A DNA stretch of 64,000 bases from assembly GCF_019879105.1 (NCBI RefSeq), contig NZ_CP082249.1, positions 2,728,001 to 2,792,000 on the forward strand, in the 5' to 3' direction. The notes beneath the pieces are model-generated. The model was not told where the DNA came from, ran no database searches, and worked only from the letters and a program-made list of their open reading frames with translations. Shown here piece by piece: positions 1 through 64,000 of the stretch. Source of the DNA: Natrinema sp. SYSU A 869 (GTDB lineage Archaea; Halobacteriota; Halobacteria; Halobacteriales; Natrialbaceae). A program made the position numbers and the translations under genes. Within the stretch, counting starts at the first letter, position 1. Every line of letters starts with the position of its first letter.

Positions 1-132
1 ACAGGCGAGCACCGCGAGAAGCTGCAGGCGGACGCGGCGGGTGGAATGCAATCGTCGCCCGCGATCATCAATGAGACGGTCTACGTCGGCGATAACGAGG
101 GCACTGTCCACGCCATCTCGAAAACGGAGTAA
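1..132 (+). CDS. PQQ-like beta-propeller repeat protein, C-terminal end (partial)
   Basis: The window opens inside this gene; only the last 43 codons are present, ending in TAA at 130-132. The visible residues contain the pattern P-A-I-I-N-E-T-V-Y-V-G-D-N-E-G-T-V-H-A-I, which is the classic blade of PQQ-type beta-propeller repeats (outer membrane BamB-like / PQQ_2 families). In haloarchaea such proteins are usually Tat-exported and bind ligands or assemble at the cell surface, but the part that would show a signal peptide lies outside the window. Function beyond a propeller fold cannot be stated. Confidence 0.75.
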   Translation, partial: TGEHREKLQADAAGGMQSSPAIINETVYVGDNEGTVHAISKTE

Positions 133-243
133 CGAGCGACGGTCGTGGTCGTCGCGACTGCGTCGTTCGTTCGCGGTCGAAGCATAATCTACTCGCGCGT
201 TTCGAAATCGTACGAACGGTTCGACGAGCGGACGCTCGTCTCG

Positions 244-1476
244 CTACTGGTAGAAGTAGCCGGCCGAGGACACGACGTCGCTCGAGTCGTCCTCTTCGAT
301 CTTCTCTAAGGCGTTGGCGAAGTCCTGATGTGTAACTTCGTCGCGGCCGTTGCGGATGGCGAACATGCCGGATTCGGTGGCGAGGCTTTCGATGTCGGCA
401 CCGGAGTAGCCGTCGGTGTCGTCGGCGAGCGAGCTGAAGTCGACGCCGTCAGCGATGTTCATATTGCGGGTATGGATCGAGAGGATCTGTTCGCGGCCGT
501 CGCGGTCAGGTTCGGGGACTTCGATGAGGCGGTCGAACCGTCCGGGGCGTAGAATGGCCCGATCGAGCATGTCGAAGCGGTTGGTAGCGGCGATGATACG
601 GATCTCACCGCGGGCCTCGAAGCCGTCCATCTCGGAGAGCAGTTGCATCATGGTCCGCTGGACCTCGGCGTCGCCGGAGGTCTTGGACTCCGTTCGACGA
701 GTCGCGATGGCGTCGATCTCGTCGATGAAGATGATGGCGGGCTGGCGCTCGCGGGCCATCTCGAAGAGGTCGCGGACGAGCCGCGAGCCCTCACCGATGA
801 ACTTGCGGACGAGTTCCGAGCCGGCCATCTTGATGAAGGTAGCGTTGGTTTCGTTGGCAACAGCCTTGGCGAGCATCGTCTTCCCCGTCCCCGGCGGTCC
901 GTAGAGGAGGACGCCACTCGGCGGGTCGATGCCGACCTCGTTGAAGATTTCGGGCTCGGTCAGCGGCTGCTCGACGGCCTCGCGGACTTCGCGGACCTGC
1001 TCGTCGATACCGCCGATGTCGGCGTAGGTGACTTCCGGCTTCTCCGTGATCTCCATCGACTGGGCGCGCGCGTCGGTCTCGGTGTCCAGAACCGTCTGGA
1101 TCGCGAAGGAGTCGTTGACCGCGACGCGGTCGCCGGGCTCGACGCGGTCGACGATACGCGAGGAGACGTCGGTCAGCACTTCCTGATTGTTGCCGTGCTG
1201 TTTGACGACGACCTGTTCGTCCTCGAGGACGTCCTCGACTGTGGCGATGTATAGCGACGAACTCTTGAGCGTCTCGTTTTCTCGTTCGACACGATCGACT
1301 TTCTCCCGGAGTCGCTCGCGGCGGTCCTCGGCGTCGTCGAGCTGGTCGGAGAGCTGGTCGTTCACGTCGACCAGATCCTCGTAATGCCCACGGAGCGCCT
1401 CGAGCCGTTCGTCATCGGGGAGCTCTGAGTCGATATCGCGGTGAGGTCGGTCGGGAATAGACGGGCTTCGAGACAT
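244..1476 (-). CDS. pan: Proteasome-activating nucleotidase (PAN AAA+ ATPase)
   Basis: 410 residues, the usual PAN length. It unfolds proteins and feeds them into the 20S proteasome. Residues about 25-75 form a coiled coil, followed by an OB-fold domain (about 75-140) and the AAA+ module. Walker A GPPGTGKT is at 193-200, Walker B IIFIDEID at 248-255, sensor-1 AATN at 286-289, and the second region of homology with arginine fingers at about 296-306. The C terminus ends F-Y-Q, a hydrophobic-Tyr-X (HbYX) tail that docks into the proteasome alpha ring and opens its gate. Haloarchaea commonly carry two PAN paralogues; I cannot tell which one this is. It is transcribed alone, tail to tail with the PQQ-repeat gene. 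Confidence 0.95.
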   Translation of the reverse strand: MSRSPSIPDRPHRDIDSELPDDERLEALRGHYEDLVDVNDQLSDQLDDAEDRRERLREKVDRVERENETLKSSSLYIATVEDVLEDEQVVVKQHGNNQEVLTDVSSRIVDRVEPGDRVAVNDSFAIQTVLDTETDARAQSMEITEKPEVTYADIGGIDEQVREVREAVEQPLTEPEIFNEVGIDPPSGVLLYGPPGTGKTMLAKAVANETNATFIKMAGSELVRKFIGEGSRLVRDLFEMARERQPAIIFIDEIDAIATRRTESKTSGDAEVQRTMMQLLSEMDGFEARGEIRIIAATNRFDMLDRAILRPGRFDRLIEVPEPDRDGREQILSIHTRNMNIADGVDFSSLADDTDGYSGADIESLATESGMFAIRNGRDEVTHQDFANALEKIEEDDSSDVVSSAGYFYQ

Positions 1477-1640
1477 CCTGTTGTACGCCGATAGGATTTC
1501 GATGGTAAATGTGCCTTTGGGTCCCGGAGGGATTTCTGCCGAATGGTATTACTGCACACTGTGCGATTGCAGGGAGCGGGCAGCAGATACCGGCGTCCGC
1601 GGAAGAATTAGTAAAATTTTGATACCAATCGGGGGCTCGA

Positions 1641-3443
1641 TCAGTCAAGCAGCGACTCGAACTCCTCGAGGCGCTGGCCGTAGGTCTCGAGCGCGCGGTC
1701 GATCGGCCCCGAGGAGCTCATGTCGACGCCGGCGATCCGCAGGAGTTCGAGCGGGTACTCCCGGGAGCCGTGGCGGAGGAACTCGAGGTAGTCGTCGGCG
1801 GCAGACTGGCCGTTCTCGAGGACATCGTCGACGATGGCGAGTGCGGCGGAGATGCCGGTCGCGTACTGGTAGACATAGAAAGCCCGGTAGAAGTGGGGGA
1901 TACGCATCCACTCGCGGGCGATGCGGTCGTCGATCGCGGCGGGCTCGTAGTAGTCTTCCTTGAGCCCGCGGTAGAGGTCGTCCAGTCGGTCGGCGGTGAG
2001 CGGTTCGCCGTTTTCTTCGAGGCGGTGGGTCTCGTGTTCGAACTCCGCGAAGAGGGTCTGGCGGTACAGCGTCGAGCGCACGCGCTCGAGGAACTCGTTG
2101 AGGACGTGTTTCCGGAACTCAGGATCGTCGACGGTCTCGAGGAGGTGATTGGTCAGCAGCGCCTCGTTGACGGTGCTGGCGACCTCGGCGACGAAGATTT
2201 CGTAGTTCGAGTAGATGAAGGGCTGTTCCTCTTTCGTGAGCTCAGAGTGCATCGAGTGGCCGAGTTCGTGAGCCAGCGTGTACATCGAGGAGATGTCCCG
2301 CTGGTAGTTCAGGAGGATGAAGGGCTGGGTGTCATAGGTCCCGCCGGAGTACGCGCCGGCTTGTTTCCCTTCGTTCTCGTAGACGTCGACCCAGCGGGAG
2401 TCCAGCCCCTCGGCGACTCGAGACTGGTACTCCTCGCCGAGGGGTGCGAGCGCGTCGACGACGTATTCGGTTGCCTGATCGTACTCGAGATCGGGACCCT
2501 CGTCACCGGTCAGTGGCATGTAGACGTCCCACATCTGCAGTTCGTCGACGCCAAGCGCCTGCTCCTTGAGTTCCGTGTGGTGGTGGAGCTTGTCGATATT
2601 GTCGTGGACGGTATCGACGAGCGTGTCGTAGACGTCGACGGGGACGTTCGGGCCATCGAGGGCCGCTTCACGTGCGGTGTCGTAGTTGCGCGCCTGAGCG
2701 GTCTTGACGTCGGCTTTGACGCTGTTCTTGTAGCTGGCCGCGACCGTGTTCCGGACCGACTCCCACTCGTCGAAGTAGGATTCGTAGACGCGCTGGCGAA
2801 AGTCGCGGTTGGGACGCTTGAGCAGGTTCGTGAAGTTGCTCTGGGTGATCTCGATCGCATCCTCCTCGTCGTCCTCGGGCGTCTCGACCGTCGGGAACGC
2901 CATGTCCGCGTTCGAGAGCATGTTGTATACCTCGCCCGTCGCGCCCGTGACCTCGCTCAGGTCGGCGAGTAGCTCCTCGACTTCGGCTGAGCGCGTATGG
3001 GGTTTCATCCGGAGCACGTCGTCGACGTAGTGGTCGTAGGTCTCGAGGGCAGGTGCCTCCGCGACCATCTCGTCGAACTCCTCGCGGGTCAACTCCTGCA
3101 GTTCGGGGTCGATGAAGGAGGCCGCGGACTGGGCGTCAGCCGCGAGCGACTGCGATCGGGCCGTCAACGCCTGGTACTGCTGGTTCGTCGTGTCTTCGTC
3201 GCGGCGCATTCGAGCGTAGGCCGCGACCATCGAGACCTCGCGCATGATCTCGTCGCGGAGTTCGAGGATCTCGAGGAGGGTTTTGGCGTCGTCGGTAACC
3301 TGTCCCTCGTAGGTGTCGAGGTCATCAACGTGCTCGGCGACCGCCTCGTAGGCGGCCTCCCAGTCGTCATCGGTCGCGTAAATGCTCTCGAGGTCCCAGG
3401 TATATCCCTCGTCGACCTCGGAGCGTTCGGGAACGGAACTCAT
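1641..3443 (-). CDS. pepF: Oligoendopeptidase F (M3 family zinc metallopeptidase)
   Basis: 600 residues from the ATG at 3443, the normal PepF length. A longer open frame continues upstream but the extra residues are low-complexity and overlap the divergent M28 gene, so I reject it. The zinc-binding HELGH is at residues 392-396, followed by the downstream glutamate helix (N-Y-E-I-F-V-A-E-V-A-S-T) typical of M3B enzymes. The family cleaves short peptides of about 7-17 residues in the cytoplasm, downstream of the proteasome, which fits the neighbouring PAN. It is divergently transcribed from the M28 peptidase with 124 bp between starts. Highly acidic surface composition is consistent with a halophile. 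Confidence 0.93.
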   Translation of the reverse strand: MSSVPERSEVDEGYTWDLESIYATDDDWEAAYEAVAEHVDDLDTYEGQVTDDAKTLLEILELRDEIMREVSMVAAYARMRRDEDTTNQQYQALTARSQSLAADAQSAASFIDPELQELTREEFDEMVAEAPALETYDHYVDDVLRMKPHTRSAEVEELLADLSEVTGATGEVYNMLSNADMAFPTVETPEDDEEDAIEITQSNFTNLLKRPNRDFRQRVYESYFDEWESVRNTVAASYKNSVKADVKTAQARNYDTAREAALDGPNVPVDVYDTLVDTVHDNIDKLHHHTELKEQALGVDELQMWDVYMPLTGDEGPDLEYDQATEYVVDALAPLGEEYQSRVAEGLDSRWVDVYENEGKQAGAYSGGTYDTQPFILLNYQRDISSMYTLAHELGHSMHSELTKEEQPFIYSNYEIFVAEVASTVNEALLTNHLLETVDDPEFRKHVLNEFLERVRSTLYRQTLFAEFEHETHRLEENGEPLTADRLDDLYRGLKEDYYEPAAIDDRIAREWMRIPHFYRAFYVYQYATGISAALAIVDDVLENGQSAADDYLEFLRHGSREYPLELLRIAGVDMSSSGPIDRALETYGQRLEEFESLLD

Positions 3444-3567
3444 GGGGACGGCTTCGAAGCGGTGGCGGTAAAGCGTGTCGGACCCCTTCACGAACGGCAA
3501 CCGTCGGAAGCGACGCACAGCGCTTGCGCCGGCCTGCCCTTTTCCCGCTCGACGGAGAACGGACGGT

Positions 3568-5037
3568 ATGGACGACGGCGACCGAGAAACGGGGTCGGCC
3601 GACTCGGACCAGACACCGGCCCTCGAGCGCGCAATCGGCCGAGCGTGGACCGACGATCGACCGTGGGACCTGCTGACCCGACTGACCGAACTCCCCCATC
3701 GGATGGGCGGCTCGGGTGGCGAGCGCCGAGCCGCCGAAATCGTCCGCAAAACCCTCTCCGATGCGGGTCTCGAGGACGTTCGAATCGACGAGTTTCCCAT
3801 GCGGTGCTGGGAGCGTGGCACGACCGAATTCGCAGTCCTCGAGGGCGAGACGGAAACGGGAGCCCGAGCGGGCGGCGACGCGGTGGCCACCGATCGAATC
3901 GATCGGTCGTTCGAGGCGATTGCACTGCCGTATTCGCCGGCTAACGATGTCGAGGGGCCGCTGGTCGACATCGGCTACGGCACCCCCGAGGAGATCGACG
4001 ATGCGGCCTTGCAGGGCGGGATCGCCGTCGCGAGTACGACAACGCCGCCGGGCAAGCGGTTCGTCCACCGGATGGAGAAGTTCGGCCACGCCGCAGCGGC
4101 GGGGGCAGAGGCGTTCGTCTTCGGCAACCACGTCCCTGGACAGTTACCGCCGACGGGTGCCCTGAAGTTCGACGCCGAGGCCGCCGTTCCGGGGGTCGGC
4201 GTCAGCGCCGAAACGCACGACTGGCTCACGGACTACGCCGATGGCGGCGCGCGCGCTCGACTCCGCGTCGACGCCACCACGTGGGATGGCTCGAGTCAGA
4301 ACGTCCACGGCAGACTCGGTGGCGAGGCGCGTAGCGCCTCGGGACAGTCGAGCGGACGGAGTTCGCGAGAGACTGACGACGAGGTGCTCGTCCTCGCTCA
4401 CTACGATGCCCACGACATCGGCGAGGGTGCGCTCGACAACGGCTGTGGAATCGCGACCGTTGCCGGCGCGACATCGGTCCTCGCGGCGATCGAGGACGAC
4501 CTCGAGTGTCCGGTCCGGATCGCTGGCGTCGGCTGCGAGGAGATCGGGCTGCTCGGTGCCGAGGCGCTCGCTGACGATCTGCCCCTCGAGTCGATTCGGG
4601 CAGTCGTCAACGTCGACGGCGCGGGGCGGTTCCGGAACCTGCGGGCACTGTCACACGGCTCCGAGTCGCTCGCGGAACTCGCGGACGACGTGACTGACGC
4701 CTTCGGCCAGCCGGTCGTCCACGAGCCGGATCCACACCCGTTCAGCGACCACTGGCCGTTCCTGCGGGCGGGCGTGCCGGCGCTGCAACTCCACAGCGAA
4801 CCGCTCGAGGGCAGCGAGCGCGGCCGCGGCTGGGGGCATACGGCGGCGGACACGCGAGACAAGGCCGACCCGCGGAATCTCCGGGACCACGCTGTCCTGA
4901 CTGCGCTGCTCGTCCGCGAACTCACGAGACGAGACGTGCCGCGGATCGACGAGCGTGAGCTTCGCGAACAGTTGCAGGCACAGGAGTACGAGTCGGGAAT
5001 GCGTGCCGCGGAGATGTGGCCCGACGCGTGGTTGTGA
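3568..5037 (+). CDS. M28 family zinc aminopeptidase
   Basis: 489 residues from the ATG at 3568 (an upstream in-frame ATG at 3475 would run close to pepF and adds only basic residues). Conserved M28 metal ligands are visible: H-Y-D-A-H-D (first zinc His and general base region), L-D-N-G-C-G with the bridging Asp, C-E-E-I-G-L-L-G-A-E with the catalytic Glu pair, V-N-V-D-G, and a late P-F-S-D-H-W-P-F segment. No signal peptide is evident, so probably cytosolic. About residues 252-270 form an insertion absent from what the fold needs (A-R-S-A-S-G-Q-S-S-G-R-S-S-R), encoded by the palindromic element at 4323-4373, just before the metal-binding loop. Confidence 0.88.
   Translation: MDDGDRETGSADSDQTPALERAIGRAWTDDRPWDLLTRLTELPHRMGGSGGERRAAEIVRKTLSDAGLEDVRIDEFPMRCWERGTTEFAVLEGETETGARAGGDAVATDRIDRSFEAIALPYSPANDVEGPLVDIGYGTPEEIDDAALQGGIAVASTTTPPGKRFVHRMEKFGHAAAAGAEAFVFGNHVPGQLPPTGALKFDAEAAVPGVGVSAETHDWLTDYADGGARARLRVDATTWDGSSQNVHGRLGGEARSASGQSSGRSSRETDDEVLVLAHYDAHDIGEGALDNGCGIATVAGATSVLAAIEDDLECPVRIAGVGCEEIGLLGAEALADDLPLESIRAVVNVDGAGRFRNLRALSHGSESLAELADDVTDAFGQPVVHEPDPHPFSDHWPFLRAGVPALQLHSEPLEGSERGRGWGHTAADTRDKADPRNLRDHAVLTALLVRELTRRDVPRIDERELREQLQAQEYESGMRAAEMWPDAWL
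4323..4373 (+). repeat. In-gene palindromic element, copy 1 (in M28 peptidase)
   Basis: A perfect 8-bp stem (4323-4330 with 4334-4341) around the loop GTA, followed by GGACA, TCGAGCGG and a CGCGAGAG block. The insertion keeps the reading frame and is translated as a Ser/Arg/Gly-rich loop. The layout matches copy 2 in the acyl-CoA synthetase and the hairpins of copies 3 and 4. Confidence 0.6.
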
Positions 5038-5056
5038 GCAGGGATATCGGCGAGTT

Positions 5057-5293
5057 TCAGGTCTCAACGTCGACCGCTGTCCGAACGACACGAGCGACGC
5101 CGAGCATCGCGACGAACGTGCCGACGACCACGAGCAAGACGAGCAAGACGATGCCGAGCGCAGACGCACCGACCTCGGGGTAGGACCGGAGCGGCGACGT
5201 GAGACGGAGTCCGAAGAAGATCACGAGCAGCCCCGCAGCGACGCGGATCGATGCGCGCCAGTAGGCACCGTACTCTTCCGGTGACAGTTCCAT
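5057..5293 (-). CDS. Small two-helix membrane protein, unknown function
   Basis: 78 residues with two clear hydrophobic segments (about 18-32 and 43-67) separated by a short loop containing R-S-Y-P-E-V. Starts at ATG 5293 with M-E-L-S-P-E-E-Y-G-A-Y-W-R. I do not recognise the family. It lies 19 bp beyond the stop of the convergent M28 gene and just downstream, on the same strand, of truA (87 bp gap), so it could be co-transcribed with truA. Confidence 0.65.
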   Translation of the reverse strand: MELSPEEYGAYWRASIRVAAGLLVIFFGLRLTSPLRSYPEVGASALGIVLLVLLVVVGTFVAMLGVARVVRTAVDVET

Positions 5294-5380
5294 GCGCCGA
5301 CGTGTGTCTTCGGGCGTGAAAAACGCTCGTACGCAGCTCGGGCGGCGACGGTTTCGGCTCGAGTCGGCCCGGCTCCCCGA

Positions 5381-6244
5381 TCAGCGCATCCCGTCGGCCA
5401 GCTGTCCGGCGACCCGCGCCCCAGTCCGTCGGTCGACGCGGCGGCGGTCGAACACGGCTCGAGCGCTCTCGGCTGCGTCCGCGTCGATCTCGAAGGCAAG
5501 ATCGGGGTAGACCACGTCGGTCAGCACGAGCGGCTCCGGCGGGGCAGGCGCGATTCCCTTATGACCGGGCAACGGCTCGGACTCGAGGACGCGATCGATC
5601 TTCGCGAGCGGAGACTCGCCGGCACCGATCGCGCGGGCGAGCGAGACGAGTCGGCGGACGAGTTCCCGAGCGAAGCCGCCCGCGCTGACGGTGACGACGA
5701 GGTAGTCGCCATCGCGGTCGGCCTCGAGCGTCAGCGAGCGCTCCGTGTTGCGACCGTCCGGCGTCAGGTTGTGGACATCGTGGGTGCCCGACAGCGTCTC
5801 GCAGGCGGCGCGGAACCGCTCGTCGTCGACGGCGGGCGCGGTCTGATCGGCGTCCGAACCGGACATCGCTTCATCGGCGGGTGGCGCGTACAGGTGATAG
5901 GTGTATGCCCGGCGGCTCGCGTGATGGGTCGCGTGGAACCCCTCGGGCGCGTCTGCGGCCGCCCACGCCCGTACATCGGCGGGAAGTTCGGCGTTCACCG
6001 CCCGGGGTGCGAGCCAATCGGGTGCCTCGAGCGCGATCGTCTGAGCCAGTGCGGAGACGCCGGCGTCAGTGCGGCCGGCGGCCGCGTAGCCCGCGGGCTT
6101 GTCGGCGTCGGGGGCGAGGACCTCAAGCGCGCGGAGGGCGTCGAAGATCGCGTCCTCGACGGTGGGGATGTCGGGCTGGGGCTGGCGCTGGAAGCCGTAG
6201 TAGTCAGTGCCGTCGTAGGCGATCCGAAACGCGCGGGGAGCCAT
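5381..6244 (-). CDS. truA: tRNA pseudouridine(38-40) synthase TruA
   Basis: 287 residues from the ATG at 6244 (M-A-P-R-A-F-R-I-A-Y-D-G-T-D-Y-Y-G-F-Q-R). The catalytic motif A-G-R-T-D-A-G-V-S-A-L-A-Q places the nucleophilic Asp at residue 60. TruA converts U38-U40 in the anticodon arm of tRNAs to pseudouridine and acts in the cytosol without cofactors. A longer frame to 6337 exists but its extra 31 residues are not TruA-like. The C-terminal region contains R-E-L-V-R-R-L-V, typical of the family. The next gene on the same strand, an acidic protein of unknown function, ends 126 bp upstream. Confidence 0.95.
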   Translation of the reverse strand: MAPRAFRIAYDGTDYYGFQRQPQPDIPTVEDAIFDALRALEVLAPDADKPAGYAAAGRTDAGVSALAQTIALEAPDWLAPRAVNAELPADVRAWAAADAPEGFHATHHASRRAYTYHLYAPPADEAMSGSDADQTAPAVDDERFRAACETLSGTHDVHNLTPDGRNTERSLTLEADRDGDYLVVTVSAGGFARELVRRLVSLARAIGAGESPLAKIDRVLESEPLPGHKGIAPAPPEPLVLTDVVYPDLAFEIDADAAESARAVFDRRRVDRRTGARVAGQLADGMR

Positions 6245-6369
6245 GGTCTCGAGTCGATCCAGCGGGGCCAGGGTGTTATACCGTTCGCTGTCTCGACGGC
6301 CACCGATCCGACTGATCGAACGGCAGAATTCACTCACTGAGTGGCCGGCGGCATCGATCTCGATGTAAT

Positions 6370-6933
6370 TCAGAACTCGTCGTCGGAGTCGAACTCGTCG
6401 TCGGGACCTGTCTCGTCGAACCCGAATTCGTCGGATTCGTTTGCTCCGCCCTCGTCGATGTCGATCTCGGTGCGGTCGGACTCCGTCGCCCCGCCCTCGT
6501 CAATATCGAACTCGTCAGTCTCGAGCGTCGATCCGTCGGCGCTGACGGCACCCTCGTGGACCTCGATGGTGACGCCGTCGTCGTCAGAGGACACCCCAAG
6601 CAACTGCCCCGTCGCCGACTCCACTTCCTGATTGACCGACCAGACGAACCGCAACACCGACTCGAGTTCGGTCCCGGCCTCGCGGACGCCGCGCTGGCGG
6701 GAGAGATCGCCCAGGCTCCGTGCCCCCTCCGGATGGAGGTACTGGATCGGATGATCGGTGGGCACCTCTTGGAGGTCGACGTCGAACGACCAGAGGTACG
6801 GCAGGGCCTGGATGGCGTAGCCCTGCGGTTTCGGCGCTCGCCGACCCGCGGCGGTCAGCGCGACGTTGATCGCCAGCGGTTCCGCGTCGGTGTCGAAGTA
6901 GACGCCCGGAACGCGTGGAATCGATACTCGCAT
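6370..6933 (-). CDS. Conserved hypothetical protein with acidic repeat tail
   Basis: 187 residues from the ATG at 6933. The first 130 residues look folded (V-P-G-V-Y-F-D-T-D ... P-Y-L-W-S-F-D-V-D), without membrane segments or a motif I recognise. The last about 50 residues are an acidic, probably disordered tail with a repeated unit: D-I-D-E-G-G-A appears twice (followed by T-E-S-D and N-E-S-D), then degenerates to F-D-E-T-G-P and D-D-E-F. Same strand as truA, so possibly one transcript. Start chosen because the 16 extra residues available upstream are basic and Pro-rich. Confidence 0.7.
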   Translation of the reverse strand: MRVSIPRVPGVYFDTDAEPLAINVALTAAGRRAPKPQGYAIQALPYLWSFDVDLQEVPTDHPIQYLHPEGARSLGDLSRQRGVREAGTELESVLRFVWSVNQEVESATGQLLGVSSDDDGVTIEVHEGAVSADGSTLETDEFDIDEGGATESDRTEIDIDEGGANESDEFGFDETGPDDEFDSDDEF

Positions 6934-7022
6934 ACTCGAGGGAGGGGGCCGGGAACGGGTGAATACACACCCGGCAATCACAGCCCCGTTTTAGGTGATT
7001 GCGGTGGCCGTCGCCGCTCTCG

Positions 7023-7769
7023 TCAGTGGAAGGTGTCGGCGAACTTGCCCCGACGGTTGATATCGAGTTCGCTCACGCTCGAGTGGTCCTGAGACGCGGC
7101 GAATCGAATCGCTTCGGCAACCTCCTGAGGGGCGCTGGCCTCGTCCTCGTCGAACCGCTCGGCGAAGGTCTCGCCATCGGGGGTCTCAAACTCCGAACGG
7201 ACCTCGGCGGGGTTGATAATCGTGACCCCCACGTCGGCGTCGCCGATCTGGGCCGCGAGACTCTTGGCGAAGCCCCGGACCCACCACTTCGAGGCCGCGT
7301 AGACCGGGTTGGCGGGCCGCGGATGTCGGCCGGCGAAGCTGGCGACGAAGATCAGGTGGCCCTCGCTCTCGCAGACGTGGGGTATCGCCGCCCGCGACGC
7401 GTAGAAGACGCCGTCGACGTTGGTCTCCTGGATCGTCTCGTACTCCTCGGTCGACAGCGATTCGACCTTGCTGCCCCGGGACAGTCCCGCGTTGTTCACC
7501 AGGACGTCGATGCCGCCGAACGCCGCGACGGTCTCGTCGATGAGCGCGTCGACGTCGTCCTCCTCGCGGACGTTCGTCGGGACGACCAGCGTCTCGACGT
7601 CGTGGGTCGCCTCGAGGTCGTCCGCGACGCTCGTCAGTCGGTCCTCGCTGCGGGCCGCGAGGACGACGTTCGCTCCCTCGGCCGCGAGTTCGCGACACGT
7701 CGCCGCGCCGATTCCCGAACTCGCGCCCGTGACGATCGCCGTTCCCTGCTCGAGCGTGTCTGACATCAT
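7023..7769 (-). CDS. SDR family NAD(P)-dependent oxidoreductase
   Basis: 248 residues. The cofactor-binding T-G-A-S-S-G-I-G is at 14-21, N-N-A-G at 92-95, and the catalytic triad is Ser144, Tyr157 and Lys161 (Y-A-A-S-K). This is a classical short-chain dehydrogenase; R40 after the second beta strand (L-A-A-R-S-E-D-R-L) suggests NADP(H) preference. Substrate unknown. Two adjacent Met codons (7769, 7766) make the start uncertain by one residue. It stands alone, with 89 bp to the unknown-function gene downstream. Confidence 0.9.
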   Translation of the reverse strand: MMSDTLEQGTAIVTGASSGIGAATCRELAAEGANVVLAARSEDRLTSVADDLEATHDVETLVVPTNVREEDDVDALIDETVAAFGGIDVLVNNAGLSRGSKVESLSTEEYETIQETNVDGVFYASRAAIPHVCESEGHLIFVASFAGRHPRPANPVYAASKWWVRGFAKSLAAQIGDADVGVTIINPAEVRSEFETPDGETFAERFDEDEASAPQEVAEAIRFAASQDHSSVSELDINRRGKFADTFH

Positions 7770-7856
7770 GCCACGAGTACGCGAGCATCGATCGTAAAAA
7801 CGAGGGTCGCAGAACCGCCGGATCGGTGATCGACGACGATCACACGAACCGCGCGG

Positions 7857-9431
7857 TCAGTAGCCGTCCAGGTCGTACAGGTCGCCGTACTTCGACTCGA
7901 CGTACTCAAGGAAGTAGTCCGCGGTCAGCCCCTCACCGGTCGCGTTCTCGATCAGGTCGGGCGTGACGTAGCGCTTGCCGTGCTGGTGAATATTCTCGCG
8001 GAGCCAGCCGTTGAGTTCATCGAACTCTCCCTCGCGAATCTGATCGTCGAATTCGCCGAGATCGGCGTCCGCCGCGGTGTACAACTGCGCTGCGAGTACC
8101 GAGCCCAACGAGTACGTCGAGAAGTAGCCGAAGTCTCCGTGGGACCAGTGAATGTCCTGCAGGCAGCCCTCAGCATCCGTTTCGGGACGCACGCCCAGGT
8201 ACTCCTCGTACTTGTCGTTCCAGACCTCGGGCACCTCGGAAACCTCGAGGTCGCCCCGGATCAGATCGCGTTCGATCTCGAATCGGATGACGATGTGGAG
8301 GTGGTAGGTGAGTTCGTCCGCCTCGACGCGGATGAGATTGTCGTCGTAGACCTGGTTGGCAGACTCGTAGGCCTCGTCGGGCGTAACGTCCTCGAGTTCG
8401 GGAAAGCGCTCGCGGGCGATCGGCAGGAAGTGCTCCCAGAAGGGCCGGGATCGGCCGACGTGGTTTTCCCAGAGGCGAGACTGAGACTCATGGACCGAGA
8501 GATCGCGGGCCTCGCCGAGCGGCGTGCCGTACCCCTCGTCCGGGAGTCCGAGGGTGTAGTTCGCGTGACCGAACTCGTGGATCGTGGAGGTGATCGACCC
8601 CAGAAGGTCATCCTCCTCGAAGCGGGTGGTCACGCGGGCGTCGAACTGCGTCCCCGAAGAGAACGGGTGCGGCGCGGTATCGAGGCGGCCTCGATCCCAG
8701 TCGTAGCCAAGTGAGTCGAGCACATCGCGCGCGAGGGCCTCCTGATCGTCATCGTCGAACTGACCTGCGAAGGCGTCCGTTGTGAGCTCGGCGTCACTGT
8801 CGTCGATCGCGTCGATCAGAGGGACGAGGTTCTCACGTAGCCGCTCGAGGACTCGTTCCGCGGTCTCGAGGTCGATGTAGGGCTCGTAGTCCGCGAAGAG
8901 AACGGCGTATGGGTCGGCGTCGGGATCGATGTGGTTCGCGTACTCTCGCTTGAGGTCGACCAGTTTCTCGAGGGTCGGCGCGAAGTGGTCGAAGTCGTCC
9001 TCCGCTCTGGCCTGCTTCCACTTCGGATGGGCGTTTGACGCCGTCGCCGAAATTTCCTCGACGAGGTCCTGCGGGACGCTCGTCTCGCGGTCGTACTGGC
9101 GGCGGGTTTCGCGGACGACGGCGGTTTCTTCCTCGTCGAGATCGGTGCTCGCGGTTTCACCGTCTTCTCGAGACGACGCAGTCGTCTCGCCTTCAAGGTC
9201 CGCGAGCAGCTCGCCGGTCTCGTCGGCAGTCAGAAGTTCGTGACTGATCGAGGACAGCGTCGAGAGTTGCTGGGCGCGGGCCGGGGTGCCCTCGTCGGGC
9301 ATCACGACCTCCTGATCCCACTGCAGGATGCCGGCAGCGTTCCCGACGTTCGAGATGCGCCGCACTCGCTCTTCGAACTGATCGTACGTGTCGGCCTCGC
9401 TCGCGTCGCTCTGGGCCTGATCGGTCGCCAT
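7857..9431 (-). CDS. Carboxypeptidase M32 (Taq carboxypeptidase family)
   Basis: 524 residues. The zinc site HEFGH is at 285-289, followed by E-S-Q-S-R-L-W-E-N, the conserved third-ligand region of M32 enzymes, and H-I-V-I-R-F-E-I-E-R. Releases C-terminal residues from peptides; cytoplasmic, and a plausible partner of the PepF and M28 peptidases nearby. About residues 80-96 carry an insertion (E-T-T-A-S-S-R-E-D-G-E-T-A-S-T) produced by the palindromic element at 9151-9189, in a helical region expected to lie on the surface. Family members are usually near 500 residues, so the insertion accounts for the excess. Confidence 0.93.
   Translation of the reverse strand: MATDQAQSDASEADTYDQFEERVRRISNVGNAAGILQWDQEVVMPDEGTPARAQQLSTLSSISHELLTADETGELLADLEGETTASSREDGETASTDLDEEETAVVRETRRQYDRETSVPQDLVEEISATASNAHPKWKQARAEDDFDHFAPTLEKLVDLKREYANHIDPDADPYAVLFADYEPYIDLETAERVLERLRENLVPLIDAIDDSDAELTTDAFAGQFDDDDQEALARDVLDSLGYDWDRGRLDTAPHPFSSGTQFDARVTTRFEEDDLLGSITSTIHEFGHANYTLGLPDEGYGTPLGEARDLSVHESQSRLWENHVGRSRPFWEHFLPIARERFPELEDVTPDEAYESANQVYDDNLIRVEADELTYHLHIVIRFEIERDLIRGDLEVSEVPEVWNDKYEEYLGVRPETDAEGCLQDIHWSHGDFGYFSTYSLGSVLAAQLYTAADADLGEFDDQIREGEFDELNGWLRENIHQHGKRYVTPDLIENATGEGLTADYFLEYVESKYGDLYDLDGY
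9151..9189 (-). repeat. In-gene palindromic element, copy 4 (in M32 carboxypeptidase)
   Basis: A perfect 9-bp stem (9169-9177 with 9181-9189) with loop GCA. On the minus strand the hairpin is followed by GAAGACGGTGAAACCGC, which matches the end of copy 2 (GAGGACGGTGAAACCGCC) in an unrelated gene. The middle section of copies 1 and 2 is missing here. The frame is preserved. Confidence 0.6.
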
Positions 9432-9639
9432 AGACGTACCGTTCGCTCGGAAGCAGTATCAACGTCGGGGTTCCGGGCATCTCGAGACTGACCGGTTGGA
9501 TGTCGGCTACTGTGACTATCAATACCCGGTATTAAAGGCACCGTGAGCGACCGTACTGCCCCAATCACGAGCCGATGAGAGTGAGATAGAACTTGCAAGC
9601 ACCGGACTGTTCCGCCGATCTGACGTAAGTCGGATCGCT

Positions 9640-10008
9640 ATGGCCCTCGCATCACCAATTGCGTCAGCCGTCGTGTTCGTCGTGAGCCTACTGATCGGTG
9701 CCCTCGGTATCTACGCGGGCGCTCGAGTCATCGTCGGCCGCGGAGACTACGATCATGCCATCGTCACCGCGCTGATCGGAGCGATCGTCTGGGCGATCGT
9801 CGGCTTCGTCGTTGGCTGGATTCCACTCGTTGGACCCCTGCTGGCCCTGATCGCGTACGTCGGGGTCATCAATTGGCGGTATCCCGGCGACTGGACCGCC
9901 GCGGCGATGATCGGACTCGTCGCGTGGGTCACCGTCCTGATCGCGCTGTACGTCCTTGCGGTGCTCGGCATCACCGGCTTCGAGGCGGTCGGCGTTCCGG
10001 GCGTCTGA
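9640..10008 (+). CDS. Small multi-pass membrane protein, unknown function
   Basis: 122 residues with four hydrophobic stretches (about 7-28, 43-60, 63-77, 86-112). Segments such as G-A-I-V-W-A-I-V-G-F-V-V-G-W-I-P-L-V-G-P-L and the final V-L-G-I-T-G-F-E-A-V are glycine-rich, typical of haloarchaeal orphan membrane proteins. No motif pointing to a function. Start ATG at 9640. The nearest neighbours are on the opposite strand, so it is monocistronic. Confidence 0.75.
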   Translation: MALASPIASAVVFVVSLLIGALGIYAGARVIVGRGDYDHAIVTALIGAIVWAIVGFVVGWIPLVGPLLALIAYVGVINWRYPGDWTAAAMIGLVAWVTVLIALYVLAVLGITGFEAVGVPGV

Positions 10009-10368
10009 GGATCGAATGCCGAAGGCCGGGCGGACACGACAGGCTTGCGCGCCGACAGTCCGCTTCCGTGACCGGCAGGTCGCACACGCTTCAGTGATGG
10101 ACGGGTCGCAGTTACCGTCCAGAGTGCTCAGCGAAACGTCGGCCGGCCTCCCTGATCATCACTGCGACCGTGACGAGTATCGCGACGAAAAACAGCGGCA
10201 CCAGCGTCTCACCCGAAACTAGTTCCGTCAGAGGGGGTACTCTGAACGGCAAAAAGCATGAGGAGGATGTCCTTCTGTCGGTCCTATTGGTTCGATATAC
10301 ACGACGTTACATGGCGGAATAAATATGTGTTATGTAGTAACTCGCATCGACGGCCCGTCAGTCAGCTC
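10009..10368. other. Intergenic region between convergent genes
   Basis: 360 bp between the membrane protein and the convergent M20 gene. I see no conserved gene. On the minus strand, about 10124-10250, there is one open stretch reading L-T-E-L-V-S-G-E-T-L-V-P-L-F-F-V-A-I-L-V-T-V and ending A-E-H-S-G-R-stop, which has the look of a single-helix micro-membrane protein; no ATG precedes it (a TTG is the best start), so I do not call it as a gene. Around 10296-10345 the DNA turns A+T-rich. Confidence 0.4.
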
Positions 10369-11513
10369 TCACCGCGCCGTCGGCCACCGCTCCGCGACCC
10401 GCCGATAGGTCTCGAGACAGCGCTCGAGGACGGCAATCGAGACGCTCTCGTCGTCGGTGTGAGCCTCGCCGGGTTCGGACGGGCCGAAGATCACACACTC
10501 CGTGCCCGCCTGTGAGAGCCAGCCCGCGTCCGTCGCGTGGGGTTTCGTTACGAGTTCGGGCTCGCTCGCTTGGGAACCGTCAGCGGCCTCGAGAACCGTC
10601 TCGGCGAACGCCTCGTCCGCACAGCGCATCGGCGGCAGGTCCTGGTCAACCGTCCACTCGACTCCCTCGAGGTCTGCGACTCGCTCGAGAGCGGCGCGTT
10701 TGCCTGGCACCGTCCGCTCGTCGACCGTGAACGCACAGCGAGCGGGGACGACGTTCATCGCCGAGCCGCCCTCGATCTCGGTGACCGTAAGCCGACCCTC
10801 GAGCGTCTCACCCGCTACGTCGATCGACGGGGGCTCGAGGTCGCGCACGCGGTCAACGGCGGCGGTAGCGCGGTAGATGGCGTTCTCGCCGGCATCGGCC
10901 TCACTGGCGTGTGCAGCGGTCCCGCGGGCGGTGATCGTGCTCCCGCGGCGACCCTTGTGGGCGACGGCGACGTCGGTGACGTCCGGGCCCGAGTAGTTCG
11001 TCGATCCCTCGCCGACGACGGCATAGTCCGGCGCGAATCCCTCGTCGATCGCGTACTGTGCGCCGACCCCGCCCACTTCTTCGCCGACGAAACTCGCAAA
11101 GACGAGTTCCCCGCGGGATCGGCATCGCCGGATGACGTTCGGCCGCTCGAGGGACTCCGTCCCTCGCTGTCACGAAACGCGAGCAGGGCCGCCGCGAGCG
11201 CGCCTTTCATGTCCGCCGTCCCACGGCCGTAGAGGCGGCCATCCCGCTCGTCGACGACGTACCTGCTCCCGTCATCGTTCTCGTCCGCGTTCGCGACCTG
11301 CGAGTCGGCCGGCTCGACAACATCGTGATGTCCGACCAGCGCAAGCGTCTCAGTTCCGTCTCCCTTCCGGGCGATCACGTTGCCGGCGTCGTCTCGAGTC
11401 ACGTCGGCATCGGTCTCGCGGCGCAGCCACGACTCGAGGAAGTCGCCGGCCGCAGTCTCGTCTTCATGGCTCGGAATCATGGCGAGTTCGCGCGTCAGGT
11501 CGACGACGGACAT
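10369..11513 (-). CDS. M20 family peptidase/deacylase (ArgE/DapE type), frame broken at 11109-11112
   Basis: Two overlapping frames together make one M20 enzyme. The upstream part (from ATG 11513) carries the metal-ligand H-H-D-V-V-E-P and Y-G-R-G-T-A-D-M-K-G; the downstream part carries F-V-G-E-E-V-G-G-V-G-A, V-G-E-G-S-T-N and the closing E-A-H-T-D-D-E. The switch occurs at C4 on the plus strand (G4 in coding sense): with five G the reading is D-A-D-P-A-G-E-L-V-F-A-S-F-V-G-E-E, giving 381 residues, the normal size. The enzyme would hydrolyse an amide with two zinc or cobalt ions; ArgE, DapE or a carboxypeptidase role cannot be separated by eye. Either a sequence error or a recent pseudogene. 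It also contains palindromic element copy 3. Confidence 0.85.
11148..11166 (-). repeat. In-gene palindromic element, copy 3 (in M20 peptidase)
   Basis: A perfect 8-bp stem (11148-11155 with 11159-11166) and a 3-base loop, the same geometry as copies 1 and 2. On the minus strand the hairpin runs straight into CGAGCGG. It lies inside a Ser/Gly/Arg-rich insertion of the M20 enzyme, between the Y-G-R-G-T-A-D-M-K-G and F-V-G-E-E motifs. Confidence 0.5.
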
Positions 11514-11641
11514 GGCGGCGGGTTCGTGGGGCAGCGTGTTGATCCCATCGGACGGGTTTCGTCGGACCGTTTCCTGGCTGACGCCGATCCGTCGCAAGTA
11601 ACTCTGCCGAGAGACAGCAACACGCGCCGTTGCGAGGACAC

Positions 11642-11650
11642 GCTTAAAGG
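11642..11650 (+). promoter_or_regulatory. TATA-like box of the PIN-ATPase gene
   Basis: GCTTAAAGG ends 23 bases before the ATG at 11673, the spacing expected for a leaderless archaeal transcript. Confidence 0.4.
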
Positions 11651-11672
11651 CGTCGGGGTACCTAGGTTTCAT

Positions 11673-13559
11673 ATGAACGTCGTGCCGGATACGAGCGTGG
11701 TTATCGACGGCCGCGTCTCGGCGACTATCGAAGACGGGCAGTTCGAGGGAGCGACGATCTGCGTGCCCGAAGCAGTCGTCGCAGAACTCGAGGCGCAGGC
11801 CAACGACGGGATCGACGGCGGCTGGGACGGCTTAGAAGAGCTCCAGCGGCTGGCCGACCTCGCCGACGATGGGGTCATCGAACTCCGGTACGTCGGCGAG
11901 CGGCCCAGCGCGATCGAGCGAGGCCACGCCTCGGAAGGCGAGATCGACGCTCTGATTCGCGATCTCGCGGAGGAGCTCGACGCGACATTCGTCACCAGCG
12001 ATATCGTCCAGTCCGAGGTCGCTCAGGCGAAAGGGCTCGACGTCGAGCACGTCTCCCCCGAAATACGAAAGGTCGGGACGCTGGCCGTCGAGGAGTTCTT
12101 CGACGAGCAGACGATGAGCGTCCACCTCAAGACCGACGCCGTCCCGAAGGCCAAACGCGGCGAACTTGGCGCGATGCACTACGAGGCGATCGCCGACGAG
12201 CCACTCGACGAAGCGACGATGGACGAGTACGCCCGCGAGGTCGTCGACGGCGCGAAGGAGGCCCCCGACGGCTTTATCGAGCTCTCCGAGCCGGGCATGA
12301 AGATCGTCCAATTCCGGGACTACCGGATCGCCATCGGCCGCCCGCCCTTCTCCGACGGCATCGAGATCACCGCCGTCCGGCCGATCGCCCAGACCGACAT
12401 TGAGGACTACGAGCACGCCGACGAACTGAAAGAGCGGCTGCTCGAGCGCCAGCGCGGCGTCCTGATCTCGGGAGCTCCGGGAGCCGGGAAGTCGACGTTC
12501 GCACAGGCGGTCGCCCGCTACATTTCGGACCACGACTACTCGGTCAAGACCATGGAGAAACCGCGGGACCTGCAGGTCGGCCCGGACATCACCCAGTACA
12601 CGGAACTGGGCGGTGAGATGGCGAAGACGGCCGACGCCCTGCTGATGGTCCGACCGGACTACACCATCTACGACGAGGTCCGCAAGACCAACGACTTCGA
12701 GGTCTTCGCGGACATGCGGTTGGCCGGTGTGGGCATGATCGGCGTCGTCCACGCGACGCGCCCGATTGACGCCCTCCAGCGGCTCGTCGGACGGGTCGAA
12801 CTCGGGATGATCCCCCAGGTCGTCGACACCGTCGTCTACATCGAGGCCGGCGAGGTCGAGACGGTCTACAACGTCAAGACCGAAGTCAAGGTTCCCGCCG
12901 GTCTCACCGAGGAGGACCTCGCTCGCCCGGTCATCCAGGTCACGGATTTCCAGACCGGCGAGCCCGAGTACGAGATCTACACCTTCAACCGACAGGTCGT
13001 CACCGTCCCGCTGGACGACGAAGAGGGCGGTCCTGCAAACGAGTCCGGCGTCGATCGCATCGCCAAACAGGAGATCGAACGGGAGATCCGCTCGATCGCC
13101 CAGGGCTACGTCGATGTCGAACTCAAGAGCCAGGACAAGGCCATCGTCTTCGTCGAGGAAGACGACATCTCGAGCGTCATCGGCAAGGGCGGCGGGCGCA
13201 TCACCGACGTCGAGAATCGTCTGGGGATCGACATCGACGTCCGAACCCACGACGAGAACCCCAACTACGGTGCGGGGAGCGGTGGCGGCGGTGCCAGCGC
13301 GAACGGCAGCGGCAGTAGCGGCGGTAGTGGCGCGCAGGCAGGCCAGATGGTCAAACCGGAAATCACCTCGAGACACATCGTTATCCCCGTCGACGGCAGC
13401 CACGGCGAGACCGTTGAGGTGCGAGCCGGCAGCGAGTACCTCTTCACCGCGACGGTGAGCCGCGGTGGTGAAATTCAGGTGTCGCGAGGCAGTGCGATCG
13501 CGGAGGAACTCGAGCAGGCAATCGACCGGAAAGATCCGGTAACGATCGTGCCGTCGTAA
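11673..13559 (+). CDS. PIN domain - PilT/VirB11-like ATPase - KH domain protein
   Basis: 628 residues from ATG 11673. An N-terminal PIN nuclease-like domain (V-P-D-T-S-V-V-I-D-G-R, V-P-E-A-V-V-A-E-L-E, D-A-T-F-V-T-S-D) has the spaced acidic residues of the PIN active site. A secretion-type ATPase core follows with Walker A GAPGAGKS at 267-274 and a D-E-V-R-K-T box. Near the end is a KH-type motif V-I-G-K-G-G-G-R-I (502-510), interrupted by a Gly/Ser-rich linker, then a short TRAM-like C-terminal strand region. Such fusions are conserved in archaea and presumed to act on RNA, but the substrate is not known. Stands alone, divergent from the M20 gene (159 bp). Confidence 0.9.
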   Translation: MNVVPDTSVVIDGRVSATIEDGQFEGATICVPEAVVAELEAQANDGIDGGWDGLEELQRLADLADDGVIELRYVGERPSAIERGHASEGEIDALIRDLAEELDATFVTSDIVQSEVAQAKGLDVEHVSPEIRKVGTLAVEEFFDEQTMSVHLKTDAVPKAKRGELGAMHYEAIADEPLDEATMDEYAREVVDGAKEAPDGFIELSEPGMKIVQFRDYRIAIGRPPFSDGIEITAVRPIAQTDIEDYEHADELKERLLERQRGVLISGAPGAGKSTFAQAVARYISDHDYSVKTMEKPRDLQVGPDITQYTELGGEMAKTADALLMVRPDYTIYDEVRKTNDFEVFADMRLAGVGMIGVVHATRPIDALQRLVGRVELGMIPQVVDTVVYIEAGEVETVYNVKTEVKVPAGLTEEDLARPVIQVTDFQTGEPEYEIYTFNRQVVTVPLDDEEGGPANESGVDRIAKQEIEREIRSIAQGYVDVELKSQDKAIVFVEEDDISSVIGKGGGRITDVENRLGIDIDVRTHDENPNYGAGSGGGGASANGSGSSGGSGAQAGQMVKPEITSRHIVIPVDGSHGETVEVRAGSEYLFTATVSRGGEIQVSRGSAIAEELEQAIDRKDPVTIVPS

Positions 13560-13593
13560 GATCGGTAACCCGCGAACGAAGTGAGTGAGCAGC

Positions 13594-13598
13594 TTTTT
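13594..13598 (+). terminator. Possible T-run terminator after the PIN-ATPase gene
   Basis: T5 following a purine-rich GAACGAAGTGAGTGAGCAGC tract 35 bp past the stop codon; archaeal termination is driven by oligo-T in the coding strand. No strong hairpin. Confidence 0.3.
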
Positions 13599-13741
13599 GC
13601 AGGGTGTCACGAAGAGCGCGAGATCAGCGGTCTCGCAGAGCAGGCGAACGGGCACGGCGTCCACGTGAGCAGACGAAGCGAGTGACGGTCCACCGAGAGA
13701 AGCCTTCTCGCAGTGTATTCGACGATCATTTGCACAATACC

Positions 13742-13750
13742 TTTACATTT
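13742..13750 (+). promoter_or_regulatory. TATA-like box of the Tat lipoprotein gene
   Basis: TTTACATTT at 20-28 bases before the ATG at 13770, within a 35-bp A+T-rich island that contrasts with the surrounding G+C-rich DNA. Confidence 0.35.
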
Positions 13751-13769
13751 CATGTAATATATTTATATT

Positions 13770-15295
13770 ATGGTGCATTGTCCCCGCCGACGATTTCTGA
13801 CAGCGACTAGTTCCCTCCTTCCGCTTGGAATCGCGGGCTGTCTGACGACTGAGACAGACGAATCAAGTCCCGATGAGAAACGGAACGAGAACGAGGATTC
13901 GTTGCCCTCGGCTCTCGCCGATCCCCTGACACTGCTTCCGGGAAGCATCGGCGACATAGATAGCGTTCACGCGGTAACACCGGGTGTGTTCGACGGCATC
14001 ACAGCGGTACCGACAGACATGGACTATCGGTACTTCGCTCCGGTCGACGATCTCTCGGCCATCGATTGGGTCGTCGAGGTCACGCCGTCTGATGGTCTCC
14101 CGATCCGGGTAGTGACTGGCGATATCACCACGGACTCGTACACGGACGACCAGCATATCCGCGACCGAAATGGCCTATCACTGTACGAACTCGACACCGC
14201 CGGACCCGGTGTTCGGACCGCTGCGTTCACCGACGGGATCATGATACAGAGCGACGATGAACAGGCCATTGAAACGGTTGTCGACGCTGCCGGCAGTGAG
14301 AATTCGGACACTCTACTCGCGACACATCCCGAATTTGAGCAAGGGCTGGCAGGGCTCGACGGGTACGACAGTCGGCAAGTAGAGCCCGCTACGCAAGAAG
14401 TAGCCGAATCGCTCGGTATCGACGCCGATACTGCCGTTACCACCGGCAGGGGGCAGCGACTACCGGACGCTGACCACCTCGAGCGACGTTATTTCGTGCA
14501 GGTGACCGACGAGTCCGTCATCACGACCGACGTCGAAGAACAGTTTGAATCAGTGATCCGACAGAGCGATGCGGTCGAGGGCCGTCCGACCGTCGGCTCT
14601 GATGGGCCAGTGCTCTCCGCTGACATCACCATCGACCTCGCTGACCGCCGACGCGCTCGTGCACACGACAGTCCGACCTTGGGTTCGGAGAGTCGATACG
14701 ATCCCAGTGCGAAACGGCTCGTAATTCCGATCGTTCGCGGCGACGAAACGCCCGTCGACGCACTCACGCTCGAAGTCGACGGCGATCCGTACGATCCGGA
14801 GATTTGGGCTGGCGGCGAGGAAACGATCGAGGAAGGCGACGAAATTTCCGTTCGGAAGGCGGACTATGAGCTGGTAACGGGGATTAGACTCGTCCACGAC
14901 GGGGACACGAACGGGGGTCCTGAATGGACCGTCATGAACGATCTCGCGTTCGAGTACGACTACGACTCGGAGTCGCGATCGCTACGGATAACGTACGCTG
15001 ACGAGTTCCCGTTGGATGGCGCGCACGTGTACGGTGGCGTCTACGTCGATCCAGAGTGGAGGCAACGAGAGCGGATCATCGACGCGGTGGGCTCGAAGCG
15101 AGAATCGGGGCCGGAACCGGATCGGACGGTACAGCCGTGGAGTGGGACGGAGCCACAGCGACGATCGAGAACGTCGACCCGGGCGACACGGTCGTGATTG
15201 GGTGGCGCAGTGTCCAGGAGACGAGTCTCGATGCGTTCTCCGTACCAGAATCGGCCGATGTGACGTCCGATTCGGATCGCTATAGTAGTCACTGA
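13770..15295 (+). CDS. Tat-exported lipoprotein, unknown function, frame broken near 15107
   Basis: The N terminus has a twin-arginine signal (R-R-R-F-L-T-A) and a lipobox G-I-A-G-C with Cys24, so it should be exported folded and lipid-anchored. The mature part is acidic, about 480 residues, without membrane segments or a family I can name. The first frame ends at 15197 in a basic low-complexity tail, while another frame from about 15110 to 15295 encodes the sensible continuation T-A-V-E-W-D-G-A-T-A-T-I-E-N and G-D-T-V-V-I-G-W-R-S. Adding one G to G4 at 15107-15110 joins them into 508 residues. A 2-base excess slightly downstream would work too. Confidence 0.7.
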
Positions 15296-15554
15296 CAGTC
15301 ACTGCATACCTGATCTCATGACAGCTGTATGATCAGTATGTAACTCGTTTCAGTGTCTACCATAGTCGGTGGGCAGGACGACTATTCGCTAACATTCCGA
15401 GTGTACACGCCAGCGAAGAGCAATCGATGAATGGATACCGTGGTACTGGGTGTGTCGATGGACACCAACATAGAACTACTAGTTGTTTAAGGAGTAGCTT
15501 CTTATTCAGTGCGCTCGTTTGCATGAATTGGATAAATGAGTGTGATATCAACAA

Positions 15555-16472
15555 ATGAGTGCTGATGGGGAAACGTTCGTCTATTCGGAAATGGCACATG
15601 CGAACGGCCCGTTTCTGACCGATCGTCGTTCGCTCGAGGCGGTTCGCGAGCGAATTATCGCCGACATTCGGACACAGGTCGACGACGCCGACGCGGACGG
15701 CGTCGTCGTGGCGATGAGCGGCGGCATCGATTCGACGCTGACGACCGCGCTCGCGGTCGACGCCGTCGGTAACGAGAACGTCCTCGGACTGGGACTGCCC
15801 TGTCACAAGACCGATGCGCCCCACGTCAGCGAGGCCCGCACGATCGCCGAGGGCATGGGAATCGGGTTTCAGGAGATCCAGTTGCGGCCGTTACTCGAGG
15901 CCTTCAAGAGAACGATCGCGAGCGAACTCGAGTCGACATCGAACGCGAGCGGCCGGCCCGATGAGCGGACTCACGAAACCGGCAACGCCGTCGCACGACT
16001 GCGGATGGTCACCGCCTACTACGCCGCGAACAGCCAGTCGCGGCTGGTGCTTGGCACCGCAAACCGCTCAGAACGGCTATTGGGGTACTTCACCAAGTAC
16101 GGCGACGGTGCGGCCGACGTCTACCCGATCGGGGAGTGCTATAAGACGGAGGTCCGGGCGCTCGCCACACACATCGGACTCCCGCGTCGCATCGTCAGCA
16201 AGGAGCCGACGGCGGGCTTCTGGGCGACCCAGACCGATGCCGGCGAACTCGGGGCGCGGTACGACGTCATCGATCCGCTGCTGTATCGACTCGTCGAAGA
16301 GGGGCTCCCGCTCGAGGAGGCCATTGTCGACCTGCGGATCGACCGCGAGACGGCCGACGAGATCGCGTCCCTGCACGCTGCCACCGCTCACAAACGAACG
16401 ATTCCACCGACGACGGAAATCCCTGGCCGCGACGATGGCCGGGTTGACGACGGAGCGGACTCTCTCAAGTAG
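15555..16472 (+). CDS. nadE: NAD+ synthase
   Basis: 305 residues from ATG 15555. S-G-G-I-D-S-T at 55-61 is the pyrophosphatase P-loop that binds ATP; L-G-T-A-N-R-S-E-R, G-Y-F-T-K-Y-G-D-G-A-A-D and P-I-G-E-C-Y-K-T-E-V are the deamido-NAD and ammonia-site motifs. K-E-P-T-A-G-F-W follows. No glutaminase domain is attached, so it is the ammonia-using form, adenylating deamido-NAD and amidating it to NAD+ in the cytosol. The C-terminal K-R-T-I-P-P is typical of archaeal NadE. Monocistronic; 259 bp of noncoding, A+T-richer DNA precedes it. Confidence 0.95.
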   Translation: MSADGETFVYSEMAHANGPFLTDRRSLEAVRERIIADIRTQVDDADADGVVVAMSGGIDSTLTTALAVDAVGNENVLGLGLPCHKTDAPHVSEARTIAEGMGIGFQEIQLRPLLEAFKRTIASELESTSNASGRPDERTHETGNAVARLRMVTAYYAANSQSRLVLGTANRSERLLGYFTKYGDGAADVYPIGECYKTEVRALATHIGLPRRIVSKEPTAGFWATQTDAGELGARYDVIDPLLYRLVEEGLPLEEAIVDLRIDRETADEIASLHAATAHKRTIPPTTEIPGRDDGRVDDGADSLK

Positions 16473-16531
16473 CTGGGGCGATTCGCGACCGTTCCCTCGC
16501 GACCACTACCCGCTACTCGAGACAGTGGGTT

Positions 16532-16945
16532 TCACTGATCAGTTTGGACGGAGTACATGTCCGGGTTGCGCCACCAGAACAGTCCCCACGCCAGGAGGAA
16601 CCCGGTGGCCATCGCGAGGATGTCCTGGAGGAACGCGGACAGTCCCAGATCGACGATCACTGCGAGCGTGATCGCCGACCCCAGTGCGGCCCCGGCCACG
16701 ACGAAGAGAACGTCGCCGACGATTCGCGCCCGCGAATGTTCCCAGTAGGACTGTCGTTCCTCGTCGTACCAGATGCCGACGTAGATCAGTACCGGCGACA
16801 TGGTCGTGATGACCGTGATCGATCGATACGCCTCGGGGAAGACGGTCGGCACCAAGACGATCAGATTGAGCAGGTTCGCGATCAGTGCTGCCAGAAATAG
16901 GCCGACCAGCAGCCATCCCCACCGCGGGAGTCGCTCTTTGTTCAT
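16532..16945 (-). CDS. Four-helix membrane protein, unknown function
   Basis: 137 residues from ATG 16945 (a GTG five codons upstream is possible). Four hydrophobic segments, with W-Y-D-E-E-R-Q-S-Y-W-E-H in the cytosolic loop and a closing W-W-R-N-P-D-M-Y. The family is not one I can name. It follows the helix-turn-helix gene on the same strand after 45 bp and may be co-transcribed with it. Confidence 0.7.
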   Translation of the reverse strand: MNKERLPRWGWLLVGLFLAALIANLLNLIVLVPTVFPEAYRSITVITTMSPVLIYVGIWYDEERQSYWEHSRARIVGDVLFVVAGAALGSAITLAVIVDLGLSAFLQDILAMATGFLLAWGLFWWRNPDMYSVQTDQ

Positions 16946-16990
16946 ACCGAATCCGGTCACCGCTGGAAAATAATTCTGCCGCTCTCGCCG

Positions 16991-17287
16991 TTATTCGGCA
17001 CAGCACGCGTCTTTCTTCGGGGACTCCTCGACACCGCCGTTGCCGTCGGCCGCGACCGGATCCTCAAGCCGATAGAGGCTCTGACGGGCGTCCGCAAAGT
17101 AGATATCCTCGTCAACGATCCCGATCTCCTCGAGTCGCTCGAGTGCGTATCGCACCGTTCGGGCCGAGAGCATCGATTCCTCGACGATCTGTTTTTGCGT
17201 CAGCGGCCCGTCGTACTCGAGAACCTTGAAGACGAGTTTCGCGCTCGGTGGCAAGTCTTCGATCTCCTCCCCGTCGGTCTCTGCCAT
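16991..17287 (-). CDS. MarR-like winged helix-turn-helix regulator
   Basis: 98 residues from ATG 17287. The sequence L-P-P-S-A-K-L-V-F-K-V-L-E followed by L-T-Q-K-Q-I-V-E-E-S and S-A-R-T-V-R-Y-A-L-E-R-L-E-E-I-G-I-V is a complete winged-helix DNA-binding domain. The C terminus ends K-D-A-C-C-A-E; the vicinal Cys pair could sense metal or redox state, which is inference. A longer frame upstream is not protein-like. Just downstream on the same strand lies a small membrane protein. Such regulators are abundant in haloarchaea and their targets cannot be read from sequence alone. Confidence 0.82.
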   Translation of the reverse strand: MAETDGEEIEDLPPSAKLVFKVLEYDGPLTQKQIVEESMLSARTVRYALERLEEIGIVDEDIYFADARQSLYRLEDPVAADGNGGVEESPKKDACCAE

Positions 17288-17526
17288 ATTACGATTCGAA
17301 AGGCCCCAGCAGTATAAAAGTTGAGCCTTACCGGAAGGAGAACTGCGATACGTTCCTACATATTGAATCCTGAAAAGTGCCCCATACGGCGGTGAATGGC
17401 GCGATATGCCTGTCGTAGCTGATCGGACGGAACCCGTCAAATACGGCGATACTCAGCTATACGGTCCGCTTCGATCACGAGAGGTTAAAACATACCTGAA
17501 TATCCACCCTGCGGACCGTGTTCCGA

Positions 17527-19239
17527 TCACCCCTCACCGATCATCCGATCCTCGTCGGCCCACTCCTGCTGGCGCAGTTCGTACTTCTGGGTCTTCCCCG
17601 TCGCGGTCTTCGGAAGCTCCTCGACGTACTCGATCCGGCGGACGACTTTGTAGCTCGCGAGCCGATCGCGGGTAAACTCGGTCAGTTCATCGGCCGAGAC
17701 CGGCGGATCGGTCGGATCGCCGTTCGATGGCACGACGAACGCCTTCGGCGTCTCGCCCCACTCGTCGCTCGGTGCGGGAATCACGGCCGCGTCCGCGACC
17801 GCGTCGTGATCGAACAGCGTGTCCTCGAGTTCGATGCTCGAGATGTTCTCGCCGCCGGAGATGATGATGTCTTTCTTGCGGTCCCGGATCGCGATCATGC
17901 CGTTCTCGTCGACGGTCGCGAGGTCGCCGGTGTGGTAGTAGCCTTCGACGCGGTCGGAAAAGGCCTCCTCGGTCGCCTCGGGCTTGTTCCAGTAACGGTC
18001 CATGATCTGGTTGCCCCGGACGGCGATCTCGCCGAGCGTCTGATCGTCGCGGGGGACATCCTCGCCGTCCTCGTCGACGACGCGAACGTCGGTGCCGAGG
18101 ACGCCCATCCCTTGGCGCTTCTTGATCTCGAAGCGGTTGTCGTCGGTCATGAGACGCTTCGCGTCGGAAATCGTGATCAGCGGCCCCGTCTCGGTCGCCC
18201 CGTAGAGGTGCTTCAGATACCAGCTGAAGCGGTCCTCGACGGCCCGAATCGTCGCCTCCGGCGGCGCGCTGCCGGCAGTCGTGACTCGGACCTGTTTCTC
18301 GCCCATCATCTCGGGCTCCCCCGCTCCGGCGGTTTCACCGTCCTCTCGCGGGCTCTGCCCGCTCGAGTGGTCCGCGGAACGAAGTTCCGCGCTACCTTCG
18401 ATTCGCTGCCCCTTCGGCGCAGCGTGTTCCTCGTAGTAGTCGATCAGTTGGTTGAGCACCGCCGGGGCCGCACAGAGGAAGGACACGTCCTCCTCGCGGA
18501 TCGCGGTGACGACCTTGTCGGGGTTGACCCCGCGCGTACAGACGTGGGTCGCACCCATCCCGGTCACCGCGTAGATGTGCCCCCAGCCGTTGACGTGGAA
18601 CATCGGCAACGTCCACAGGTAGGTGTCGTCGTCGGTGATCTCGTGGTAGATCGACATCAGGTACGCGTGTAGCGTCTCGGTCCGATGCGTGCGACAGACG
18701 CCCTTCGGATCCCCCGTCGTCCCCGAGGTGTAGTTGATGGTGATGATCTCGTCTTCGGCCATCTCGGGTTGCTCGAACTCAGTCCCGGCCGCCGAGACGA
18801 CGGCGTCGAAATCCTCCCACTCTCCGTCCACGCTCTCGGTATCGTTCGTCACGAACGTCTCCGTCGGCACCTCGTCACGAATCGCCTCGATTTTCTCGGC
18901 GTACTCGTAGTCGGCGAAAATCGCGTCGACGCCCGCGTCTGACAAGATGTACTCGTAGTCATCCGGCTCGAGCCGGTAGTTCAGCGGCGTATGGACCGCA
19001 CCCAGCTGCATCGCACCGAAGGCCGCCTCGAGATGATACTGCGTGTTCGGGTCGAGGACGGCCACCCGGTCGCCCTTCTCGATCCCTCGCTTCTGGAGCG
19101 CCGCCGCGAAACGGTCCGCGCGCTCGCCGAACTCCGCGTAAGTAAATCGATCGCCGTCCGTCCCCACGATCGCTTCCTGCTCCCCGTAGTAGTCCCGCGC
19201 CTGCTCGAGGAAGTCCGTGACAATGAGTGGCGTTTCCAT
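17527..19239 (-). CDS. Acyl-CoA synthetase (AMP-forming)
   Basis: 570 residues from ATG 19239. Motifs of the adenylate-forming family are in order: Y-T-S-G-T-T-G-D-P-K-G-V (ATP loop), L-Y-G-A-T-E-T-G-P, Y-Y-H-T-G-D-L, R-K-K-D-I-I-I-S-G-G-E-N-I-S, and the C-terminal P-K-T-A-T-G-K-T-Q-K lysine motif. It activates a medium/long-chain or aromatic carboxylate as acyl-AMP and then acyl-CoA in the cytosol. Between the fatty-acyl pocket region and V-R-V-T-T-A-G-S-A-P-P there is an in-frame insertion of about 40 residues (G-S-A-E-L-R-S-A-D-H-S-S-G-Q) from palindromic element copy 2. A further unused frame upstream to 19473 is not part of the protein. Confidence 0.92.
   Translation of the reverse strand: METPLIVTDFLEQARDYYGEQEAIVGTDGDRFTYAEFGERADRFAAALQKRGIEKGDRVAVLDPNTQYHLEAAFGAMQLGAVHTPLNYRLEPDDYEYILSDAGVDAIFADYEYAEKIEAIRDEVPTETFVTNDTESVDGEWEDFDAVVSAAGTEFEQPEMAEDEIITINYTSGTTGDPKGVCRTHRTETLHAYLMSIYHEITDDDTYLWTLPMFHVNGWGHIYAVTGMGATHVCTRGVNPDKVVTAIREEDVSFLCAAPAVLNQLIDYYEEHAAPKGQRIEGSAELRSADHSSGQSPREDGETAGAGEPEMMGEKQVRVTTAGSAPPEATIRAVEDRFSWYLKHLYGATETGPLITISDAKRLMTDDNRFEIKKRQGMGVLGTDVRVVDEDGEDVPRDDQTLGEIAVRGNQIMDRYWNKPEATEEAFSDRVEGYYHTGDLATVDENGMIAIRDRKKDIIISGGENISSIELEDTLFDHDAVADAAVIPAPSDEWGETPKAFVVPSNGDPTDPPVSADELTEFTRDRLASYKVVRRIEYVEELPKTATGKTQKYELRQQEWADEDRMIGEG
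18329..18391 (-). repeat. In-gene palindromic element, copy 2 (in acyl-CoA synthetase)
   Basis: The fullest copy. On the minus strand: an 8-bp perfect stem (18384-18391 with 18373-18380, loop TTC), then GGACCACTCGAGCGGGCAG, then a CCGCGAGAGGACGGTGAAACC block. It shares GGACNANTCGAGCGG and CGCGAGAG with copy 1 and GACGGTGAAACCGC with copy 4. Translated in frame as a hydrophilic loop. Confidence 0.65.
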
Positions 19240-19405
19240 ACGCCGAAATTTTTGCGTATCGCTCCTATAGAGATTTCGTTTATGATCGATCAGGAAGGAT
19301 TGCGAACACGCGATCGGCCGTCGAAACCGAGTTTCGTGGCTCGACGAGACGTCAGCCGCTGTGTGAGACGCACTCAGGCAGATCTTGTGGGACAATGAGA
19401 GGGCG

Positions 19406-20589
19406 CTACAACTGTTCCCAGACCGCTTCGTCGTCCTCGAACCCGCCCTCCTCGTCAGGCGCGGCGAACTCATCGCTCGGGTCGAGGTCCGAGAGCTCCT
19501 CGGTGGATCGCTCCCGATCGCCGTCGATGACGGCCGGCTGTTCCTCTAAGTCCATCTCCGGCCAGGCAGTCTCCTCCCAGAGGCCGCGGTCGCTGTAGTA
19601 GTAGACAACGCCGTCGTTGACGACCGCGAACAGCCCTCGTTGGGTGTCGTGGACGACTCGCTCGTTGGTATCGATCGCGACGTCGACGACATCCTCGAGC
19701 GTATCGAGCGAGACGTGGTAGTCGCCGATCCACATCGGGATCGACCCCCGAGAGATCCACTCGGAATACCGCTGTTCGTGAACCGCACGGCGAGCGACCT
19801 CGACGTCGGTCGTCGATCGGCGGGCGACGATCGCCGCCCCGGCGAACGAGAGCGTCCCGAGCACCGACAAGCCCCCGACGAGCGCCGGATTTCGGGACTC
19901 GGTCGTCCGCGTCGTGCCGCTCCGGTGACTGTGCGGTGCGGAGTTAGAGAGCGACTCCTCGAGCCAGTAAGCCTCCTCCGTAATCGTCACCGGCGTCGCG
20001 CTCGTCAACGTTCCCTGATGGTGACCCGTATCGTACTCGACGCGGAACTCCATCACGAGTTCGACCGAGCCGACCCCGCTGACCTCGCGCTCGAGTTGAC
20101 GCTGACGCTGCCGGTAGGATTCAACATCGATCGTCGCCTGTGACGTCGCGACGCCGTTTTCGACCGACTGGGACTCGCGGAGTACCTGATGGGGCTCGCT
20201 CCAGAACGTGGAGCCGTCGCGATTCGCTTCGAACCGAAGCACCAACTCATGGGTAACGTTCCCGTCCTCGATCGGCATCCCCTTGGTTTCGTTTCGCAAC
20301 CTCGTTTCCGGCTCGACCGTCAGTTCCGGCGAGGCGTTCAGAAAGTAGACCGAACTGTTCGAGAGCTCCTCGCCGTCGGTCCAGAGGGTGCCGCTCTCGG
20401 TGACGGTCGCACTCGTTCCGACGTCGGCCGTGACCCCTCCTCGTCGAACCGGGGCGAGGTCGTCGTCTCCGGGTTTGCGACCGCCCACCCGGTTGCACCG
20501 ATCGCGAGGAGACCGATGACTATCAGCGCGATCAGAATCGTCCGGCCCTGTTTCGCGAGTAACAACTCGAGACGCGGGTTATCGATCAT
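19406..20589 (-). CDS. DUF5305-type membrane protein, frame broken at 20434-20437
   Basis: The start (ATG 20589) reads M-I-D-N-P-R-L-E-L-L-L-A-K-Q-G-R-T followed by a transmembrane helix; this is the usual opening of the haloarchaeal DUF5305 family. The rest, in another frame, has a beta-rich extracellular domain, a second helix (about G-G-L-S-V-L-G-T-L-S-F-A-G-A-A-I-V-A) and a cytoplasmic domain ending in an acidic tail. Adding one G to G4 (C4 on plus strand, 20434-20437) joins P-R-F-D-E-E-G to V-T-A-D-V-G-T-S-A-T-V, giving 394 residues. It sits next to a signal peptidase and DUF1102 genes, its usual neighbourhood, so a role in secreting or assembling those proteins is inferred. Confidence 0.82.
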
Positions 20590-20728
20590 CCGTTATCCCC
20601 CGAGCATCGGTTTCCCATCCGACCATGCTCGGTGGCTGACCTGTTCGATTTCGAACTGGTCGGTCACCGGTATAATTCATGAATTAGTGAAAGAAACCGA
20701 CCAATATAAGCGTAGTGGCCTCAGGCGG

Positions 20729-21907
20729 CTATTTCCCGTTTCGGAGCCATTTGCGGAATTTTCGCTCGAGACGCGTCGACAGCGGGACGTGATCGCCGGC
20801 AGACCGAAACCGGATGTCGTTACTGCCGAAGATCACGAGTACGATTACGACGGCGAGCCCAACGATGACGCCGTTTACCGCCGCGATGGCGGCGAGCGGG
20901 TGCAGGTCGTGGAGCCAGAGCAGTACGGACGGCGGCAATACGGCGAGATATCGGTACTCACCGAGATGGCGCGTATACTCGCCCGTCTCGCCGGGAGCAG
21001 ATAGCGACACCGTGGTCTCTCCGCTGTCACGGATACCGATCGTCTGGCGTGGTGGGTTGGCGCTGATCCCACCGCTCTCTGCCTCGTGAGCGACCACGAC
21101 GGGCAGATAGCCAGTATTGTCGACAGTACGAGTGAGTTCTGCTGTCTCGCCGGGGGTGACGATCTGTGGGTTGTCGTCGGGCGACTCCGAACTGATGAGT
21201 TCGTACTCGGTCGTTCCCGACGGGACGACCATAGCTGCGGTCGCGAACGTGACGAACACGAGCAAGACGAGCCCGAGCGCGGTCCAGAAGGCGATCACGT
21301 TCTCGCGCGAGCGCGACCGTTTCGTTTCGCGCTGGGAGGGACCGAGCCGCTCGAAGACCGTTCCGAATCCGAGCATCGCGACGCCGATCGCGACCATGAG
21401 CGCACCGAGCCCGTTCGCGGACATCGTCGCCAGTCCAAACACCGACGCGACGGTGCCGGCGGCCGACGCTGCTACCCCTTGAATGGCCAAAACGACAGTG
21501 CCGAGATGTGGGATTGCCATCACGGCACCATGTGGCTGCCAGACTTCGGCGACGATCTGGCCCTCCGTGACGTGAGGTTCGCCGCCGTCCTGATCTGTAA
21601 ACGGGTTCGCGTCGCCTTTCGTGACGTACCCCTCCTCCGTCTCGCCGACCACGCGGTGGGTCGTCAGCCCGCCGTCGTGAAGCTCCCGCGCCTGGTAGAC
21701 GACGACGTCACCCTCCTCGACGTCGTCGGTGACGAGGCTGGGAATCGCCACGAACCCGTCGCCGGTGTCCATCGTCGGTTCCATGCTCCCGGAGGAGACG
21801 TACCCGAGCAGAATCGGCTGTCCGAGCAGTTGGCCGACCACTAAGAGGAGGACGGCCACCACGAGGACGAGTCCGAGCCCTCGCTTTGCGAGCCCGACGG
21901 CAGTCAT
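20729..21907 (-). CDS. Signal peptidase I (S26, SipW-like) with C-terminal membrane extension
   Basis: 392 residues. An N-terminal helix is followed by S-S-G-S-M-E-P-T with nucleophile Ser41, and by T-T-H-R-V-V-G with His84 in place of the bacterial Lys, the archaeal/SipW/ER arrangement; K-G-D-A-N-P at 97-102 completes the active site. Two further helices, then a short extracellular beta domain (about residues 230-320) and a final helix near 340-365 follow; the typical enzyme would end near residue 200. It cleaves signal peptides at the outer membrane face. Its place among DUF1102 genes suggests a dedicated enzyme for the secreted proteins of this locus, as SipW is for TasA in Bacillus. Confidence 0.88.
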   Translation of the reverse strand: MTAVGLAKRGLGLVLVVAVLLLVVGQLLGQPILLGYVSSGSMEPTMDTGDGFVAIPSLVTDDVEEGDVVVYQARELHDGGLTTHRVVGETEEGYVTKGDANPFTDQDGGEPHVTEGQIVAEVWQPHGAVMAIPHLGTVVLAIQGVAASAAGTVASVFGLATMSANGLGALMVAIGVAMLGFGTVFERLGPSQRETKRSRSRENVIAFWTALGLVLLVFVTFATAAMVVPSGTTEYELISSESPDDNPQIVTPGETAELTRTVDNTGYLPVVVAHEAESGGISANPPRQTIGIRDSGETTVSLSAPGETGEYTRHLGEYRYLAVLPPSVLLWLHDLHPLAAIAAVNGVIVGLAVVIVLVIFGSNDIRFRSAGDHVPLSTRLERKFRKWLRNGK

Positions 21908-22075
21908 GAATCAGTGGATGGGACTGTCATATTAGACTGACTATTCGAGTAGTCTACGTTTCGTATCCAGCAGTATAAAGGTCGCGAGAGCCAGGACCCG
22001 TGAGTAGCCCGTGAGAACGAAGAAATCGAACTGACAACGGTCATCCGGTGGCATGCACTGTCGGCTCCGACTGCG

Positions 22076-23248
22076 CTACGAGCGAAGGAGTGCCCACCGG
22101 CGATTCGCGGCGATCGCGAGGAACAACAGCCCCGCCAGCGACGGCGGGGCAAGTGCTGCCGTGGTCGCCGGCGAGAGCTCTCGATTCCGGATCGAGAGCA
22201 TGACTCGGTCGACCGTCACCGTCCCTGCAGTCACGCCGCTGACTGCGGTCTCGTAGGTCCCCGGCTCGTCGAATCGGCGCTCGAAGCTCACTGTCCGCTC
22301 GCTGTTCGCCGGGATCGAAACGGCCCGGCTGTCGACGACGATCCCGTCGACTGGCAGCTCGAGCGTGCGCGAGACCCGTTCGTCGGTCGGGTTCCTAATC
22401 GTCGCCTGGATAGTCGTCGACTCGCCGACGGTGATGTCGGGATCGACGACAGTCGCATCGACGATCTCGACCGGCGTCCCTTCGACGGTCACCGAGGAGC
22501 TCCCTGCCCCGTCGATACCGATGTCGTACGTGCCGGACCACTCCATCGTCCGCTCGAATGTGACGGTCCTCGATTCGCCGGACTCGAGGGTGATCGTCTG
22601 CCGGTCAATGACGATTCCATCAACCATCAGGTTCGCCGTCACTTCGGTCGTCGTGTCCCTGACGTTTCGGTACGTCTCCGTCACGGTTACCGTCTCGCCG
22701 GCCCCAACCATCGTCGGCGAGACGGTGAAACTCGAGCGTTCGATGGCCGATGATTCGGACGGGACCGTACCGCTCGAGCCCCCTGCAGACTGATCAGATC
22801 CGTTGTCGTCGTCCGCATATTGCACTGTGACCGTGAACGTCTCGGTCCCCGACTGCGCGACGTGGGTATCGACTGCGACGCCGATACTCGCCACGGTACC
22901 GGCCGACGGCTTGAGGGGACTCGATTCGCTGACCGTCGCCGTCCGCTGGTCGTTTCGATAGAACGTGAGCCCGGGCACGTCGTGGTCGATCCAGACCCGC
23001 TCGATGTCGTCGTCGGTGACGGTGATCGTGAACACGTCGTCCGCGCGAGTGATCGCGCGGTCGTTGAGGGTCTCGAGGTCGAGTGTTACTTCGTCGTCTT
23101 CGACTGTTGCGTATCGGGAGTCGGTCGGCTCGAGGGCGACACTATCGCGTACCGTGTCCTCGTTCACTGTAATCGCTACGGTCGGGACTGCGAACGCGAG
23201 GAGAAAACAGGCCGCAGCCGCGATGAGCAGGACCTTTGTGGATGGCAT
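22076..23248 (-). CDS. Secreted, membrane-anchored protein with DUF1102-like and CARDB-like domains
   Basis: 390 residues. Signal peptide at 1-26 (L-L-I-A-A-A-A-C-F-L-L-A-F-A-V-P-T-V-A). The N-terminal domain (about 27-145) resembles DUF1102. After a Ser/Gly-rich linker come two tandem beta-sandwich repeats of about 85 residues (both with V-x-V-G/A-x-G-E-x-x-x-V/I and a G-T-Y-x-x-x-V/I ending), the CARDB/adhesion type. A C-terminal helix (A-P-P-S-L-A-G-L-L-F-L-A-I-A-A) with basic residues after it anchors the protein in the membrane. Likely a surface partner of the DUF1102 protein immediately upstream on the same strand; its role is inferred. Confidence 0.75.
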   Translation of the reverse strand: MPSTKVLLIAAAACFLLAFAVPTVAITVNEDTVRDSVALEPTDSRYATVEDDEVTLDLETLNDRAITRADDVFTITVTDDDIERVWIDHDVPGLTFYRNDQRTATVSESSPLKPSAGTVASIGVAVDTHVAQSGTETFTVTVQYADDDNGSDQSAGGSSGTVPSESSAIERSSFTVSPTMVGAGETVTVTETYRNVRDTTTEVTANLMVDGIVIDRQTITLESGESRTVTFERTMEWSGTYDIGIDGAGSSSVTVEGTPVEIVDATVVDPDITVGESTTIQATIRNPTDERVSRTLELPVDGIVVDSRAVSIPANSERTVSFERRFDEPGTYETAVSGVTAGTVTVDRVMLSIRNRELSPATTAALAPPSLAGLLFLAIAANRRWALLRS

Positions 23249-23328
23249 TCGGTTTTCGTGGCACGGTAGCGATTTCTACTGAACAGTGAATAGCTCGAAA
23301 CAGGGACCGCTACCAGTCAGAACGGTAG

Positions 23329-23898
23329 CTAGTTCGCTATCAGTGTTAGAGAGCCACTAGTCTTGTCTACAGTAGACGAAGACGAAGTGGCTTCACTCCC
23401 CGTTCGCACAGTTGCGTTTACATCGACGGACGAAGTAGTGTCGGACAGCGTCTTCTGATTGCCGCTCCCGTCATCGCTGGCGAGTTCGAAATCGACCTCT
23501 ACCACAGCATCGCCGTTACTATCGGTTTCGACGACTATCGTTCTCGTCGCCGTCTGGCTTCCGGAACCGTCGCCGAATCCCACGGTTATTTGATTACCGT
23601 CTGCAGCGTTGTTAGAGAGTGTGAGAATGCCGTCGACGTTGGTCACCGCGTCGTCGTTAAACCCGTCAGCGGTGCTCGAGTCACCGAGATCGATTTCGAC
23701 GGCGTCCCCGCTTCCTCCGTTCACGGCGTAATTCCCAGTCACGCTGACACCCAGATATGCACTCGAGTCACCAGCGGTGTTGACGGTCACGGTCCGGTTC
23801 GCCTCCACGCTACTGAACGCGCCCGTTCCGAGCGCAGCGCCGCCGCCAGCAACAATCGTACCCAATCCGACTAACACATTACGTCGATTCATTCTCAT
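23329..23898 (-). CDS. Secreted DUF1102/TasA-like beta-sandwich protein
   Basis: 189 residues if started at ATG 23898 (another ATG is two codons later, 23892). The N terminus M-N-R-R-N-V-L-V-G-L-G-T-I-V-A-G-G-G-A is a Tat-like or SipW-type signal sequence ending near G-A-F-S-S-V-E-A. The mature part is low in aromatic residues, rich in Ser/Gly/Thr/Asp, and begins R-T-V-T-V-N-T-A-G-D-S-S-A-Y-L-G-V, shared with the protein at 28576 (T-T-V-N, S-S-A-Y-L-G-V). This is the pattern of haloarchaeal DUF1102 proteins, which are related to secreted fibre subunits. No anchor is seen, so it is probably released or polymerised outside the cell. Confidence 0.75.
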   Translation of the reverse strand: MRMNRRNVLVGLGTIVAGGGAALGTGAFSSVEANRTVTVNTAGDSSAYLGVSVTGNYAVNGGSGDAVEIDLGDSSTADGFNDDAVTNVDGILTLSNNAADGNQITVGFGDGSGSQTATRTIVVETDSNGDAVVEVDFELASDDGSGNQKTLSDTTSSVDVNATVRTGSEATSSSSTVDKTSGSLTLIAN

Positions 23899-24030
23899 GA
23901 TTATGATCACCGTTCCACGCCCCAGCACCAGCCCATGGCGGGTGCCGGAACGCAGTTCCTACTCACATCCACAAACCCCACCCCCTTTGTATTGAGTAAC
24001 CGGAACCGGCGAAAGATCGGCCATACGGTC

Positions 24031-24049
24031 GTTCAAGGCGGTCTTGAAC
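24031..24049. promoter_or_regulatory. Inverted repeat, candidate operator
   Basis: GTTCAAG, 5-base spacer, CTTGAAC, perfect. It lies between the two divergent fibre-locus genes; regulator unknown. Confidence 0.3.
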
Positions 24050-24300
24050 GTGTGTCTCCGAGCCTCGAGACGGACAAGTCCCGCCTGAAACGCCGCTAGT
24101 AGAGAGCGACTCGATGTGACCAACTCGCTACCGATGGTTGTTCGACCACGTCCCTCGAGCGGGGCTATTGGGAGAGAAAACCGATATGACGGGCCAGCGC
24201 TCTCATCTTCGAATTTGGCGGTCAGTGTTGGCTCGGTTCAGCGTGATCAAGTATTACTTGAGATAGTGGTTATCAATTACGATAGTAGAACTACCATGCG

Positions 24301-24312
24301 TATTTTTATATG
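24301..24312 (+). promoter_or_regulatory. TATA box of the pilin-like gene
   Basis: TATTTTTATATG, 32-43 bases before the ATG at 24344; the strongest A+T block in the region. Confidence 0.45.
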
Positions 24313-24343
24313 TACATTGTAGGTAGTAAGAGAATAAGAGCTA

Positions 24344-27300
24344 ATGGTGGGAGAAAGAAGTACATCCCAGGGTCGGGGAAGCGATTCTAGGGAACGAGGG
24401 GCGAGTCCGATCATCGGGGTCGTATTGCTGTTTGCACTCGTTATACTGGGTGCGTCACTGGTGTTCGTCGCCGGATCGGCAATGTTTGACGCGATTGAAA
24501 CGGAAGTGAATAACGAACAGACCCAGCAGTTCGTCAGTGAGACGGACCACAGAATCACGACGGCCGCGGTGACGGGGGAAGACCAGCCGCTGCCGATCGA
24601 CGAGATGCAGGGAGGGGAGCCGACGATCACGGACGATGGCAATATCTCCGTCAGATGGTTCAACGCGACGGATGGAACTCGCTGTTCGCCTGTCAAAGGT
24701 GAGCTACGCGCACTCGAGTTCGAACTTGACGGCCGGACGATTGCACACCAGGGTGGTGGCGTTTGGGAGCAGACCAACGGCCAGACCAGCATCGTTTCGG
24801 AACCCCAAATTGGGTACGACGGGGACAGGTTACAGCTTCAGGTCCTCCAACTCGAGGAGGGTGATTTCGGTGGTAGCGATCCGATGGCGCGAGCGAACCA
24901 TAGCGAGTCGACTAATCTCACTGACCGAATTAACAACGCCGCTGAGGGGTGTTCAACCGGGACTGACGTCAGTTTCCGGATCGAAGACAGCACGTACCAC
25001 GAGGGATGGAATCAATTCCTCTCGGATGCAGTCAATGAGGACAAGTACAGTAACGTCGGTATCGAACACAAGAGTTCCGAAGAAACCGTCGAGGTGAACA
25101 TTACGGGTATCAGGGAGCCAGTAGAAACCACGACAGTCGTCGTTGCGGAGGATCGGGGGCTCTCGGGACCCGGTGCGAACGAACTGGAGTACGAACAGCG
25201 ACTCAATCGCTCGCTCGGTGGCGGACCGAATAACGCTATCTTCGGCATTGAGGCGAAAATTGAGAACACGGGTGACGAAGACGAAACGCAGACAGTCACT
25301 GCATCGATCTGGGACGAAGAACTCGACACCAATCTGCTCGAGACGAACAAAGAAGTCACGATATCCCCGGGCGACCCGGAGGAACTCGCTGCCAACGATC
25401 TCAAGTTCCAACACAGCGAATACAAAGACGAGTTGTCCCACGGTGAGACCTACAAGTACATAATCGCGACCGAAGACGACAGGGCTGACGACCCGCCGGG
25501 ATCGTTCTACTTCGGCAACTCGGGTTCGGAGTTCAACGTGACCGAGGACGACATCGAAACGATGCCGACCGGTGACGGAAACGTCACTATCACTGCGGAG
25601 ATCCAGAATCACGGCATCGAAGAAGGTAACCAGAACGTGACCATCGATTTCGATGAGCACGATGTCACCGCGAACGAGACGGTTAGCCTCGACTACGGTG
25701 CGACCGGAACCGTCAGCTGGACGGTCAATAAGAGCGCCTTACCGTATGGTTCAAACGAGTTCGAGATCCGGACGGACGACGACGAGGCGACTGGGACGGT
25801 AATCGGGGAGGCGACTGGAGACGAGGGGGCGTTCATTGTCGTCGAGGACGAGGGCGTTGGAGGCGATCAGATCGTCGTTACTGGCGAACCGTTCACCGTC
25901 GACGGCGAAGTCGCGAGCACCTACGCCAGCGACGGCGAGACACGGGAAGTCAGAGTGACGATTCCGGAGGCCGGTGTCGACCGCACCGAACCGATAACGC
26001 TCGACAGCGGCGAACACGATACGGTCTCGTTCGACATCAATCCCGCCGACTACGACTTTGAATCGGGAACGGTATACGACTACGACATCGTCGCCGACGG
26101 CGAGGGACTGAGTGAGCAGGGATCGTTCTACGTCGGCGAACCCGGAACAAACTTCGAACTGTCGAACGGGAACGCCACAGTCGACGATGACACGGTCACG
26201 ATCACGACCGATCTCGAGAACACCGGCGTCGACTCCGGCTCACAGACCGCCAGTCTGAACCTCGAGTACCTCGACGAGATGCCCGACGACCTCGAGGGTG
26301 AGAATCCGTACGGAGACCTCTTCGAACGGGAAGTCACTCGGTCGTTCGGCGAATCGGATACCATCGAGCTGGAGCTCAACGAGAGCAAACTCCTCGACGG
26401 AGAGTATCGGGCGACGATTCGGACGGACGACGGAACCGAGACCATCGATTTCGTCGTCGATACCGGAATCGATCCCGGTCGAGTTGGCTTGGGTGAAATC
26501 GACGACGCGAATGTAACCGTCGATGTCGTGGGCTCACAGGTCTCTGGCAACAACAGACGCTGGAATTACTGGGAAGACAAATGGGAATATGTTCACCTCC
26601 TCGCGCCGATGACCCTGGACGTGGTCGCGAACGGCGGGACCGAACACTCCTTCGACAACCCGACCGACGGTGATAATATCAACACTGGGCCGACATGGCA
26701 GGACAAGACCGGTGACAGTTACACGTACAACTTCACGGTCGAAGATGAGACAGAACTCACCCTGCGGAATACCAGATATAGTCTATGTAACGACCGAAGC
26801 ACCGACCCCGACGAACTATCCCACTACTCGGATCCCGAAGACCGAGCGCTCGAGTGGTGTAACGACGTATCGTCAAATACCGAATTCGGTCCGATCGACG
26901 CGTCGCAGGGCGAGAACCTGCAGAACGTCCGCGTTCGGAGCGCCGAGAACAATACGATCCCGGCGCTTCCCGCGGGTGCGGACCAACAGATCAGCGCCAC
27001 TGAGGCCCTCGAAGAGCGAGGTCTCGTGAAAGACGAGGACGAACTCAATCTCGATTCGGGCGAGTTCGTGTTCCTCTTCGAGAATACGGCCGAGTGTGGA
27101 CGGGGGTGCGACGAGGACGATATCGACGCGCTCTGGGATGACGCGGTCGAGGCCTATGAACGAAACCCTCACCGAACTAACGACCCGGACTTCAACGATC
27201 TGATCGTCTACGTCGAGGTTGAGCGCGCGGGCGTCGATCCCGGAACACCCAGTATCACGATCATACCCGGCGGCGGCAATTCGACCGACGTCGACGCCGG

Positions 27301-27472
27301 CGACGGCCGTGACGCGGGCGGGGTTGAGGACGTGGATCCGACTCTTGAGGGCGATACCGACGAAGGGAGTTCGCCGTCGGTCGGAACTGGCGAGTCCAAC
27401 ACGGACGAGACGGACGGTGTAACGGGTGATACCGGCGTCGACGTCGACGCCGATAACATCGTCATCGGCTAA
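24344..27472 (+). CDS. Giant type IV pilin-like surface protein (DUF7289-like)
   Basis: 1042 residues. Residues 14-50 read R-E-R-G-A-S-P-I-I-G-V-V followed by a 24-residue hydrophobic helix, a class III (prepilin) signal with predicted cleavage after Ala20 or Gly19 by PibD-type peptidase. The ectodomain is very acidic, with Asn-X-Ser/Thr sites in number and three or more repeated beta-sandwich blocks (for example V-x-I-T-x-E-I-Q-N-H-G, V-T-I-T-T-D-L-E-N-T-G, each ending G-S-F-Y-x-G). Near 900-960 a DUF4114-like segment (F-V-F-L-F-E-N ... D-P-D-F-N-D-L-I-V-Y-V) precedes a Gly/Asp/Thr-rich tail. Normal pilins are 130-180 residues, so this is a minor adhesin-like member. Confidence 0.75.
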   Translation: MVGERSTSQGRGSDSRERGASPIIGVVLLFALVILGASLVFVAGSAMFDAIETEVNNEQTQQFVSETDHRITTAAVTGEDQPLPIDEMQGGEPTITDDGNISVRWFNATDGTRCSPVKGELRALEFELDGRTIAHQGGGVWEQTNGQTSIVSEPQIGYDGDRLQLQVLQLEEGDFGGSDPMARANHSESTNLTDRINNAAEGCSTGTDVSFRIEDSTYHEGWNQFLSDAVNEDKYSNVGIEHKSSEETVEVNITGIREPVETTTVVVAEDRGLSGPGANELEYEQRLNRSLGGGPNNAIFGIEAKIENTGDEDETQTVTASIWDEELDTNLLETNKEVTISPGDPEELAANDLKFQHSEYKDELSHGETYKYIIATEDDRADDPPGSFYFGNSGSEFNVTEDDIETMPTGDGNVTITAEIQNHGIEEGNQNVTIDFDEHDVTANETVSLDYGATGTVSWTVNKSALPYGSNEFEIRTDDDEATGTVIGEATGDEGAFIVVEDEGVGGDQIVVTGEPFTVDGEVASTYASDGETREVRVTIPEAGVDRTEPITLDSGEHDTVSFDINPADYDFESGTVYDYDIVADGEGLSEQGSFYVGEPGTNFELSNGNATVDDDTVTITTDLENTGVDSGSQTASLNLEYLDEMPDDLEGENPYGDLFEREVTRSFGESDTIELELNESKLLDGEYRATIRTDDGTETIDFVVDTGIDPGRVGLGEIDDANVTVDVVGSQVSGNNRRWNYWEDKWEYVHLLAPMTLDVVANGGTEHSFDNPTDGDNINTGPTWQDKTGDSYTYNFTVEDETELTLRNTRYSLCNDRSTDPDELSHYSDPEDRALEWCNDVSSNTEFGPIDASQGENLQNVRVRSAENNTIPALPAGADQQISATEALEERGLVKDEDELNLDSGEFVFLFENTAECGRGCDEDDIDALWDDAVEAYERNPHRTNDPDFNDLIVYVEVERAGVDPGTPSITIIPGGGNSTDVDAGDGRDAGGVEDVDPTLEGDTDEGSSPSVGTGESNTDETDGVTGDTGVDVDADNIVIG

Positions 27473-28000
27473 TTGTAGCGCCGGCGCAATTCGACTTTAT
27501 CGCGTCCGAACGAGACAGGATTCCTCCCGGTTCGCTCTCTTCGAGTGTCGAACTCGGTGGACCCGGGGCAGCGGTCGAAGAGACGGCCCCGAATACACTC
27601 GACACGGAATCCGACCGGCCGTGACCGATTGATCTCCCATGCGATCGCTTACGTCTCTCGGCCGTGGACTGATTATCGTCGGCGGGCTCGTACTCGCCGT
27701 CTCGAGCGTGAGGTTTCCGTCCAGTGTGAGTAGGGTACAGCAGTCAACGAACGGGTTGGAAGGGACGCCCCGCTAGCGAAACGGGCACTTGTCGAATCAA
27801 CAGTCTCGAGACAGGCGTGGGCCGTTGCAAGCGGGAACCGATGCCCGAAGAAACGTTGTGGACGGCACTATCGTCATGGTGATAGTTACCGATCTTTTCG
27901 AGAATCGGCCTGTGATCACTGTAGGCGGCTTCAGACGGTACGCGTTGATCGGCAACAAGCGTTATGTATCAACAGTACCGATAATCATACTGAACAGGGG
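27473..28000. other. Intergenic region with one small reading frame
   Basis: 528 bp between the pilin-like gene and the winged-helix gene. Apart from the small frame at 27639-27776 I see no gene. The 80 bases before 28001 are A+T-richer and should hold the promoter of the regulator. Confidence 0.45.
27639..27776 (+). CDS. Possible small or truncated secreted protein
   Basis: 45 residues, M-R-S-L-T-S-L-G-R-G-L-I-I-V-G-G-L-V-L-A then V-S-S-V-R-F. The pattern (short basic start, one hydrophobic helix) is like the signal region of the DUF1102 protein at 28576, so it may be a truncated relative. Could equally be chance. Confidence 0.3.
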   Translation: MRSLTSLGRGLIIVGGLVLAVSSVRFPSSVSRVQQSTNGLEGTPR

Positions 28001-28573
28001 ATGGCGACGACCAGCGAGAGCAAACCGAGTACGGCGGGGGAAACAGGTCAGGACGATCAGTCACGGGAAGGCGAAATTTTCGACCTGTTAAGCAATCAAC
28101 GCCGCCGGTACACCATTCACTATTGTAAGCGCGAGGGAGAACCGGTTTCGCTGGGTGATCTCGCCGAACACGTCGCCGCCTGGGAACTCGACAAGGAGGT
28201 CGAGGAGATTACGTCCGCCGAACGAAAGCGAGCCTACACGTCGCTTCAGCAGACCCATCTGCCGACGCTCGAGCGAGCCGACATTATCGAGTTCGACGAT
28301 CGGATGATCGAACTCACCGACGAGGCTGCCGAGTTAGACGTCTACCTCGATATCGTGCCCGGCGATTCGGTCCCGTGGGGCGTCTACTATCTGGGGCTTG
28401 CCGCCGTCGGCTCGGTCGTAATGGCGGGGCTGTGGCTCGAGGTAGTACCGACGGAAACGGTACCGGAACTCGGCTGGGCGACGCTGGTGTTCACGCTGTT
28501 TGGCGTCTCCGCGGTCGTCCACGCGGTACAGAACCGTCGCATGCGACTCGGAGAGATGGAACGGCCACCGTAA
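28001..28573 (+). CDS. Membrane-bound winged-helix regulator (DUF7344 type)
   Basis: 190 residues from ATG 28001. Residues about 25-112 form a winged-helix domain with the DUF7344 signature: E-I-F-D-L-L-S-N-Q-R-R-R-Y, V-S-L-G-D-L-A-E-H-V-A-A-W-E, S-A-E-R-K-R-A-Y-T-S-L-Q-Q-T-H-L-P-T-L. Two transmembrane helices follow (about 126-146, 156-174). A membrane-tethered DNA-binding protein next to secreted-protein genes suggests it controls this locus in response to the envelope, which is inference. The stop is 2 bp before the DUF1102 gene start, so the two are in one operon. Confidence 0.85.
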   Translation: MATTSESKPSTAGETGQDDQSREGEIFDLLSNQRRRYTIHYCKREGEPVSLGDLAEHVAAWELDKEVEEITSAERKRAYTSLQQTHLPTLERADIIEFDDRMIELTDEAAELDVYLDIVPGDSVPWGVYYLGLAAVGSVVMAGLWLEVVPTETVPELGWATLVFTLFGVSAVVHAVQNRRMRLGEMERPP

Positions 28574-28575
28574 CA

Positions 28576-29424
28576 ATGAAGACACTCAGTAAACTGGCGG
28601 TCCTGTTTATCGCCATGGGAGCGGTGCTACTTGTGGGCCCAGTGTTCGGGTTCAGCTCGTTCGCTGCCGAGCGAGGAACGACCGTAAACATTCCCAGTGA
28701 CCAATCGAGCGCGTATCTGGGTGTCGACAGCGAAAACGACATCGGGACGTTACGCGGTGACGATCCGCCGGAACAAGTAGCGACGCTTTTCAATAACCTC
28801 AATGAGGATGTCGATATCATCGAGTTCGAGATCTACAACGACAGTGATGCGCTTGCGGTAGATAGCCCCAATCCCGGAGAAACGATCGCAACGGGAAGGA
28901 GCGAGGACGTCACGGTCGTCTGTGCAGACTCGGTATCTGCCGGCGTCCGTGATATCGGAGTCGAAGTCGTCGAAGTCGACGGAGCGACGACCACGATTAG
29001 TGGTGTATCGTTTAACACCACTGTTGACATTCAGTGTAACAAAGGAAGTGGCAGCGGTGTGGTTAATTTCGAGGCGGACAATGTCGGTACCGGGAACACG
29101 AGTCAGACGTTCTCGTTCAGCGGTGACGGGCTGAAGAACAACGACGACGTGTATATCAACGTCAGCGGTCCGCAGACGAACGGCGGTGTGGACTACACTT
29201 CCGGATCCCCGACCGTCGTCAGTGGAGCTGGCACGGTCAGTTACAATGGCGGCGACCAGATCGTTTACGACCCTGATGGCGGTGAGAGCGGAACGGTCGA
29301 AATCCGAATGGACGGAATCGATGTCGTTGGCAGCTCCGGCGAGCGATACACAATTACCTATTCCGAACAACGAAAGAACAGGAACGATCGCGACGACAGC
29401 GACATCTTCTATATCACGGATTGA
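28576..29424 (+). CDS. Secreted DUF1102 family protein
   Basis: 282 residues from ATG 28576. Signal sequence at about 1-31 (L-A-V-L-F-I-A-M-G-A-V-L-L-V-G-P-V-F-G-F-S-S-F-A-A), then E-R-G-T-T-V-N-I-P-S-D-Q-S-S-A-Y-L-G-V, the DUF1102 opening shared with the protein at 23329. Two Cys (C-A-D-S and Q-C-N-K) may form a disulfide. The second half is a Gly/Asn/Ser-rich beta domain ending in a basic stretch and D-I-F-Y-I-T-D. No membrane anchor. Co-transcribed with the membrane-bound regulator 2 bp upstream. Likely substrate of the SipW-like peptidase of the locus, by context. Confidence 0.8.
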   Translation: MKTLSKLAVLFIAMGAVLLVGPVFGFSSFAAERGTTVNIPSDQSSAYLGVDSENDIGTLRGDDPPEQVATLFNNLNEDVDIIEFEIYNDSDALAVDSPNPGETIATGRSEDVTVVCADSVSAGVRDIGVEVVEVDGATTTISGVSFNTTVDIQCNKGSGSGVVNFEADNVGTGNTSQTFSFSGDGLKNNDDVYINVSGPQTNGGVDYTSGSPTVVSGAGTVSYNGGDQIVYDPDGGESGTVEIRMDGIDVVGSSGERYTITYSEQRKNRNDRDDSDIFYITD

Positions 29425-29477
29425 GTTCGGACCCTCGGTGTGGTTGTCGTCGAGACGCGCTTCGGCTAATGCGAACG

Positions 29478-29487
29478 CCTTTTTACC
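29478..29487 (+). promoter_or_regulatory. TATA-like box of the EMC6-like/RLI operon
   Basis: CCTTTTTACC, 22-31 bases before the ATG at 29509. Confidence 0.45.
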
Positions 29488-29508
29488 GCCGGTCACGGAC
29501 TTCCCCTC

Positions 29509-29826
29509 ATGTCGACCGAATCGATCAGCGACCGACGCGAGCATATCCGCTCGGTCAGCGTGACGGCGTTGTCCGCGCTACTCGGCGTCGGTGCAGCGCT
29601 GGCCTCTGCAACCTGGGTGGGTGTCACCGAGACGGCTGCGGAGAACACGCAGGCGCTCGCGTTCGTCGTCGGGGCGATCCTCGTCCAGTACGTCCTCATC
29701 AATATTTCGGGGATCTACGGCGAGGACGAGTTCGGGGCGAAACACTACCTGTTCATCGCGTTCATGACCTTCTCGCTGTGGTTCGTGGCGTGGGGAATCC
29801 TGCTGACCGCGGAGGTATCGGGCTAA
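29509..29826 (+). CDS. EMC6-like small membrane protein
   Basis: 105 residues with three hydrophobic helices (about 19-38, 49-66, 82-101). Length, topology and the L-I-N-I-S-G-I-Y-G region fit the archaeal EMC6-like family, relatives of a subunit of the eukaryotic ER membrane-protein complex that helps insert membrane proteins. The assignment rests on size, topology and position one base ahead of the RLI gene, an arrangement I recall from other haloarchaea, so it is moderate. Almost certainly co-transcribed with RLI. Confidence 0.65.
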   Translation: MSTESISDRREHIRSVSVTALSALLGVGAALASATWVGVTETAAENTQALAFVVGAILVQYVLINISGIYGEDEFGAKHYLFIAFMTFSLWFVAWGILLTAEVSG

Positions 29827-29827
29827 C

Positions 29828-31641
29828 ATGGCCGACGACAGCATCGCCGTCGTAGACCTGGATCGGTGTCAGCCGGACCGGTGTAGCTACGAGTGCAAGA
29901 ACTACTGTCCGCCAAATCGAACCGGCAAGGAGTGTATCACCCTCCGGGGCGAAGAAGCCGCGGAAGGCCAGCCTGAACAGATCCACATCTCCGAAGAGAT
30001 CTGTCTAGGCGAAACCTGCGGAATCTGCGTCGAGAAGTGCCCCTTCGATGCTATTGAGATCATTAATCTCCCGCAGGAGCTCCAAGACGAGCCCGTCCAC
30101 CGCTACGGCGAGAACGCCTTCTCGCTGTACGGGCTTCCCGCTCCACAGGAGGGCAAGGTCACTGGTATCCTCGGTCCTAACGGGATCGGGAAGACGACCG
30201 CCGTTCGCATCCTCGCAGGCGAACTCGAGCCCAACCTCGGCCGGCACGAGGAATCGCCGGGATGGGACGAGGTACTGGAAGCGTACCGCGGGACCGAACT
30301 CCAGGACTACATCGCGGACGTCCGCGACGGCGACATCACGATCGCACAGAAGCCCCAATACGTCGACCAGATTCCGAACAGTTTCGACGGGAACACCCGC
30401 CAGCTACTCGAGCGGACCGACGAGCGCGGGGCTCTCGATGAACTCATCGAGCGGCTCTCGCTCGGGCCCGTCATGGAGCAGTCGATCGACGACCTCTCGG
30501 GTGGGGAACTCCAGCGAGTCGCCATCGCGGCCACGCTCGCCCGGGACACGGACTTCTACTTCCTCGACGAGGTGACGCCGTATTTGGACATCGGCCAGCG
30601 CGTGACCGCAGCGCGGCTGATCCGCGAACTCGCCGAGGAAGAGGACAAGTCGGTCCTCGTCGTCGAACACGACCTCGCAATCTTGGACCTACTCGCCGAC
30701 ACGCTCCACGTCGCTTACGGTGAACCCGGCGCGTACGGTGTCATCACCCACCCAAGTCCGTTCGCAACGGGATCAACGAGTATCTCTCGGGCTATCTGGA
30801 GAACGAGAACATGCGGATCCGGCCGGATCCCATCGAGTTCGAGGAGCACGCGCCCCGCACCGCGAGCCACGCCGACGCGCTTGTGGAGTATCCCGACCTC
30901 ACGAAGAGCTACGGCGACGGCGAGTTCTCCCTCGAGATCGAGGGTGGGACGATCCGGGAAAACGAGGTGCTGGGCATTGTCGGCCCCAACGGAATCGGGA
31001 AGTCGACGTTCGCGAAACTCCTCACTGGGAACCTCACGCCCGACGAGGGCGACGCCGATCTCGACCTCGATATCTCCTATAAGCCCCAGTACGTCACCAT
31101 CGACCAGCATATGCGGGTCGACGCCTTCCTCTCGTCGATCACCGACCAGTTTGGGTCGTCCTACTGGAACACAGAGATCGCCCAGCCGCTCCAGTTAGAG
31201 CGGATCATGGAGCAGAACCTCTCGGATCTCTCCGGCGGCGAGCGCCAGCGGGTCGCCATCGCGGCCTGCCTCTCCGATTCGGCCGACCTCTACCTGCTCG
31301 ACGAGCCCTCGGCTCACCTCGACGTCGAACAGCGGGTTCAGGCCACGAAAGCGATCCGGCGCTACGCCGAACAGCAGGATGCCACCGTGATGGTCATCGA
31401 CCACGACATCTACATGATGGACCTGCTCGCTGACCGCCTGATGGTCTTCGACGGCGAACCCGCCGTCCACGGTCGCGCCGGCCAGCCACAGCCGATGCGC
31501 GACGGCATGAACGAGTTCCTCGCGAACCTCGAGGTCACGTTCCGCCGGGACGAGCGCACCTCCCGGCCGCGAATCAACAAGCCCGAATCGCAGCTGGATA
31601 GCCAGCAGAAGAGCGACGGCGAGTACTACTACGCGCCGTAG
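29828..31641 (+). CDS. ABCE1/RLI ribosome-recycling ATPase, frame broken at 30751-30753
   Basis: Two frames together make one 604-residue RLI. N-terminal Cys clusters (C-Q-P-D-R-C-S-Y-E-C, then C-L-G-E-T-C-G-I-C-V-E-K-C-P) bind two [4Fe-4S] clusters. ABC domain 1 has G-P-N-G-I-G-K-T-T and L-S-G-G-E-L-Q-R; domain 2 has G-P-N-G-I-G-K-S-T and L-S-G-G-E-R-Q-R. The first frame fails after G-V-I-T-H-P; one more C in C3 at 30751-30753 gives H-P-K-S-V-R-N-G-I-N-E-Y-L, leading into N-M-R-I-R-P-D-P-I-E-F-E. RLI splits post-termination ribosomes and is essential in archaea, so the break is most likely a sequence error. Confidence 0.93.
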
Positions 31642-31695
31642 GGTGTCGGCTCGAATTTCAGCAGTCGGTACCGTGCTACTAATAGATGCTTGGAA

Positions 31696-32217
31696 TTAGC
31701 TAATCAGCCGCTGGCAACTTCCACAGAGGTTCTCTTCCTTGATGTCGACCTCGCGGACCGTCGGCGAGAAGTTCATGACACAGCGGTTGTTGTCGCAGTG
31801 CTCGAGGCCGTAGGTATGACCAATCTCATGGACGATCTCCTTGCGGACGCGGTCCTCGAATATGTCGGCGGCGCTCTGATTCGAGAAACCGCCGTCGCTC
31901 GAGGTCTGGAGTCGGTAGGTTGAGACGACGCTGCCGCTACCGTCGAGATAGGCTAGGCCGAAGACGTAGTTGCGCCGCCGGTAGAAGAGGTCCTGTGGGG
32001 TAATCGCGATATTTTTTCCGCCACGACCCACCCGTTCGGCGAGCTGGATGAACGTTTCGGCGGAGTATTGGTTCCGGTCGGAGTCGTAGGCTCCGTTTGG
32101 GACCGACTGCGAGTCGTTGACCGACACATCGCAGTCGTAGACCGATCGCAACGCGGTGGAGGCCGCCCGCTTGACCTCGGCGGAGACGTTGCCGACCGGT
32201 ACAATATCGACGAGCAT
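31696..32217 (-). CDS. amzA: Archaemetzincin (M54 zinc metalloprotease)
   Basis: 173 residues from ATG 32217. The active-site motif is H120-E-I-G-H124-T-Y-G-L-E-H130-C131, followed by C136-V-M (the Met-turn region) and C155-G-S-C158; the four Cys form the structural zinc site of the family. A longer frame to 32520 overlaps the divergent UPF0146 gene and is not used. Archaemetzincins are soluble cytosolic proteases with unknown natural substrates. It shares a 39-bp intergenic space with the divergent UPF0146 gene. Compare with the degenerate membrane relative at 51793. Confidence 0.95.
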   Translation of the reverse strand: MLVDIVPVGNVSAEVKRAASTALRSVYDCDVSVNDSQSVPNGAYDSDRNQYSAETFIQLAERVGRGGKNIAITPQDLFYRRRNYVFGLAYLDGSGSVVSTYRLQTSSDGGFSNQSAADIFEDRVRKEIVHEIGHTYGLEHCDNNRCVMNFSPTVREVDIKEENLCGSCQRLIS

Positions 32218-32256
32218 AGCAAAGGCTATGGCCGCGGGTGGCATAAACGTCCCGCC

Positions 32257-32661
32257 GTGGCCCACTCTCGCCGGAATCTCGATGCAATAATTAATTACTT
32301 TGACGAGTACGATCAAATAATCGAGATCGGGATCGGCCGCCGGACCGATCTCGCTCAAGCGCTCGCTGAACGCGAGGTTTCCGTCACCGCGACGGACGTC
32401 CATGATCGCGACGTTCCGGACGGCGTGACGTTCGTCCGTGACGACGTCGTCGACCCCGACCCGTCGGTCTACGCCGGCGCGGACGCAGTGTATGCACGGA
32501 ATCTGCCGCCGGAACTCCACCGGCCGGCACTAACGGTGGCTCGAGACGCCGACGCCGACTTCCTGTTTACGACGCTGGGCGGCGACCAGCCCGCGGTGCC
32601 GGTCGAACGGGTGACGATCGAGGAGGGGACGCTGTACGTCGCTCGAGCCCTGCCGGAGTGA
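32257..32661 (+). CDS. UPF0146 family protein
   Basis: 134 residues starting at GTG 32257. I-I-E-I-G-I-G-R-R-T-D-L-A-Q-A-L followed by V-S-V-T-A-T-D-V-H, and D-A-V-Y-A-R-N-L-P-P-E-L-H, resembles a reduced Rossmann-type methyltransferase core; the family is archaeal and uncharacterised. The start was chosen because the frame upstream overlaps the archaemetzincin on the opposite strand. Spacing to that gene is only 39 bp, so promoters are shared or overlapping. Confidence 0.85.
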   Translation: MAHSRRNLDAIINYFDEYDQIIEIGIGRRTDLAQALAEREVSVTATDVHDRDVPDGVTFVRDDVVDPDPSVYAGADAVYARNLPPELHRPALTVARDADADFLFTTLGGDQPAVPVERVTIEEGTLYVARALPE

Positions 32662-32739
32662 CAAGCTAGCTGCGAGCGGGAGTCGAGGTCGACTACAGCG
32701 TTCGAATGGATTATTAGTTGCGTATACCTTTCAGATGGT

Positions 32740-33372
32740 GTGAACACCGAACCGGTGGTAGAGGGACTCCTCATTCTCGGTGCCCTCGCGGTCTTCGTTG
32801 CCGCGATAGTTGGCATCACGACCGTGAGCTGGTACGTCGTCCGCCTCGGGACGGCTCCCGGGGTCGCCGTCCACGAGTGTGCGCACATGCTGGCCTGTTC
32901 GGTCGTCGGCGTCCCGGTTCTCGAGGTCAAGTACTTCGGATTCGGAACGCCGGCGGGGTACGTCCGCCATGTCGAGCCCGAGCGCTATCGGGAACTGTTC
33001 GTCATCGGCGTCGCGCCGTTCGTCGTCAACACCGCGGTCGCCGTGACGATCTTCTTTTGGCTCGCAATCTTCGTGGATGCGACTGGCGACGTTTGGGCCT
33101 CGAGCGAGACACTCGTCGCCGCGCTCGGTATGGGCTGGCTGGGGCTATCGGTCGGCGTCCACGCGTTCCCGAGTACCGGCGACGCGACGGCGCTCTGGGA
33201 TCGCGCTCGTGCCGAGTGGCGGCGGTCCCCGATCGTCCTATTGGGTGTGCCCGTCATCGCCGTGATTTACCTCGCGAACGCGCTCGCCTGGGCGTGGGCC
33301 GATGTTTTCTATGCACTCGGGCTTGGGATCGCGGTGTTTCTCTTCGTCGGCATTCAGTTGCCGTTCCTGTGA
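32740..33372 (+). CDS. M50-like integral membrane metalloprotease homologue
   Basis: 210 residues starting at GTG 32740. A first helix (about 9-32) is followed by A-V-H45-E-C-A-H49-M-L, an HExxH site at the start of a membrane segment, as in site-2 proteases. Later segments include a helix with [10 protein letters not shown] and H-A-F-P-S-T-G-D-A, a plausible place for the third metal ligand (Asp). Five to six helices in total. Substrate unknown. Stands between UPF0146 and the HAD gene, same strand. Confidence 0.7.
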
Positions 33373-33410
33373 TCGGGGACGGTCATCGAACGCGGTCGAA
33401 TACCGGTCGC

Positions 33411-33420
33411 CTTTATCCCT
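33411..33420 (+). promoter_or_regulatory. TATA-like box of the HAD gene
   Basis: CTTTATCCCT, 21-30 bases before the ATG at 33441. Confidence 0.4.
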
Positions 33421-33440
33421 GTCGGCTCGTTCGCACGGGT

Positions 33441-34322
33441 ATGAACGCAGCTGCCGTCGTCCTGGACATCGACGGCGTGCTCGTCGACGTCGCCGACTCC
33501 TATCGGCGTGCGATCGTCGAGTCCGTCGACGTGGTCTACGGGCGGACGATCCGTAAGGACGACATTCAGGAGTTCAAGGACGCAGGCGGGTTCAACAACG
33601 ACTGGGAGTTGACGTACGCTGCCGCGCTCTACATTCTCGCGGCCGAAGAGGGCTACAGCCAGTCGCTCGAGGCCTATACCGACGAGATCGCCGCTTCAGG
33701 CGGCGGTCTCGAGGCGGCCGAGAGCGTCGTCCGCGAGGCGATCGGTGCGCGGGCGACCCAGCGCGTGACGGGGCGCTGGGACCGCGAGCGGCTCCGCGAC
33801 GTCTTCCAGCAACTATACCTCGGCGACGAACTCTACCGCGGGCTCGAGGGCGGCGAGCCCGACCTCGAGCGGGAGACGGCCGGATTCATCCACGACGAGC
33901 CGGTGTTGCTCGAGCCCGAGGCCCGCGATCAGCTGCTCGCGGACTACGACGTGGGCGTCCTGACCGGGCGGCCGGCGGCCGAGGCCGAGATCGCCCTCGA
34001 TCGAGTCGGGCTCGACGATGCGGTTCCGGTCGAGCACCGCTTCACGATGGACGACTGGGAGGAGGGCAAGCCGCACCCGCGCGCGCTGACGACGCTCGCG
34101 GAGCGGTTCGACGCCGAGAGCGTCGTCTTCGTCGGCGACACGTTAGACGACGTTCGGACGGCGGTCAACGCGAGCGAGGCAGATTCCGACCGAGAGTACC
34201 GCGGTATCGGCGTCCTGACCGGCGGGCTGACCGGCGAAGAGGGTCGACTGAAGTACGAGAACGAGGGCGCGGCGGCGATCCTCGAGTCGGTCAACGCATT
34301 GCCGGACTGGCTCGAGTCGTAG
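33441..34322 (+). CDS. HAD superfamily hydrolase (TIGR01548-like)
   Basis: 293 residues from ATG 33441. D9-I-D11-G-V-L-V-D is HAD motif I, V-L-T-G-R-P is motif II, G-K-P-H-P is motif III with the Lys, and [10 protein letters not shown] is motif IV. The helical cap lies between about 20 and 160. Members of this archaeal subgroup are phosphatases of unassigned substrate. After its stop, GCTCGAGCGGGGGAC occurs twice (34322-34376), a short direct repeat. Confidence 0.88.
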
Positions 34323-34391
34323 GCTCGAGCGGGGGACGAACGGTCGAACAAGGAGACGAGTGCTCGAGCGGGGGACGGTTCGGACGGTCCG

Positions 34392-34841
34392 TTAGGGCTG
34401 TTCGTCGGGGAAGCGGACGAACGTCAACCAGAAGTCCTCGAACGAACGACCGAGTTCGATGAACTCGTCAGGTTCGACCGGTTTCTGGACGTACGCGTTC
34501 GCGTGGAGGTCATAGGATCGGGCGATGTCCTCTTCGGACGCCGAACTCGTCATCACGATCACGGGGATCGATCGCAGCGCCTCCTCCGACTTAAGTTCGG
34601 AGAGGATGTCCGCGCCGTCGATGTCGGGAAGCTGGAAGTCGAGCAGGATCATGTCCGGACGCGGGCTGTCCGCGTGATCGTTTCGCTGATAGACGAAATC
34701 GAGCGCGTCCTCACCGTCGGTGACGGTATGGATCTCGCTCGCGATGTTCGCATCGTCGAACGATTCGGAGAACAGACGGGCATCGCCGGGGTTCGGTTCG
34801 ACCAGTAGAATGGTGATCGCGTCCTCAATCGGTGGAGACAT
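34392..34841 (-). CDS. Response regulator (receiver domain only)
   Basis: 149 residues. A single CheY-like receiver: I-L-L-V-E-P-N-P-G-D opening (the second acidic residue of the usual E-D pair is Pro here), phosphorylatable Asp68 in M-I-L-L-D-F-Q-L-P-D, T-S-S after beta-4 and K-P-V after beta-5. No output domain, so it works through partners, as in Rcp1-type phytochrome-linked regulators. A cognate kinase is not in the window. Transcribed alone. Confidence 0.93.
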   Translation of the reverse strand: MSPPIEDAITILLVEPNPGDARLFSESFDDANIASEIHTVTDGEDALDFVYQRNDHADSPRPDMILLDFQLPDIDGADILSELKSEEALRSIPVIVMTSSASEEDIARSYDLHANAYVQKPVEPDEFIELGRSFEDFWLTFVRFPDEQP

Positions 34842-35004
34842 ACTACTGTTTGGATCGGAGTCCTAAAAGAACCATACGGTTATCGGGAGGTAATGTAATC
34901 AGATGTGTACTTTTCCGAGGGCAGTGACAGGAGTCGACAGGGTGGTAGAGACCACTCCGCGGCAGTTCGAGACTCGAACGCGGATTTCGACGATAACGAA
35001 CGGC

Positions 35005-35559
35005 CTACTCGTTCAGCCGTCGACACGAATCGAAGCGGTCGTCGGTCAGATAGACGGCCCCGTCGCGAACGGCGACCGCGATCGAGTCGAGCGCGTCGCC
35101 CCGACATGGGCCCGCCGTACAGACGCCGTCGTCGCACTCGAAGCGCGCGCCGTGTTCGTGACACACCAGTTGATCATCGCGGACGATCGCCCCCGGACCG
35201 GGATCGATGCGGACCTCGGGCTTGTGCGGACACGAGTTTCGCCACGCGGACACCTCGCTGCCCTCCCGTCGGAGGATCAGTTCCGTTCCGCGACGGTCGC
35301 GTCGGGCTTCACACCGGAGCGTCCCGTTCGTCGGAACGTCCGCGAGCGGCGCGATTCGGCGGGGATCGTCACCGTTGGCCGTCTCTCGCTTCCCGGCCGC
35401 TGCATCGGTCTCGTCGCCGCTCGAGTCATCCCTGATTCCGCCGTCGACGCTGAACCGAAACGTTGCGTCGTCGGTCGACACATCGCCCTTATCGTCGTAG
35501 ACGCGAACGGAGGTGGATTCGTCGTCACCCTCGAGTGTTACGTGGACGGAATCAGTCAT
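35005..35559 (-). CDS. Rieske [2Fe-2S] ferredoxin-like protein
   Basis: 184 residues from ATG 35559. The C-terminal half holds the Rieske ligands C110-P-H112 and C133-x-x-H136, spaced as in dioxygenase-type ferredoxins, plus a general G-x-G-A-I-V-R-D-D-Q-L-V segment. The N-terminal about 65 residues are a separate acidic region (D-D-E-S-T-S-V-R-V-Y-D-D-K). An upstream frame to 36081 is Ser-rich and not real. No membrane helix, so a soluble electron carrier; partner unknown. Confidence 0.88.
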   Translation of the reverse strand: MTDSVHVTLEGDDESTSVRVYDDKGDVSTDDATFRFSVDGGIRDDSSGDETDAAAGKRETANGDDPRRIAPLADVPTNGTLRCEARRDRRGTELILRREGSEVSAWRNSCPHKPEVRIDPGPGAIVRDDQLVCHEHGARFECDDGVCTAGPCRGDALDSIAVAVRDGAVYLTDDRFDSCRRLNE

Positions 35560-35660
35560 GCACTCCTTTTTCGGCCGGCCTAAAAATACGTTCCGGACCA
35601 GGTCACCGCGGGGAATCGGTGACGAGCACGCGGATTCGATTCCCGAAAACGCACGATATT

Positions 35661-35670
35661 CCTTTAGGGA
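35661..35670 (+). promoter_or_regulatory. TATA-like box of the acidic small protein gene
   Basis: CCTTTAGGGA, 20-29 bases before ATG 35690. Confidence 0.35.
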
Positions 35671-35689
35671 CGCCGGCTGAAGAACGCGT

Positions 35690-35923
35690 ATGGACGACGA
35701 AATCACCGTCGACGTCGAGGTCGAAGTCGAAGTGGACTCGAACGAACTCGAGATCGAGGTCGGAGACAAACGCGAGTTCGAGGGCGAACTCGAGGCCGAC
35801 GGACTGACGATCGAAGTCGAGGCGGAGATCGAGGTCGAAGGCGAAGCGGAACCGAGCGGCGAAACCGACGAAGAAGCGACAGATGCTGAGGAAACGGACG
35901 AGGAAGAGACGGAAGAGGACTGA
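35690..35923 (+). CDS. Very acidic small protein with alternating Val/Glu
   Basis: 77 residues. The first 50 alternate hydrophobic and acidic residues (D-V-E-V-E-V-E-V-D, L-E-I-E-V, L-T-I-E-V-E-A-E-I-E-V), the pattern of amphipathic beta strands, then a tail of only Glu, Asp, Thr, Ala and Ser. There are almost no basic residues (one Lys, one Arg). No recognised family. Its own TATA-like box suggests it is expressed. Immediately downstream lies the remnant of an acyl-CoA synthetase. Confidence 0.7.
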   Translation: MDDEITVDVEVEVEVDSNELEIEVGDKREFEGELEADGLTIEVEAEIEVEGEAEPSGETDEEATDAEETDEEETEED

Positions 35924-35952
35924 CCAGGCGGCGTACCGGCTGGTTTCCCGTC

Positions 35953-36170
35953 GATTTTCACACGTGTCGAAAAACGCCGTTCGTCAAACCGGCCGTCGAC
36001 GGCTACAATCCTGACGAACCCCACGCGGAAATCCGCGATCTGGTCACCGACCGACTTGCCGAGTACGAGCACCCCCAGCACGTCGAGTTCGTCGAGTGGC
36101 TCCGACTACGACGACCGGCAAGATCCGTCGTCGCTCTCTGCGAGAACGCGAGGGGACCGACGAGGAGTGA
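35953..36170 (+). pseudogene. C-terminal stub of an acyl-CoA synthetase
   Basis: Plus-strand residues F-V-K-P-A-V-D-G-Y-N-P-D-E-P, A-E-I-R-D-L-V-T-D-R-L-A-E-Y-E and H-V-E-F-V-E-W-L match the C-terminal lid of AMP-forming acyl/acetyl-CoA synthetases. One more C after the CC at 36102-36103 continues into P-T-T-T-T-G-K-I-R-R-R-S-L, the catalytic-lysine motif, and a proper stop at 36168. The remaining about 500 residues of the enzyme are absent, replaced upstream by the small acidic gene, so this is a decayed gene end. 36171-36332 holds nothing else I recognise. Confidence 0.72.
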
Positions 36171-36332
36171 TACTGTCGGGCAGAAGTCACTGCATATTCG
36201 ATCGCGAACGGTCGTCCTCGAGCGAGGTCGAGGCAAGCGTCGGCCGGCGTGCCGACGGGAGTGGAACCCCCAAATAAATCCGCATGTCCCCGCCTGCAGC
36301 CATCTTATCCGGGTCGATACCAAGTATTCGGT

Positions 36333-37169
36333 ATGGAGATTCGGGAACCGGAGCCGGACGAGGCCGAGCGGATTCGAGAGGTCGTGGACAGTTCGATGAC
36401 GACCTCGTTCAGGCTCAGTCCGGGGCAGATCGACGGAATCACTGACGATCAGTTCGGCGACGACGCCGTCGCCGACAAGATCGACGACGAGAACACGTTG
36501 CTCCACGTCGTCGAAACAGGCGATGAGATCGAGGGCACGACCATCGCTGGGTTCGTCGAAGGCCGCCTCGCAGACGAGTGGGGCGAGGTGAACTGGCTCT
36601 TCGTCGATCCGGAACACCGGGGGAAGGGGATCGGGACGGAGCTGTACGAGACCGCGAACGAGACGCTCCGCGATCGGGGGGCCGAACACGTCTGCGTCAC
36701 CGTCCTCGAGGCAAACACTGAGGGCCATCAGTTCGTCGAACAGTTCGGCCTCGAGCACAACGGGGACCGGCGCATCGAGGTCGCCGAGGAATCCCTCGTG
36801 AAGTACGTGTACGCGGACGTGGACGTCGACGTGGAGCTGCCAACGGAGTCAAGAACGACGGATTCGGATAACGAAGCGGACGCGGCAGGCGAGGAGTTCC
36901 CCGAAACGGAGACGACCGACGGTCACCTGACGACGACCGACGACGGCGAGACGGCGTACATTGCCCGCGACGAGGAAGAGTCCGGCACCGCGGCGTCGTT
37001 TTTCGTCACCTACGAGGACGAGGCCCACGAGGAACAGTACGGGTACTACTGTGCGAACTGTGGCTCGCTCGACGTCACGATGGACAACATGGACCGGCTC
37101 GAGTGCAGTGACTGCGGCAACTCCCACGCGGAGCGATCCCAGGAATCGTACGACGACTCGTACCTGTAA
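36333..37169 (+). CDS. GNAT N-acetyltransferase with C-terminal zinc ribbon
   Basis: 278 residues from ATG 36333. Residues 1-155 form a GNAT fold with the acetyl-CoA loop V-D-P-E-H-R-G-K-G-I-G-T-E-L and a following F-V-E-Q-F-G-L-E. An acidic linker (about 160-225) leads to a zinc ribbon with C-A-N-C-G and C-S-D-C-G. Probably acetylates a protein or small molecule; the ribbon may guide it to a partner or nucleic acid. The upstream ATG at 36249 would overlap the synthetase stub and is not used. Confidence 0.85.
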   Translation: MEIREPEPDEAERIREVVDSSMTTSFRLSPGQIDGITDDQFGDDAVADKIDDENTLLHVVETGDEIEGTTIAGFVEGRLADEWGEVNWLFVDPEHRGKGIGTELYETANETLRDRGAEHVCVTVLEANTEGHQFVEQFGLEHNGDRRIEVAEESLVKYVYADVDVDVELPTESRTTDSDNEADAAGEEFPETETTDGHLTTTDDGETAYIARDEEESGTAASFFVTYEDEAHEEQYGYYCANCGSLDVTMDNMDRLECSDCGNSHAERSQESYDDSYL

Positions 37170-37240
37170 CGGCTCTCACTGTACGGAGCCGGATCGCCCG
37201 GCGTCTCGAGTCGGCCGCTCGGAGCCGAACTGAGGCGACA

Positions 37241-37747
37241 TCACTTCGCGAAGATGCTGTCGGCTGTCGCCGCACCGACGACGCTGAAGACCGAGCCCAC
37301 GGTCACCGCTTTGAACGAGGTCAGCACGAGTTCACATGAGGTCGCGGCGTTCTCGAGGAATGGGCCGGAGGCACGAAACAGGCGCACGGGCTCGCAGGCA
37401 GTCGTGGCGTCCTCGAGGAACGTCCAAGGGGCACCGAACAGGAGCGCGAGCACGGTTACCGAGCCGAAGGTGACACACATGAGTGAGATAAACCGAATTG
37501 GAATGCCGGCAACCTCCTGTTCGTCGTCTATATCTCTGGTCGTGTCCGCCTTGTACAGCGCTGCGTAGCCGATCGCGAAGACGATGGCGACGATCGAAAG
37601 CGCCTGCAGGATATGCATGTTCCCCGCGAGCACCCAGACCTCTTCGGTGACCACGAACGGACCGGCGAGCAGGAACCCGCCGACGATCTGCTGGGCGGAG
37701 TCCGCGAGCCGGAAATCGCGCGGCCGGCGCGGCCGTCGAAGTTTCAT
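37241..37747 (-). CDS. DUF2391-like integral membrane protein with internal duplication
   Basis: 168 residues. A-Q-Q-I-V-G-G-F-L-L-A-G-P-F-V-V-T-E-E-V-W at 18-38 is the DUF2391 hallmark. Four hydrophobic stretches. Residues 105-124 and 125-145 are imperfect tandem copies (P-W-T-F-L-E-D-A-T-T-A-C-E and G-P-F-L-E-N-A-A-T-S-C-E), also visible in DNA with about 60-base spacing. Function unknown. The gene is convergent with the GNAT gene. Confidence 0.72.
   Translation of the reverse strand: MKLRRPRRPRDFRLADSAQQIVGGFLLAGPFVVTEEVWVLAGNMHILQALSIVAIVFAIGYAALYKADTTRDIDDEQEVAGIPIRFISLMCVTFGSVTVLALLFGAPWTFLEDATTACEPVRLFRASGPFLENAATSCELVLTSFKAVTVGSVFSVVGAATADSIFAK
37313..37435 (-). repeat. Imperfect tandem duplication of about 60 bp
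   Basis: Two copies in the DUF2391-like gene; each carries GGCGTNCTCGAGGAA and a GGGCAC/GAGGCAC then GAAACAG/GAACAG block. Adds 20 residues in frame. Confidence 0.6.
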
Positions 37748-37985
37748 AGCGAGAGATTACGGCGGAACGGTAAAACGGTCCCGTTCGAACGTCCGATACT
37801 CGCGTTGGTGACCCAGTGCAACTGGATTTTCCCGTCATCAATTGGGGATTACGAGGGTGACCCTCGAGGAGGTGACTCCGGCCGATACGATCAGCGGGTG
37901 GGATTCACGAGTTCGCGAGAGATGGCCGCCGTCCTGATCTGCCCCGATCACGGTGTCACCAGATTCTTCAGCGGGAGTAGCGAGG

Positions 37986-39485
37986 ATGACAGTAATGGGC
38001 GATGGATCCGGCGAGCGGCGGGGGCTGACGGCGACGGTGCCGTCACGGCAGGTCGCGGGGCTGCTCGCGGCCGCCGTCGTGCTCGTCGCCGGGACGGTAC
38101 TGCCCCCACCGGCGGCGCTGACCGTTGAGGGCCAACGCACGCTGGCCGTCTTCCTGTCAGCGCTCGTATTGTGGCTGACTCGGCCCGTGCCATACGTCGT
38201 CTCGAGCGTTCTCAGCGTCACGTTACTGTTCGCGCTGGGGACCGTCGAGTCGTTCAGCGCGGCGACGACGGGCTTCACCTCAACGCTCGTGTTCTTTCTG
38301 CTCTGCCTCCTGTTGCTGGGCAACGCGACGACGAGCGTCGGGCTCGATCGGCGGCTGGCGCGACGACTGTTGACTGCGGACAGCACGCCGCGCCGGGCGC
38401 TGCGCTCGGTCGCCGGCAGTGTCCTCGCGCTGGCGCTGGTCATGCCCTCCGCGATGGCCCGTGCGATCACGTTCATCCCCATCGTGAAGCGACTCGCGGG
38501 CGCGTTCGGACCGGACGCCGACGGCGGGTTCGAGAGTGCAGCATTTCTCGTTCTCGGCCACGTCAATCCCATCGCGTCGATGGCGCTGATGACCGGCGGC
38601 GGGATGGCGCTGGTCACCTCCGAGATCGTCGCGACGTCGGTACGGCCGATCACGTGGGTCGACTGGGCTGTGTTGATGGTGCCGCCAACGATCCTCCTGT
38701 ACGCGCTGGCGGCCCTCGCTGCGGGGCTCTTCGCGCGGGTCGGTGGGAAAGCAACGGTCGGCGCGCATGGTGCGCCCCGGCCGGACGCGGACGGCGACGG
38801 AATCGAGGTGCGAGCGGACGGTGACGAGACTCACCCGGAGACGGACGGCGACGGGACGGCCTCGCTGACGCGCGACCAGCGTCTCGTGGGACTCGTCCTC
38901 CTCGGAGCCGTCGCGAGCTGGATCGGCGGCTCGTTCGTCGGGCTTCCGACGGTGGTCCCCGCAGTTGCAGCGGTCACGGTGCTCTCGCTCCCGTCCGTCG
39001 GCGTCATCACAGGCGAGGACATCACAGACGTGAGCTGGGGCATCATTTTCCTCATCGGCGCGATGTTGTCGATACTGGACGTGATGAACGCGACCGGCGC
39101 AATTACGGCCGTCATCGACGCGCTGACACAATGGATCCCGTTCGCGGCGCTCGCCGATTGGCAGATCGTCGCCGTGTTGATCGCCATCGCCATCGGCATC
39201 CGGATCCTGTTTTCAACCGGCTCAGCGGCGATTGTCGTTGCGCTCCCGATCGTCCTCGAGTTCGCGAGCGTCTTCGGCATCGCTCGGCTGCCGCTCGCGC
39301 TGACCGTCTTACTGGTCGTCGGCTCGACGACGATCCTGCCGTTCAACACGACGGCAGTGCTGGTCTCGATGGATCGCGGGCCGCTGTCACACCGCGATGT
39401 CGCCGCGTTCGGCCTCGTAACGATGGGACTCTCGATCGTCGTCGCCGCGCTCGCGTGGCTCGTCTACTGGCCACTGGTGAGCTGA
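37986..39485 (+). CDS. SLC13/DASS-type anion transporter
   Basis: 499 residues from ATG 37986 (GTG 37953 and ATG 37995 are alternatives). About 11-12 membrane helices, with two SLC13 motifs: P-S-A-M-A-R-A-I-T-F in the first half and S-T-T-I-L-P-F-N-T-T-A in the second, plus F-S-T-G-S-A-A-I-V-V. An acidic hydrophilic loop at about 255-295 (D-G-D-G, H-P-E-T-D-G-D-G-T) sits between halves. The family imports di- and tricarboxylates or sulfate with Na+. It precedes an HTH_10 regulator gene by 32 bp, same strand. Confidence 0.85.
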   Translation: MTVMGDGSGERRGLTATVPSRQVAGLLAAAVVLVAGTVLPPPAALTVEGQRTLAVFLSALVLWLTRPVPYVVSSVLSVTLLFALGTVESFSAATTGFTSTLVFFLLCLLLLGNATTSVGLDRRLARRLLTADSTPRRALRSVAGSVLALALVMPSAMARAITFIPIVKRLAGAFGPDADGGFESAAFLVLGHVNPIASMALMTGGGMALVTSEIVATSVRPITWVDWAVLMVPPTILLYALAALAAGLFARVGGKATVGAHGAPRPDADGDGIEVRADGDETHPETDGDGTASLTRDQRLVGLVLLGAVASWIGGSFVGLPTVVPAVAAVTVLSLPSVGVITGEDITDVSWGIIFLIGAMLSILDVMNATGAITAVIDALTQWIPFAALADWQIVAVLIAIAIGIRILFSTGSAAIVVALPIVLEFASVFGIARLPLALTVLLVVGSTTILPFNTTAVLVSMDRGPLSHRDVAAFGLVTMGLSIVVAALAWLVYWPLVS

Positions 39486-39517
39486 CAGCGATCGACTGCG
39501 ACAAACGTGAGCTATAT

Positions 39518-40246
39518 ATGAGCGGGCCGGACTCTACCCTGTACGGAGGGTCGCAAATTCTACGCGTCGAGTTCACAACTGTCCCGACGGGCGTGATGGC
39601 AAAGCTCCAGCAGGCGCTGGACAACGTCCGGAGTATCGAACTCGATAACGCCTTCTACGTCGAGGACGGGACATGGCTCGAGTCGGTGACCGTCGCCTCG
39701 AATACCGAATTCGATCCCGAGACGGCCCTTGAGGGGATTTCCGGTGCATCACTGTTCTATAGCAGCGAGATCCCGACCGCGTCCGATAATCTCGAGATCC
39801 GTCGGCTTACTATTCTGGCGAACGAGTCGTACCCGTTCATTCTGAGCCTCGTGTTGCGCCAGGAGGCGATTCCGAACCGGATCGTCCTCCAGAACGGCGT
39901 CTTCGAAGTCGTGACGACCGCACGCGACTGGGATCAGTTCCGCTCGATGGCCGACGAAATTCAGGAGACACTGGGTGAATTCGAGCTGCTGTCGGTCACT
40001 CAGGACGAGGAGCCTGGCGAGCCACTGGACAGCGGCCGGCTGACGGAGGTCCTCGTCTCGAAACTCACCGATGACCAGCTGGCGGTCCTCGAGACGGCCT
40101 ACACCCGCGGCTACTTCGATGTGCCCCGGGAAACATCGGAGACGGACCTCGCGGACGAACTCGACGTTACCCAGTCGACGGTCAACGAGCGACTCCGGAC
40201 CGCCGAGCGGACCCTGCTCGAACTCATCTACGGTCCTCGCGACTGA
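39518..40246 (+). CDS. HTH_10 (bacterio-opsin activator type) regulator
   Basis: 242 residues from ATG 39518. The C-terminal about 60 residues contain L-T-D-D-Q-L-A-V-L-E-T-A-Y-T-R-G-Y-F-D-V-P-R, D-L-A-D-E-L-D-V-T-Q-S-T-V-N-E-R-L-R-T-A-E, the HTH_10 domain unique to haloarchaea. The N-terminal about 150 residues are a sensor-like region of the kind found in other members. By position it may control the SLC13 permease before it or the peptide transporter after it. Confidence 0.88.
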   Translation: MSGPDSTLYGGSQILRVEFTTVPTGVMAKLQQALDNVRSIELDNAFYVEDGTWLESVTVASNTEFDPETALEGISGASLFYSSEIPTASDNLEIRRLTILANESYPFILSLVLRQEAIPNRIVLQNGVFEVVTTARDWDQFRSMADEIQETLGEFELLSVTQDEEPGEPLDSGRLTEVLVSKLTDDQLAVLETAYTRGYFDVPRETSETDLADELDVTQSTVNERLRTAERTLLELIYGPRD

Positions 40247-40372
40247 TCCCGGACCGAATCCGCTCTCGAGCGTGACCAGGGAGTCATAGTTAGTCGCCCC
40301 GTTTTAAAGTTCGATAGATATCGGTCGCTATGGGAGTAAACAGAACCTAGTGAGTCCGTAACGTGGGGATGG

Positions 40373-42282
40373 ATGACGACAAGAGAAAATGATGATAGTT
40401 CGGTCGGCAGGGCATGCGACCGACTCTCACGACGCGGCTACATCGCCGCGGCCGCCGCGACGCTCGGAACGAGCGCGCTTGCGGGCTGTAGTAGCAGCCG
40501 TGGTGAGAGTCTCGAGCCGGACGTGCCCGAGGGGTACCGGAGACCGTCGAGACACAGTACTGGCGGGAATGGGAGACCGTCGACGCCGACTCGCCGCCGC
40601 TGGACTACAGCGCAACGGCCGGGTCGGTACTCGAGCAGTTGCCGGTCGAGTTCTCGAGCGAGGACGACCCGTGGATGCGCGAGCACGCGTTGATGGTCAA
40701 GCGCGGTCTCAACGAGTTGGGTATGGCCGTCGGGCTCAATGATCGGCCACTGAACCAGCTGTACGCCCAGAGCTGGAAAACGCGGGGGCTCGAGGCGGTC
40801 ATTTCGATGAGTACGCACGGGCCGGACCCGCAGCGGGGGCTCGATCCAAACCCGCTGTTGATGCGCGCGACCGAGGGGTCGCTCTCGAACTACGACAATT
40901 ACCACAATCCCGAGCTACAAGCGGTTCTCACAGAACAGGCCCAGACGACCGATCGTGAGGAGCGCGAAGAACTCGTCGACCGCGCACAGGAACTGTTCGC
41001 CGAAGACGTCGGGGCGCTCATCACGCTGTACCCGAACATCATCACGGCGGTGAACACGGAACGGTGGAGCGGCTACGTCGAAACGCCGGGCAACGGCCCG
41101 ACGATGGACTCGTTCGTCTGGACGGAGGTCAACCTCCAGCCCGAGGCGGACAACCGGACCTACGTCAAGGGCGTCACCACGTCGATGAACTCGCTGAACC
41201 TGCCGTGGGCCGCCGGCGGCGCGGAGGCCAATCGACTCACGTTCATCTACGACGGATTATTCGACGCGACACCCGATTTGGACGTGGTCCCCGCACTGGC
41301 GACCGGCGGCGGTTTCGTCGACGATACGACTGTCGAACTCACGCTGCGCGAGGGCGTCGAGTGGCACGACGGCGAGGCGTTCACCGCCGAGGACGTGAAG
41401 TTCACCGTCGAACTGTACCAGGAGTACTCCTCTACGAGCCAGGTGCCGTTCTACGAACCCATCGAGTCGGTCGAGATACTCGGGGATCACGAGGTGCGAT
41501 TCAACCTGGCGAACCCCGACGCATCGTTCATGACCCAGCGCGTCGTCCGAAGCGTTATCCTCCCGAAACACCGGTGGGAGGACGTCGACAACCCGTCCCA
41601 GCACAACCCTGACGCGCCCGTCGGCACCGGCCCCTTCCAGTTCGAAAACTGGGAACAGGGGACCCGGTTCGAGGCCTCGCGCAACGAGGGCCACTGGATG
41701 TTCGACGACGACTGGCGGACCGATGCGCTGGGCGATCAGGCCGAACGCGGCCCCGGCGTCGACAGCGTGATCTGGATCAATGTGAGCAATGTCGACGCAC
41801 TGATCGGTTCGCTCCAGAGCGGCGCGATCGACGCGATCGGGACGACACTCTCGGACCTGCAGGCTGACCGCGCGGCCAACACCGATGGGATCGAGAAGCT
41901 GTCCGTCGGTAGCTACGCGCCGCTGAACGCGAAGCTCATGTTCTCCTGTCCGCCGATCCGGGACAAGGAGTTCCGTATCGCACTGTCGAAAGCGGTCGAC
42001 TCGGAAGGGTTCGTCGAGGACTTCCTCCAGGGTCAGGCGACGGTCCCGTCCGGAGAGAACCTGATCTCGTCGCTCACCCAGTGGCACAATCCCGAGACGA
42101 CTGACTACAACTACGATACCGAGGAAGCGCGGACGATCCTCGAGCAGGCGGGCTACACCTGGGACAGCGACGACAACCTGCGATTCCCCAATGGCGAGGC
42201 CTGGGGCGCGTTCGTCGAGCGTATCCAGCCCGAGAACTCCCACAAGCGCCGCTCGGATCTCGACCAGCCAGATTTCTCATGA
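40373..42282 (+). CDS. Peptide ABC transporter substrate-binding lipoprotein, frame broken at 40531-40534
   Basis: Residues 1-39 hold a twin-arginine signal (L-S-R-R-G-Y-I-A-A-A-A-A) and lipobox S-A-L-A-G-C39. The frame breaks at G4; five G gives P-E-G-V-P-E-T-V-E-T-Q-Y-W and a 636-residue protein. The SBP_bac_5 core is out of order: the part that normally ends the family (L-N-E-L-G-M-A-V, H-N-P-E-L-Q-A-V-L, D-R-A-Q-E-L-F-A-E-D-V) comes first, and the usual opening (V-T-T-S-M-N-S-L-N, F-I-Y-D-G-L-F-D, L-R-E-G-V-E-W-H-D-G) follows near residue 255. First gene of the transport operon; it binds peptides or similar solutes outside the cell. Confidence 0.85.
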
Positions 42283-42478
42283 ACAGACGGAATCCAATGC
42301 ACCACACGACGGCCACTCTCCCGCGAATTCCGCGGGCACGGACCCGACCCGAGGCGAACCGGCACCCTGACCGTGCCGCTGCTCGAGCCGAGCGCACGCC
42401 GCTCGACCGCCGCGCGGCAGCGAGCACGGCGACACGGTCAGCGAACGACACTGCGATCACCTGTTCGGAGGGGAACCG

Positions 42479-43474
42479 ATGAGCAAGTTCCAGCGGTTCC
42501 TGCTCAAGCGACTCGCGATCTCCGTCCTGTTGACGCTGGTCGCGGTCTCGGTCATCTTCGTCGTCCTTCGACTCCTGCCGGGGAGTCCCTTCGAGGCGCT
42601 CGTGACCTCGGGGAACCTCAATCAGGAGCAGATCGACGAAATCCGCGCGATGTACGGGCTCGATCAGTCGATCTGGGTGCAGTACGTCAACTACCTGGGG
42701 AGCCTGCTGACCTTCCAGTTTGGCTACTCCATCCTGCGGAGCCAGCCGGTCTGGGACGTCCTCGAGCCGCGGCTGATCAACTCGCTGATCCTGTTGATTC
42801 CGGCGCTGGTGACGACGGCGATCCTGAGTTCGCTTCTGGGGATGTACGCCGGCTGGAACCGTGGGAGCCGCCTCGAGAAAGCCAGCATCGTCTCGACGAC
42901 GCTGCTGCGCTCGACGCCCGTCTTCATTACGGCGATCTTCTTCATCATCGTCTTCGCGTACAACCTCGAGATCGTGCCTGCCCTCGGGATGCGATCGATC
43001 CGGGCGACGCCGGACGGCTACCTCGAGACGTTCGTCTCGCTGGACTTCCTCCATCACTACCTCCTGCCCTTTACCGTCGCCGTCCTCTACTACAGCGGTG
43101 ACTTCTTGTTGCTCGCTCGTAACGGCGTCATTGAGAAGCGGGGCTCGGAGTTCCTCAAACTCCACCGGGCGAAGGGGCTCTCGGAGATGCAGCAACTGGC
43201 CCGTGCGGGCCGGAACTCGATGCTGCCCATTCTGACGTACTTCACCCTCCGTCTCGGCATGATTTTCCAGGGCCTCATCCTGCTCGAGGTGGTCTTCAGC
43301 TGGCCCGGCATCGGCCGCGAACTCGTATTGGCCATCCAGCAGCAGGACTATCCGCTGGTGCAGGCGGCGGTCTTCATCATGGCGCTGGCGGTTATCATCG
43401 CGAACCTCGCCGCGGACGTCCTCTACGCGTACTTTGATCCGACTGTGTCGACCAACGGAGGTGGCTCTGCATGA
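42479..43474 (+). CDS. Peptide ABC transporter permease (DppB type)
   Basis: 331 residues. A long first helix (about 8-32) starting K-R-L-A-I-S-V-L-L-T-L, a P-G-S-P-F-E loop, and five more helices. The cytoplasmic ATPase-contact loop is V-I-E-K-R-G-S-E-F-L-K-L-H-R-A-K-G-L-S-E (EAA-like). G-L-I-L-L-E-V-V-F-S-W-P-G-I-G-R is typical for this family. The preceding 196 bp after the binding-protein gene contain no gene I recognise. Its last four bases overlap the next permease (ATGA). Confidence 0.93.
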   Translation: MSKFQRFLLKRLAISVLLTLVAVSVIFVVLRLLPGSPFEALVTSGNLNQEQIDEIRAMYGLDQSIWVQYVNYLGSLLTFQFGYSILRSQPVWDVLEPRLINSLILLIPALVTTAILSSLLGMYAGWNRGSRLEKASIVSTTLLRSTPVFITAIFFIIVFAYNLEIVPALGMRSIRATPDGYLETFVSLDFLHHYLLPFTVAVLYYSGDFLLLARNGVIEKRGSEFLKLHRAKGLSEMQQLARAGRNSMLPILTYFTLRLGMIFQGLILLEVVFSWPGIGRELVLAIQQQDYPLVQAAVFIMALAVIIANLAADVLYAYFDPTVSTNGGGSA

Positions 43475-44391
43475 GTACCGAAACGAAACCCAAAGCCGAA
43501 CTGTACAGGCGCGTCGACGCGCTGTGGACGACTGTCCGCGACCAGTTCGCGTTCCTGCGGCGGGACCCGCTGGCGTTCGCCGGCATGCTCGTCGTCGCGG
43601 CGTTCGTCTTCCTCGGGCTGTTCGGGCCGTTCCTGGCCCCGCACGACCCGATCGAATACACCGTCCGCGGCGACACCAGCTCCGTACTCCGGCTCTCGGC
43701 CCCGAGCGCGGACGCCTACTTCGGGACGACGGCCTACGGGAAGGACGTGCTGAGCCAGTTCCTCGCCGGCGCACGACCGACGCTCATTGTCGGCCTCTTC
43801 GGCGGCCTGGGGACGGGTGCGCTCGGCTTCACCGTCGGCGTCGTCAGCGGCTACTACGGCGGCTGGGTCGACGAACTCCTGATGCGCCTGACCGACCTGA
43901 CGTTCTCGCTGCCGTTCATGCCGATGGCGTTGCTGTTGCTGACGTTCATGACGCCGAACATCTGGCTGATCACGGCCATCATCGCCGGCTTCCTCTGGAA
44001 GATGCCGGCGCGGGTCGTCCGCTCGGAAGTGCTGTCGGTCCGCGAGCGGACGTTCGTCAAATCGGCTCGAGCCAGCGGCGCGAGCAATCTGCGGACGATG
44101 CTGTACCACGTCGCGCCGAACGTGTTGCCGATCGGGTTCCTCTACACCGCCTACGGCGTCGCCTGGGCGATCGCGGCACAGGCGAGTCTAGCGTTCCTCG
44201 GCTTCGGCGACCCGACGATGACCAGCTGGGGTCGGATGCTTCGGCAGGTGTTCGCGTCGGGCAGCATGCGCGTCGCGTGGTGGTGGGTGCTCCCGCCAGC
44301 GATCGGTATTGCCGCGATAACCACCTCGGTGTTCCTCATCGGACGGGCCTACGAGGAAGTCATCAACCCCGAAATCCAGACTGACCAATGA
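43471..44391 (+). CDS. Peptide ABC transporter permease (DppC type)
   Basis: 306 residues. The N-terminal helix after F-L-R-R-D-P-L-A-F-A-G, then L-A-P-H-D-P-I-E, F-G-T-T-A-Y-G-K-D-V-L-S-Q-F and the A-R-A-S-G-A-S-N EAA-like loop are features of DppC/OppC partners. Forms the membrane channel together with the upstream permease. Translationally coupled at both ends by 4-base overlaps with its neighbours. Confidence 0.93.
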   Translation: MSTETKPKAELYRRVDALWTTVRDQFAFLRRDPLAFAGMLVVAAFVFLGLFGPFLAPHDPIEYTVRGDTSSVLRLSAPSADAYFGTTAYGKDVLSQFLAGARPTLIVGLFGGLGTGALGFTVGVVSGYYGGWVDELLMRLTDLTFSLPFMPMALLLLTFMTPNIWLITAIIAGFLWKMPARVVRSEVLSVRERTFVKSARASGASNLRTMLYHVAPNVLPIGFLYTAYGVAWAIAAQASLAFLGFGDPTMTSWGRMLRQVFASGSMRVAWWWVLPPAIGIAAITTSVFLIGRAYEEVINPEIQTDQ

Positions 44392-46487
44392 CGCTACTCA
44401 ACGTCGAAGACCTCACAGTCACGTACGCGACCGACGACGAACCAGTCCACGCCGTCAACGACGTCTCCTTCAGTATCGACGAGGGCGTCAACTACGGCCT
44501 CGCCGGCGAGTCCGGCTCCGGGAAATCCACCGTTGCGGAAGCACTGCTGGGACTACTCCCGGGGAACGGCACCGTCGAGCGCGGGACGATCGAGTTCAAC
44601 GGGACGGATCTCACATCGCTCTCGGCGGCCGAACGGCGGGACGTCCTCTGGGAGGACATCGCTTACATCCCCCAGAGCGCGATGGACTCGCTCGATCCCG
44701 TGATGTCGACCGGCGACCAGATCGCACAGGCGATCCACACCCACCGCAACGTCACAGATTCCAAGGCGCGCGACCGCGTCCGTGAACTATTCGAGATCGT
44801 CGGGCTCGATCCGGATCGGATCGACGACTATCCCCACGAGTTCTCCGGCGGGATGCGCCAGCGGGTCACCATCGCGATGGCGCTGGCCCTCGAGCCGGAC
44901 CTCATCATCGCCGACGAGCCGACGACCGGGCTGGACGTCATCGTTCAGGACAAGATCATCGACAAGATCCTCGAGATTCAAGAGCGGATGGACAGCTCAT
45001 TGCTGCTCATCACTCACGAGATCGGTGTCATCGCCGAGACCTGCGACGAGCTATCGATCCTCTACGGCGGGAAGGTGATGGAGCAGGGCAGCGTCGACAA
45101 CGTGCTGGTCAACCCCACCAACCCCTACACGATGGGGTTGAAGAACTCCTTCCCGGAGATCGGCGAGAGCGAGGACCCCGTCGCGATCCCCGGTTCGCCG
45201 CCGAACCTGAACCAGGAGCCGACGGCCTGTGTCTTCGAGGATCGGTGTCCGTTCGCCACGGAAGAGTGCGGGGAGTCCCACCCGGACCTAGTCGATCTCC
45301 CGAACCGCAACCACCGGTCGGCCTGCCACCGCGTCAAGGAGGCGGCCCAGATGCGACAGGCTGCCGACGAGCCGGAGACGTGGGACATCCCCGACGACGG
45401 CGATGCCGACTCCGACCGCGGCGAGGTCATCCTCGAGACGGATACTCTGGAAAAACACTACGAGCAGAGCCAGTCATTGGTGAGCAAGTTCCGCGGCGAG
45501 GACCCCGATCACGTGAAGGCGGTTGACGGCGTCTCGCTGTCCGTCCGTCGCTCGGAGGTGCTCGGCGTCGCCGGCGAGTCCGGCTGCGGGAAGTCGACGC
45601 TCGGCGAGACCATGGCCCTGCTCGAGGACCCGACCGGCGGCGACCTGGTGTTCGACGGAGAGCCCTACGAGTACTATCAGGACGGCAATCTTCAGGAGTT
45701 CCGGCGGAAGGTCCAGATCATCTTCCAGGACCCCTTCGATTCGCTGAACCCGCGCCAGACTGTCCGCAAACTCGTCGGTGAGCCGCTGACGATCCACGAC
45801 TACCGCACCGATGAGAAAGAGCAAGCCATCGTCGAGACGCTCGAGAAGGTAGGACTGACCCCTGCCGAGAAGTTCCTCGATAGCTATCCCCACGAACTCT
45901 CTGGAGGACAGCGCCAGCGTGTGGCGGTCGCCAAAGCGCTGATACTGGATCCGGACTTCCTCATCTGTGACGAGCCGGCGTCGATGCTGGACGTCTCGCT
46001 GAAGGTCAACCTGCTGAACCTGCTGCGGGGACTGGCTGACACCGAGGACATCGGGATCGTCTACATCTCTCACGACCTCGCGAGCCTGACACAGGTCTCC
46101 GACCGGCTGGCCATCATGTACCTCGGCCGAATCATCGAGGAGGGTGACGTCGATCGGATCGCAACTCAGCCTAAGCATCCCTACACGTCGTCGCTGCTCT
46201 CGGCCGCGCCGGAGAAGGACCCGACCGTCGATCGGACCCGCGTCCTGCTCGACGGGGAGCCGCCGGACCCGGTTGATCTCCCTTCGGGCTGTGCGTTCGC
46301 CCCGCGCTGTCCGAAGGCCGAGGAATCGTGTTGGGAGGCCGAGCCGGGAATCGATGAGACCGGCGACGAGCGCCACCGGGCGGCGTGTTACTTCCCGGAG
46401 AGCGAGGGCGAGTCGGCTGCCTCGGACGCGTCGGCCGCGGACGACGAGTTCCCGGCGTCTGCGAACACCGACTCAGTGGGTGACTGA
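44388..46487 (+). CDS. Fused peptide ABC transporter ATPases (DppD-DppF)
   Basis: 699 residues, two complete ATPases in one chain. Half 1: [25 protein letters not shown]; half 2: [25 protein letters not shown]. Each half ends with the oligopeptide-transporter Cys cluster ([14 protein letters not shown], then [14 protein letters not shown]) that can bind an Fe-S centre. A charged linker joins them near residue 335. In most organisms these are separate genes. Confidence 0.93.
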
Positions 46488-46492
46488 CGCCC

Positions 46493-47920
46493 ATGTCCGG
46501 CCTCGAGACGACCCTGGTGGGAGCAATCGTCGGCGTTGAGAGCCCGGCGGTCATGCAGGGACCAATTGTCGGCGTCGAGAGCCTGGCGGTCGCGCAGGGA
46601 GCCGTCGGCTTCGACCTCCCGACGAACCTCGTGGCCGCCGTCGGCGTCGGAACGCTACTGGTGTTGCTAGTCCTCTCGGGCTTTTTCTCCTCGGCGGAGA
46701 TCGCGATGTTCTCGCTGGCCCAGCACCGCATCGAGGCACTCGTCGAGGATGGGAGCCCCGGTGCCGAGACGGTGCAGGCGCTGCAATCGGATCCGCATCG
46801 GTTGCTGGTGACGATCCTCGTCGGCAACAACCTCGTCAACATCGCGATGTCGTCGATCGCGACCGGACTGTTCGCGATGTACGTCGGACAGGGCCAGGCG
46901 ATGGCGGCGGCGACGTTTGGCGTGACCGCCGTCGTCCTGCTGTTCGGCGAGAGCGCCCCGAAATCGTACGCCATCGAGAACACGGAGTCGTGGGCCCTCT
47001 CGGTCGCCCGGCCGCTCCAGATCTCGAAGTACGCGCTGTATCCACTGGTAGTCACGTTCGATCGGCTGACCCGCATCGTCAACGGGATGACCGGCGGCGG
47101 GACCACCGTCGAGTCCTCGTACGTGAGCCGCGACGAGATCCGGGAGCTGATTCGGACCGGCGAGAACGAGGGGATCATCGGGGCCAGCGAACGCGAGATG
47201 CTCCAGCGTGTGTTCCGGTTCAACGACACCATCGCGAAGGAGGTGATGACGCCGCGGCTGGACGTGACCGCCGTCTCTCGCACGGCGACGGTCGATGACG
47301 CCGTCGCGAAGTGCGTCAAGAGCGGCCACGCTCGCCTGCCGGTGTACGAGAGCGGTCTCGACACCGTCATCGGCGTGGTCGCGCTCGGCGATCTCGTCCG
47401 CGACTATCGGGCTGGTGAACCGACCGATGACGCCTCGCTCGAGGCCCACATTGAGGAGACGCTGCACGTCCCGGAAAGCAAGCAGGTCGACGACCTGTTT
47501 CGCGAGATGCGCCACGAGCGGGTCGAGCAGGTCGTCGTCATCGACGAATTCGGGACGACTGAGGGGATCGTCACGACCGAGGATATCGTCGAAGCGGTCG
47601 TCGGCGAGATACTTGATGCTCAGGAGGCGGAACCGATCGAGACCGTCGACGAACGAACCATCCGGGTCGACGGCGAGGTGAATATCGAGGACGTCAACGA
47701 CGTCATCGGTGTCGAGTTCCCCGAAGGCGAGGAGTTCGAGACGATCGCTGGCTTCGTGTTCAACCGCGCCGGGCGGCTGGTCGACCCCGGCGAGACGTTC
47801 GCGTACGACGGCGTCGAACTGACCGTCGAACGCGTCGACGACACACGCATCAAGCGCGTCCGCATCACTGAGCCCGCACCTTCGACGGCCGACGGATCCG
47901 GCGTCGCCACCTCGAGCTAG
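46493..47920 (+). CDS. CNNM/CorC-type membrane protein with CBS domains
   Basis: 475 residues, 5 bp after the ABC ATPase gene. A DUF21 (CNNM) region of three to four helices (F-F-S-S-A-E-I-A-M-F-S-L-A, G-N-N-L-V-N-I-A, F-G-E-S-A-P-K) is followed by two CBS domains (V-M-T-P-R-L-D-V-T-A-V and T-E-G-I-V-T-T-E-D-I-V-E-A-V-V-G-E) and a CorC_HlyC domain (G-E-V-N-I-E-D-V-N, A-G-F-V-F-N). This family is linked to Mg2+ or Co2+ efflux. Likely read through from the peptide operon although not functionally related. Confidence 0.9.
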   Translation: MSGLETTLVGAIVGVESPAVMQGPIVGVESLAVAQGAVGFDLPTNLVAAVGVGTLLVLLVLSGFFSSAEIAMFSLAQHRIEALVEDGSPGAETVQALQSDPHRLLVTILVGNNLVNIAMSSIATGLFAMYVGQGQAMAAATFGVTAVVLLFGESAPKSYAIENTESWALSVARPLQISKYALYPLVVTFDRLTRIVNGMTGGGTTVESSYVSRDEIRELIRTGENEGIIGASEREMLQRVFRFNDTIAKEVMTPRLDVTAVSRTATVDDAVAKCVKSGHARLPVYESGLDTVIGVVALGDLVRDYRAGEPTDDASLEAHIEETLHVPESKQVDDLFREMRHERVEQVVVIDEFGTTEGIVTTEDIVEAVVGEILDAQEAEPIETVDERTIRVDGEVNIEDVNDVIGVEFPEGEEFETIAGFVFNRAGRLVDPGETFAYDGVELTVERVDDTRIKRVRITEPAPSTADGSGVATSS

Positions 47921-47936
47921 GAGACTGATTCGCCGA

Positions 47937-48389
47937 CTACTCCCCGTCTGACAGAACCGTCACGACCGGGCGATCGGCCTCGAGCAGGACGGACTGAGTC
48001 GTGCTCCCGAACAGGGCCTTCCCCGTCGGAGACCGTTTTCGACCGCCGATGACGATATACTGCGCGTCGATATCGCCCGCGACGTCGAGAATCGATGGCA
48101 CCGGCTCGCCGATGCGACCGACTGTCGAGATCGCCTCGATATTGGCGTCTTCGAGGGTCTCGACGACGACCTCGTTCGCGACGTTCGCTGCGGCGTCGGC
48201 GCGCTGGGACTTGCTGTATCCCTGGACGTCCGAGACGCGCTCGACGGTCTCTTTACGGGATTCAAAATCGTCCTGCGAGACGACGTGAAGGACGGACAGT
48301 TCCGTCCCGTACGCCGAGGCGAGATCGTGTCCGGTCTCGACGACGGCATCCCGTTTCTCCGTTGCATCGACGGCCGCAAGTATAGACAT
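47937..48389 (-). CDS. Universal stress protein (UspA family)
   Basis: 150 residues. M-S-I-L-A-A-V-D-A-T at the start supplies the conserved Asp; I-V-I-G-G-R-K-R-S-P-T-G-K-A-L-F-G-S-T-T-Q-S-V-L is the ATP-binding G-2x-G-9x-G-S/T signature. Cytoplasmic nucleotide-binding dimer with stress-linked, undefined roles. Convergent with the CNNM gene (16 bp between stops). Confidence 0.93.
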   Translation of the reverse strand: MSILAAVDATEKRDAVVETGHDLASAYGTELSVLHVVSQDDFESRKETVERVSDVQGYSKSQRADAAANVANEVVVETLEDANIEAISTVGRIGEPVPSILDVAGDIDAQYIVIGGRKRSPTGKALFGSTTQSVLLEADRPVVTVLSDGE

Positions 48390-48496
48390 ACACCGAGATT
48401 TGTGCCCATATATTGTAAAATTATTACATAAATGCGCCGTGATTGACGCGGAATGTATACTCTATCGAAAGATCATTGGGATACGTCGGGACGTCG

Positions 48497-49237
48497 TCAC
48501 ACGAACAGCAACAGCACGGCGTAGCCGGCCGCTCCAATGGCGAAGGCCCAGAACCCACTCTCGCGATTTGACGGCAGTTCCTCCTTGATCACATTGAGGA
48601 CGATTCCGCCTGCCAGAAACGGGACGCAGACGGAGACGAGGAGTTCGGTGTCCTCGAGGACGTATCCGCCAGCGAAGCCGATGAGTACCGCCGCAGATAG
48701 TACCCACCGGCCTCGACGGTGGTACGTCGGGCCGTGGTGTTCTCGAAGGCCGTCGTCGGTCACGAGGAAGTGGAGTGCCATGGCAGTGACGAACAGGAGC
48801 GGGCTGCCGAGTTCGCGATCCCAGAGGAGGTAGCCGACGATCGAATTGTAGGCCGCGAACGAGCCGACGTGAATCCAGAATACCCCCGTCCCGGCGGGCT
48901 CGTCGTCCAATCCCGGATCGGTGCTCGTCCAGCGGGCGAGTCGTTCGAGGCCATAGAAGGTGACGAATCCCAGCAGAGCGATCAGATAGCCGTACTGCTC
49001 AGCAAAGGCTGTCGGCGTTCCGTGTTCCTTGAGCGTCGCCGCGGCCGCCCCGACCTCGGGGAGGAGGTGGACGAACACGTACGCGACCGAGACGCCGCCG
49101 GCGAGGGACAGCCACCGGCTCCGCGGAATCCGGCCGCCAAATCCCAGCCGGCCGGCGAAGAGGTGGACCAGTGCGAGTATGATCGCGAGCACAAGGAGAC
49201 CCACCCCGTCGGGGCGCAGTGCGCCGGTCGAGAGCAT
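48497..49237 (-). CDS. ZIP-like integral membrane protein
   Basis: 246 residues with seven to eight hydrophobic segments. Near helix 2: A-Y-V-F-V-H-L-L-P-E; later A-L-H-F-L-V-T-D-D-G-L and G-G-I-V-L-N-V-I-K-E-E-L-P, arranged as in the ZIP metal-transporter fold, though the His/Glu pattern differs from true ZIP and metal transport is unproved. Starts 48 bp after the Na/Ca exchanger stop, same strand, so probably one transcript. Confidence 0.7.
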   Translation of the reverse strand: MLSTGALRPDGVGLLVLAIILALVHLFAGRLGFGGRIPRSRWLSLAGGVSVAYVFVHLLPEVGAAAATLKEHGTPTAFAEQYGYLIALLGFVTFYGLERLARWTSTDPGLDDEPAGTGVFWIHVGSFAAYNSIVGYLLWDRELGSPLLFVTAMALHFLVTDDGLREHHGPTYHRRGRWVLSAAVLIGFAGGYVLEDTELLVSVCVPFLAGGIVLNVIKEELPSNRESGFWAFAIGAAGYAVLLLFV

Positions 49238-49285
49238 CGACGTGGACGAACCACCCCTGCGAACGTAGACCTGTGGCCGGCAGCT

Positions 49286-50673
49286 TTAGTCGTCGACGCT
49301 GTGGGTTCGATCAGTCCCGACCATCGGCATCGCATCGCCGACCGTCCCTGCAGTCCGCCGGACGAGACGACCGAACGCCCGCCGGCGGCTGATGAACAGC
49401 ACCGTTCCGAGGACGATGTAGATGCCGCTATAGATGAGCAGGAGGTCGGTACTCGAGACCGGAAGTGCGACGAACTCACGGATGATGACGAACTCGAGGA
49501 GGACCTGCGAGAGGAACAGGACGAGCAGCGTGATCGCTTCCCGAACCGATATTTGAAGCCGATCAGGAGGGCGATAGCGAAGAACGACTGGGCGGCGGTC
49601 AGCCAGATTTCCGCCGACTGTTTGAAGTCGAAGGCGAGCACGCCGTACCGACCGAGCGCGAGCGAGTGGACGACGACGAGAGTCCCGATCAGCAGCGTCC
49701 ACTGGTTGAGCTTTGACGAGATCAAGGCGTTAAAGCCCGCGGTCGAGCGGGCCTTGTTCACCAGATAGACGACGACGATGAGTTCCGGCGCTTCGGAGGC
49801 CAGCGGCGCGATCCACTGGATCATGAAGAAGGAGGGGATGCCGACGCTCTCGCCGAGGTGCTCGAGCCCGTGGGCGAAGGGCTCGACGGCGGTGAAGATC
49901 ATTGTGCCGGAGTAGATGAAGAGCACGAGGACGGTCGCGATACGAAGCGGTCTCGAAAAGCGCTGGAGGTATGCCGGCACGCCGACGTGGTCCATGTCCG
50001 GTTCGACCTCGCCGCGGAGGATCACCGCGATGTAACAGACGTAGAGCCCGACCAGGAACAGCATGTCGAAGATATCGATCCCGCCGTTGAGCGGGACGAG
50101 GAACGCCCAGAGCGTCGCGAGCAAGAGGAAGACGATCTCGAGGCCGATCTCCCGGTCCAAGATTACGACGTCCGTGAGGAAGCCCGGTCGTTTCTCGACC
50201 GAGGGATCGACCGACGACCCCCGGCGAAAGATCGTAAAGAGGGCGACGCCGGCCCAGCCGATGCCGATGAGGATCCGGTTCGCGCCGGTCATGTTGGCGA
50301 CGGCCAGGTTGCCTGCCTCGATCCCGCGTTCGGTGCCCGCGAACACGCCCGCGTTCCAGGCGTAGAGCGCGTCGACGGCGTATTCTGGCGCGACGGCCAA
50401 CACGGCGAGCACCGCGATCGCGAACGCCTGGGGGACGTCCTTCTCGGCGGTCTCGGCGGCCCACGCGAGGAGGAACGCGGCCCCGAGAACGGCGAGTCCG
50501 GTCAGGATCACTGTCCAGAACGTCGATAGCGTGCTGAACCGGGCCGGTGCTTGGTATTCGACTCCCGCGACCGCTGTGAGCCAGGGAAGAATATCGGTCG
50601 CTCCCACAATGGCGACCCAGGGAAGCGTCAGTGCGACTGCGGCCGATATTGCGCCGAGTGCTCGTCGTCTCAT
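49286..50673 (-). CDS. Sodium/calcium exchanger family protein, frame broken at 49540-49542
   Basis: Start ATG 50673. Two alpha repeats are visible: A-V-L-A-V-A-P-E-Y-A-V-D-A and A-P-L-A-S-E-A-P-E-L-I-V-V-V-Y, with about ten helices in total. The first frame turns into Ser/Arg-rich noise after F-K-Y-R-F-G; one extra G in G3 (C3 on plus strand, 49540-49542) gives G-E-A-I-T-L-L-V-L-F-L-S-Q-V-L-L-E-F and a normal end at 49286, 462 residues. Without this correction the frame would run into the ZIP-like gene. CaCA proteins exchange Ca2+ or other cations for Na+ or H+. Confidence 0.87.
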
Positions 50674-50751
50674 GGAAATCGTCTAGGAACGCGTACTGGT
50701 TGAACGGTCATACGTGGTACGGTGCGATGCTAATGTTGCCTGCTACTGCTA

Positions 50752-51414
50752 CTACTGCGGCGTTTGTTCCTCGAACGGCTGAACGACCACGAATCCCTCC
50801 GAGCCCGTAAACTCGAGTTGGTAGGTCTCGTCGGAGGACTGGCCGATCATATTCGAGAGTGCGTTGTCGACGTGGCTGCCGGGCGTCGTCCCGCTCCAGG
50901 CGACAGTCGCGCTGGGATCGGTTCTGACCGGCGGGCGGAGGACCAGCGGCTCGCCGTGGGTCGTGATCGCGACGGTGCCCGGCCCCTCGAGGAAGACGTT
51001 AGTCATGCCGCCGGCCGAGAAGCCCGCAATGCTCTCGACGGTCCGAATCTCGTAGGTCACGCTCGACTCGAACGCGAGCACGTCGTTCCCGTTGACCGAG
51101 ATCGACTGACCGGCATTGAGCTCGAGGAGCTGGATCTTCTTCTCTTGATCCGCGAGATAGAGATGGCCGGTACCGGTCGCTTCCATCACCGGCGTCCCTT
51201 CACCCGTCGCCGCCTCCTTGAGGAAGCCGGTAATCCTGCCTTCGGCGGAGGACTTCCCCTCGAAGGAAACGTCGCCGTCGTACGCGATCATCGAGCCGGC
51301 CTTCGCGATCACCGACCCGTCGAGGGCGACATCCAGTAGCTTGCTACTCTCGAGTTGAAACGTTCTACCGCCGTCCGCGGGTTCGTTCGCGCTGACGAAT
51401 TCGTCGACGTTCAT
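50752..51414 (-). CDS. AIM24 family protein
   Basis: 220 residues. Beta-rich with the family sequence A-K-A-G-S-M-I-A-Y-D-G-D-V-S-F-E-G, G-E-G-T-P-V-M-E-A-T-G-T-G-H-L-Y-L-A-D, and N-V-F-L-E-G-P-G-T-V-A-I. Related to bacterial YnaJ/TerD-associated proteins and mitochondrial AIM24; a double-psi-like beta barrel of unknown biochemical role. No signal or membrane helix. Stands 78 bp from the Na/Ca exchanger start, same strand. Confidence 0.88.
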   Translation of the reverse strand: MNVDEFVSANEPADGGRTFQLESSKLLDVALDGSVIAKAGSMIAYDGDVSFEGKSSAEGRITGFLKEAATGEGTPVMEATGTGHLYLADQEKKIQLLELNAGQSISVNGNDVLAFESSVTYEIRTVESIAGFSAGGMTNVFLEGPGTVAITTHGEPLVLRPPVRTDPSATVAWSGTTPGSHVDNALSNMIGQSSDETYQLEFTGSEGFVVVQPFEEQTPQ

Positions 51415-51792
51415 TGGACACCGAGCCGTGATTCAGCTCTATTGGCCCCCTTCGAATCGATCCGTCAAATAGTTATCTATATGTTATTTTGGGTGTATGA
51501 ATAGTGGTCGACCGCCGATCACGATCTGTACCGATCGAAATCGACCGTCCTCTCGGCGGCCATCGTCAGGGCGTCCGAGTTGCCGCTTGCGATCATCGGA
51601 ATTACCGGGGCGTCGGAGGCGTCGACAACGTACAGCCCCTCGAGCGGGCGGCCGTTCCCGGAAGCGGCGGTCAGTCGACGGATCAATCGGGCGATAGTCA
51701 CGGCCGAAACGTGGGTCGGGCGATCGATCCATTCCCGAGCGGGCCGGCGAACACCGAAACGTATTCGCCTGTACCAACAGGTACGGAAACTA
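51415..51792. other. Intergenic region holding a gene remnant
   Basis: 378 bp between AIM24 and the archaemetzincin-like gene. It holds the GMC oxidoreductase stub at 51519-51716 and A+T-rich flanks on both sides that should contain the promoters of the two divergent genes; no other gene seen. Confidence 0.55.
51519..51716 (-). pseudogene. C-terminal stub of a GMC-type FAD oxidoreductase
   Basis: The minus strand reads G-R-P-L-E-G-L-Y-V-V-D-A-S-D-A-P, I-A-S-G-N-S-D-A-L-T-M-A-A-E-R-T, the flavin-binding C-terminal motif of choline-dehydrogenase-like (GMC) enzymes, then a stop at 51519. Nothing of the rest of the enzyme is present upstream; the frame is cut by unrelated, basic-rich sequence at about residue 20 before the motif and then lies under the next gene. 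Confidence 0.65.
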
Positions 51793-52818
51793 ATGACTAT
51801 ATTTCCACACGACAACACCCCGCACGCTGCGGTGATACCGGTCGGCGATCCGTCGCCGGCGGCGTGTGAGGAAGTCGCCGAGACGTTACGCGAGACGTTC
51901 GAGATGCAGGTTCCGATCCGACAGCCGATCGAGGAACCCTCACGAACGGGTTCGGATGACCACAGAGCGAGTTGGGTCCTCAAGCACATCGAGGACGAAA
52001 CTCCGGCCGTCGACCTCGCCGTCGGCGTCACCGAGAGCAGGATCAGGATGAGTCGCGATCAGACCGCGGTGTTCGGCGTCGCGGCCGAGTTCGAGACGGT
52101 CGGGGTCGTCTCGACGGCTCGGCTGCTCGAGGGCACCGAGCCGACCGACCTCGAGCGCGAGCGGTTGGCCAAAGAGACTCGGTCGGTCGCCGGAACGATG
52201 CTCGGACTGCGAACGCACCTGCACGACGGTGGCGATGGCCAGCCGTGCGCCGTTGCGCCCGGAACGACCCGCCGTCAGCTGGATGCAGCACCGGCGACCT
52301 ACTGCGAGGACTGCCGGAACGCGCTTACGGACGCCTCGACGTACCCGAAACCGCCGACACCCGACGACTGGACCGTCCGAACGCGCGCCGAGTCCGACGG
52401 ACCCGCTGCCGGTGATGATCGCAGCGGCCGAACGTGGGTCGACTATCTCCTGGCACCGATCGGGTTCGTCATCATCGGGGTGATCGAGTTCGTCGCGCTG
52501 CTCGGGCCCGTCGTCAATCGACTCCCGCGTCCCGGCACCGGGTCCACTCGAGACCTGCCGGAATCGGTACACACGATCTATCGGACCGCCAAATTCTGGA
52601 CGAACATCGTCCTCTATCTCGCGAGTATCTTCTGCTGGCTGCTCCTCACCGTGTCCGTCCACGACCGGTTTTTCGGCCCCGAGTTCTCTGACCCCGCCGC
52701 TATCGGGATCGTACTGGTGAGCATCGTATTCGGCGTGTTCACGGCCTGGATGATCAAAGGGATCGTCGGCGGGATCTACGACGGCCTCCGGGTCGTCGCC
52801 GACGAGGAGTGGTCATAG
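51793..52818 (+). CDS. Archaemetzincin-like pseudoenzyme with three membrane helices
   Basis: 341 residues. Residues about 12-175 align by eye with the true archaemetzincin at 31696: H-A-A-V-I-P-V-G, V-F-G-V-A and V-V-S-T-A-R-L (against V-F-G-L-A and V-V-S-T-Y-R-L), then R-L-A-K-E-T-R-S-V-A-G-T-M-L-G-L where the protease has the HExxH helix, then C152 and Y-C171-E-D-C174. The zinc-binding His and catalytic Glu are gone, so it should not cleave. A charged linker leads to three helices at about 228-252, 276-298 and 306-330. Possibly a membrane-bound sensor or decoy; function unknown. Confidence 0.7.
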   Translation: MTIFPHDNTPHAAVIPVGDPSPAACEEVAETLRETFEMQVPIRQPIEEPSRTGSDDHRASWVLKHIEDETPAVDLAVGVTESRIRMSRDQTAVFGVAAEFETVGVVSTARLLEGTEPTDLERERLAKETRSVAGTMLGLRTHLHDGGDGQPCAVAPGTTRRQLDAAPATYCEDCRNALTDASTYPKPPTPDDWTVRTRAESDGPAAGDDRSGRTWVDYLLAPIGFVIIGVIEFVALLGPVVNRLPRPGTGSTRDLPESVHTIYRTAKFWTNIVLYLASIFCWLLLTVSVHDRFFGPEFSDPAAIGIVLVSIVFGVFTAWMIKGIVGGIYDGLRVVADEEWS

Positions 52819-52819
52819 T

Positions 52820-53602
52820 TCAGGCGCCGAGGAAAAACTGGGCGATTCCGGTCAGCCAGAGGAAGCCCGCGAGGCCGACGACGCCCTCGAGTGTGCCCAG
52901 CGAGACGCTCTTGAACAGTACCCGCCGCCGCTCCGCGAGCAGCGTCTCGGGCGATTTGTCGGAGATGACGCCCCCGCCGTCCTCCTGTGCCGTTACGAGT
53001 ACGGCCTTTCCGTCGGTCACTCCGGCGTCGTCGTCCGGTACCGCCCGGCCGTAGACAAACACCTCGTCGCCGGGCGCGAGGTACTCGTAGGCGTATTTTC
53101 GGTCGCGCTCGAGCCCCTGATCGGGCAGGTTGTTCACCGAGGCAAACGACGCGAGATCCTCGTCGAGGGCCTCGTGACTGGCGACCTCCCTCGACCACTG
53201 GCGGTCCGCGGAGAGATCCAGCCGCAGGTCCGACGCATCGACGCGGATGCCGGCCACGTCAGTCGCGTCGTCGGCAACCCCCTCGAGGACGAACGGCGGC
53301 GCGATCCGCTCGTCGACGTGGGCCGTCTCGAGTTTGTTGGTGTCCTCGACGGTCATGTCGTAGCAGACGGCTCGCTCCCGGCCGCCGAACGGAACCCGCT
53401 CGGATCCCCCGTCGGGTCGGGCCGTCCCCACGAGCGCCGTCTTACCGAACGCGACCGACTCGAGCGACGAGCGGGGCCGATCGACGATCGCAGCCCGTTC
53501 CTCGTAGCGCTCGAAGCCCGAGCGAACGGTCACAATTCCGATGAGGACGAGCGAGCCCGAGCCGAGAACCAGCGTCGCGTAGAGGATGATCGCGAGGATC
53601 AC
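52820..53602 (-). CDS. GIDE/MULAN-like membrane protein (E3-like domain, no RING)
   Basis: 260 residues. Helix at about 3-25, then an ectodomain with E-R-A-V-C-Y-D-M-T-V-E and D-E-V-F-V-Y-G-R-A-V, resembling the GIDE (BAM) domain of mitochondrial MULAN and its prokaryotic relatives, and a final helix with W-L-T-G-I-A-Q. No RING finger. Its start overlaps the LemA stop by 4 bases, a common LemA-GIDE pairing in prokaryotes. Role unknown, presumably at the membrane with LemA. Confidence 0.75.
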   Translation of the reverse strand: MILAIILYATLVLGSGSLVLIGIVTVRSGFERYEERAAIVDRPRSSLESVAFGKTALVGTARPDGGSERVPFGGRERAVCYDMTVEDTNKLETAHVDERIAPPFVLEGVADDATDVAGIRVDASDLRLDLSADRQWSREVASHEALDEDLASFASVNNLPDQGLERDRKYAYEYLAPGDEVFVYGRAVPDDDAGVTDGKAVLVTAQEDGGGVISDKSPETLLAERRRVLFKSVSLGTLEGVVGLAGFLWLTGIAQFFLGA

Positions 53603-54198
53603 GTCTCGGTCGTCGAGCCGACCGCGAGGCGATCACCGACGTCGACGCCCTCGTGGGCCCCGCGGGACGCCACGAAGGGCTGCCGGCGGGTAAACCCGCG
53701 ACGACCGGCGAAGGTCGACTCCGGAAACGTGTTCAACAACGCGTTGTACGTGGCGACGGCCTCATTGTACTGCTCGCGGCGATCCTCGAGCCGTTGCTCG
53801 AGGCGCTGAATCGAGTCAGACAGCTCCGCGAACCGGTCGTTCGACGCCAGCTCCGGGTGTTCGTCCGACAGCGCGTAGACCTCCCGGGTCGCCTCCCGGA
53901 GCGAGACTGCAACCGCGGCAGCCTCCTCGGGGGACTGGGCCTCGATCGCCCCCTCGCGAGCGTCGACGAGACCAGCGAGCAGGTCCCGTTCGTGGGCGAC
54001 GTGTTCGTTCGTCAAGTCGATCAGTTGCTCGAGTTCGGACTGTCGCCGTTCCAGCAGGACCTCGATATCGGCCCAGGTCTTCTCGCAGTGCTCGTGGGCG
54101 TCCACGACCCGGGTCTGTGCGTGTCCGAGATACCGGACGATGCTGTACCCAACAATGAGGACCGCGAATCCGAGGAGTACCGTTCCGAAGAGACTCAT
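53599..54198 (-). CDS. LemA family membrane protein
   Basis: 199 residues from ATG 54198. One N-terminal helix (about 4-23) and a long helical domain with W-A-D-I-E-V-L-L-E-R-R-Q-S-E-L-E-Q-L-I and Y-N-E-A-V-A-T-Y-N-A-L-L-N-T-F-P, the LemA hallmarks. The long frame further upstream is not used. The family forms membrane-attached helical bundles of unknown role. Coupled to the GIDE-like gene by a 4-base overlap. Confidence 0.9.
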   Translation of the reverse strand: MSLFGTVLLGFAVLIVGYSIVRYLGHAQTRVVDAHEHCEKTWADIEVLLERRQSELEQLIDLTNEHVAHERDLLAGLVDAREGAIEAQSPEEAAAVAVSLREATREVYALSDEHPELASNDRFAELSDSIQRLEQRLEDRREQYNEAVATYNALLNTFPESTFAGRRGFTRRQPFVASRGAHEGVDVGDRLAVGSTTET

Positions 54199-54401
54199 GG
54201 CTTTCCGATAGTTCGGATACAGTGAGTTATACGTTTTGTTAGGTCTCCGGATCCGTCGCGAGCGATCGTTCGGTCCCGAAATCACCGACTCGAGGAGCAG
54301 CGGGGCAGCGCGACCGGGCCGATCACACGGCAGCCCCGTCTTGAACGGCCTGAACGTGTAACGCGCGGGTCGAACTGCGACCGCGGGGGAGTGGTCGATA
54401 G

Positions 54402-55430
54402 ATGGCCCCCGGTCGTCGGACGTGGATGGCCCTTCTCGTCGTGATCGTACTGATCGTCGCAGTCGCGACATACAGCCTGCTCGTGGTGAATCAACCACGG
54501 ATCGAATCGGTCGACAACGAGTGGGGGACTGTCACGAGCGAACGGACCGAAATCGAAACCCGCATCGGCGTCGACAATCCCCGATTGCTCCGCGTCGGTG
54601 ATGCTGCGGCGGACGTCTCGTATACGGTCTCGCTGAACGATATTGAGGTCGCTACGGAGCGTAAACGGCAGATAGATGCCGCCGGCACGGAGAGCGAAAT
54701 TGCCGTCTCGACGTGGCTCGACAACGACGACATTCCGGCGTGGTGGGCGAGCCACGTCGAGCGAAACGAGACGACGACGGTACGAATCGAACCGGACATC
54801 GTTGTCGAGTATGCCGGTATCCACCGCTCGGCGGATCAGTGGACGCAGACCCGAACCGTCCGCACTGATTTGCTCGAGCCGTTGCAGACGACCGAGAGTC
54901 AGAGGTTCGAAGCCGGCGGGCAGACAATGTTCATCGTCAACGAGACGGGCGCTCAATGGGGGAACGCCACCCCTAACCGAACACCGATTGAGGCGTCGGC
55001 GACGGTCACGAACCCGATGGCGATACCGATCCCGATCACGGAGATCCGATACACCATCCAACTGAACGGCATCGTCGTCGGGGACGGCGTCGCCGGCGAA
55101 CAGTTCCTCCTCGAGCCGGAGCGGACGCAGACGCTCGAGGCGAACGCGACGATTGACAACGACAACCTCGACGAGTGGTGGGTGACACACCTCCGAAACA
55201 ACGAGACGTCGACCCTGTCGGTCGAGTTCGACGCGACGCTCGAATTTGGTGGAGCCGAGCGAGAGGTTCCGCTGGAGTTCCTCTCCTACGAGCGGACGGT
55301 CCAGACGGACATGCTCGGATCGTCGGACACCGAGGCGGCCGGGTCGGCGGACGCCGATACGGCCGCCTCGTCGGACGGACGGGAGTCGGACCGGACTCGA
55401 AATCGGACCTCGACCGCGAATCGGTCCTGA
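54402..55430 (+). CDS. LEA type 2 (WHy domain) protein, duplicated
   Basis: 342 residues. N-terminal helix (about 10-28) then two beta domains of similar make-up: I-G-V-D-N-P-R-L-L-R-V ... D-I-P-A-W-W-A-S-H-V-E-R-N-E-T-T-T and A-T-V-T-N-P-M-A-I-P-I ... N-L-D-E-W-W-V-T-H-L-R-N-N-E-T-S-T. This is the WHy/LEA-14 fold in tandem. An Asp/Ala/Ser tail follows. Probably extracytoplasmic, membrane-anchored; LEA-2 proteins are linked to desiccation or osmotic stress, but no assay supports that here. Confidence 0.8.
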   Translation: MAPGRRTWMALLVVIVLIVAVATYSLLVVNQPRIESVDNEWGTVTSERTEIETRIGVDNPRLLRVGDAAADVSYTVSLNDIEVATERKRQIDAAGTESEIAVSTWLDNDDIPAWWASHVERNETTTVRIEPDIVVEYAGIHRSADQWTQTRTVRTDLLEPLQTTESQRFEAGGQTMFIVNETGAQWGNATPNRTPIEASATVTNPMAIPIPITEIRYTIQLNGIVVGDGVAGEQFLLEPERTQTLEANATIDNDNLDEWWVTHLRNNETSTLSVEFDATLEFGGAEREVPLEFLSYERTVQTDMLGSSDTEAAGSADADTAASSDGRESDRTRNRTSTANRS

Positions 55431-55447
55431 GACCGCTGTCGGGTCGA

Positions 55448-55459
55448 GCTTTTTCAAAC
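55448..55459 (+). promoter_or_regulatory. TATA-like box of the FMN-binding protein gene
   Basis: GCTTTTTCAAAC, 22-33 bases before ATG 55481. Confidence 0.4.
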
Positions 55460-55480
55460 TGCTCTCCGAACGTCTCGGGT

Positions 55481-55942
55481 ATGACCGACTTCCGCGGGGC
55501 GTGGACCGGAGACGACGTCGAGGCCTTCCTGCAGGAGACGACCGTGCCGATTCGGATCGCCACCCGGCGGCCGGACGGATCGCTGTGGCTCGTCACGCTG
55601 TGGTACCGCTATCGGGACGGCGCGCTCGAGTGTGCGACACGAGCGAACGCGGACGTGGTGCGATTCCTTCGGAACGATCCGGAGATCGCCTTCGACATCT
55701 CGACGAACGACATCCCCTACCGCGGGATCAGGGGTAACGGGACCGTCGAAATCGAACCCGACGGCAGGCCGGTCCTGCGGGATCTCGTGGAACGCTACCT
55801 CGGCGGCACGGACTCCTCGCTCGCCGAGTGGTTGCTCGACGAGGACCGCGAGGAGGTCGGGATCCGGATCGAGCCTCGAGAGATCTACAGCTGGGACTAC
55901 AGCGAGCGAATGGGTGAGGGCGCGAGCGACCGCACAGCGTAG
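55481..55942 (+). CDS. Pyridoxamine 5-phosphate oxidase family (FMN/F420-binding) protein
   Basis: 153 residues from ATG 55481. Split-barrel fold: I-R-I-A-T-R-R-P-D-G-S-L-W-L-V-T-L-W-Y-R-Y-R-D-G, A-T-R-A-N-A-D-V-V-R-F-L-R-N-D-P-E-I-A-F, and I-R-G-N-G-T-V-E-I. Dimeric flavin- or F420-binding oxidoreductases of this size are common in haloarchaea and the substrate is usually unknown. Confidence 0.85.
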   Translation: MTDFRGAWTGDDVEAFLQETTVPIRIATRRPDGSLWLVTLWYRYRDGALECATRANADVVRFLRNDPEIAFDISTNDIPYRGIRGNGTVEIEPDGRPVLRDLVERYLGGTDSSLAEWLLDEDREEVGIRIEPREIYSWDYSERMGEGASDRTA

Positions 55943-56215
55943 CGGGGCGGCTCGAGCCGTCGGACGGGCGACCGGTGCCCGCTCTGATTTCCGTCGATGT
56001 CCGCTCTGGTCACCGTCGATAGCGTTCTCGGTAGCAGTACCGGGTCAGCGCGTCGGTGTGGAGAGTACCGGCCGTGTCGGACGGACGGATCGCCGATCCG
56101 ACGACGTTGCGAGCCATCGGAAACCGAGCGTCGGCGAACGAGCAGGCCGGTGGTTCGTCGTGGAAGTAACACCGTCATCGAACCGAGGCTCGCGTCTCGG
56201 GAACGGACACGCCGA

Positions 56216-56458
56216 TCAGTAGCCGTCGAGGACGTGTTCTGCGGCGATCTCGCCCCCTTTCACGCAGGCCACGGTTCCGAGTCCAGGCCACGTCGTGTCT
56301 CCGGAGAGATAGAAGCCGTCGATTCCAATGTCCTGGGGTACAGCGCGTTGATTCGTGTTCCGGAGCGTCTGTCTGTGCCCGCCGATCGCGCCGCGCGGTC
56401 GACTGTTATGATAGAATGACGACAAATCGCGGTACCGATTGCCGACCGACTGCATCAC
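56216..56458 (-). pseudogene. C-terminal stub of a carotenoid/retinol-type FAD oxidoreductase
   Basis: The minus strand reads G-A-I-G-G-H-R-Q-T-L-R-N-T-N-Q-R-A-V-P, then D-G-F-Y-L-S-G-D-T-T-W-P-G-L-G-T-V-A-C-V-K-G-G and A-A-E-H-V-L, the FAD-binding end of CrtI/retinol-saturase-like enzymes, with a proper stop at 56216. The N-terminal 450 residues are missing. Stubs at 35953 and 51519 share this look: intact enzyme tail, no body. Confidence 0.7.
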
Positions 56459-56571
56459 CGATCGTTTCGTCGATGATCTAGCGCGTCCCTCACCGGTTGA
56501 TACGGTCGAGAACGTCGTCGCCAGCTTCTCTCCGAGATAAGGAATCCGTTATCACGTCACGGGGATAAATC

Positions 56572-56724
56572 ATGTGTGACTGCTATCGTCGTCTGCTCGG
56601 AGGGGTCGGCGCGAACGACTGGAAGGCCGGTCTCGAGTCGATTTCCGACCCGTCGCTCTTTCGAACCATCTGGAAGAGGCCGCAGTGGTGTGGACCACCG
56701 CCGAACGCCTCGATCGAAACCTGA
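56572..56724 (+). CDS. Possible small Cys-containing protein
   Basis: 50 residues, starting M-C-D-C-Y-R-R-L-L-G and containing P-Q-W-C-G-P-P-P; three Cys could bind metal. No recognised family; may be chance. Confidence 0.25.
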   Translation: MCDCYRRLLGGVGANDWKAGLESISDPSLFRTIWKRPQWCGPPPNASIET

Positions 56725-56774
56725 CAGTCGGCTAATCTGCAATTACGGCTATCCGTCTCGTCAACGGTACTGGA

Positions 56775-56782
56775 ACTATATT
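56775..56782 (+). promoter_or_regulatory. TATA box of the zinc-ribbon gene
   Basis: ACTATATT, 30-37 bases before ATG 56812. Confidence 0.4.
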
Positions 56783-56811
56783 GTGCTTGCAACGCTATAT
56801 CGAATGGGTCG

Positions 56812-57066
56812 ATGAGCACTGAAACATCCACACGGGGAGACCGAACAACGTGCAACGAGTGTGGCCTGCCGTACTACGCCGACGAGAACGACGCCTGTCC
56901 GTATTGCGAGCGTGCATCCCACAGCGCGCAATCGGGTTCGGCGTCGACGGAATCAGAATCGAGACCGGCAGATACGAACGCCACAGACGCGAAGTCGGAC
57001 GAAACCACTCGATCACTTCTCCAACGGATCTCGAATAGAGTCCGAGAGGTGTTGAGCAGCGGGTAA
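56812..57066 (+). CDS. Small zinc-ribbon protein
   Basis: 84 residues. C-N-E-C-G-L-P-Y-Y then C-P-Y-C-E-R-A form a compact four-Cys zinc ribbon at 15-35, followed by a polar Ser/Thr linker and a basic helix (L-L-Q-R-I-S-N-R-V-R-E-V-L). This layout is shared by small haloarchaeal zinc-finger proteins involved in nucleic-acid or protein contact; exact role unknown. Convergent with the FAD dehydrogenase (7 bp apart). Confidence 0.7.
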   Translation: MSTETSTRGDRTTCNECGLPYYADENDACPYCERASHSAQSGSASTESESRPADTNATDAKSDETTRSLLQRISNRVREVLSSG

Positions 57067-57073
57067 TGCCGCC

Positions 57074-58456
57074 TCAGTCGTCGGCACTCGGTTTAACGGC
57101 TTTCTTTCCGTCGGATTCGTCCCCGCGCGGGAAGTTGTCGATTGTTTCGTTGCGGAACGCCTCTTCGTCGAACTCGTAGTCGTCGCCGAGGAAATCGAGC
57201 AGCGTGTGCGTGTCGCGCATGGCGTTCTTGAGACACGTCGAGGCACCCGGCGATGGCGTGATGTTGAAGATGACGTCGTCGCCAACGATCTTGGCCTCAC
57301 CCATATCCAGGGACTTGTTCTTCGTGTCGACGATCTGCGGCCGGACGCCGCCGTAGCCCTTGGCGCGTTCGATGTCTTCGAGTTCAACGCTCGGGACGAC
57401 CTTCTGGACGTGGGGCAGGAACTGTTTCCGGCCGACGTTCGGGAGATCGTAGACGAGGTTCCGGAGCACGTACGGCAGGAGGATACGATCCGAGAGAATA
57501 TTGGCGTAGCTCAGGAACGCCGCCGCGTTCAGCCCGAAGACATCGAGGAAGTCCTTCACGGTCGAGATGCGGCCGCGCTCGAGCGTGGGGACGAGTTTCG
57601 CGGTCGGCCCGAACCGCGTAATACTGCCGTCGTGGACGTCCGCGTCGCCGTGGACGGCGGCGAAGGGCAGTTTCTTCATCTGGAGCGTGTAGACCTTGCC
57701 GTTCAGGAGATCGTCCGCGAGGAAGAAGCTCCCAGCGATTGGGAGCAGGACCTTATCCTGGCCGTAGCCGAGTTCCTTGGCCATCTGGAGGCTGTGCGAG
57801 CCGGCGGCAACGACGGTGGCGTCGCAGTCGAAGCGGTCGTCGTCCGTTTCGATCGTGTAGCCGTCGAGCGTCGGCGTGATGTCCTCGACTGCTGTCCCGG
57901 TGAAGACGTCGACGTTCGCCTCGTCTTTTGCCTCCGCGACGAACGACTTCGTCGTCTCGCCGTAGTCGACGACGTAGCCGTCCGGCGTTTGAAGTGCAAG
58001 CATGTCCTTCGAGGGGTCGCGGCCCTCGACGACCTTCGGTTCGATCTCGCCGATCTCTTCGCGGTCGATCGGCTGGAGTTTCGGGTAGAGGTCGCCGAAG
58101 CCCTCGTCTTCGTAGCGCCCTTCAAGCTCCGTGACTTCGTCCTCGCCGACCCCCAGCACCATCTTGCTGCGTTTCGAGTGCATCTCCCGGTCGGGGTCCT
58201 GATTCTCTAGATAGCCGGCGAGGAGCTCCGCGCCCTCTTTTACCTCCTCGGCCTTCTCGAGCGTATAGTTAGTCTCGATGTCCCCGAAGTGGAGGGTCTG
58301 AGAGTTATTCGTGTGGTGAGAATTGATCGCTGCGATCTCTGATTCCTTCTCGATCAGGGCGATCGAATCGATATCAGTGAACTTCGCGGTCGTGTATAGA
58401 AGCGACGCGCCACTGATACCGCCGCCGACGATTACTAAGTCATATTTACCAGACAT
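57074..58456 (-). CDS. FAD-dependent oxidoreductase, malate:quinone oxidoreductase-like
   Basis: 460 residues. The N-terminal V-I-V-G-G-G-I-S-G-A-S-L is the FAD-binding GxGxxG; N-S-H-H-T-N-N-S-Q-T-L-H-F-G-D-I-E-T-N-Y, H-S-K-R-S-K-M-V-L-G and C-terminal N-I-T-P-S-P-G-A-S-T-C-L match Mqo-type enzymes. A membrane-associated dehydrogenase passing electrons to the quinone pool is the expected role; L-malate is only the likely substrate. A TATA-like GTATATCA at 58476-58483 precedes the start. Confidence 0.85.
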   Translation of the reverse strand: MSGKYDLVIVGGGISGASLLYTTAKFTDIDSIALIEKESEIAAINSHHTNNSQTLHFGDIETNYTLEKAEEVKEGAELLAGYLENQDPDREMHSKRSKMVLGVGEDEVTELEGRYEDEGFGDLYPKLQPIDREEIGEIEPKVVEGRDPSKDMLALQTPDGYVVDYGETTKSFVAEAKDEANVDVFTGTAVEDITPTLDGYTIETDDDRFDCDATVVAAGSHSLQMAKELGYGQDKVLLPIAGSFFLADDLLNGKVYTLQMKKLPFAAVHGDADVHDGSITRFGPTAKLVPTLERGRISTVKDFLDVFGLNAAAFLSYANILSDRILLPYVLRNLVYDLPNVGRKQFLPHVQKVVPSVELEDIERAKGYGGVRPQIVDTKNKSLDMGEAKIVGDDVIFNITPSPGASTCLKNAMRDTHTLLDFLGDDYEFDEEAFRNETIDNFPRGDESDGKKAVKPSADD

Positions 58457-59034
58457 TATTGGATCGTATGGGTCGGTATATCAACCGCTCGACTCCAGAC
58501 CTATAACTCATATTTTTTCGATCGAACTTTCGACGGTTGCCGAAACCCCTATCGACGACTGTAAGCTCGCCTCTGAGAGGGCGGCTGTGACGAGTTGCGA
58601 AAACCAATATCTCCGCAGACCGGAGCGCTCTCTTGCACCTTCCTCGATCTTCGATCTCCCGCGTTCGCGTCGTCGTTCTCGTTTCTCATCCCAAGAATCG
58701 CATCGTTGTTCGACCGAATAGTCTCGACATTCAACGTACCGGTGAAGCGCGTTCGCCTCGAAACTGGGAGCGAAAACCTGTGTGCGAACTGTGATACCCT
58801 TGTCGGCGCTCCCGTGAAACGGAATGAACTGCATGAAAATTGTAAACTGAATCGACGGTCGGGGTCCCGCGATGGTATCGGTCTGCGTCGGTAGCGATGG
58901 TCGCGCTACTCCCGGGAGTCGGTATCCTGATAGATGACGTAGCCACATGCCTTGCAGTGTGACGCGTCGCGGTCGTGAAACGAGAGTCGAATGCGGTCCG
59001 ACTAGACTTTAGGTGCTCGCCCTGAACAGCACAC
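58457..59034. other. Intergenic region, with a possible zinc-ribbon fragment
   Basis: 578 bp between divergent genes. The left 60 bp hold the promoter of the FAD dehydrogenase. At 58906-59001 on the minus strand there is a stretch reading R-I-R-L-S-F-H-D-R-D, C-K-A-C-G-Y-V-I-Y-Q-D-T-D, then a stop; it looks like the end of a zinc-binding protein but has no start codon. The rest shows nothing I recognise. Confidence 0.45.
58906..59001 (-). pseudogene. Possible remnant of a small zinc-binding protein
   Basis: About 30 codons ending C-K-A-C-G-Y-V-I-Y-Q-D-T-D-S-R-E-stop, preceded in frame by a TAG and without an ATG, GTG or TTG. Could be a decayed gene or a frame-damaged one. Confidence 0.3.
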
Positions 59035-59658
59035 GTGAATTCTAACGAGGTCCGTCGCCAGTGGGCAGAGCGGACCGGAGCGTACTCACCGGAGTATTAC
59101 GCCTACTACGGCCCCGACAAGCGGAGCGAGGCGATCTACAGTCGGCTCGAGCAGTCCGTCGACCGAGACGCGGCCATCCTCGAACTCGGCTGTAGTTCGG
59201 GTCGCCACCTCGCACACCTCCACGACCACGGTTTCGAGAACCTGCACGGGATCGACGTCAACGACGACGCGTTCGACGTGATGGACGAGACCTACCCCGA
59301 CCTCGCCGCCGACGGGACGTTCTACCACGACACGATCGAAGCCGTCGTCGGCGATTTCGAGGACGGCCAGTTTGACGCCGTCTACTCCGTGGAAACGCTC
59401 CAGCACCTCCACCCGGACGCCGAGTGGGTCCTTGAGGAACTGACGCGGATCACCGACAACCTCCTCATTACCGTCGAAAACGAAGGCGAGGGCGACCAGT
59501 CGGAGTCGGACAAGCCCGACGTGAGCTACGTTAACGACGATTTCCCGCTCTACCACCGCAACTGGAATCGGGTCTTCACCGAGTTGGGCCTCCACGAGGT
59601 CGACGCCGAGTCGGGGAAGCGAGATACCGTCCGAGCGTTCCGCACTTCTCAGGAATAG
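59035..59658 (+). CDS. Class I SAM-dependent methyltransferase
   Basis: 207 residues starting at GTG 59035. A-I-L-E-L-G-C-S-S-G-R-H-L-A-H-L is SAM motif I, G-I-D-V-N-D-D-A-F the acidic motif II, F-D-A-V-Y-S-V-E-T-L-Q-H-L-H-P-D motif IV region. N-terminal Y-Y-A-Y-Y-G-P-D-K may close over the substrate. Acceptor unknown. Monocistronic. Confidence 0.88.
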   Translation: MNSNEVRRQWAERTGAYSPEYYAYYGPDKRSEAIYSRLEQSVDRDAAILELGCSSGRHLAHLHDHGFENLHGIDVNDDAFDVMDETYPDLAADGTFYHDTIEAVVGDFEDGQFDAVYSVETLQHLHPDAEWVLEELTRITDNLLITVENEGEGDQSESDKPDVSYVNDDFPLYHRNWNRVFTELGLHEVDAESGKRDTVRAFRTSQE

Positions 59659-59769
59659 TCGGTCGACTGCGCATCTCGAGGCGGTCGACTGCGATGGATT
59701 ACAACGCTTCGATCGGAAGGGTATGCGCTCGAGGCGGTCGACGATTCCGATTTCGGCTCGGAACGCGGG

Positions 59770-60462
59770 CTACTCGCCCGAACTCGAGGGACGCGGTTCG
59801 TCTGGGTCGTCCTGTCCCGAATCGTCCTCGTCCGTCTCGGCTGAGTCATCGCCGGACGATTCGTCGACCGCTTTGCTGACTGTCTTTTCGACTTCCTCGC
59901 TGACAGTGTCACTGACCGTCTCCTCGACCTCCTTGGTGACCGTGTCGGTAACCGTCTCTTCGACCGTCTTGGTCACGTCCTCACTGACAGTCTCCCCAAC
60001 TTTTTCGGCCACGTTGTCGACTTCTTTGCTGACCGTGTCGCTAACCGTCTCTTCGACCTCTTTGCTGACCGTGTCGCTGACCGTTTCCTCGACTTCCTTA
60101 CTAACTGTGTCACTGACTGTCTCTTCGACTTCCTTGCTGACCGTGTCACTGACCGTTTCCTCGACTTCCTTACTAACTGTCTCTCCGACCTCCTTGCTGA
60201 CCGTATCACTGACCGTCTCCTCGACTTCCTTACTGACTGTGTCGCTGACCGTCTCTTCGACCCGTTCGGCAACCTCAGTCGTCATCCAATTGGGGTCGAA
60301 CCGGGCCATCTTCCACGCGACGTGGATGACGTAGGAGACCAACACGCCGAGCCCGAACGCGATGCCGATTCCAGTCTCGACTGCGACGATGAGCACAATC
60401 GCAGCGAAAATCATAATCCCGTACGCGAGGTCGACCGCAAAGTCGACGCGAGTCGGATTCAT
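59770..60462 (-). CDS. Membrane protein with 12-residue tandem helical repeats
   Basis: 230 residues from ATG 60462. Two hydrophobic helices at about 12-30 and 32-50 anchor it. Residues 68-147 are built of V-E-E-T-V-S-D-T-V-S-K-E units: six perfect copies and one shortened 8-residue copy (V-G-E-T-V-S-K-E at 92-99). Diverged copies continue to about 199 and the last 30 residues are acidic and disordered. Charge and hydrophobic spacing suggest a long amphipathic helix or coiled coil. Family unknown. Confidence 0.7.
   Translation of the reverse strand: MNPTRVDFAVDLAYGIMIFAAIVLIVAVETGIGIAFGLGVLVSYVIHVAWKMARFDPNWMTTEVAERVEETVSDTVSKEVEETVSDTVSKEVGETVSKEVEETVSDTVSKEVEETVSDTVSKEVEETVSDTVSKEVEETVSDTVSKEVDNVAEKVGETVSEDVTKTVEETVTDTVTKEVEETVSDTVSEEVEKTVSKAVDESSGDDSAETDEDDSGQDDPDEPRPSSSGE
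59866..60273 (-). repeat. 36-bp tandem repeats coding for the helical stalk
   Basis: About ten units of 36 bp (one of 24 bp) within the membrane protein gene. Copies differ at wobble positions, so the array is not freshly expanded, but repeats of this kind can change length by slippage or recombination. Confidence 0.8.
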
Positions 60463-60834
60463 CGGACAGAACTCTCGAGTGAGATAGTATAATCGGTTTC
60501 CGAGTACATTATCGGCTAGAAGGGCCCCAACGGAAAATACCCGTCTACTCGAGTCCGGGCTCGCGGACGACCACTTCGATCGAGGGACTGTGTTACTGTA
60601 GTTCGGACGAGGGCAGATTTCAGATTCGGTTCCGCCGTCGTCCACCGAGCGGTCGGAACGTCGGTTCAGTATCTCTCAATGAGATGTGAGAGATACGTGA
60701 ATCAAGGGTCTCGGTGCTCGGCGCGGAATAATTCATACGGACACCCGTTCTGATCACTGACTTTGATGGATCGGTTGCTCTTCGGCCACATACAATTCGA
60801 AAGGTATTTCTTCATATATGATATTTTGGTACCG
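60463..60834. other. Intergenic region with a strong inverted repeat
   Basis: 372 bp between the divergent stalk and lipoprotein genes. Holds the perfect inverted repeat at 60669-60696 and, near 60800-60830, A+T-rich sequence that may be the lipoprotein promoter. No gene seen. Confidence 0.5.
60669..60696. promoter_or_regulatory. Perfect 10-bp inverted repeat, candidate operator
   Basis: GTATCTCTCA, 8-base spacer ATGAGATG, TGAGAGATAC. Upstream of both divergent genes; spacing suits a dimeric helix-turn-helix protein, or it could form an RNA hairpin. Confidence 0.4.
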
Positions 60835-61578
60835 ATGCGACGACGACACTATCTGGCGATTGGGGGAACGGGGACGCTCGGGGCAATCGCGGGCTGTACC
60901 GGCGCGCTCGAGGACGACGAGTGTACGCCCGGTTCCGATCCGGTTTCGGAGATCGAACTCGACTTCGCGGCGTACACCGAGGATGATCGATATACCGACG
61001 AGACGTATCACGTTCAGGGAACTGTTGTCGAGCAGAGTTCGACCCGCGTTGTCATCGACGACGGAACCAGTCTCGCGGCGGTCAGCGTGGCGAGCAGCGA
61101 ATATGTGTTCGATACCGAGGAGTTCGACATCGGTGATTGCATCAGCGGGAGCGGGTCACTCCACGTCCCACGGTCGGGGCAACACGAGATTCCATACGTC
61201 GGCCTCGAGCCCGAGGAGATCGAATTCGGGAGTTCGGAGAAAGACGTGTCATCGCTCCCTGATCGGCCGGACCAAACCATCTCGTCGGACTACAACGGCC
61301 TCGATGAGGAGATCACGGTCACCGTCACCGGTGCGGCCGAGATTCCGTCGGACCAGTTGCTCATTCGATGGCGCGAGTACGAGTCGGAGACCCCATGGAC
61401 CGAAGCCGATCGCGAGTGGTGGCATGAACTGACCGACGTCCCGCCTGGCGAGCCGATCCCCGACGGAAGTCAGTTCACTCGCGCGACCAGCAGTTTCGAC
61501 TACAGTGCCTTCTGGCTCAGCGGCGACCGGGGCTGGAGCCGCGAACTCGACCAGCTCAGGACCAACGACATTCGGTGA
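60835..61578 (+). CDS. Tat-exported lipoprotein, unknown function
   Basis: 247 residues from ATG 60835. R-R-R-H-Y-L-A-I-G-G-T-G-T-L-G-A-I-A-G-C21 is a twin-arginine signal with lipobox. The mature part starts T-G-A-L-E-D-D-E-C-T-P; two beta-rich halves follow, the first with Y-H-V-Q-G-T-V-V-E-Q-S-S-T-R-V-V-I-D-D-G, resembling OB-like folds, but I cannot name a family. Upstream start codons (60763) give hydrophobic but unconvincing extensions. Confidence 0.78.
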   Translation: MRRRHYLAIGGTGTLGAIAGCTGALEDDECTPGSDPVSEIELDFAAYTEDDRYTDETYHVQGTVVEQSSTRVVIDDGTSLAAVSVASSEYVFDTEEFDIGDCISGSGSLHVPRSGQHEIPYVGLEPEEIEFGSSEKDVSSLPDRPDQTISSDYNGLDEEITVTVTGAAEIPSDQLLIRWREYESETPWTEADREWWHELTDVPPGEPIPDGSQFTRATSSFDYSAFWLSGDRGWSRELDQLRTNDIR

Positions 61579-61764
61579 TTGCATGCCGTCGCGGGTCGCG
61601 GTCACGCGAACTGGTCACGAGTCACGACTCGATTCCCGCTCGTGTGAACGCTTGACTGAGTAAACGGGACGAAACCGTAGCGGCTCTTTCGGTCTCCGGT
61701 ACTGAATAACCAATAGGGAGTGAGACAAGGAAGTCGATTGCCTTGGCACTCGAACGCGCTACTA

Positions 61765-62964
61765 TTACCGGATATCGAAGTGTTGATCGGAGGCAGTAGT
61801 CTCTGGAAGTGACGTGCGCGATGCTCGTCGTCGGCGGGCTCGTCGAAAAACTGCGTCCGGAAGCGTTCCGACCGCGAGATTTCGTATTCGAGCCCCGACC
61901 CGTGATTGGATCGTAATCAGGGCTCCGAGCCGGTGTGACTCGGCTCGAATCCGATCGGCTCTGCGTTTTCGCTTGGCCTCGAATATCTCGAAGGCCGCCG
62001 TCGACTCTCCGCACGTGGTGATTTCGTGGGCCAGCGTGAGCGCATCTTCGATAGCCTGTGCCGCACCTTGCCCAGCAAACGGCAACATTCCGTGGGCCGC
62101 ATCGCCGGCGACGACGACTGACCCGCGATGCCACTGTTCAAGTGGCGGGACGTCCGCCAAACCAGTACTGAGCACAGTCTCGGTATCAAGTGACTCGACG
62201 ACAGAGGGAACCGGAGCGGGAAACTCCGAAAACAGTCCGATCAGCATTGCTTTCGTCGGCCGTGAGTCGGTTCGTCCCTCAGCGGTGGACTCCGGCGCTG
62301 TAGTGAACCAGTAGAACCGATCGGCGTCGGTTGGCGCACCGCCGGTGTAGGTCCCCTCGCCCCACACCTCGAGCCCCCGAGTTCGGTACTGCTCAGGTAG
62401 ATCTACCGTAGCGATGGCTCGATAGACGATACTGTCCAGCGCTCGCGGTTCGACGTTCGGTGCGACGGCGTCCCGGACGACAGAGTTGATTCCGTCCGTG
62501 CCGATGAGGATGTCGGGCTCGATTTGCGTGCCGTCGGTAAATCGGACGGCCGGCGTTTCCGTGTCAGTCACCGCTTCGCACGTCATTCCGATTCTGACTT
62601 CGGCGTCCAGTTCGTCAAGGAGTATCCGCTGCAGTTCGGCGCGGTGTATCGCCATGAAGCCGTAGCCGAAGTCGGCCCGTTCGACTCGGTCCAGATCGAA
62701 TCGCGTCAGCACTCGTCCGCTTGCGGACCGAATCAAATTGTCTTCGAGGGGAACTCCCGCCTCTCGGACGCGATCGACGATTCCGAGGCGGTCCAAAACG
62801 AGTAACGCGTTCGTCTGTAGCAGGATTCCGGCGCCGATGGGTCGGTACTCGGACGCAGCCTCATATACGGTCGGGGTCCAGCCCCGCCGTTCGAGCGCGA
62901 GTGCCGTGGTTAGTCCACAGATCCCGCCTCCGATGATAGCGACGTCACGTCTCTCTGGAGTCAT
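61765..62964 (-). CDS. FAD-dependent monooxygenase (aromatic hydroxylase type)
   Basis: 399 residues from ATG 62964. A-I-I-G-G-G-I-C-G-L-T-T-A is the N-terminal FAD motif; D-I-L-I-G-T-D-G-I-N-S-V-V-R is the DG motif; V-V-A-G-D-A-A-H-G-M-L-P-F-A-G-Q-G-A-A-Q-A-I-E-D-A is the GD motif. This is a group A flavin hydroxylase (salicylate/kynurenine hydroxylase-like); substrate unknown. A longer frame to 63060 adds residues that do not look like the family. Divergent from an HTH_10 regulator with 165 bp between starts, which suggests local control. Confidence 0.9.
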   Translation of the reverse strand: MTPERRDVAIIGGGICGLTTALALERRGWTPTVYEAASEYRPIGAGILLQTNALLVLDRLGIVDRVREAGVPLEDNLIRSASGRVLTRFDLDRVERADFGYGFMAIHRAELQRILLDELDAEVRIGMTCEAVTDTETPAVRFTDGTQIEPDILIGTDGINSVVRDAVAPNVEPRALDSIVYRAIATVDLPEQYRTRGLEVWGEGTYTGGAPTDADRFYWFTTAPESTAEGRTDSRPTKAMLIGLFSEFPAPVPSVVESLDTETVLSTGLADVPPLEQWHRGSVVVAGDAAHGMLPFAGQGAAQAIEDALTLAHEITTCGESTAAFEIFEAKRKRRADRIRAESHRLGALITIQSRVGARIRNLAVGTLPDAVFRRARRRRASRTSLPETTASDQHFDIR

Positions 62965-63097
62965 CAGCGTTTTTGGCACGAACTGATGGTCATCTCGTCG
63001 CTGCGGGAGCGTTCGCGGCGTCTGATGGTTCGGTTCCGTTCCATATCTATCGATTAACACCGAGCCGTGAAATTTCAGCTGCCGATTATCTACGCTG

Positions 63098-63106
63098 CTT
63101 TAAACC
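63098..63106 (+). promoter_or_regulatory. TATA-like box of the HTH_10 gene
   Basis: CTTTAAACC, 24-32 bases before the ATG at 63130. Confidence 0.45.
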
Positions 63107-63129
63107 GCGCCAGATATCTTCCCATACGT

Positions 63130-63786
63130 ATGCGATATCTCACGGTTCTCATTCACCCGGCCGAGGGCGGTGCGTTCCATCCGCTCGGGGAGAAACTCAC
63201 GAAAGAGTCAGGGATCGAGCGGGAAGCGATTCACCACGTCGAACACCTCGCCGACGACACGGTGCTGTTGTTCGCCGAGGGGAGCGGAGACCGGGACCGA
63301 TACGAGGAGATAATGCGGGACTCGCCGTACGTCGTCGACTATCTCGTTTCCGGGGCGGACCGGTGGATGGCTGTAAATCAGTTCGAACCGACGGACGCAA
63401 CTCGGCGCCTGCTGGAACGTCAACGCGAGTCGAACGTCGTCATCGAGACGCCAATCTACTTCACCGCCGATGGTTCGCTACGGATAACGTATCTGGGAAG
63501 CGACGCTGCCTTTCGGGAGTTGTTCCGCGACTCCGTCGAGGAGACGACTGTCACGTTCGATGTCGTCGAAACGGGCGACTACGAACCGGACGAAGCGACG
63601 CTCACGAGACTGTTGACGACGCGCCAGCAGGAAGTGCTCGAAGTAGCGGTCGAGATAGGGTACTACAGTGCGTCTCGGCAATCCACGCTCGACGATGTGG
63701 CAGACGTTGTCGGAATTGCGCCGACGACCGTGGGCGAGCACCTCCGAAAAGTGGAGGAGCGCGTGTTCGGTGCTCTCGTTCGTTGA
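63130..63786 (+). CDS. HTH_10 (bacterio-opsin activator type) regulator
   Basis: 218 residues from ATG 63130. The C-terminal HTH_10 domain reads L-T-T-R-Q-Q-E-V-L-E-V-A-V-E-I-G-Y-Y, D-V-A-D-V-V-G-I-A-P-T-T-V-G-E-H-L-R-K-V-E. The N-terminal region (M-R-Y-L-T-V-L-I-H-P-A-E-G-G-A-F-H-P) is of the type seen in sensor-like members. Divergent from the FAD monooxygenase, so a likely regulator of it. 63787-64000 holds no gene that I recognise. Confidence 0.88.
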   Translation: MRYLTVLIHPAEGGAFHPLGEKLTKESGIEREAIHHVEHLADDTVLLFAEGSGDRDRYEEIMRDSPYVVDYLVSGADRWMAVNQFEPTDATRRLLERQRESNVVIETPIYFTADGSLRITYLGSDAAFRELFRDSVEETTVTFDVVETGDYEPDEATLTRLLTTRQQEVLEVAVEIGYYSASRQSTLDDVADVVGIAPTTVGEHLRKVEERVFGALVR

Positions 63787-64000
63787 TTTTCACGTGTGTA
63801 CGAACGTCGCTTGTGAAATCGCATTCCCGGTAATAGTTGGGCCTCAGCGCTCATACTGCGCGAAACTACGGTTGGTTGCTACGATTCTGGCGGATCGTCA
63901 CAGGGCTGGCTGATCACCACATCTGTGGTGCATCGGCAATGAGTCGGTCTATCGAACATCTGACGCAAGGCTTGGCCGCCCTATGTAATAGGTGATGGTC

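Follow-up and report, generated by a model that had tools for sequence, protein, structure and literature searches.

A group of genes at 19406-29424 in the 64,000-nucleotide stretch of Natrinema sp. SYSU A 869 analysed here (the window; genome size 5.67 Mb) very probably builds a Tafi-type pilus, in which a SipW-like signal peptidase would free the donor strands and the subunits would be arranged in the order tip, shaft, anchor. We put the probability of this reading at roughly 0.8, based on (i) synteny with the Natrinema gari locus that encodes the protein of PDB 9p0a; (ii) a fold match to that structure; (iii) sister loci carrying Taf-named genes; (iv) a split of donor and acceptor parts among the subunits; (v) invariant catalytic residues in the peptidase; (vi) co-occurrence and linkage of the genes; and (vii) fast divergence of the mature shaft and tip proteins while SipW stays conserved. 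The fibre type itself is already known, from a structure deposited in 2025 for the same genus. What is new is the complete gene set of this branch, the absence of TafA, a signal and donor strand that are fixed while the body varies, and a tip-shaft-anchor model that can be tested. An initial annotation, made from the letters of the window, had proposed that this locus may build an extracellular fibre. That proposal was largely right, and the system is of the Tafi/Taf kind. The features are as follows:

19406..20589, minus strand: DUF5305 membrane protein (PF17231, E 1.7e-51), with its start at ATG 20589 (first-listed ORF 19406-20488).
20729..21907, minus strand: SipW-like Ser/His signal peptidase (TIGR02228 above cut-off; NF046067, 9.4e-11).
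22076..23248, minus strand: CARDB protein, putative anchor at the TafF position (CARDB, 8.3e-10; profile matches to the TafF N-terminus and the TafE body).
23329..23898, minus strand: pilin at the TafE position, proposed shaft subunit (NF052522, 1.7e-16; 9p0a, E 8e-17; synteny; AlphaFold model and fold search).
23818..23898, minus strand: signal peptide of the pilin, (MR)MNRRNVLVGLGTIVAGGGAALGTGA, twin-arginine type (conservation of the signal, RR pair).
23773..23817, minus strand: proposed N-terminal donor strand of the pilin, FSSVEANRTVTVNTA (residue conservation, pLDDT).
24344..27472, plus strand: giant DUF7289 protein of 1042 aa with a type IV pilin-like N-terminus (PF23960, 2.8e-14).
28001..28573, plus strand: DUF7344 winged-helix protein with two membrane helices (PF24035, 2.8e-29; hydropathy).
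28576..29424, plus strand: TafC-position protein, proposed tip adhesin (NF052521, 4.5e-8; TafC N-terminus profile match; model).

All seven genes initially annotated in 19406-29424 were found at their coordinates. The minus-strand genes run in the order pilin, CARDB protein, SipW-like peptidase, DUF5305; on the plus strand the giant gene is followed by the DUF7344 gene, directly after which the TafC-position gene begins. The same genome has another, smaller Taf-like locus at a distance of about 1 Mb.

The proteins at 23329-23898 and 28576-29424 had both been taken for DUF1102 proteins sharing the motif SSAYLGV. The shared motif is real: when profiles are compared, the two families are 48% identical over the 31-residue N-terminal element to which it belongs, and hence it is not shared by chance. 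The DUF1102 label, on the other hand, had to be dropped, as neither protein matches Pfam DUF1102 (PF06510), which has no match anywhere in the genome at E 10, and Taf fimbrial families of NCBIfam match instead. Pfam recognises neither protein; NCBIfam gives TafE and TafC, both under the curated cut-offs. The pilin scores 60.5 bits against the TafE model (NF052522) and does not reach the cut-off of 155. The 9p0a protein itself scores only 77.3 bits, likewise below 155, and this threshold therefore leaves out the Natrinema branch. Profile matches identify the 28576-29424 protein as the TafC counterpart (98.3%, N-terminal part) and the CARDB protein as the TafF counterpart (98.4%, TafF N-terminal domain), the latter matching the TafE body as well (98.1%). 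Other haloarchaea have sister loci in which the TafA, TafC, TafE and TafF models all score above cut-off beside a SipW-like peptidase, DUF5305 and a winged-helix gene. The locus in the window resembles this NCBIfam Taf system in its TafC, TafE and TafF homologues and its SipW, DUF5305 and DUF7344 neighbours, but differs in three parts: TafA is missing, the anchor carries CARDB repeats and not a glycine-rich linker with several membrane helices, and the tip has another C-terminal domain in place of the laminin-G-like one. The pilin matched nothing in a plasmid search, and the TafC-position protein gave a weak PCNA match (E 0.05), which was taken as chance. In the literature collection searched, no paper on Taf or Tafi fimbriae came up; its Tafi matches were Salmonella and thrombosis papers.

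PDB 9p0a, entitled "Structure of Natrinema sp. J7-2 Tafi pilus" and released on 2025-07-23, links the locus to a solved fibre. Natrinema sp. J7-2 is named Natrinema gari J7-2 in PMC10433800. The N. gari JCM 14663 protein at the gene position of the pilin is identical to the 9p0a chain over all 215 residues, and its locus has the same order, DUF5305-SipW-CARDB-pilin, plus the regulator and a TafC gene. The chain has 188 residues in Foldseek, and 215 - 188 = 27; by this length arithmetic, the Phe that follows GTGA can be the first residue of the ordered chain. The J7-2 pilus and the locus in the window agree in gene position, neighbours, a near-identical signal peptide, predicted fold and the absence of full TafA, which N. 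gari lacks too. They differ in that the mature subunit is only 27% identical and belongs to another species. The sequence match of the pilin to 9p0a (E 8e-17) falls mostly within the signal peptide, and the profile match is partly by construction, since the model's alignment included the N. gari protein.

We modelled the pilin without its signal as a monomer by AlphaFold and compared the model with known structures by a Foldseek fold search. The predicted fold is all-beta (mean pLDDT 79.7) and its best match is 9p0a (Foldseek probability 1.00, E 8e-4; Z 7.2, 127 residues, 3.9 Å). Residues 1-7 are disordered (pLDDT <50), and superposing the model on 9p0a leaves out residues 1-14, the behaviour that an exchanged arm should show. 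The initial annotation had named TasA and AbpA as fibre proteins whose fold the subunits might share. The bundling pilin AbpA of Pyrobaculum calidifontis (7ueg) came out as the second-best match (E 0.026, Z 6.8), though the two share about 9% sequence identity and come from different archaeal phyla; the likeness to TasA (8aur) was weak (rank 19, E 0.69, TM 0.28). Lower matches include donor-strand pilins of the chaperone-usher type (Salmonella SafA) and the Sulfolobus thread. Structural scores were moderate overall. The pairing of a dedicated SipW-type peptidase with fibre-type subunits, also part of the initial annotation, is supported by the best fold match, the N. gari synteny and co-occurrence.

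Points that count against the Tafi reading are the lack of a canonical TafA, the NCBIfam name of TafE as an adapter, the pilin score below the TafE cut-off, the moderate structural scores, a co-occurrence test that ignores shared ancestry and the broken DUF5305 frame. The main rival explanation builds on the first two: the TafE-position protein would be a minor adapter, with the main subunit encoded elsewhere or the fibre absent since TafA was lost. Besides the family name, it can draw on the congeners N. salsiterrestre and N. mahii, in which a full TafA stands beside the TafE-position gene. In the genome studied here full-length TafA was not found, only signal-peptide or N-terminal partial matches. 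However, canonical TafA was not found in N. gari either, and there the protein at the same position is the 9p0a pilus protein. We therefore regard the adapter explanation as improbable.

A signal peptidase with Ser/His catalytic residues and extra domains had been annotated at 20729-21907, and we find it there: it scores 66.7 bits against TIGR02228 (cut-off 51.85); Ser40, His83, Asp98 and Asp104 are invariant among 27 homologues; and it has the catalytic Ser and His and conserved Asp of the S26 ER/archaeal type. Its C-terminal half is predicted from hydropathy to be an outside beta-domain flanked by membrane helices. We call the enzyme SipW-like only, because its match to the Bacillus SipW model NF046067 (9e-11) lies far under the cut-off of that model. 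Weaker S26 matches occur at other places in the genome, and the two SipW-like enzymes are thus probably not its sole signal peptidases.

The other membrane proteins of the locus were likewise annotated correctly. The CARDB protein has a signal, a Taf-type beta-domain in its N-terminal part, two CARDB repeats and a C-terminal membrane helix. The DUF5305-type protein is present, with an outside beta-domain framed by N- and C-terminal membrane helices and a split frame: a G run near 20436 has lost one base, which interrupts the gene; its true start at 20589 lies in a different frame. The gene is unbroken in relatives. Both DUF5305 copies of the genome are frameshifted, as is the neighbouring gene for ABCE1, an essential ribosome-recycling factor, and so these breaks, the missing G near 20436 included, are probably assembly errors. 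The DUF7344 protein has the winged helix and two membrane helices expected of the membrane-bound regulator first proposed, and that role is probable from its sequence.

The peptidase, DUF5305 and Taf-type signals are found together across haloarchaea. Among 145 haloarchaeal genomes, a Taf-type signal or protein occurs in 111, the peptidase in 117 and DUF5305 in 118; Taf-type signal and SipW are both present in 109 and both absent in 26 (Fisher 1.7e-19, shared ancestry ignored). DUF5305 lies within 10 kb of the peptidase in 136 of the 150 copies listed. Genes in other genomes were called by a simple script, which may have missed some, and two unrelated proteins also caught by the regular-expression scan for signals were left out. 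The 80 named loci contain DUF5305 (74), a pilin-type gene (72), a winged helix (69), the CARDB protein (58) and a recognisably close TafC relative (29).

Conservation is very uneven along these proteins. Within Natrinema, identity to the window is 77-89% for the peptidase and 91-97% for the pilin signal, against 27-57% for the mature pilin and 28-36% for the TafC-position protein. The same holds for most orthologues in Natrialbales (signal 88-100%; mature part mostly 21-57%). Across the family (n=110), the start of the mature pilin is nearly fixed (F1 and R8 in 103 each, A6 in 102, V4 in 83) and the body is variable. A fixed signal and donor strand next to a fast-changing remainder suggest that viruses or partners exert pressure at the cell surface.

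The signals themselves differ among the subunits. The pilin signal carries a twin arginine in 101 of the 110 family members and has low hydrophobicity, from which Tat export of the shaft subunit is likely; the CARDB and TafC-position proteins have strongly hydrophobic signals in which the RR pair is missing. The Tat route is in wide use among haloarchaea. A second difference lies in what the families share with the pilin. The TafC-position family has in common with it only the donor segment (31 columns, 48% identity), whereas the CARDB family shares the pilin body from column 16 on and is missing the F-x-x-V-x-A-x-R motif. This split suggests that the tip only donates a strand, that the shaft both donates and accepts one, and that the anchor only accepts. 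TafC-position proteins have a conserved N-terminal domain with two invariant cysteines, and their remainder is swapped among beta-helix-like repeats, a laminin-G-like domain (canonical TafC) or a beta-domain as here. The TafC-position protein here has a signal, the donor motif and two beta-domains; its AlphaFold model shows the two beta-domains, with adhesin-like structural neighbours at low TM-score. Since overall TM-scores were low, we read the integrin and adhesin matches of the model only as immunoglobulin-like domains. A tip adhesin would be the natural reading of this protein.

These features can be combined into an assembly model. Export of the pilin would rely on its twin-arginine-type signal, whereas the CARDB and TafC-position proteins would use signals of the Sec type. 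The neighbouring SipW-like peptidase would then strip the signals and release the N-terminal strand FSSVEANRTVTV, which may fill the open beta-sandwich of the next subunit, such that subunits chain by donor-strand complementation. The TafE-position protein would form the repeating shaft, the TafC-position protein a donor-only tip with exchangeable C-terminal domains, and the CARDB protein, which would only accept a strand, the anchor, fixed by its C-terminal membrane helix. An assembly platform may be made up of DUF5305 together with the outside domain of SipW, and the DUF7344 protein would regulate the locus. More speculatively, the shaft may be exported by Tat in pre-folded form, with SipW cleavage as the donor-strand switch and the direction encoded from tip through shaft to anchor, a scheme that would need no chaperone or usher.

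The TasA/TapA/SipW system of Bacillus subtilis likewise has a dedicated Ser/His signal peptidase. The TasA donor strand is AFNDI after the cleavage site, where F29 and I32 make hydrophobic contacts (PMC9674648), and TasA has Phe at P2' and requires SipW (PMC10269814). The mature start here is AFSSV, with Phe followed three residues later by Val where TasA has Ile; we note this as a parallel and not as proof. Unlike the subunit here, with its twin-arginine-type signal, TasA is exported by Sec; a TapA homologue was not identified here, and the fold match to TasA is weak.

We considered whether the Taf proteins are instead SipW-processed, fast-changing secreted surface or matrix proteins that do not polymerise. 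The divergence of their mature parts and the many paralogues per genome in some species fit this view, but synteny with a solved pilus subunit, the fold match to donor-strand pilins and the conserved N-terminal arm make it very unlikely. Least probable of all is that the true fibre is formed by the giant DUF7289 protein, as a type IV pilus or an adhesin, with the Taf proteins as accessories: unlike the Taf proteins it bears a class III (prepilin) signal with a pilin-like N-terminus, and its gene sits between the two Taf transcription units, yet the protein is far bigger than type IV pilins and the gene occurs in just 11 of the 80 homologous loci. The giant pilin-like protein of the initial annotation thus exists, but its absence from most named loci rules it out as a core part; it is accessory.

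The Tafi-type pilus reading connects an archaeal pilus whose structure is solved, but which has been little described, with a full and widely conserved set of a peptidase, DUF5305, an anchor, a tip and a regulator. It also indicates that in TafA-less Natrinema the 'adapter' gene provides the pilus subunit. The split between donor and acceptor parts offers a testable model for how fibres may be capped and anchored without a chaperone-usher machine.

Two frame breaks in the window, and a gene lying beside one of them, have these positions:

window 20434-20437, four-G run at which the two frames of this DUF5305 gene part
window 29509-29826, archaeal EMC6-like membrane protein (PF19094, 1.5e-26)
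window 29828-31641, ABCE1 (RLI) gene, in two frames

ABCE1 is essential in archaea, and it is a single 604-aa frame in relatives, whereas in the window it is broken into frames of 456 and 276 aa, which points to single-base assembly errors. The EMC6-like gene lies between the Taf locus and ABCE1, a neighbourhood conserved among Natrialbales loci.

For DUF5305, we likewise regard an assembly error as the likelier cause. Slippage or phase variation at the G run was weighed because the genome's other copy (L003, around 10700) is also frame-split, but we consider it less likely. That copy belongs to a second locus about 1 Mb away:

L003 6510-11348, second Taf-like locus, with SipW-like, TafE-like (no obvious in-frame ATG), winged-helix, TafC-like (RR signal) and split DUF5305 genes

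Two further observations concern Taf-type genes at other loci:

L083 851-1948, TafC-position gene with a repeat-type variable half; similar genes occur elsewhere
L077 1971-12054, tandem array of many Taf-type genes (174-536 aa) ahead of CARDB and SipW genes

In many TafC-position proteins the variable half consists of regularly repeated GGDVTV-NN- units, similar to a bactofilin-like beta-helix, and domains of this kind are swapped for one another among close relatives. The array, seen at one haloarchaeal locus, looks as if subunits had been duplicated or swapped.

Follow-up and report, generated by a model that had tools for sequence, protein, structure and literature searches.

The window, that is the whole 64,000-nucleotide stretch of Natrinema sp. 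SYSU A 869 DNA analyzed here, carries on its plus strand a gene for a bacterio-opsin-activator-like HTH_10 regulator (39131..40246; Pfam HTH_10, E 1.2e-17; the true start probably lies inside the ORF), followed by a gene encoding a substrate-binding protein (SBP) whose two parts are in permuted order, then by genes encoding a DppB-like permease (42479..43474; Pfam BPD_transp_1 and BPD_transp_1_N), a DppC-like permease (43471..44391; Pfam BPD_transp_1 and OppC_N), and a fused DppD-DppF-like ATPase (44388..46487; two ABC_tran and two oligo_HPY stretches by Pfam). The neighbor criterion of a Dpp/Opp system is met for this SBP, two BPD_transp_1 permeases and oligo_HPY ATPases adjoining it. This organization is shown to be conserved: the regulator, the permuted SBP, DppB, DppC, and the fused DppDF occur in the same order at all 24 loci from named genomes, a few of them having additional spacing before the SBP gene or between it and the DppB gene, and the orthologues of the window protein at these loci are 63–93% identical to it across the entire permuted length.

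The SBP gene of the window is split into two frames. Its first segment (40373..40534, plus strand) encodes an RR motif and a lipobox LAGC (RR...LAGC at ~40430-40489, Cys codon 40487-40489), which we take to be a Tat-type lipoprotein signal, together with the start of the mature linker, and lies in a frame other than that of the body; in aligned intact relatives, this signal and the body share one frame. The body ORF runs from a TTG at 40639 to the stop codon ending at 42282 (547 aa), its frame being open upstream to ~40510. Comparison with intact relatives locates a one-base deletion within 40529..40538 (plus strand), where the window reads GAGGGGTACCGGAG (14 bases) and L029 reads GAGGGCGTCCCGGAG (15 bases). 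Since orthologues with signal and body in a single frame (L009-L019, L026-L049) have the same order of parts, as far as the loci are distinct, the permutation is not a product of the frameshift. Elsewhere in the window, a membrane protein encoded on the minus strand (ORF 48982-50673) turns into Ser/Arg-rich nonsense near 49530 while its hydrophobic sequence continues in another frame, which is likely a second one-base frameshift of the assembly. Given this second probable frameshift, the break in the SBP gene may reflect a recent inactivation, but an error of sequencing is no less likely than a true mutation.

In the body, the C-part of the SBP_bac_5 fold, the last third of a canonical protein, is now N-terminal (40666..41103, plus strand; C-part profile E 1.2e-16, residues 54-199 of the 591-residue frame). 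A short joint linking the former C-terminus to the former N-terminus (41104..41136, plus strand) occupies the gap between the profile matches and brings together positions 520 and 38 of the full canonical model. The N-part, the canonical first two thirds, comes next (41137..42159, plus strand; N-part profile E 6.5e-63, residues 211-551; Pfam positions 2-287), and a new C-terminal tail past the opened region (AFVER.Q....RR..L.Q.DFS), conserved in the orthologue alignment, leads to the stop (42160..42282, plus strand). Pfam SBP_bac_5 (PF00496) scores 180.9 bits (cut-off 32.4) over model positions 2-287 of 368, at residues 216-515. The protein matches only this cluster C family and does not fit the cluster B (type I) fold with permuted N-lobe strands that characterizes the MglB-2 kind. 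The whole SBP_bac_5 fold is thus present by profile and the canonical order of its segments is not met; as the C-part lies ahead of the N-part, the protein is a permuted variant and not an ordinary member of SBP_bac_5 / cluster C.

The initial annotation, made from the sequence alone, had claimed that the closing motifs of the family lie before the opening ones, that the order is the last third followed by the first two thirds, and that the chain ends where the closing segment would begin. All three claims held: NPEL, DRAQELFAEDV, and PNIITAV precede YDGLFD and LREGVEWHDG in a single open frame, the two part profiles give the stated order, and the Pfam match ends at position 287 of 368. One of the observations that would have refuted it, a normal order once the frame is repaired, was not made, orthologues with an unbroken frame having the identical order, and other haloarchaeal homologues share this order, as do alphaproteobacterial ones. 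Its scope was too small in that permuted SBP_bac_5 proteins constitute a large clade and the permutation arose more than once. Structure prediction, which it had proposed as a check, was tried twice with AlphaFold (25- and 19-row alignments), and neither model was good enough to rely on; because the mean pLDDT reached only 46.1 and 47.8, a single two-lobed fold is not shown and is inferred here.

The order assay relied on canonical profiles built from 35 SBPs (31 archaeal proteins together with E. coli DppA, OppA, GsiB, and NikA; an additional sequence longer than 650 residues was excluded) and cut at model position 365. This split was picked after seeing where the permuted alignments end; the order in the window gene is nevertheless independent of it, since Pfam, which was made by others, itself gives the same reversed order in other genes, such as a second gene of the window genome in which positions 284-360 lie upstream of positions 1-284 in one 605-aa ORF. 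Rotation scans were also tried: with a full-length canonical profile of four sequences, clear optima were obtained only for some distant members (L020, L021, L022, L004, and L005), and with the 35-sequence profile no permuted row gave an informative optimum, because the matches split into domains, so that the two-part assay was used instead.

At the first loci, 40 of the 50 distinct SBP ORFs are permuted, nine are canonical, and one, a 338-residue fragment, is scored as "mixed." The E. coli controls are canonical in four cases out of four, with the reservation that they are themselves part of the profile, and the C-part match is non-significant (E 0.023-0.93) in four of the nine canonical haloarchaeal calls. 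At later loci, which partly duplicate genes already assayed, 64 of the 72 matching ORFs are permuted, three are canonical, and five contain one part only, the corresponding figures in the set of plasmids and viral contigs being seven, five, and three out of 15. Non-archaeal permuted SBPs were found on alphaproteobacterial plasmids (Roseomonas, Nitratireductor, Microvirga, Ketogulonicigenium, and Maritalea); the viral contigs scanned yielded no permuted SBP and one canonical SBP (L165). The window genome itself encodes 14 SBP_bac_5 ORFs, four of them permuted (the window gene, L003, L004, and L005), and the canonical calls for L058 and L059 are based chiefly on the range of the Pfam match. A profile match in a genome (at least 139 of 145 and at least 149 of 246 genomes) is not counted as evidence of permutation, because canonical proteins match partly; no total count of permuted genes across haloarchaea stands behind these figures. 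One protein suspected of permutation from its Pfam range (L157, in genome G085) turned out to be canonical in the order assay. Five permuted haloarchaeal SBPs (L146, L147, L148, L150, and L152; 646-706 aa, L152 being inside a longer frame) have a best N-part match of only ~210-220 residues, and L146 displays a second stretch after a gap of ~25 residues.

The position at which the chain is opened varies little. The Pfam match ends at position 287 in the window protein, 288 in L026 and L153, 285 in L166 and L167, 279 in L155, and 257 in L003. Placed on the full canonical model, almost every permuted row has the end of its N-part within ~354-370 and the start of its C-part within ~362-388; the N-part end deviates in L003 (338), L141 (345), and L044 (395). 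Since its Pfam match stops at 257 and those of the others at 279-288, L003 is opened in the same region but not at the same residue. On E. coli DppA, the signal of which is 28 residues long, the site corresponds to about residue 371 of the precursor, or 343 of the mature protein, which we take to be in domain III according to the DppA structure literature. The sampling is biased toward this site, because members were found with a profile of the permuted form. In a 789-aa SBP_bac_5 protein (L163; G092:C1:1818000-1823500, ORF 1296-3662, plus strand), a match to Pfam positions 150-353 (residues 43-290) precedes a weaker one to positions 28-133, and residues 765-787 form a PGF-CTERM; this protein likely represents a fifth permutation, opened at a different site near Pfam position 140.

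Phylogenetic analysis with the parts restored to canonical order (85 rows, 495 columns, quick search) places 36 permuted rows, 31 haloarchaeal ones including the window protein and five alphaproteobacterial ones, in one clade (SH-aLRT 96). The remaining permuted rows lie elsewhere: L003 is sister of the canonical L164 (100), L154 and L155 fall inside the canonical family f21 (100), and L153 is sister of the canonical L081 and L094 (100). Placing all 40 permuted rows in one clade costs 585 log-likelihood units (p-AU 4.1e-104), grouping the major clade with L003 costs 148.6 (p 5.6e-5), and grouping L153, L154, and L155 costs 177.6 (p 4.7e-5); all three constraints are rejected by the AU test, the sets having been named only after the tree was seen. 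In a more careful tree of 45 chosen rows with additional f21 members, the starred branches force four order changes, the 15 rows of the major clade are supported at 99/95, and 200 bootstrap trees give four order changes across the 5-95% range and a single origin in 0%. For L155, the closest proteins to either part are canonical members of the same family (79% and 84% identity); for L003, either part is closest to the canonical L164 (45% and 36%). The trees and AU tests hence show at least four independent permutations with the same region of the chain opened each time, the bias in the sampling of opening sites being kept in mind. In the clade of the window protein, the permutation is likely old and common to haloarchaea and Alphaproteobacteria.

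The most recent of these changes can be followed within genus g111 of family f21, a family in which 27 of 55 genomes match L155 and 3 of 30 loci are permuted in the order assay; 24 of 27 distinct-genome loci are canonical once three loci repeating the same genes are excluded. When eight genomes of the genus were compared by Pfam, four proved canonical, Pfam running straight through positions 1-367 in G249, G261, and G377 and 3-367 in G371, and three proved permuted within the same ORF, with positions 290-367 upstream of 1-287 in G273, 292-367 upstream of 1-275 in G265, and 293-367 upstream of 1-285 in G311; the eighth had no match. Permuted and canonical species share about 85% protein identity by part (~83-87%), and their genes ~78-81% DNA identity in two blocks that have exchanged order. 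The cut is resolved to a few residues: the canonical ..AGYSEDNKLKLELWW.. is interrupted, and the permuted form has, after the signal, ..EEAKKLKIELWW.. first and then ..YYLVYSEEQKDTITIGVTD.., ending in ..AGYSE in G273. A linker-like EE.K stands ahead of both parts of the permuted form, which is compatible with a tandem duplication followed by trimming, a possibility for which it provides a weak hint only.

Permuted SBPs of the other origins also lie beside complete Dpp sets, L213 behind one and L215 in front; L208, L209, and L213 represent the two f21 origins, and L215, of a second haloarchaeal origin, precedes its Dpp set, as does its canonical relative L214. In the permuted g111 species (L208 and L209), the SBP gene is divergent from dppBCDF; in a related genus (L212), a canonical SBP gene heads the operon in the same direction, and no complete dpp set was present within the stretch taken from the two canonical g111 species examined (L210 and L211). 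The alphaproteobacterial permuted SBPs likewise adjoin permease and ATPase genes. It is very likely that the window gene encodes the working extracellular SBP of a Dpp-type importer with a permuted topology, its fold, ligand, and docking being inferred in the absence of ligand, expression, or transport data. It is likely as well that the importer is of the peptide type, with this protein as its binding component; its ligand is unknown, and binding and delivery are inferred without assays.

The protein shares with canonical members of SBP_bac_5 / cluster C (E. coli DppA, OppA, NikA, and GsiB) all segments of the fold by profile, the partners DppB, DppC, and DppD/F, and export with a lipid anchor in haloarchaea, and differs from them by the swap of its parts, the chain being opened near Pfam 285-290 and the old C-terminus closed onto the old N-terminus. 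When 18 permuted proteins were combined into a profile, 118 PDB sequences matched it; in the 60 of these inspected, the best stretch never begins before profile position 187 and so never spans the joint. The searches of the open-access literature brought up no description of a permuted SBP_bac_5 / cluster C protein, which is weak evidence of absence, and the only published natural permuted SBP found there belongs to another class: Tp0684 / MglB-2 of Treponema pallidum, assigned to "Type Ic / Cluster Bc," which is membrane-tethered, has an ABC importer partner, and has relatives in treponemes and Gram-positives (PMC4990184). The window protein resembles MglB-2 in being a natural, circularly permuted, membrane-tethered SBP with an ABC importer as partner. 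MglB-2 has, however, a cluster B sugar-binding fold opened at another site, whereas the kind described here belongs to cluster C, occurs in archaea and Alphaproteobacteria, and has several origins. Archaeal SBPs anchored by PGF-CTERM (TIGR04281) are also comparable, since the independently permuted L153 has a C-terminal PGF-CTERM (residues 565-588; TIGR04126, 28.8 bits, cut-off 24.5); the match of L153 to TIGR04281 covers only the anchor region (residues 524-588), far below cut-off, and in the window protein the anchor is instead a lipobox at the N-terminus.

We propose that the window gene product is the lipid-anchored SBP of a Dpp/Opp-type ABC importer and would adopt a circularly permuted family-5 (cluster C) fold, in which the short joint fuses the old N- and C-termini and the opening lies in the loop that connects the helix ending in ..EAGY to the beta strand after it. 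As in canonical SBPs, a peptide or a similar ligand would be enclosed by the two lobes and handed over to DppBC, the sole change being the point at which the signal and lipid anchor are attached. Beyond this clade, the same region was opened in at least three further independent events; tandem duplication and then trimming is the most likely route, though an inferred one.

Why the permutation recurs can be explained in several ways. One loop may simply tolerate opening, duplication and trimming producing permuted genes occasionally and these persisting without advantage. The coexistence of both forms in the window genome and in genus g111 speaks for such neutral recurrence, as does the apparent permutation of L163 at another site, but the persistence and expansion of the major clade in haloarchaea are unlike those of a mere tolerated oddity, and we can neither favor this explanation nor set it aside.

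Alternatively, the permutation may have been selected for because it shifts the anchor from lobe I to a surface loop of the other lobe and alters the seating of the SBP on the transporter. Both termini of canonical SBPs lie in lobe I, and the opened loop lies in the other lobe. Most of the permuted archaeal members listed carry a lipobox, L153 has its PGF-CTERM instead, and, since the opened loop bears both new termini, the two anchor types would attach at one and the same position; tethering was suggested as a possible reason for the permuted MglB-2 by Brautigam et al. (PMC4990184). Against this view, canonical SBPs of the window genome (L002, L006, and L051) carry the same kind of lipobox, the alphaproteobacterial L166-L170 have none in the residues inspected, L023 has none by motif search, and the location of the termini in the lobes is background knowledge and not a computed result. 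Adaptive relocation of the anchor is a possibility and no more. A bolder reading, in which family-5 SBPs have a permutation hot spot (at least four openings of the same loop in archaea, one lineage shared with Alphaproteobacteria, one opening within a genus, and another site in L163) and the permutation is selected because the membrane attachment moves to the other lobe and docking changes as a result, appears unlikely without being excluded.

A single ancient permutation, inherited and horizontally transferred with reversions to the canonical order, finds support in the haloarchaeal and alphaproteobacterial clade, which looks like one old event, but is very unlikely, given that the parts of L155 and of L003 are closest to canonical proteins, that the AU tests reject the groupings of permuted rows, and that most loci of family f21 are canonical. 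Lastly, an artefact of frameshift, misassembly, or two neighboring fragments read as one gene, for which the frameshift of the window copy and the probable one near 49530 speak by indicating indels in the assembly, is all but excluded by the identical order in intact frames at the 24 named-genome loci and at 11 further orthologous loci (some of them the same genes).

Natural circular permutations are usually regarded as rare, old, and single events. With the same swap found in many archaea and some bacteria and at least four origins, the protein seems to have been cut and rejoined at one favored place, and the SBP_bac_5 family appears to have been permuted repeatedly at nearly the same position, recently enough that close species differ in a component of their importer. 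Such proteins are described incompletely by annotation pipelines and order-dependent profiles: Pfam recognizes only some three quarters of its model, and the label in those annotated records that we inspected is merely "ABC transporter substrate-binding protein." The matched permuted and canonical forms constitute a natural test of whether folding, export, and docking on the transporter depend on the order of the chain and the position of the anchor.
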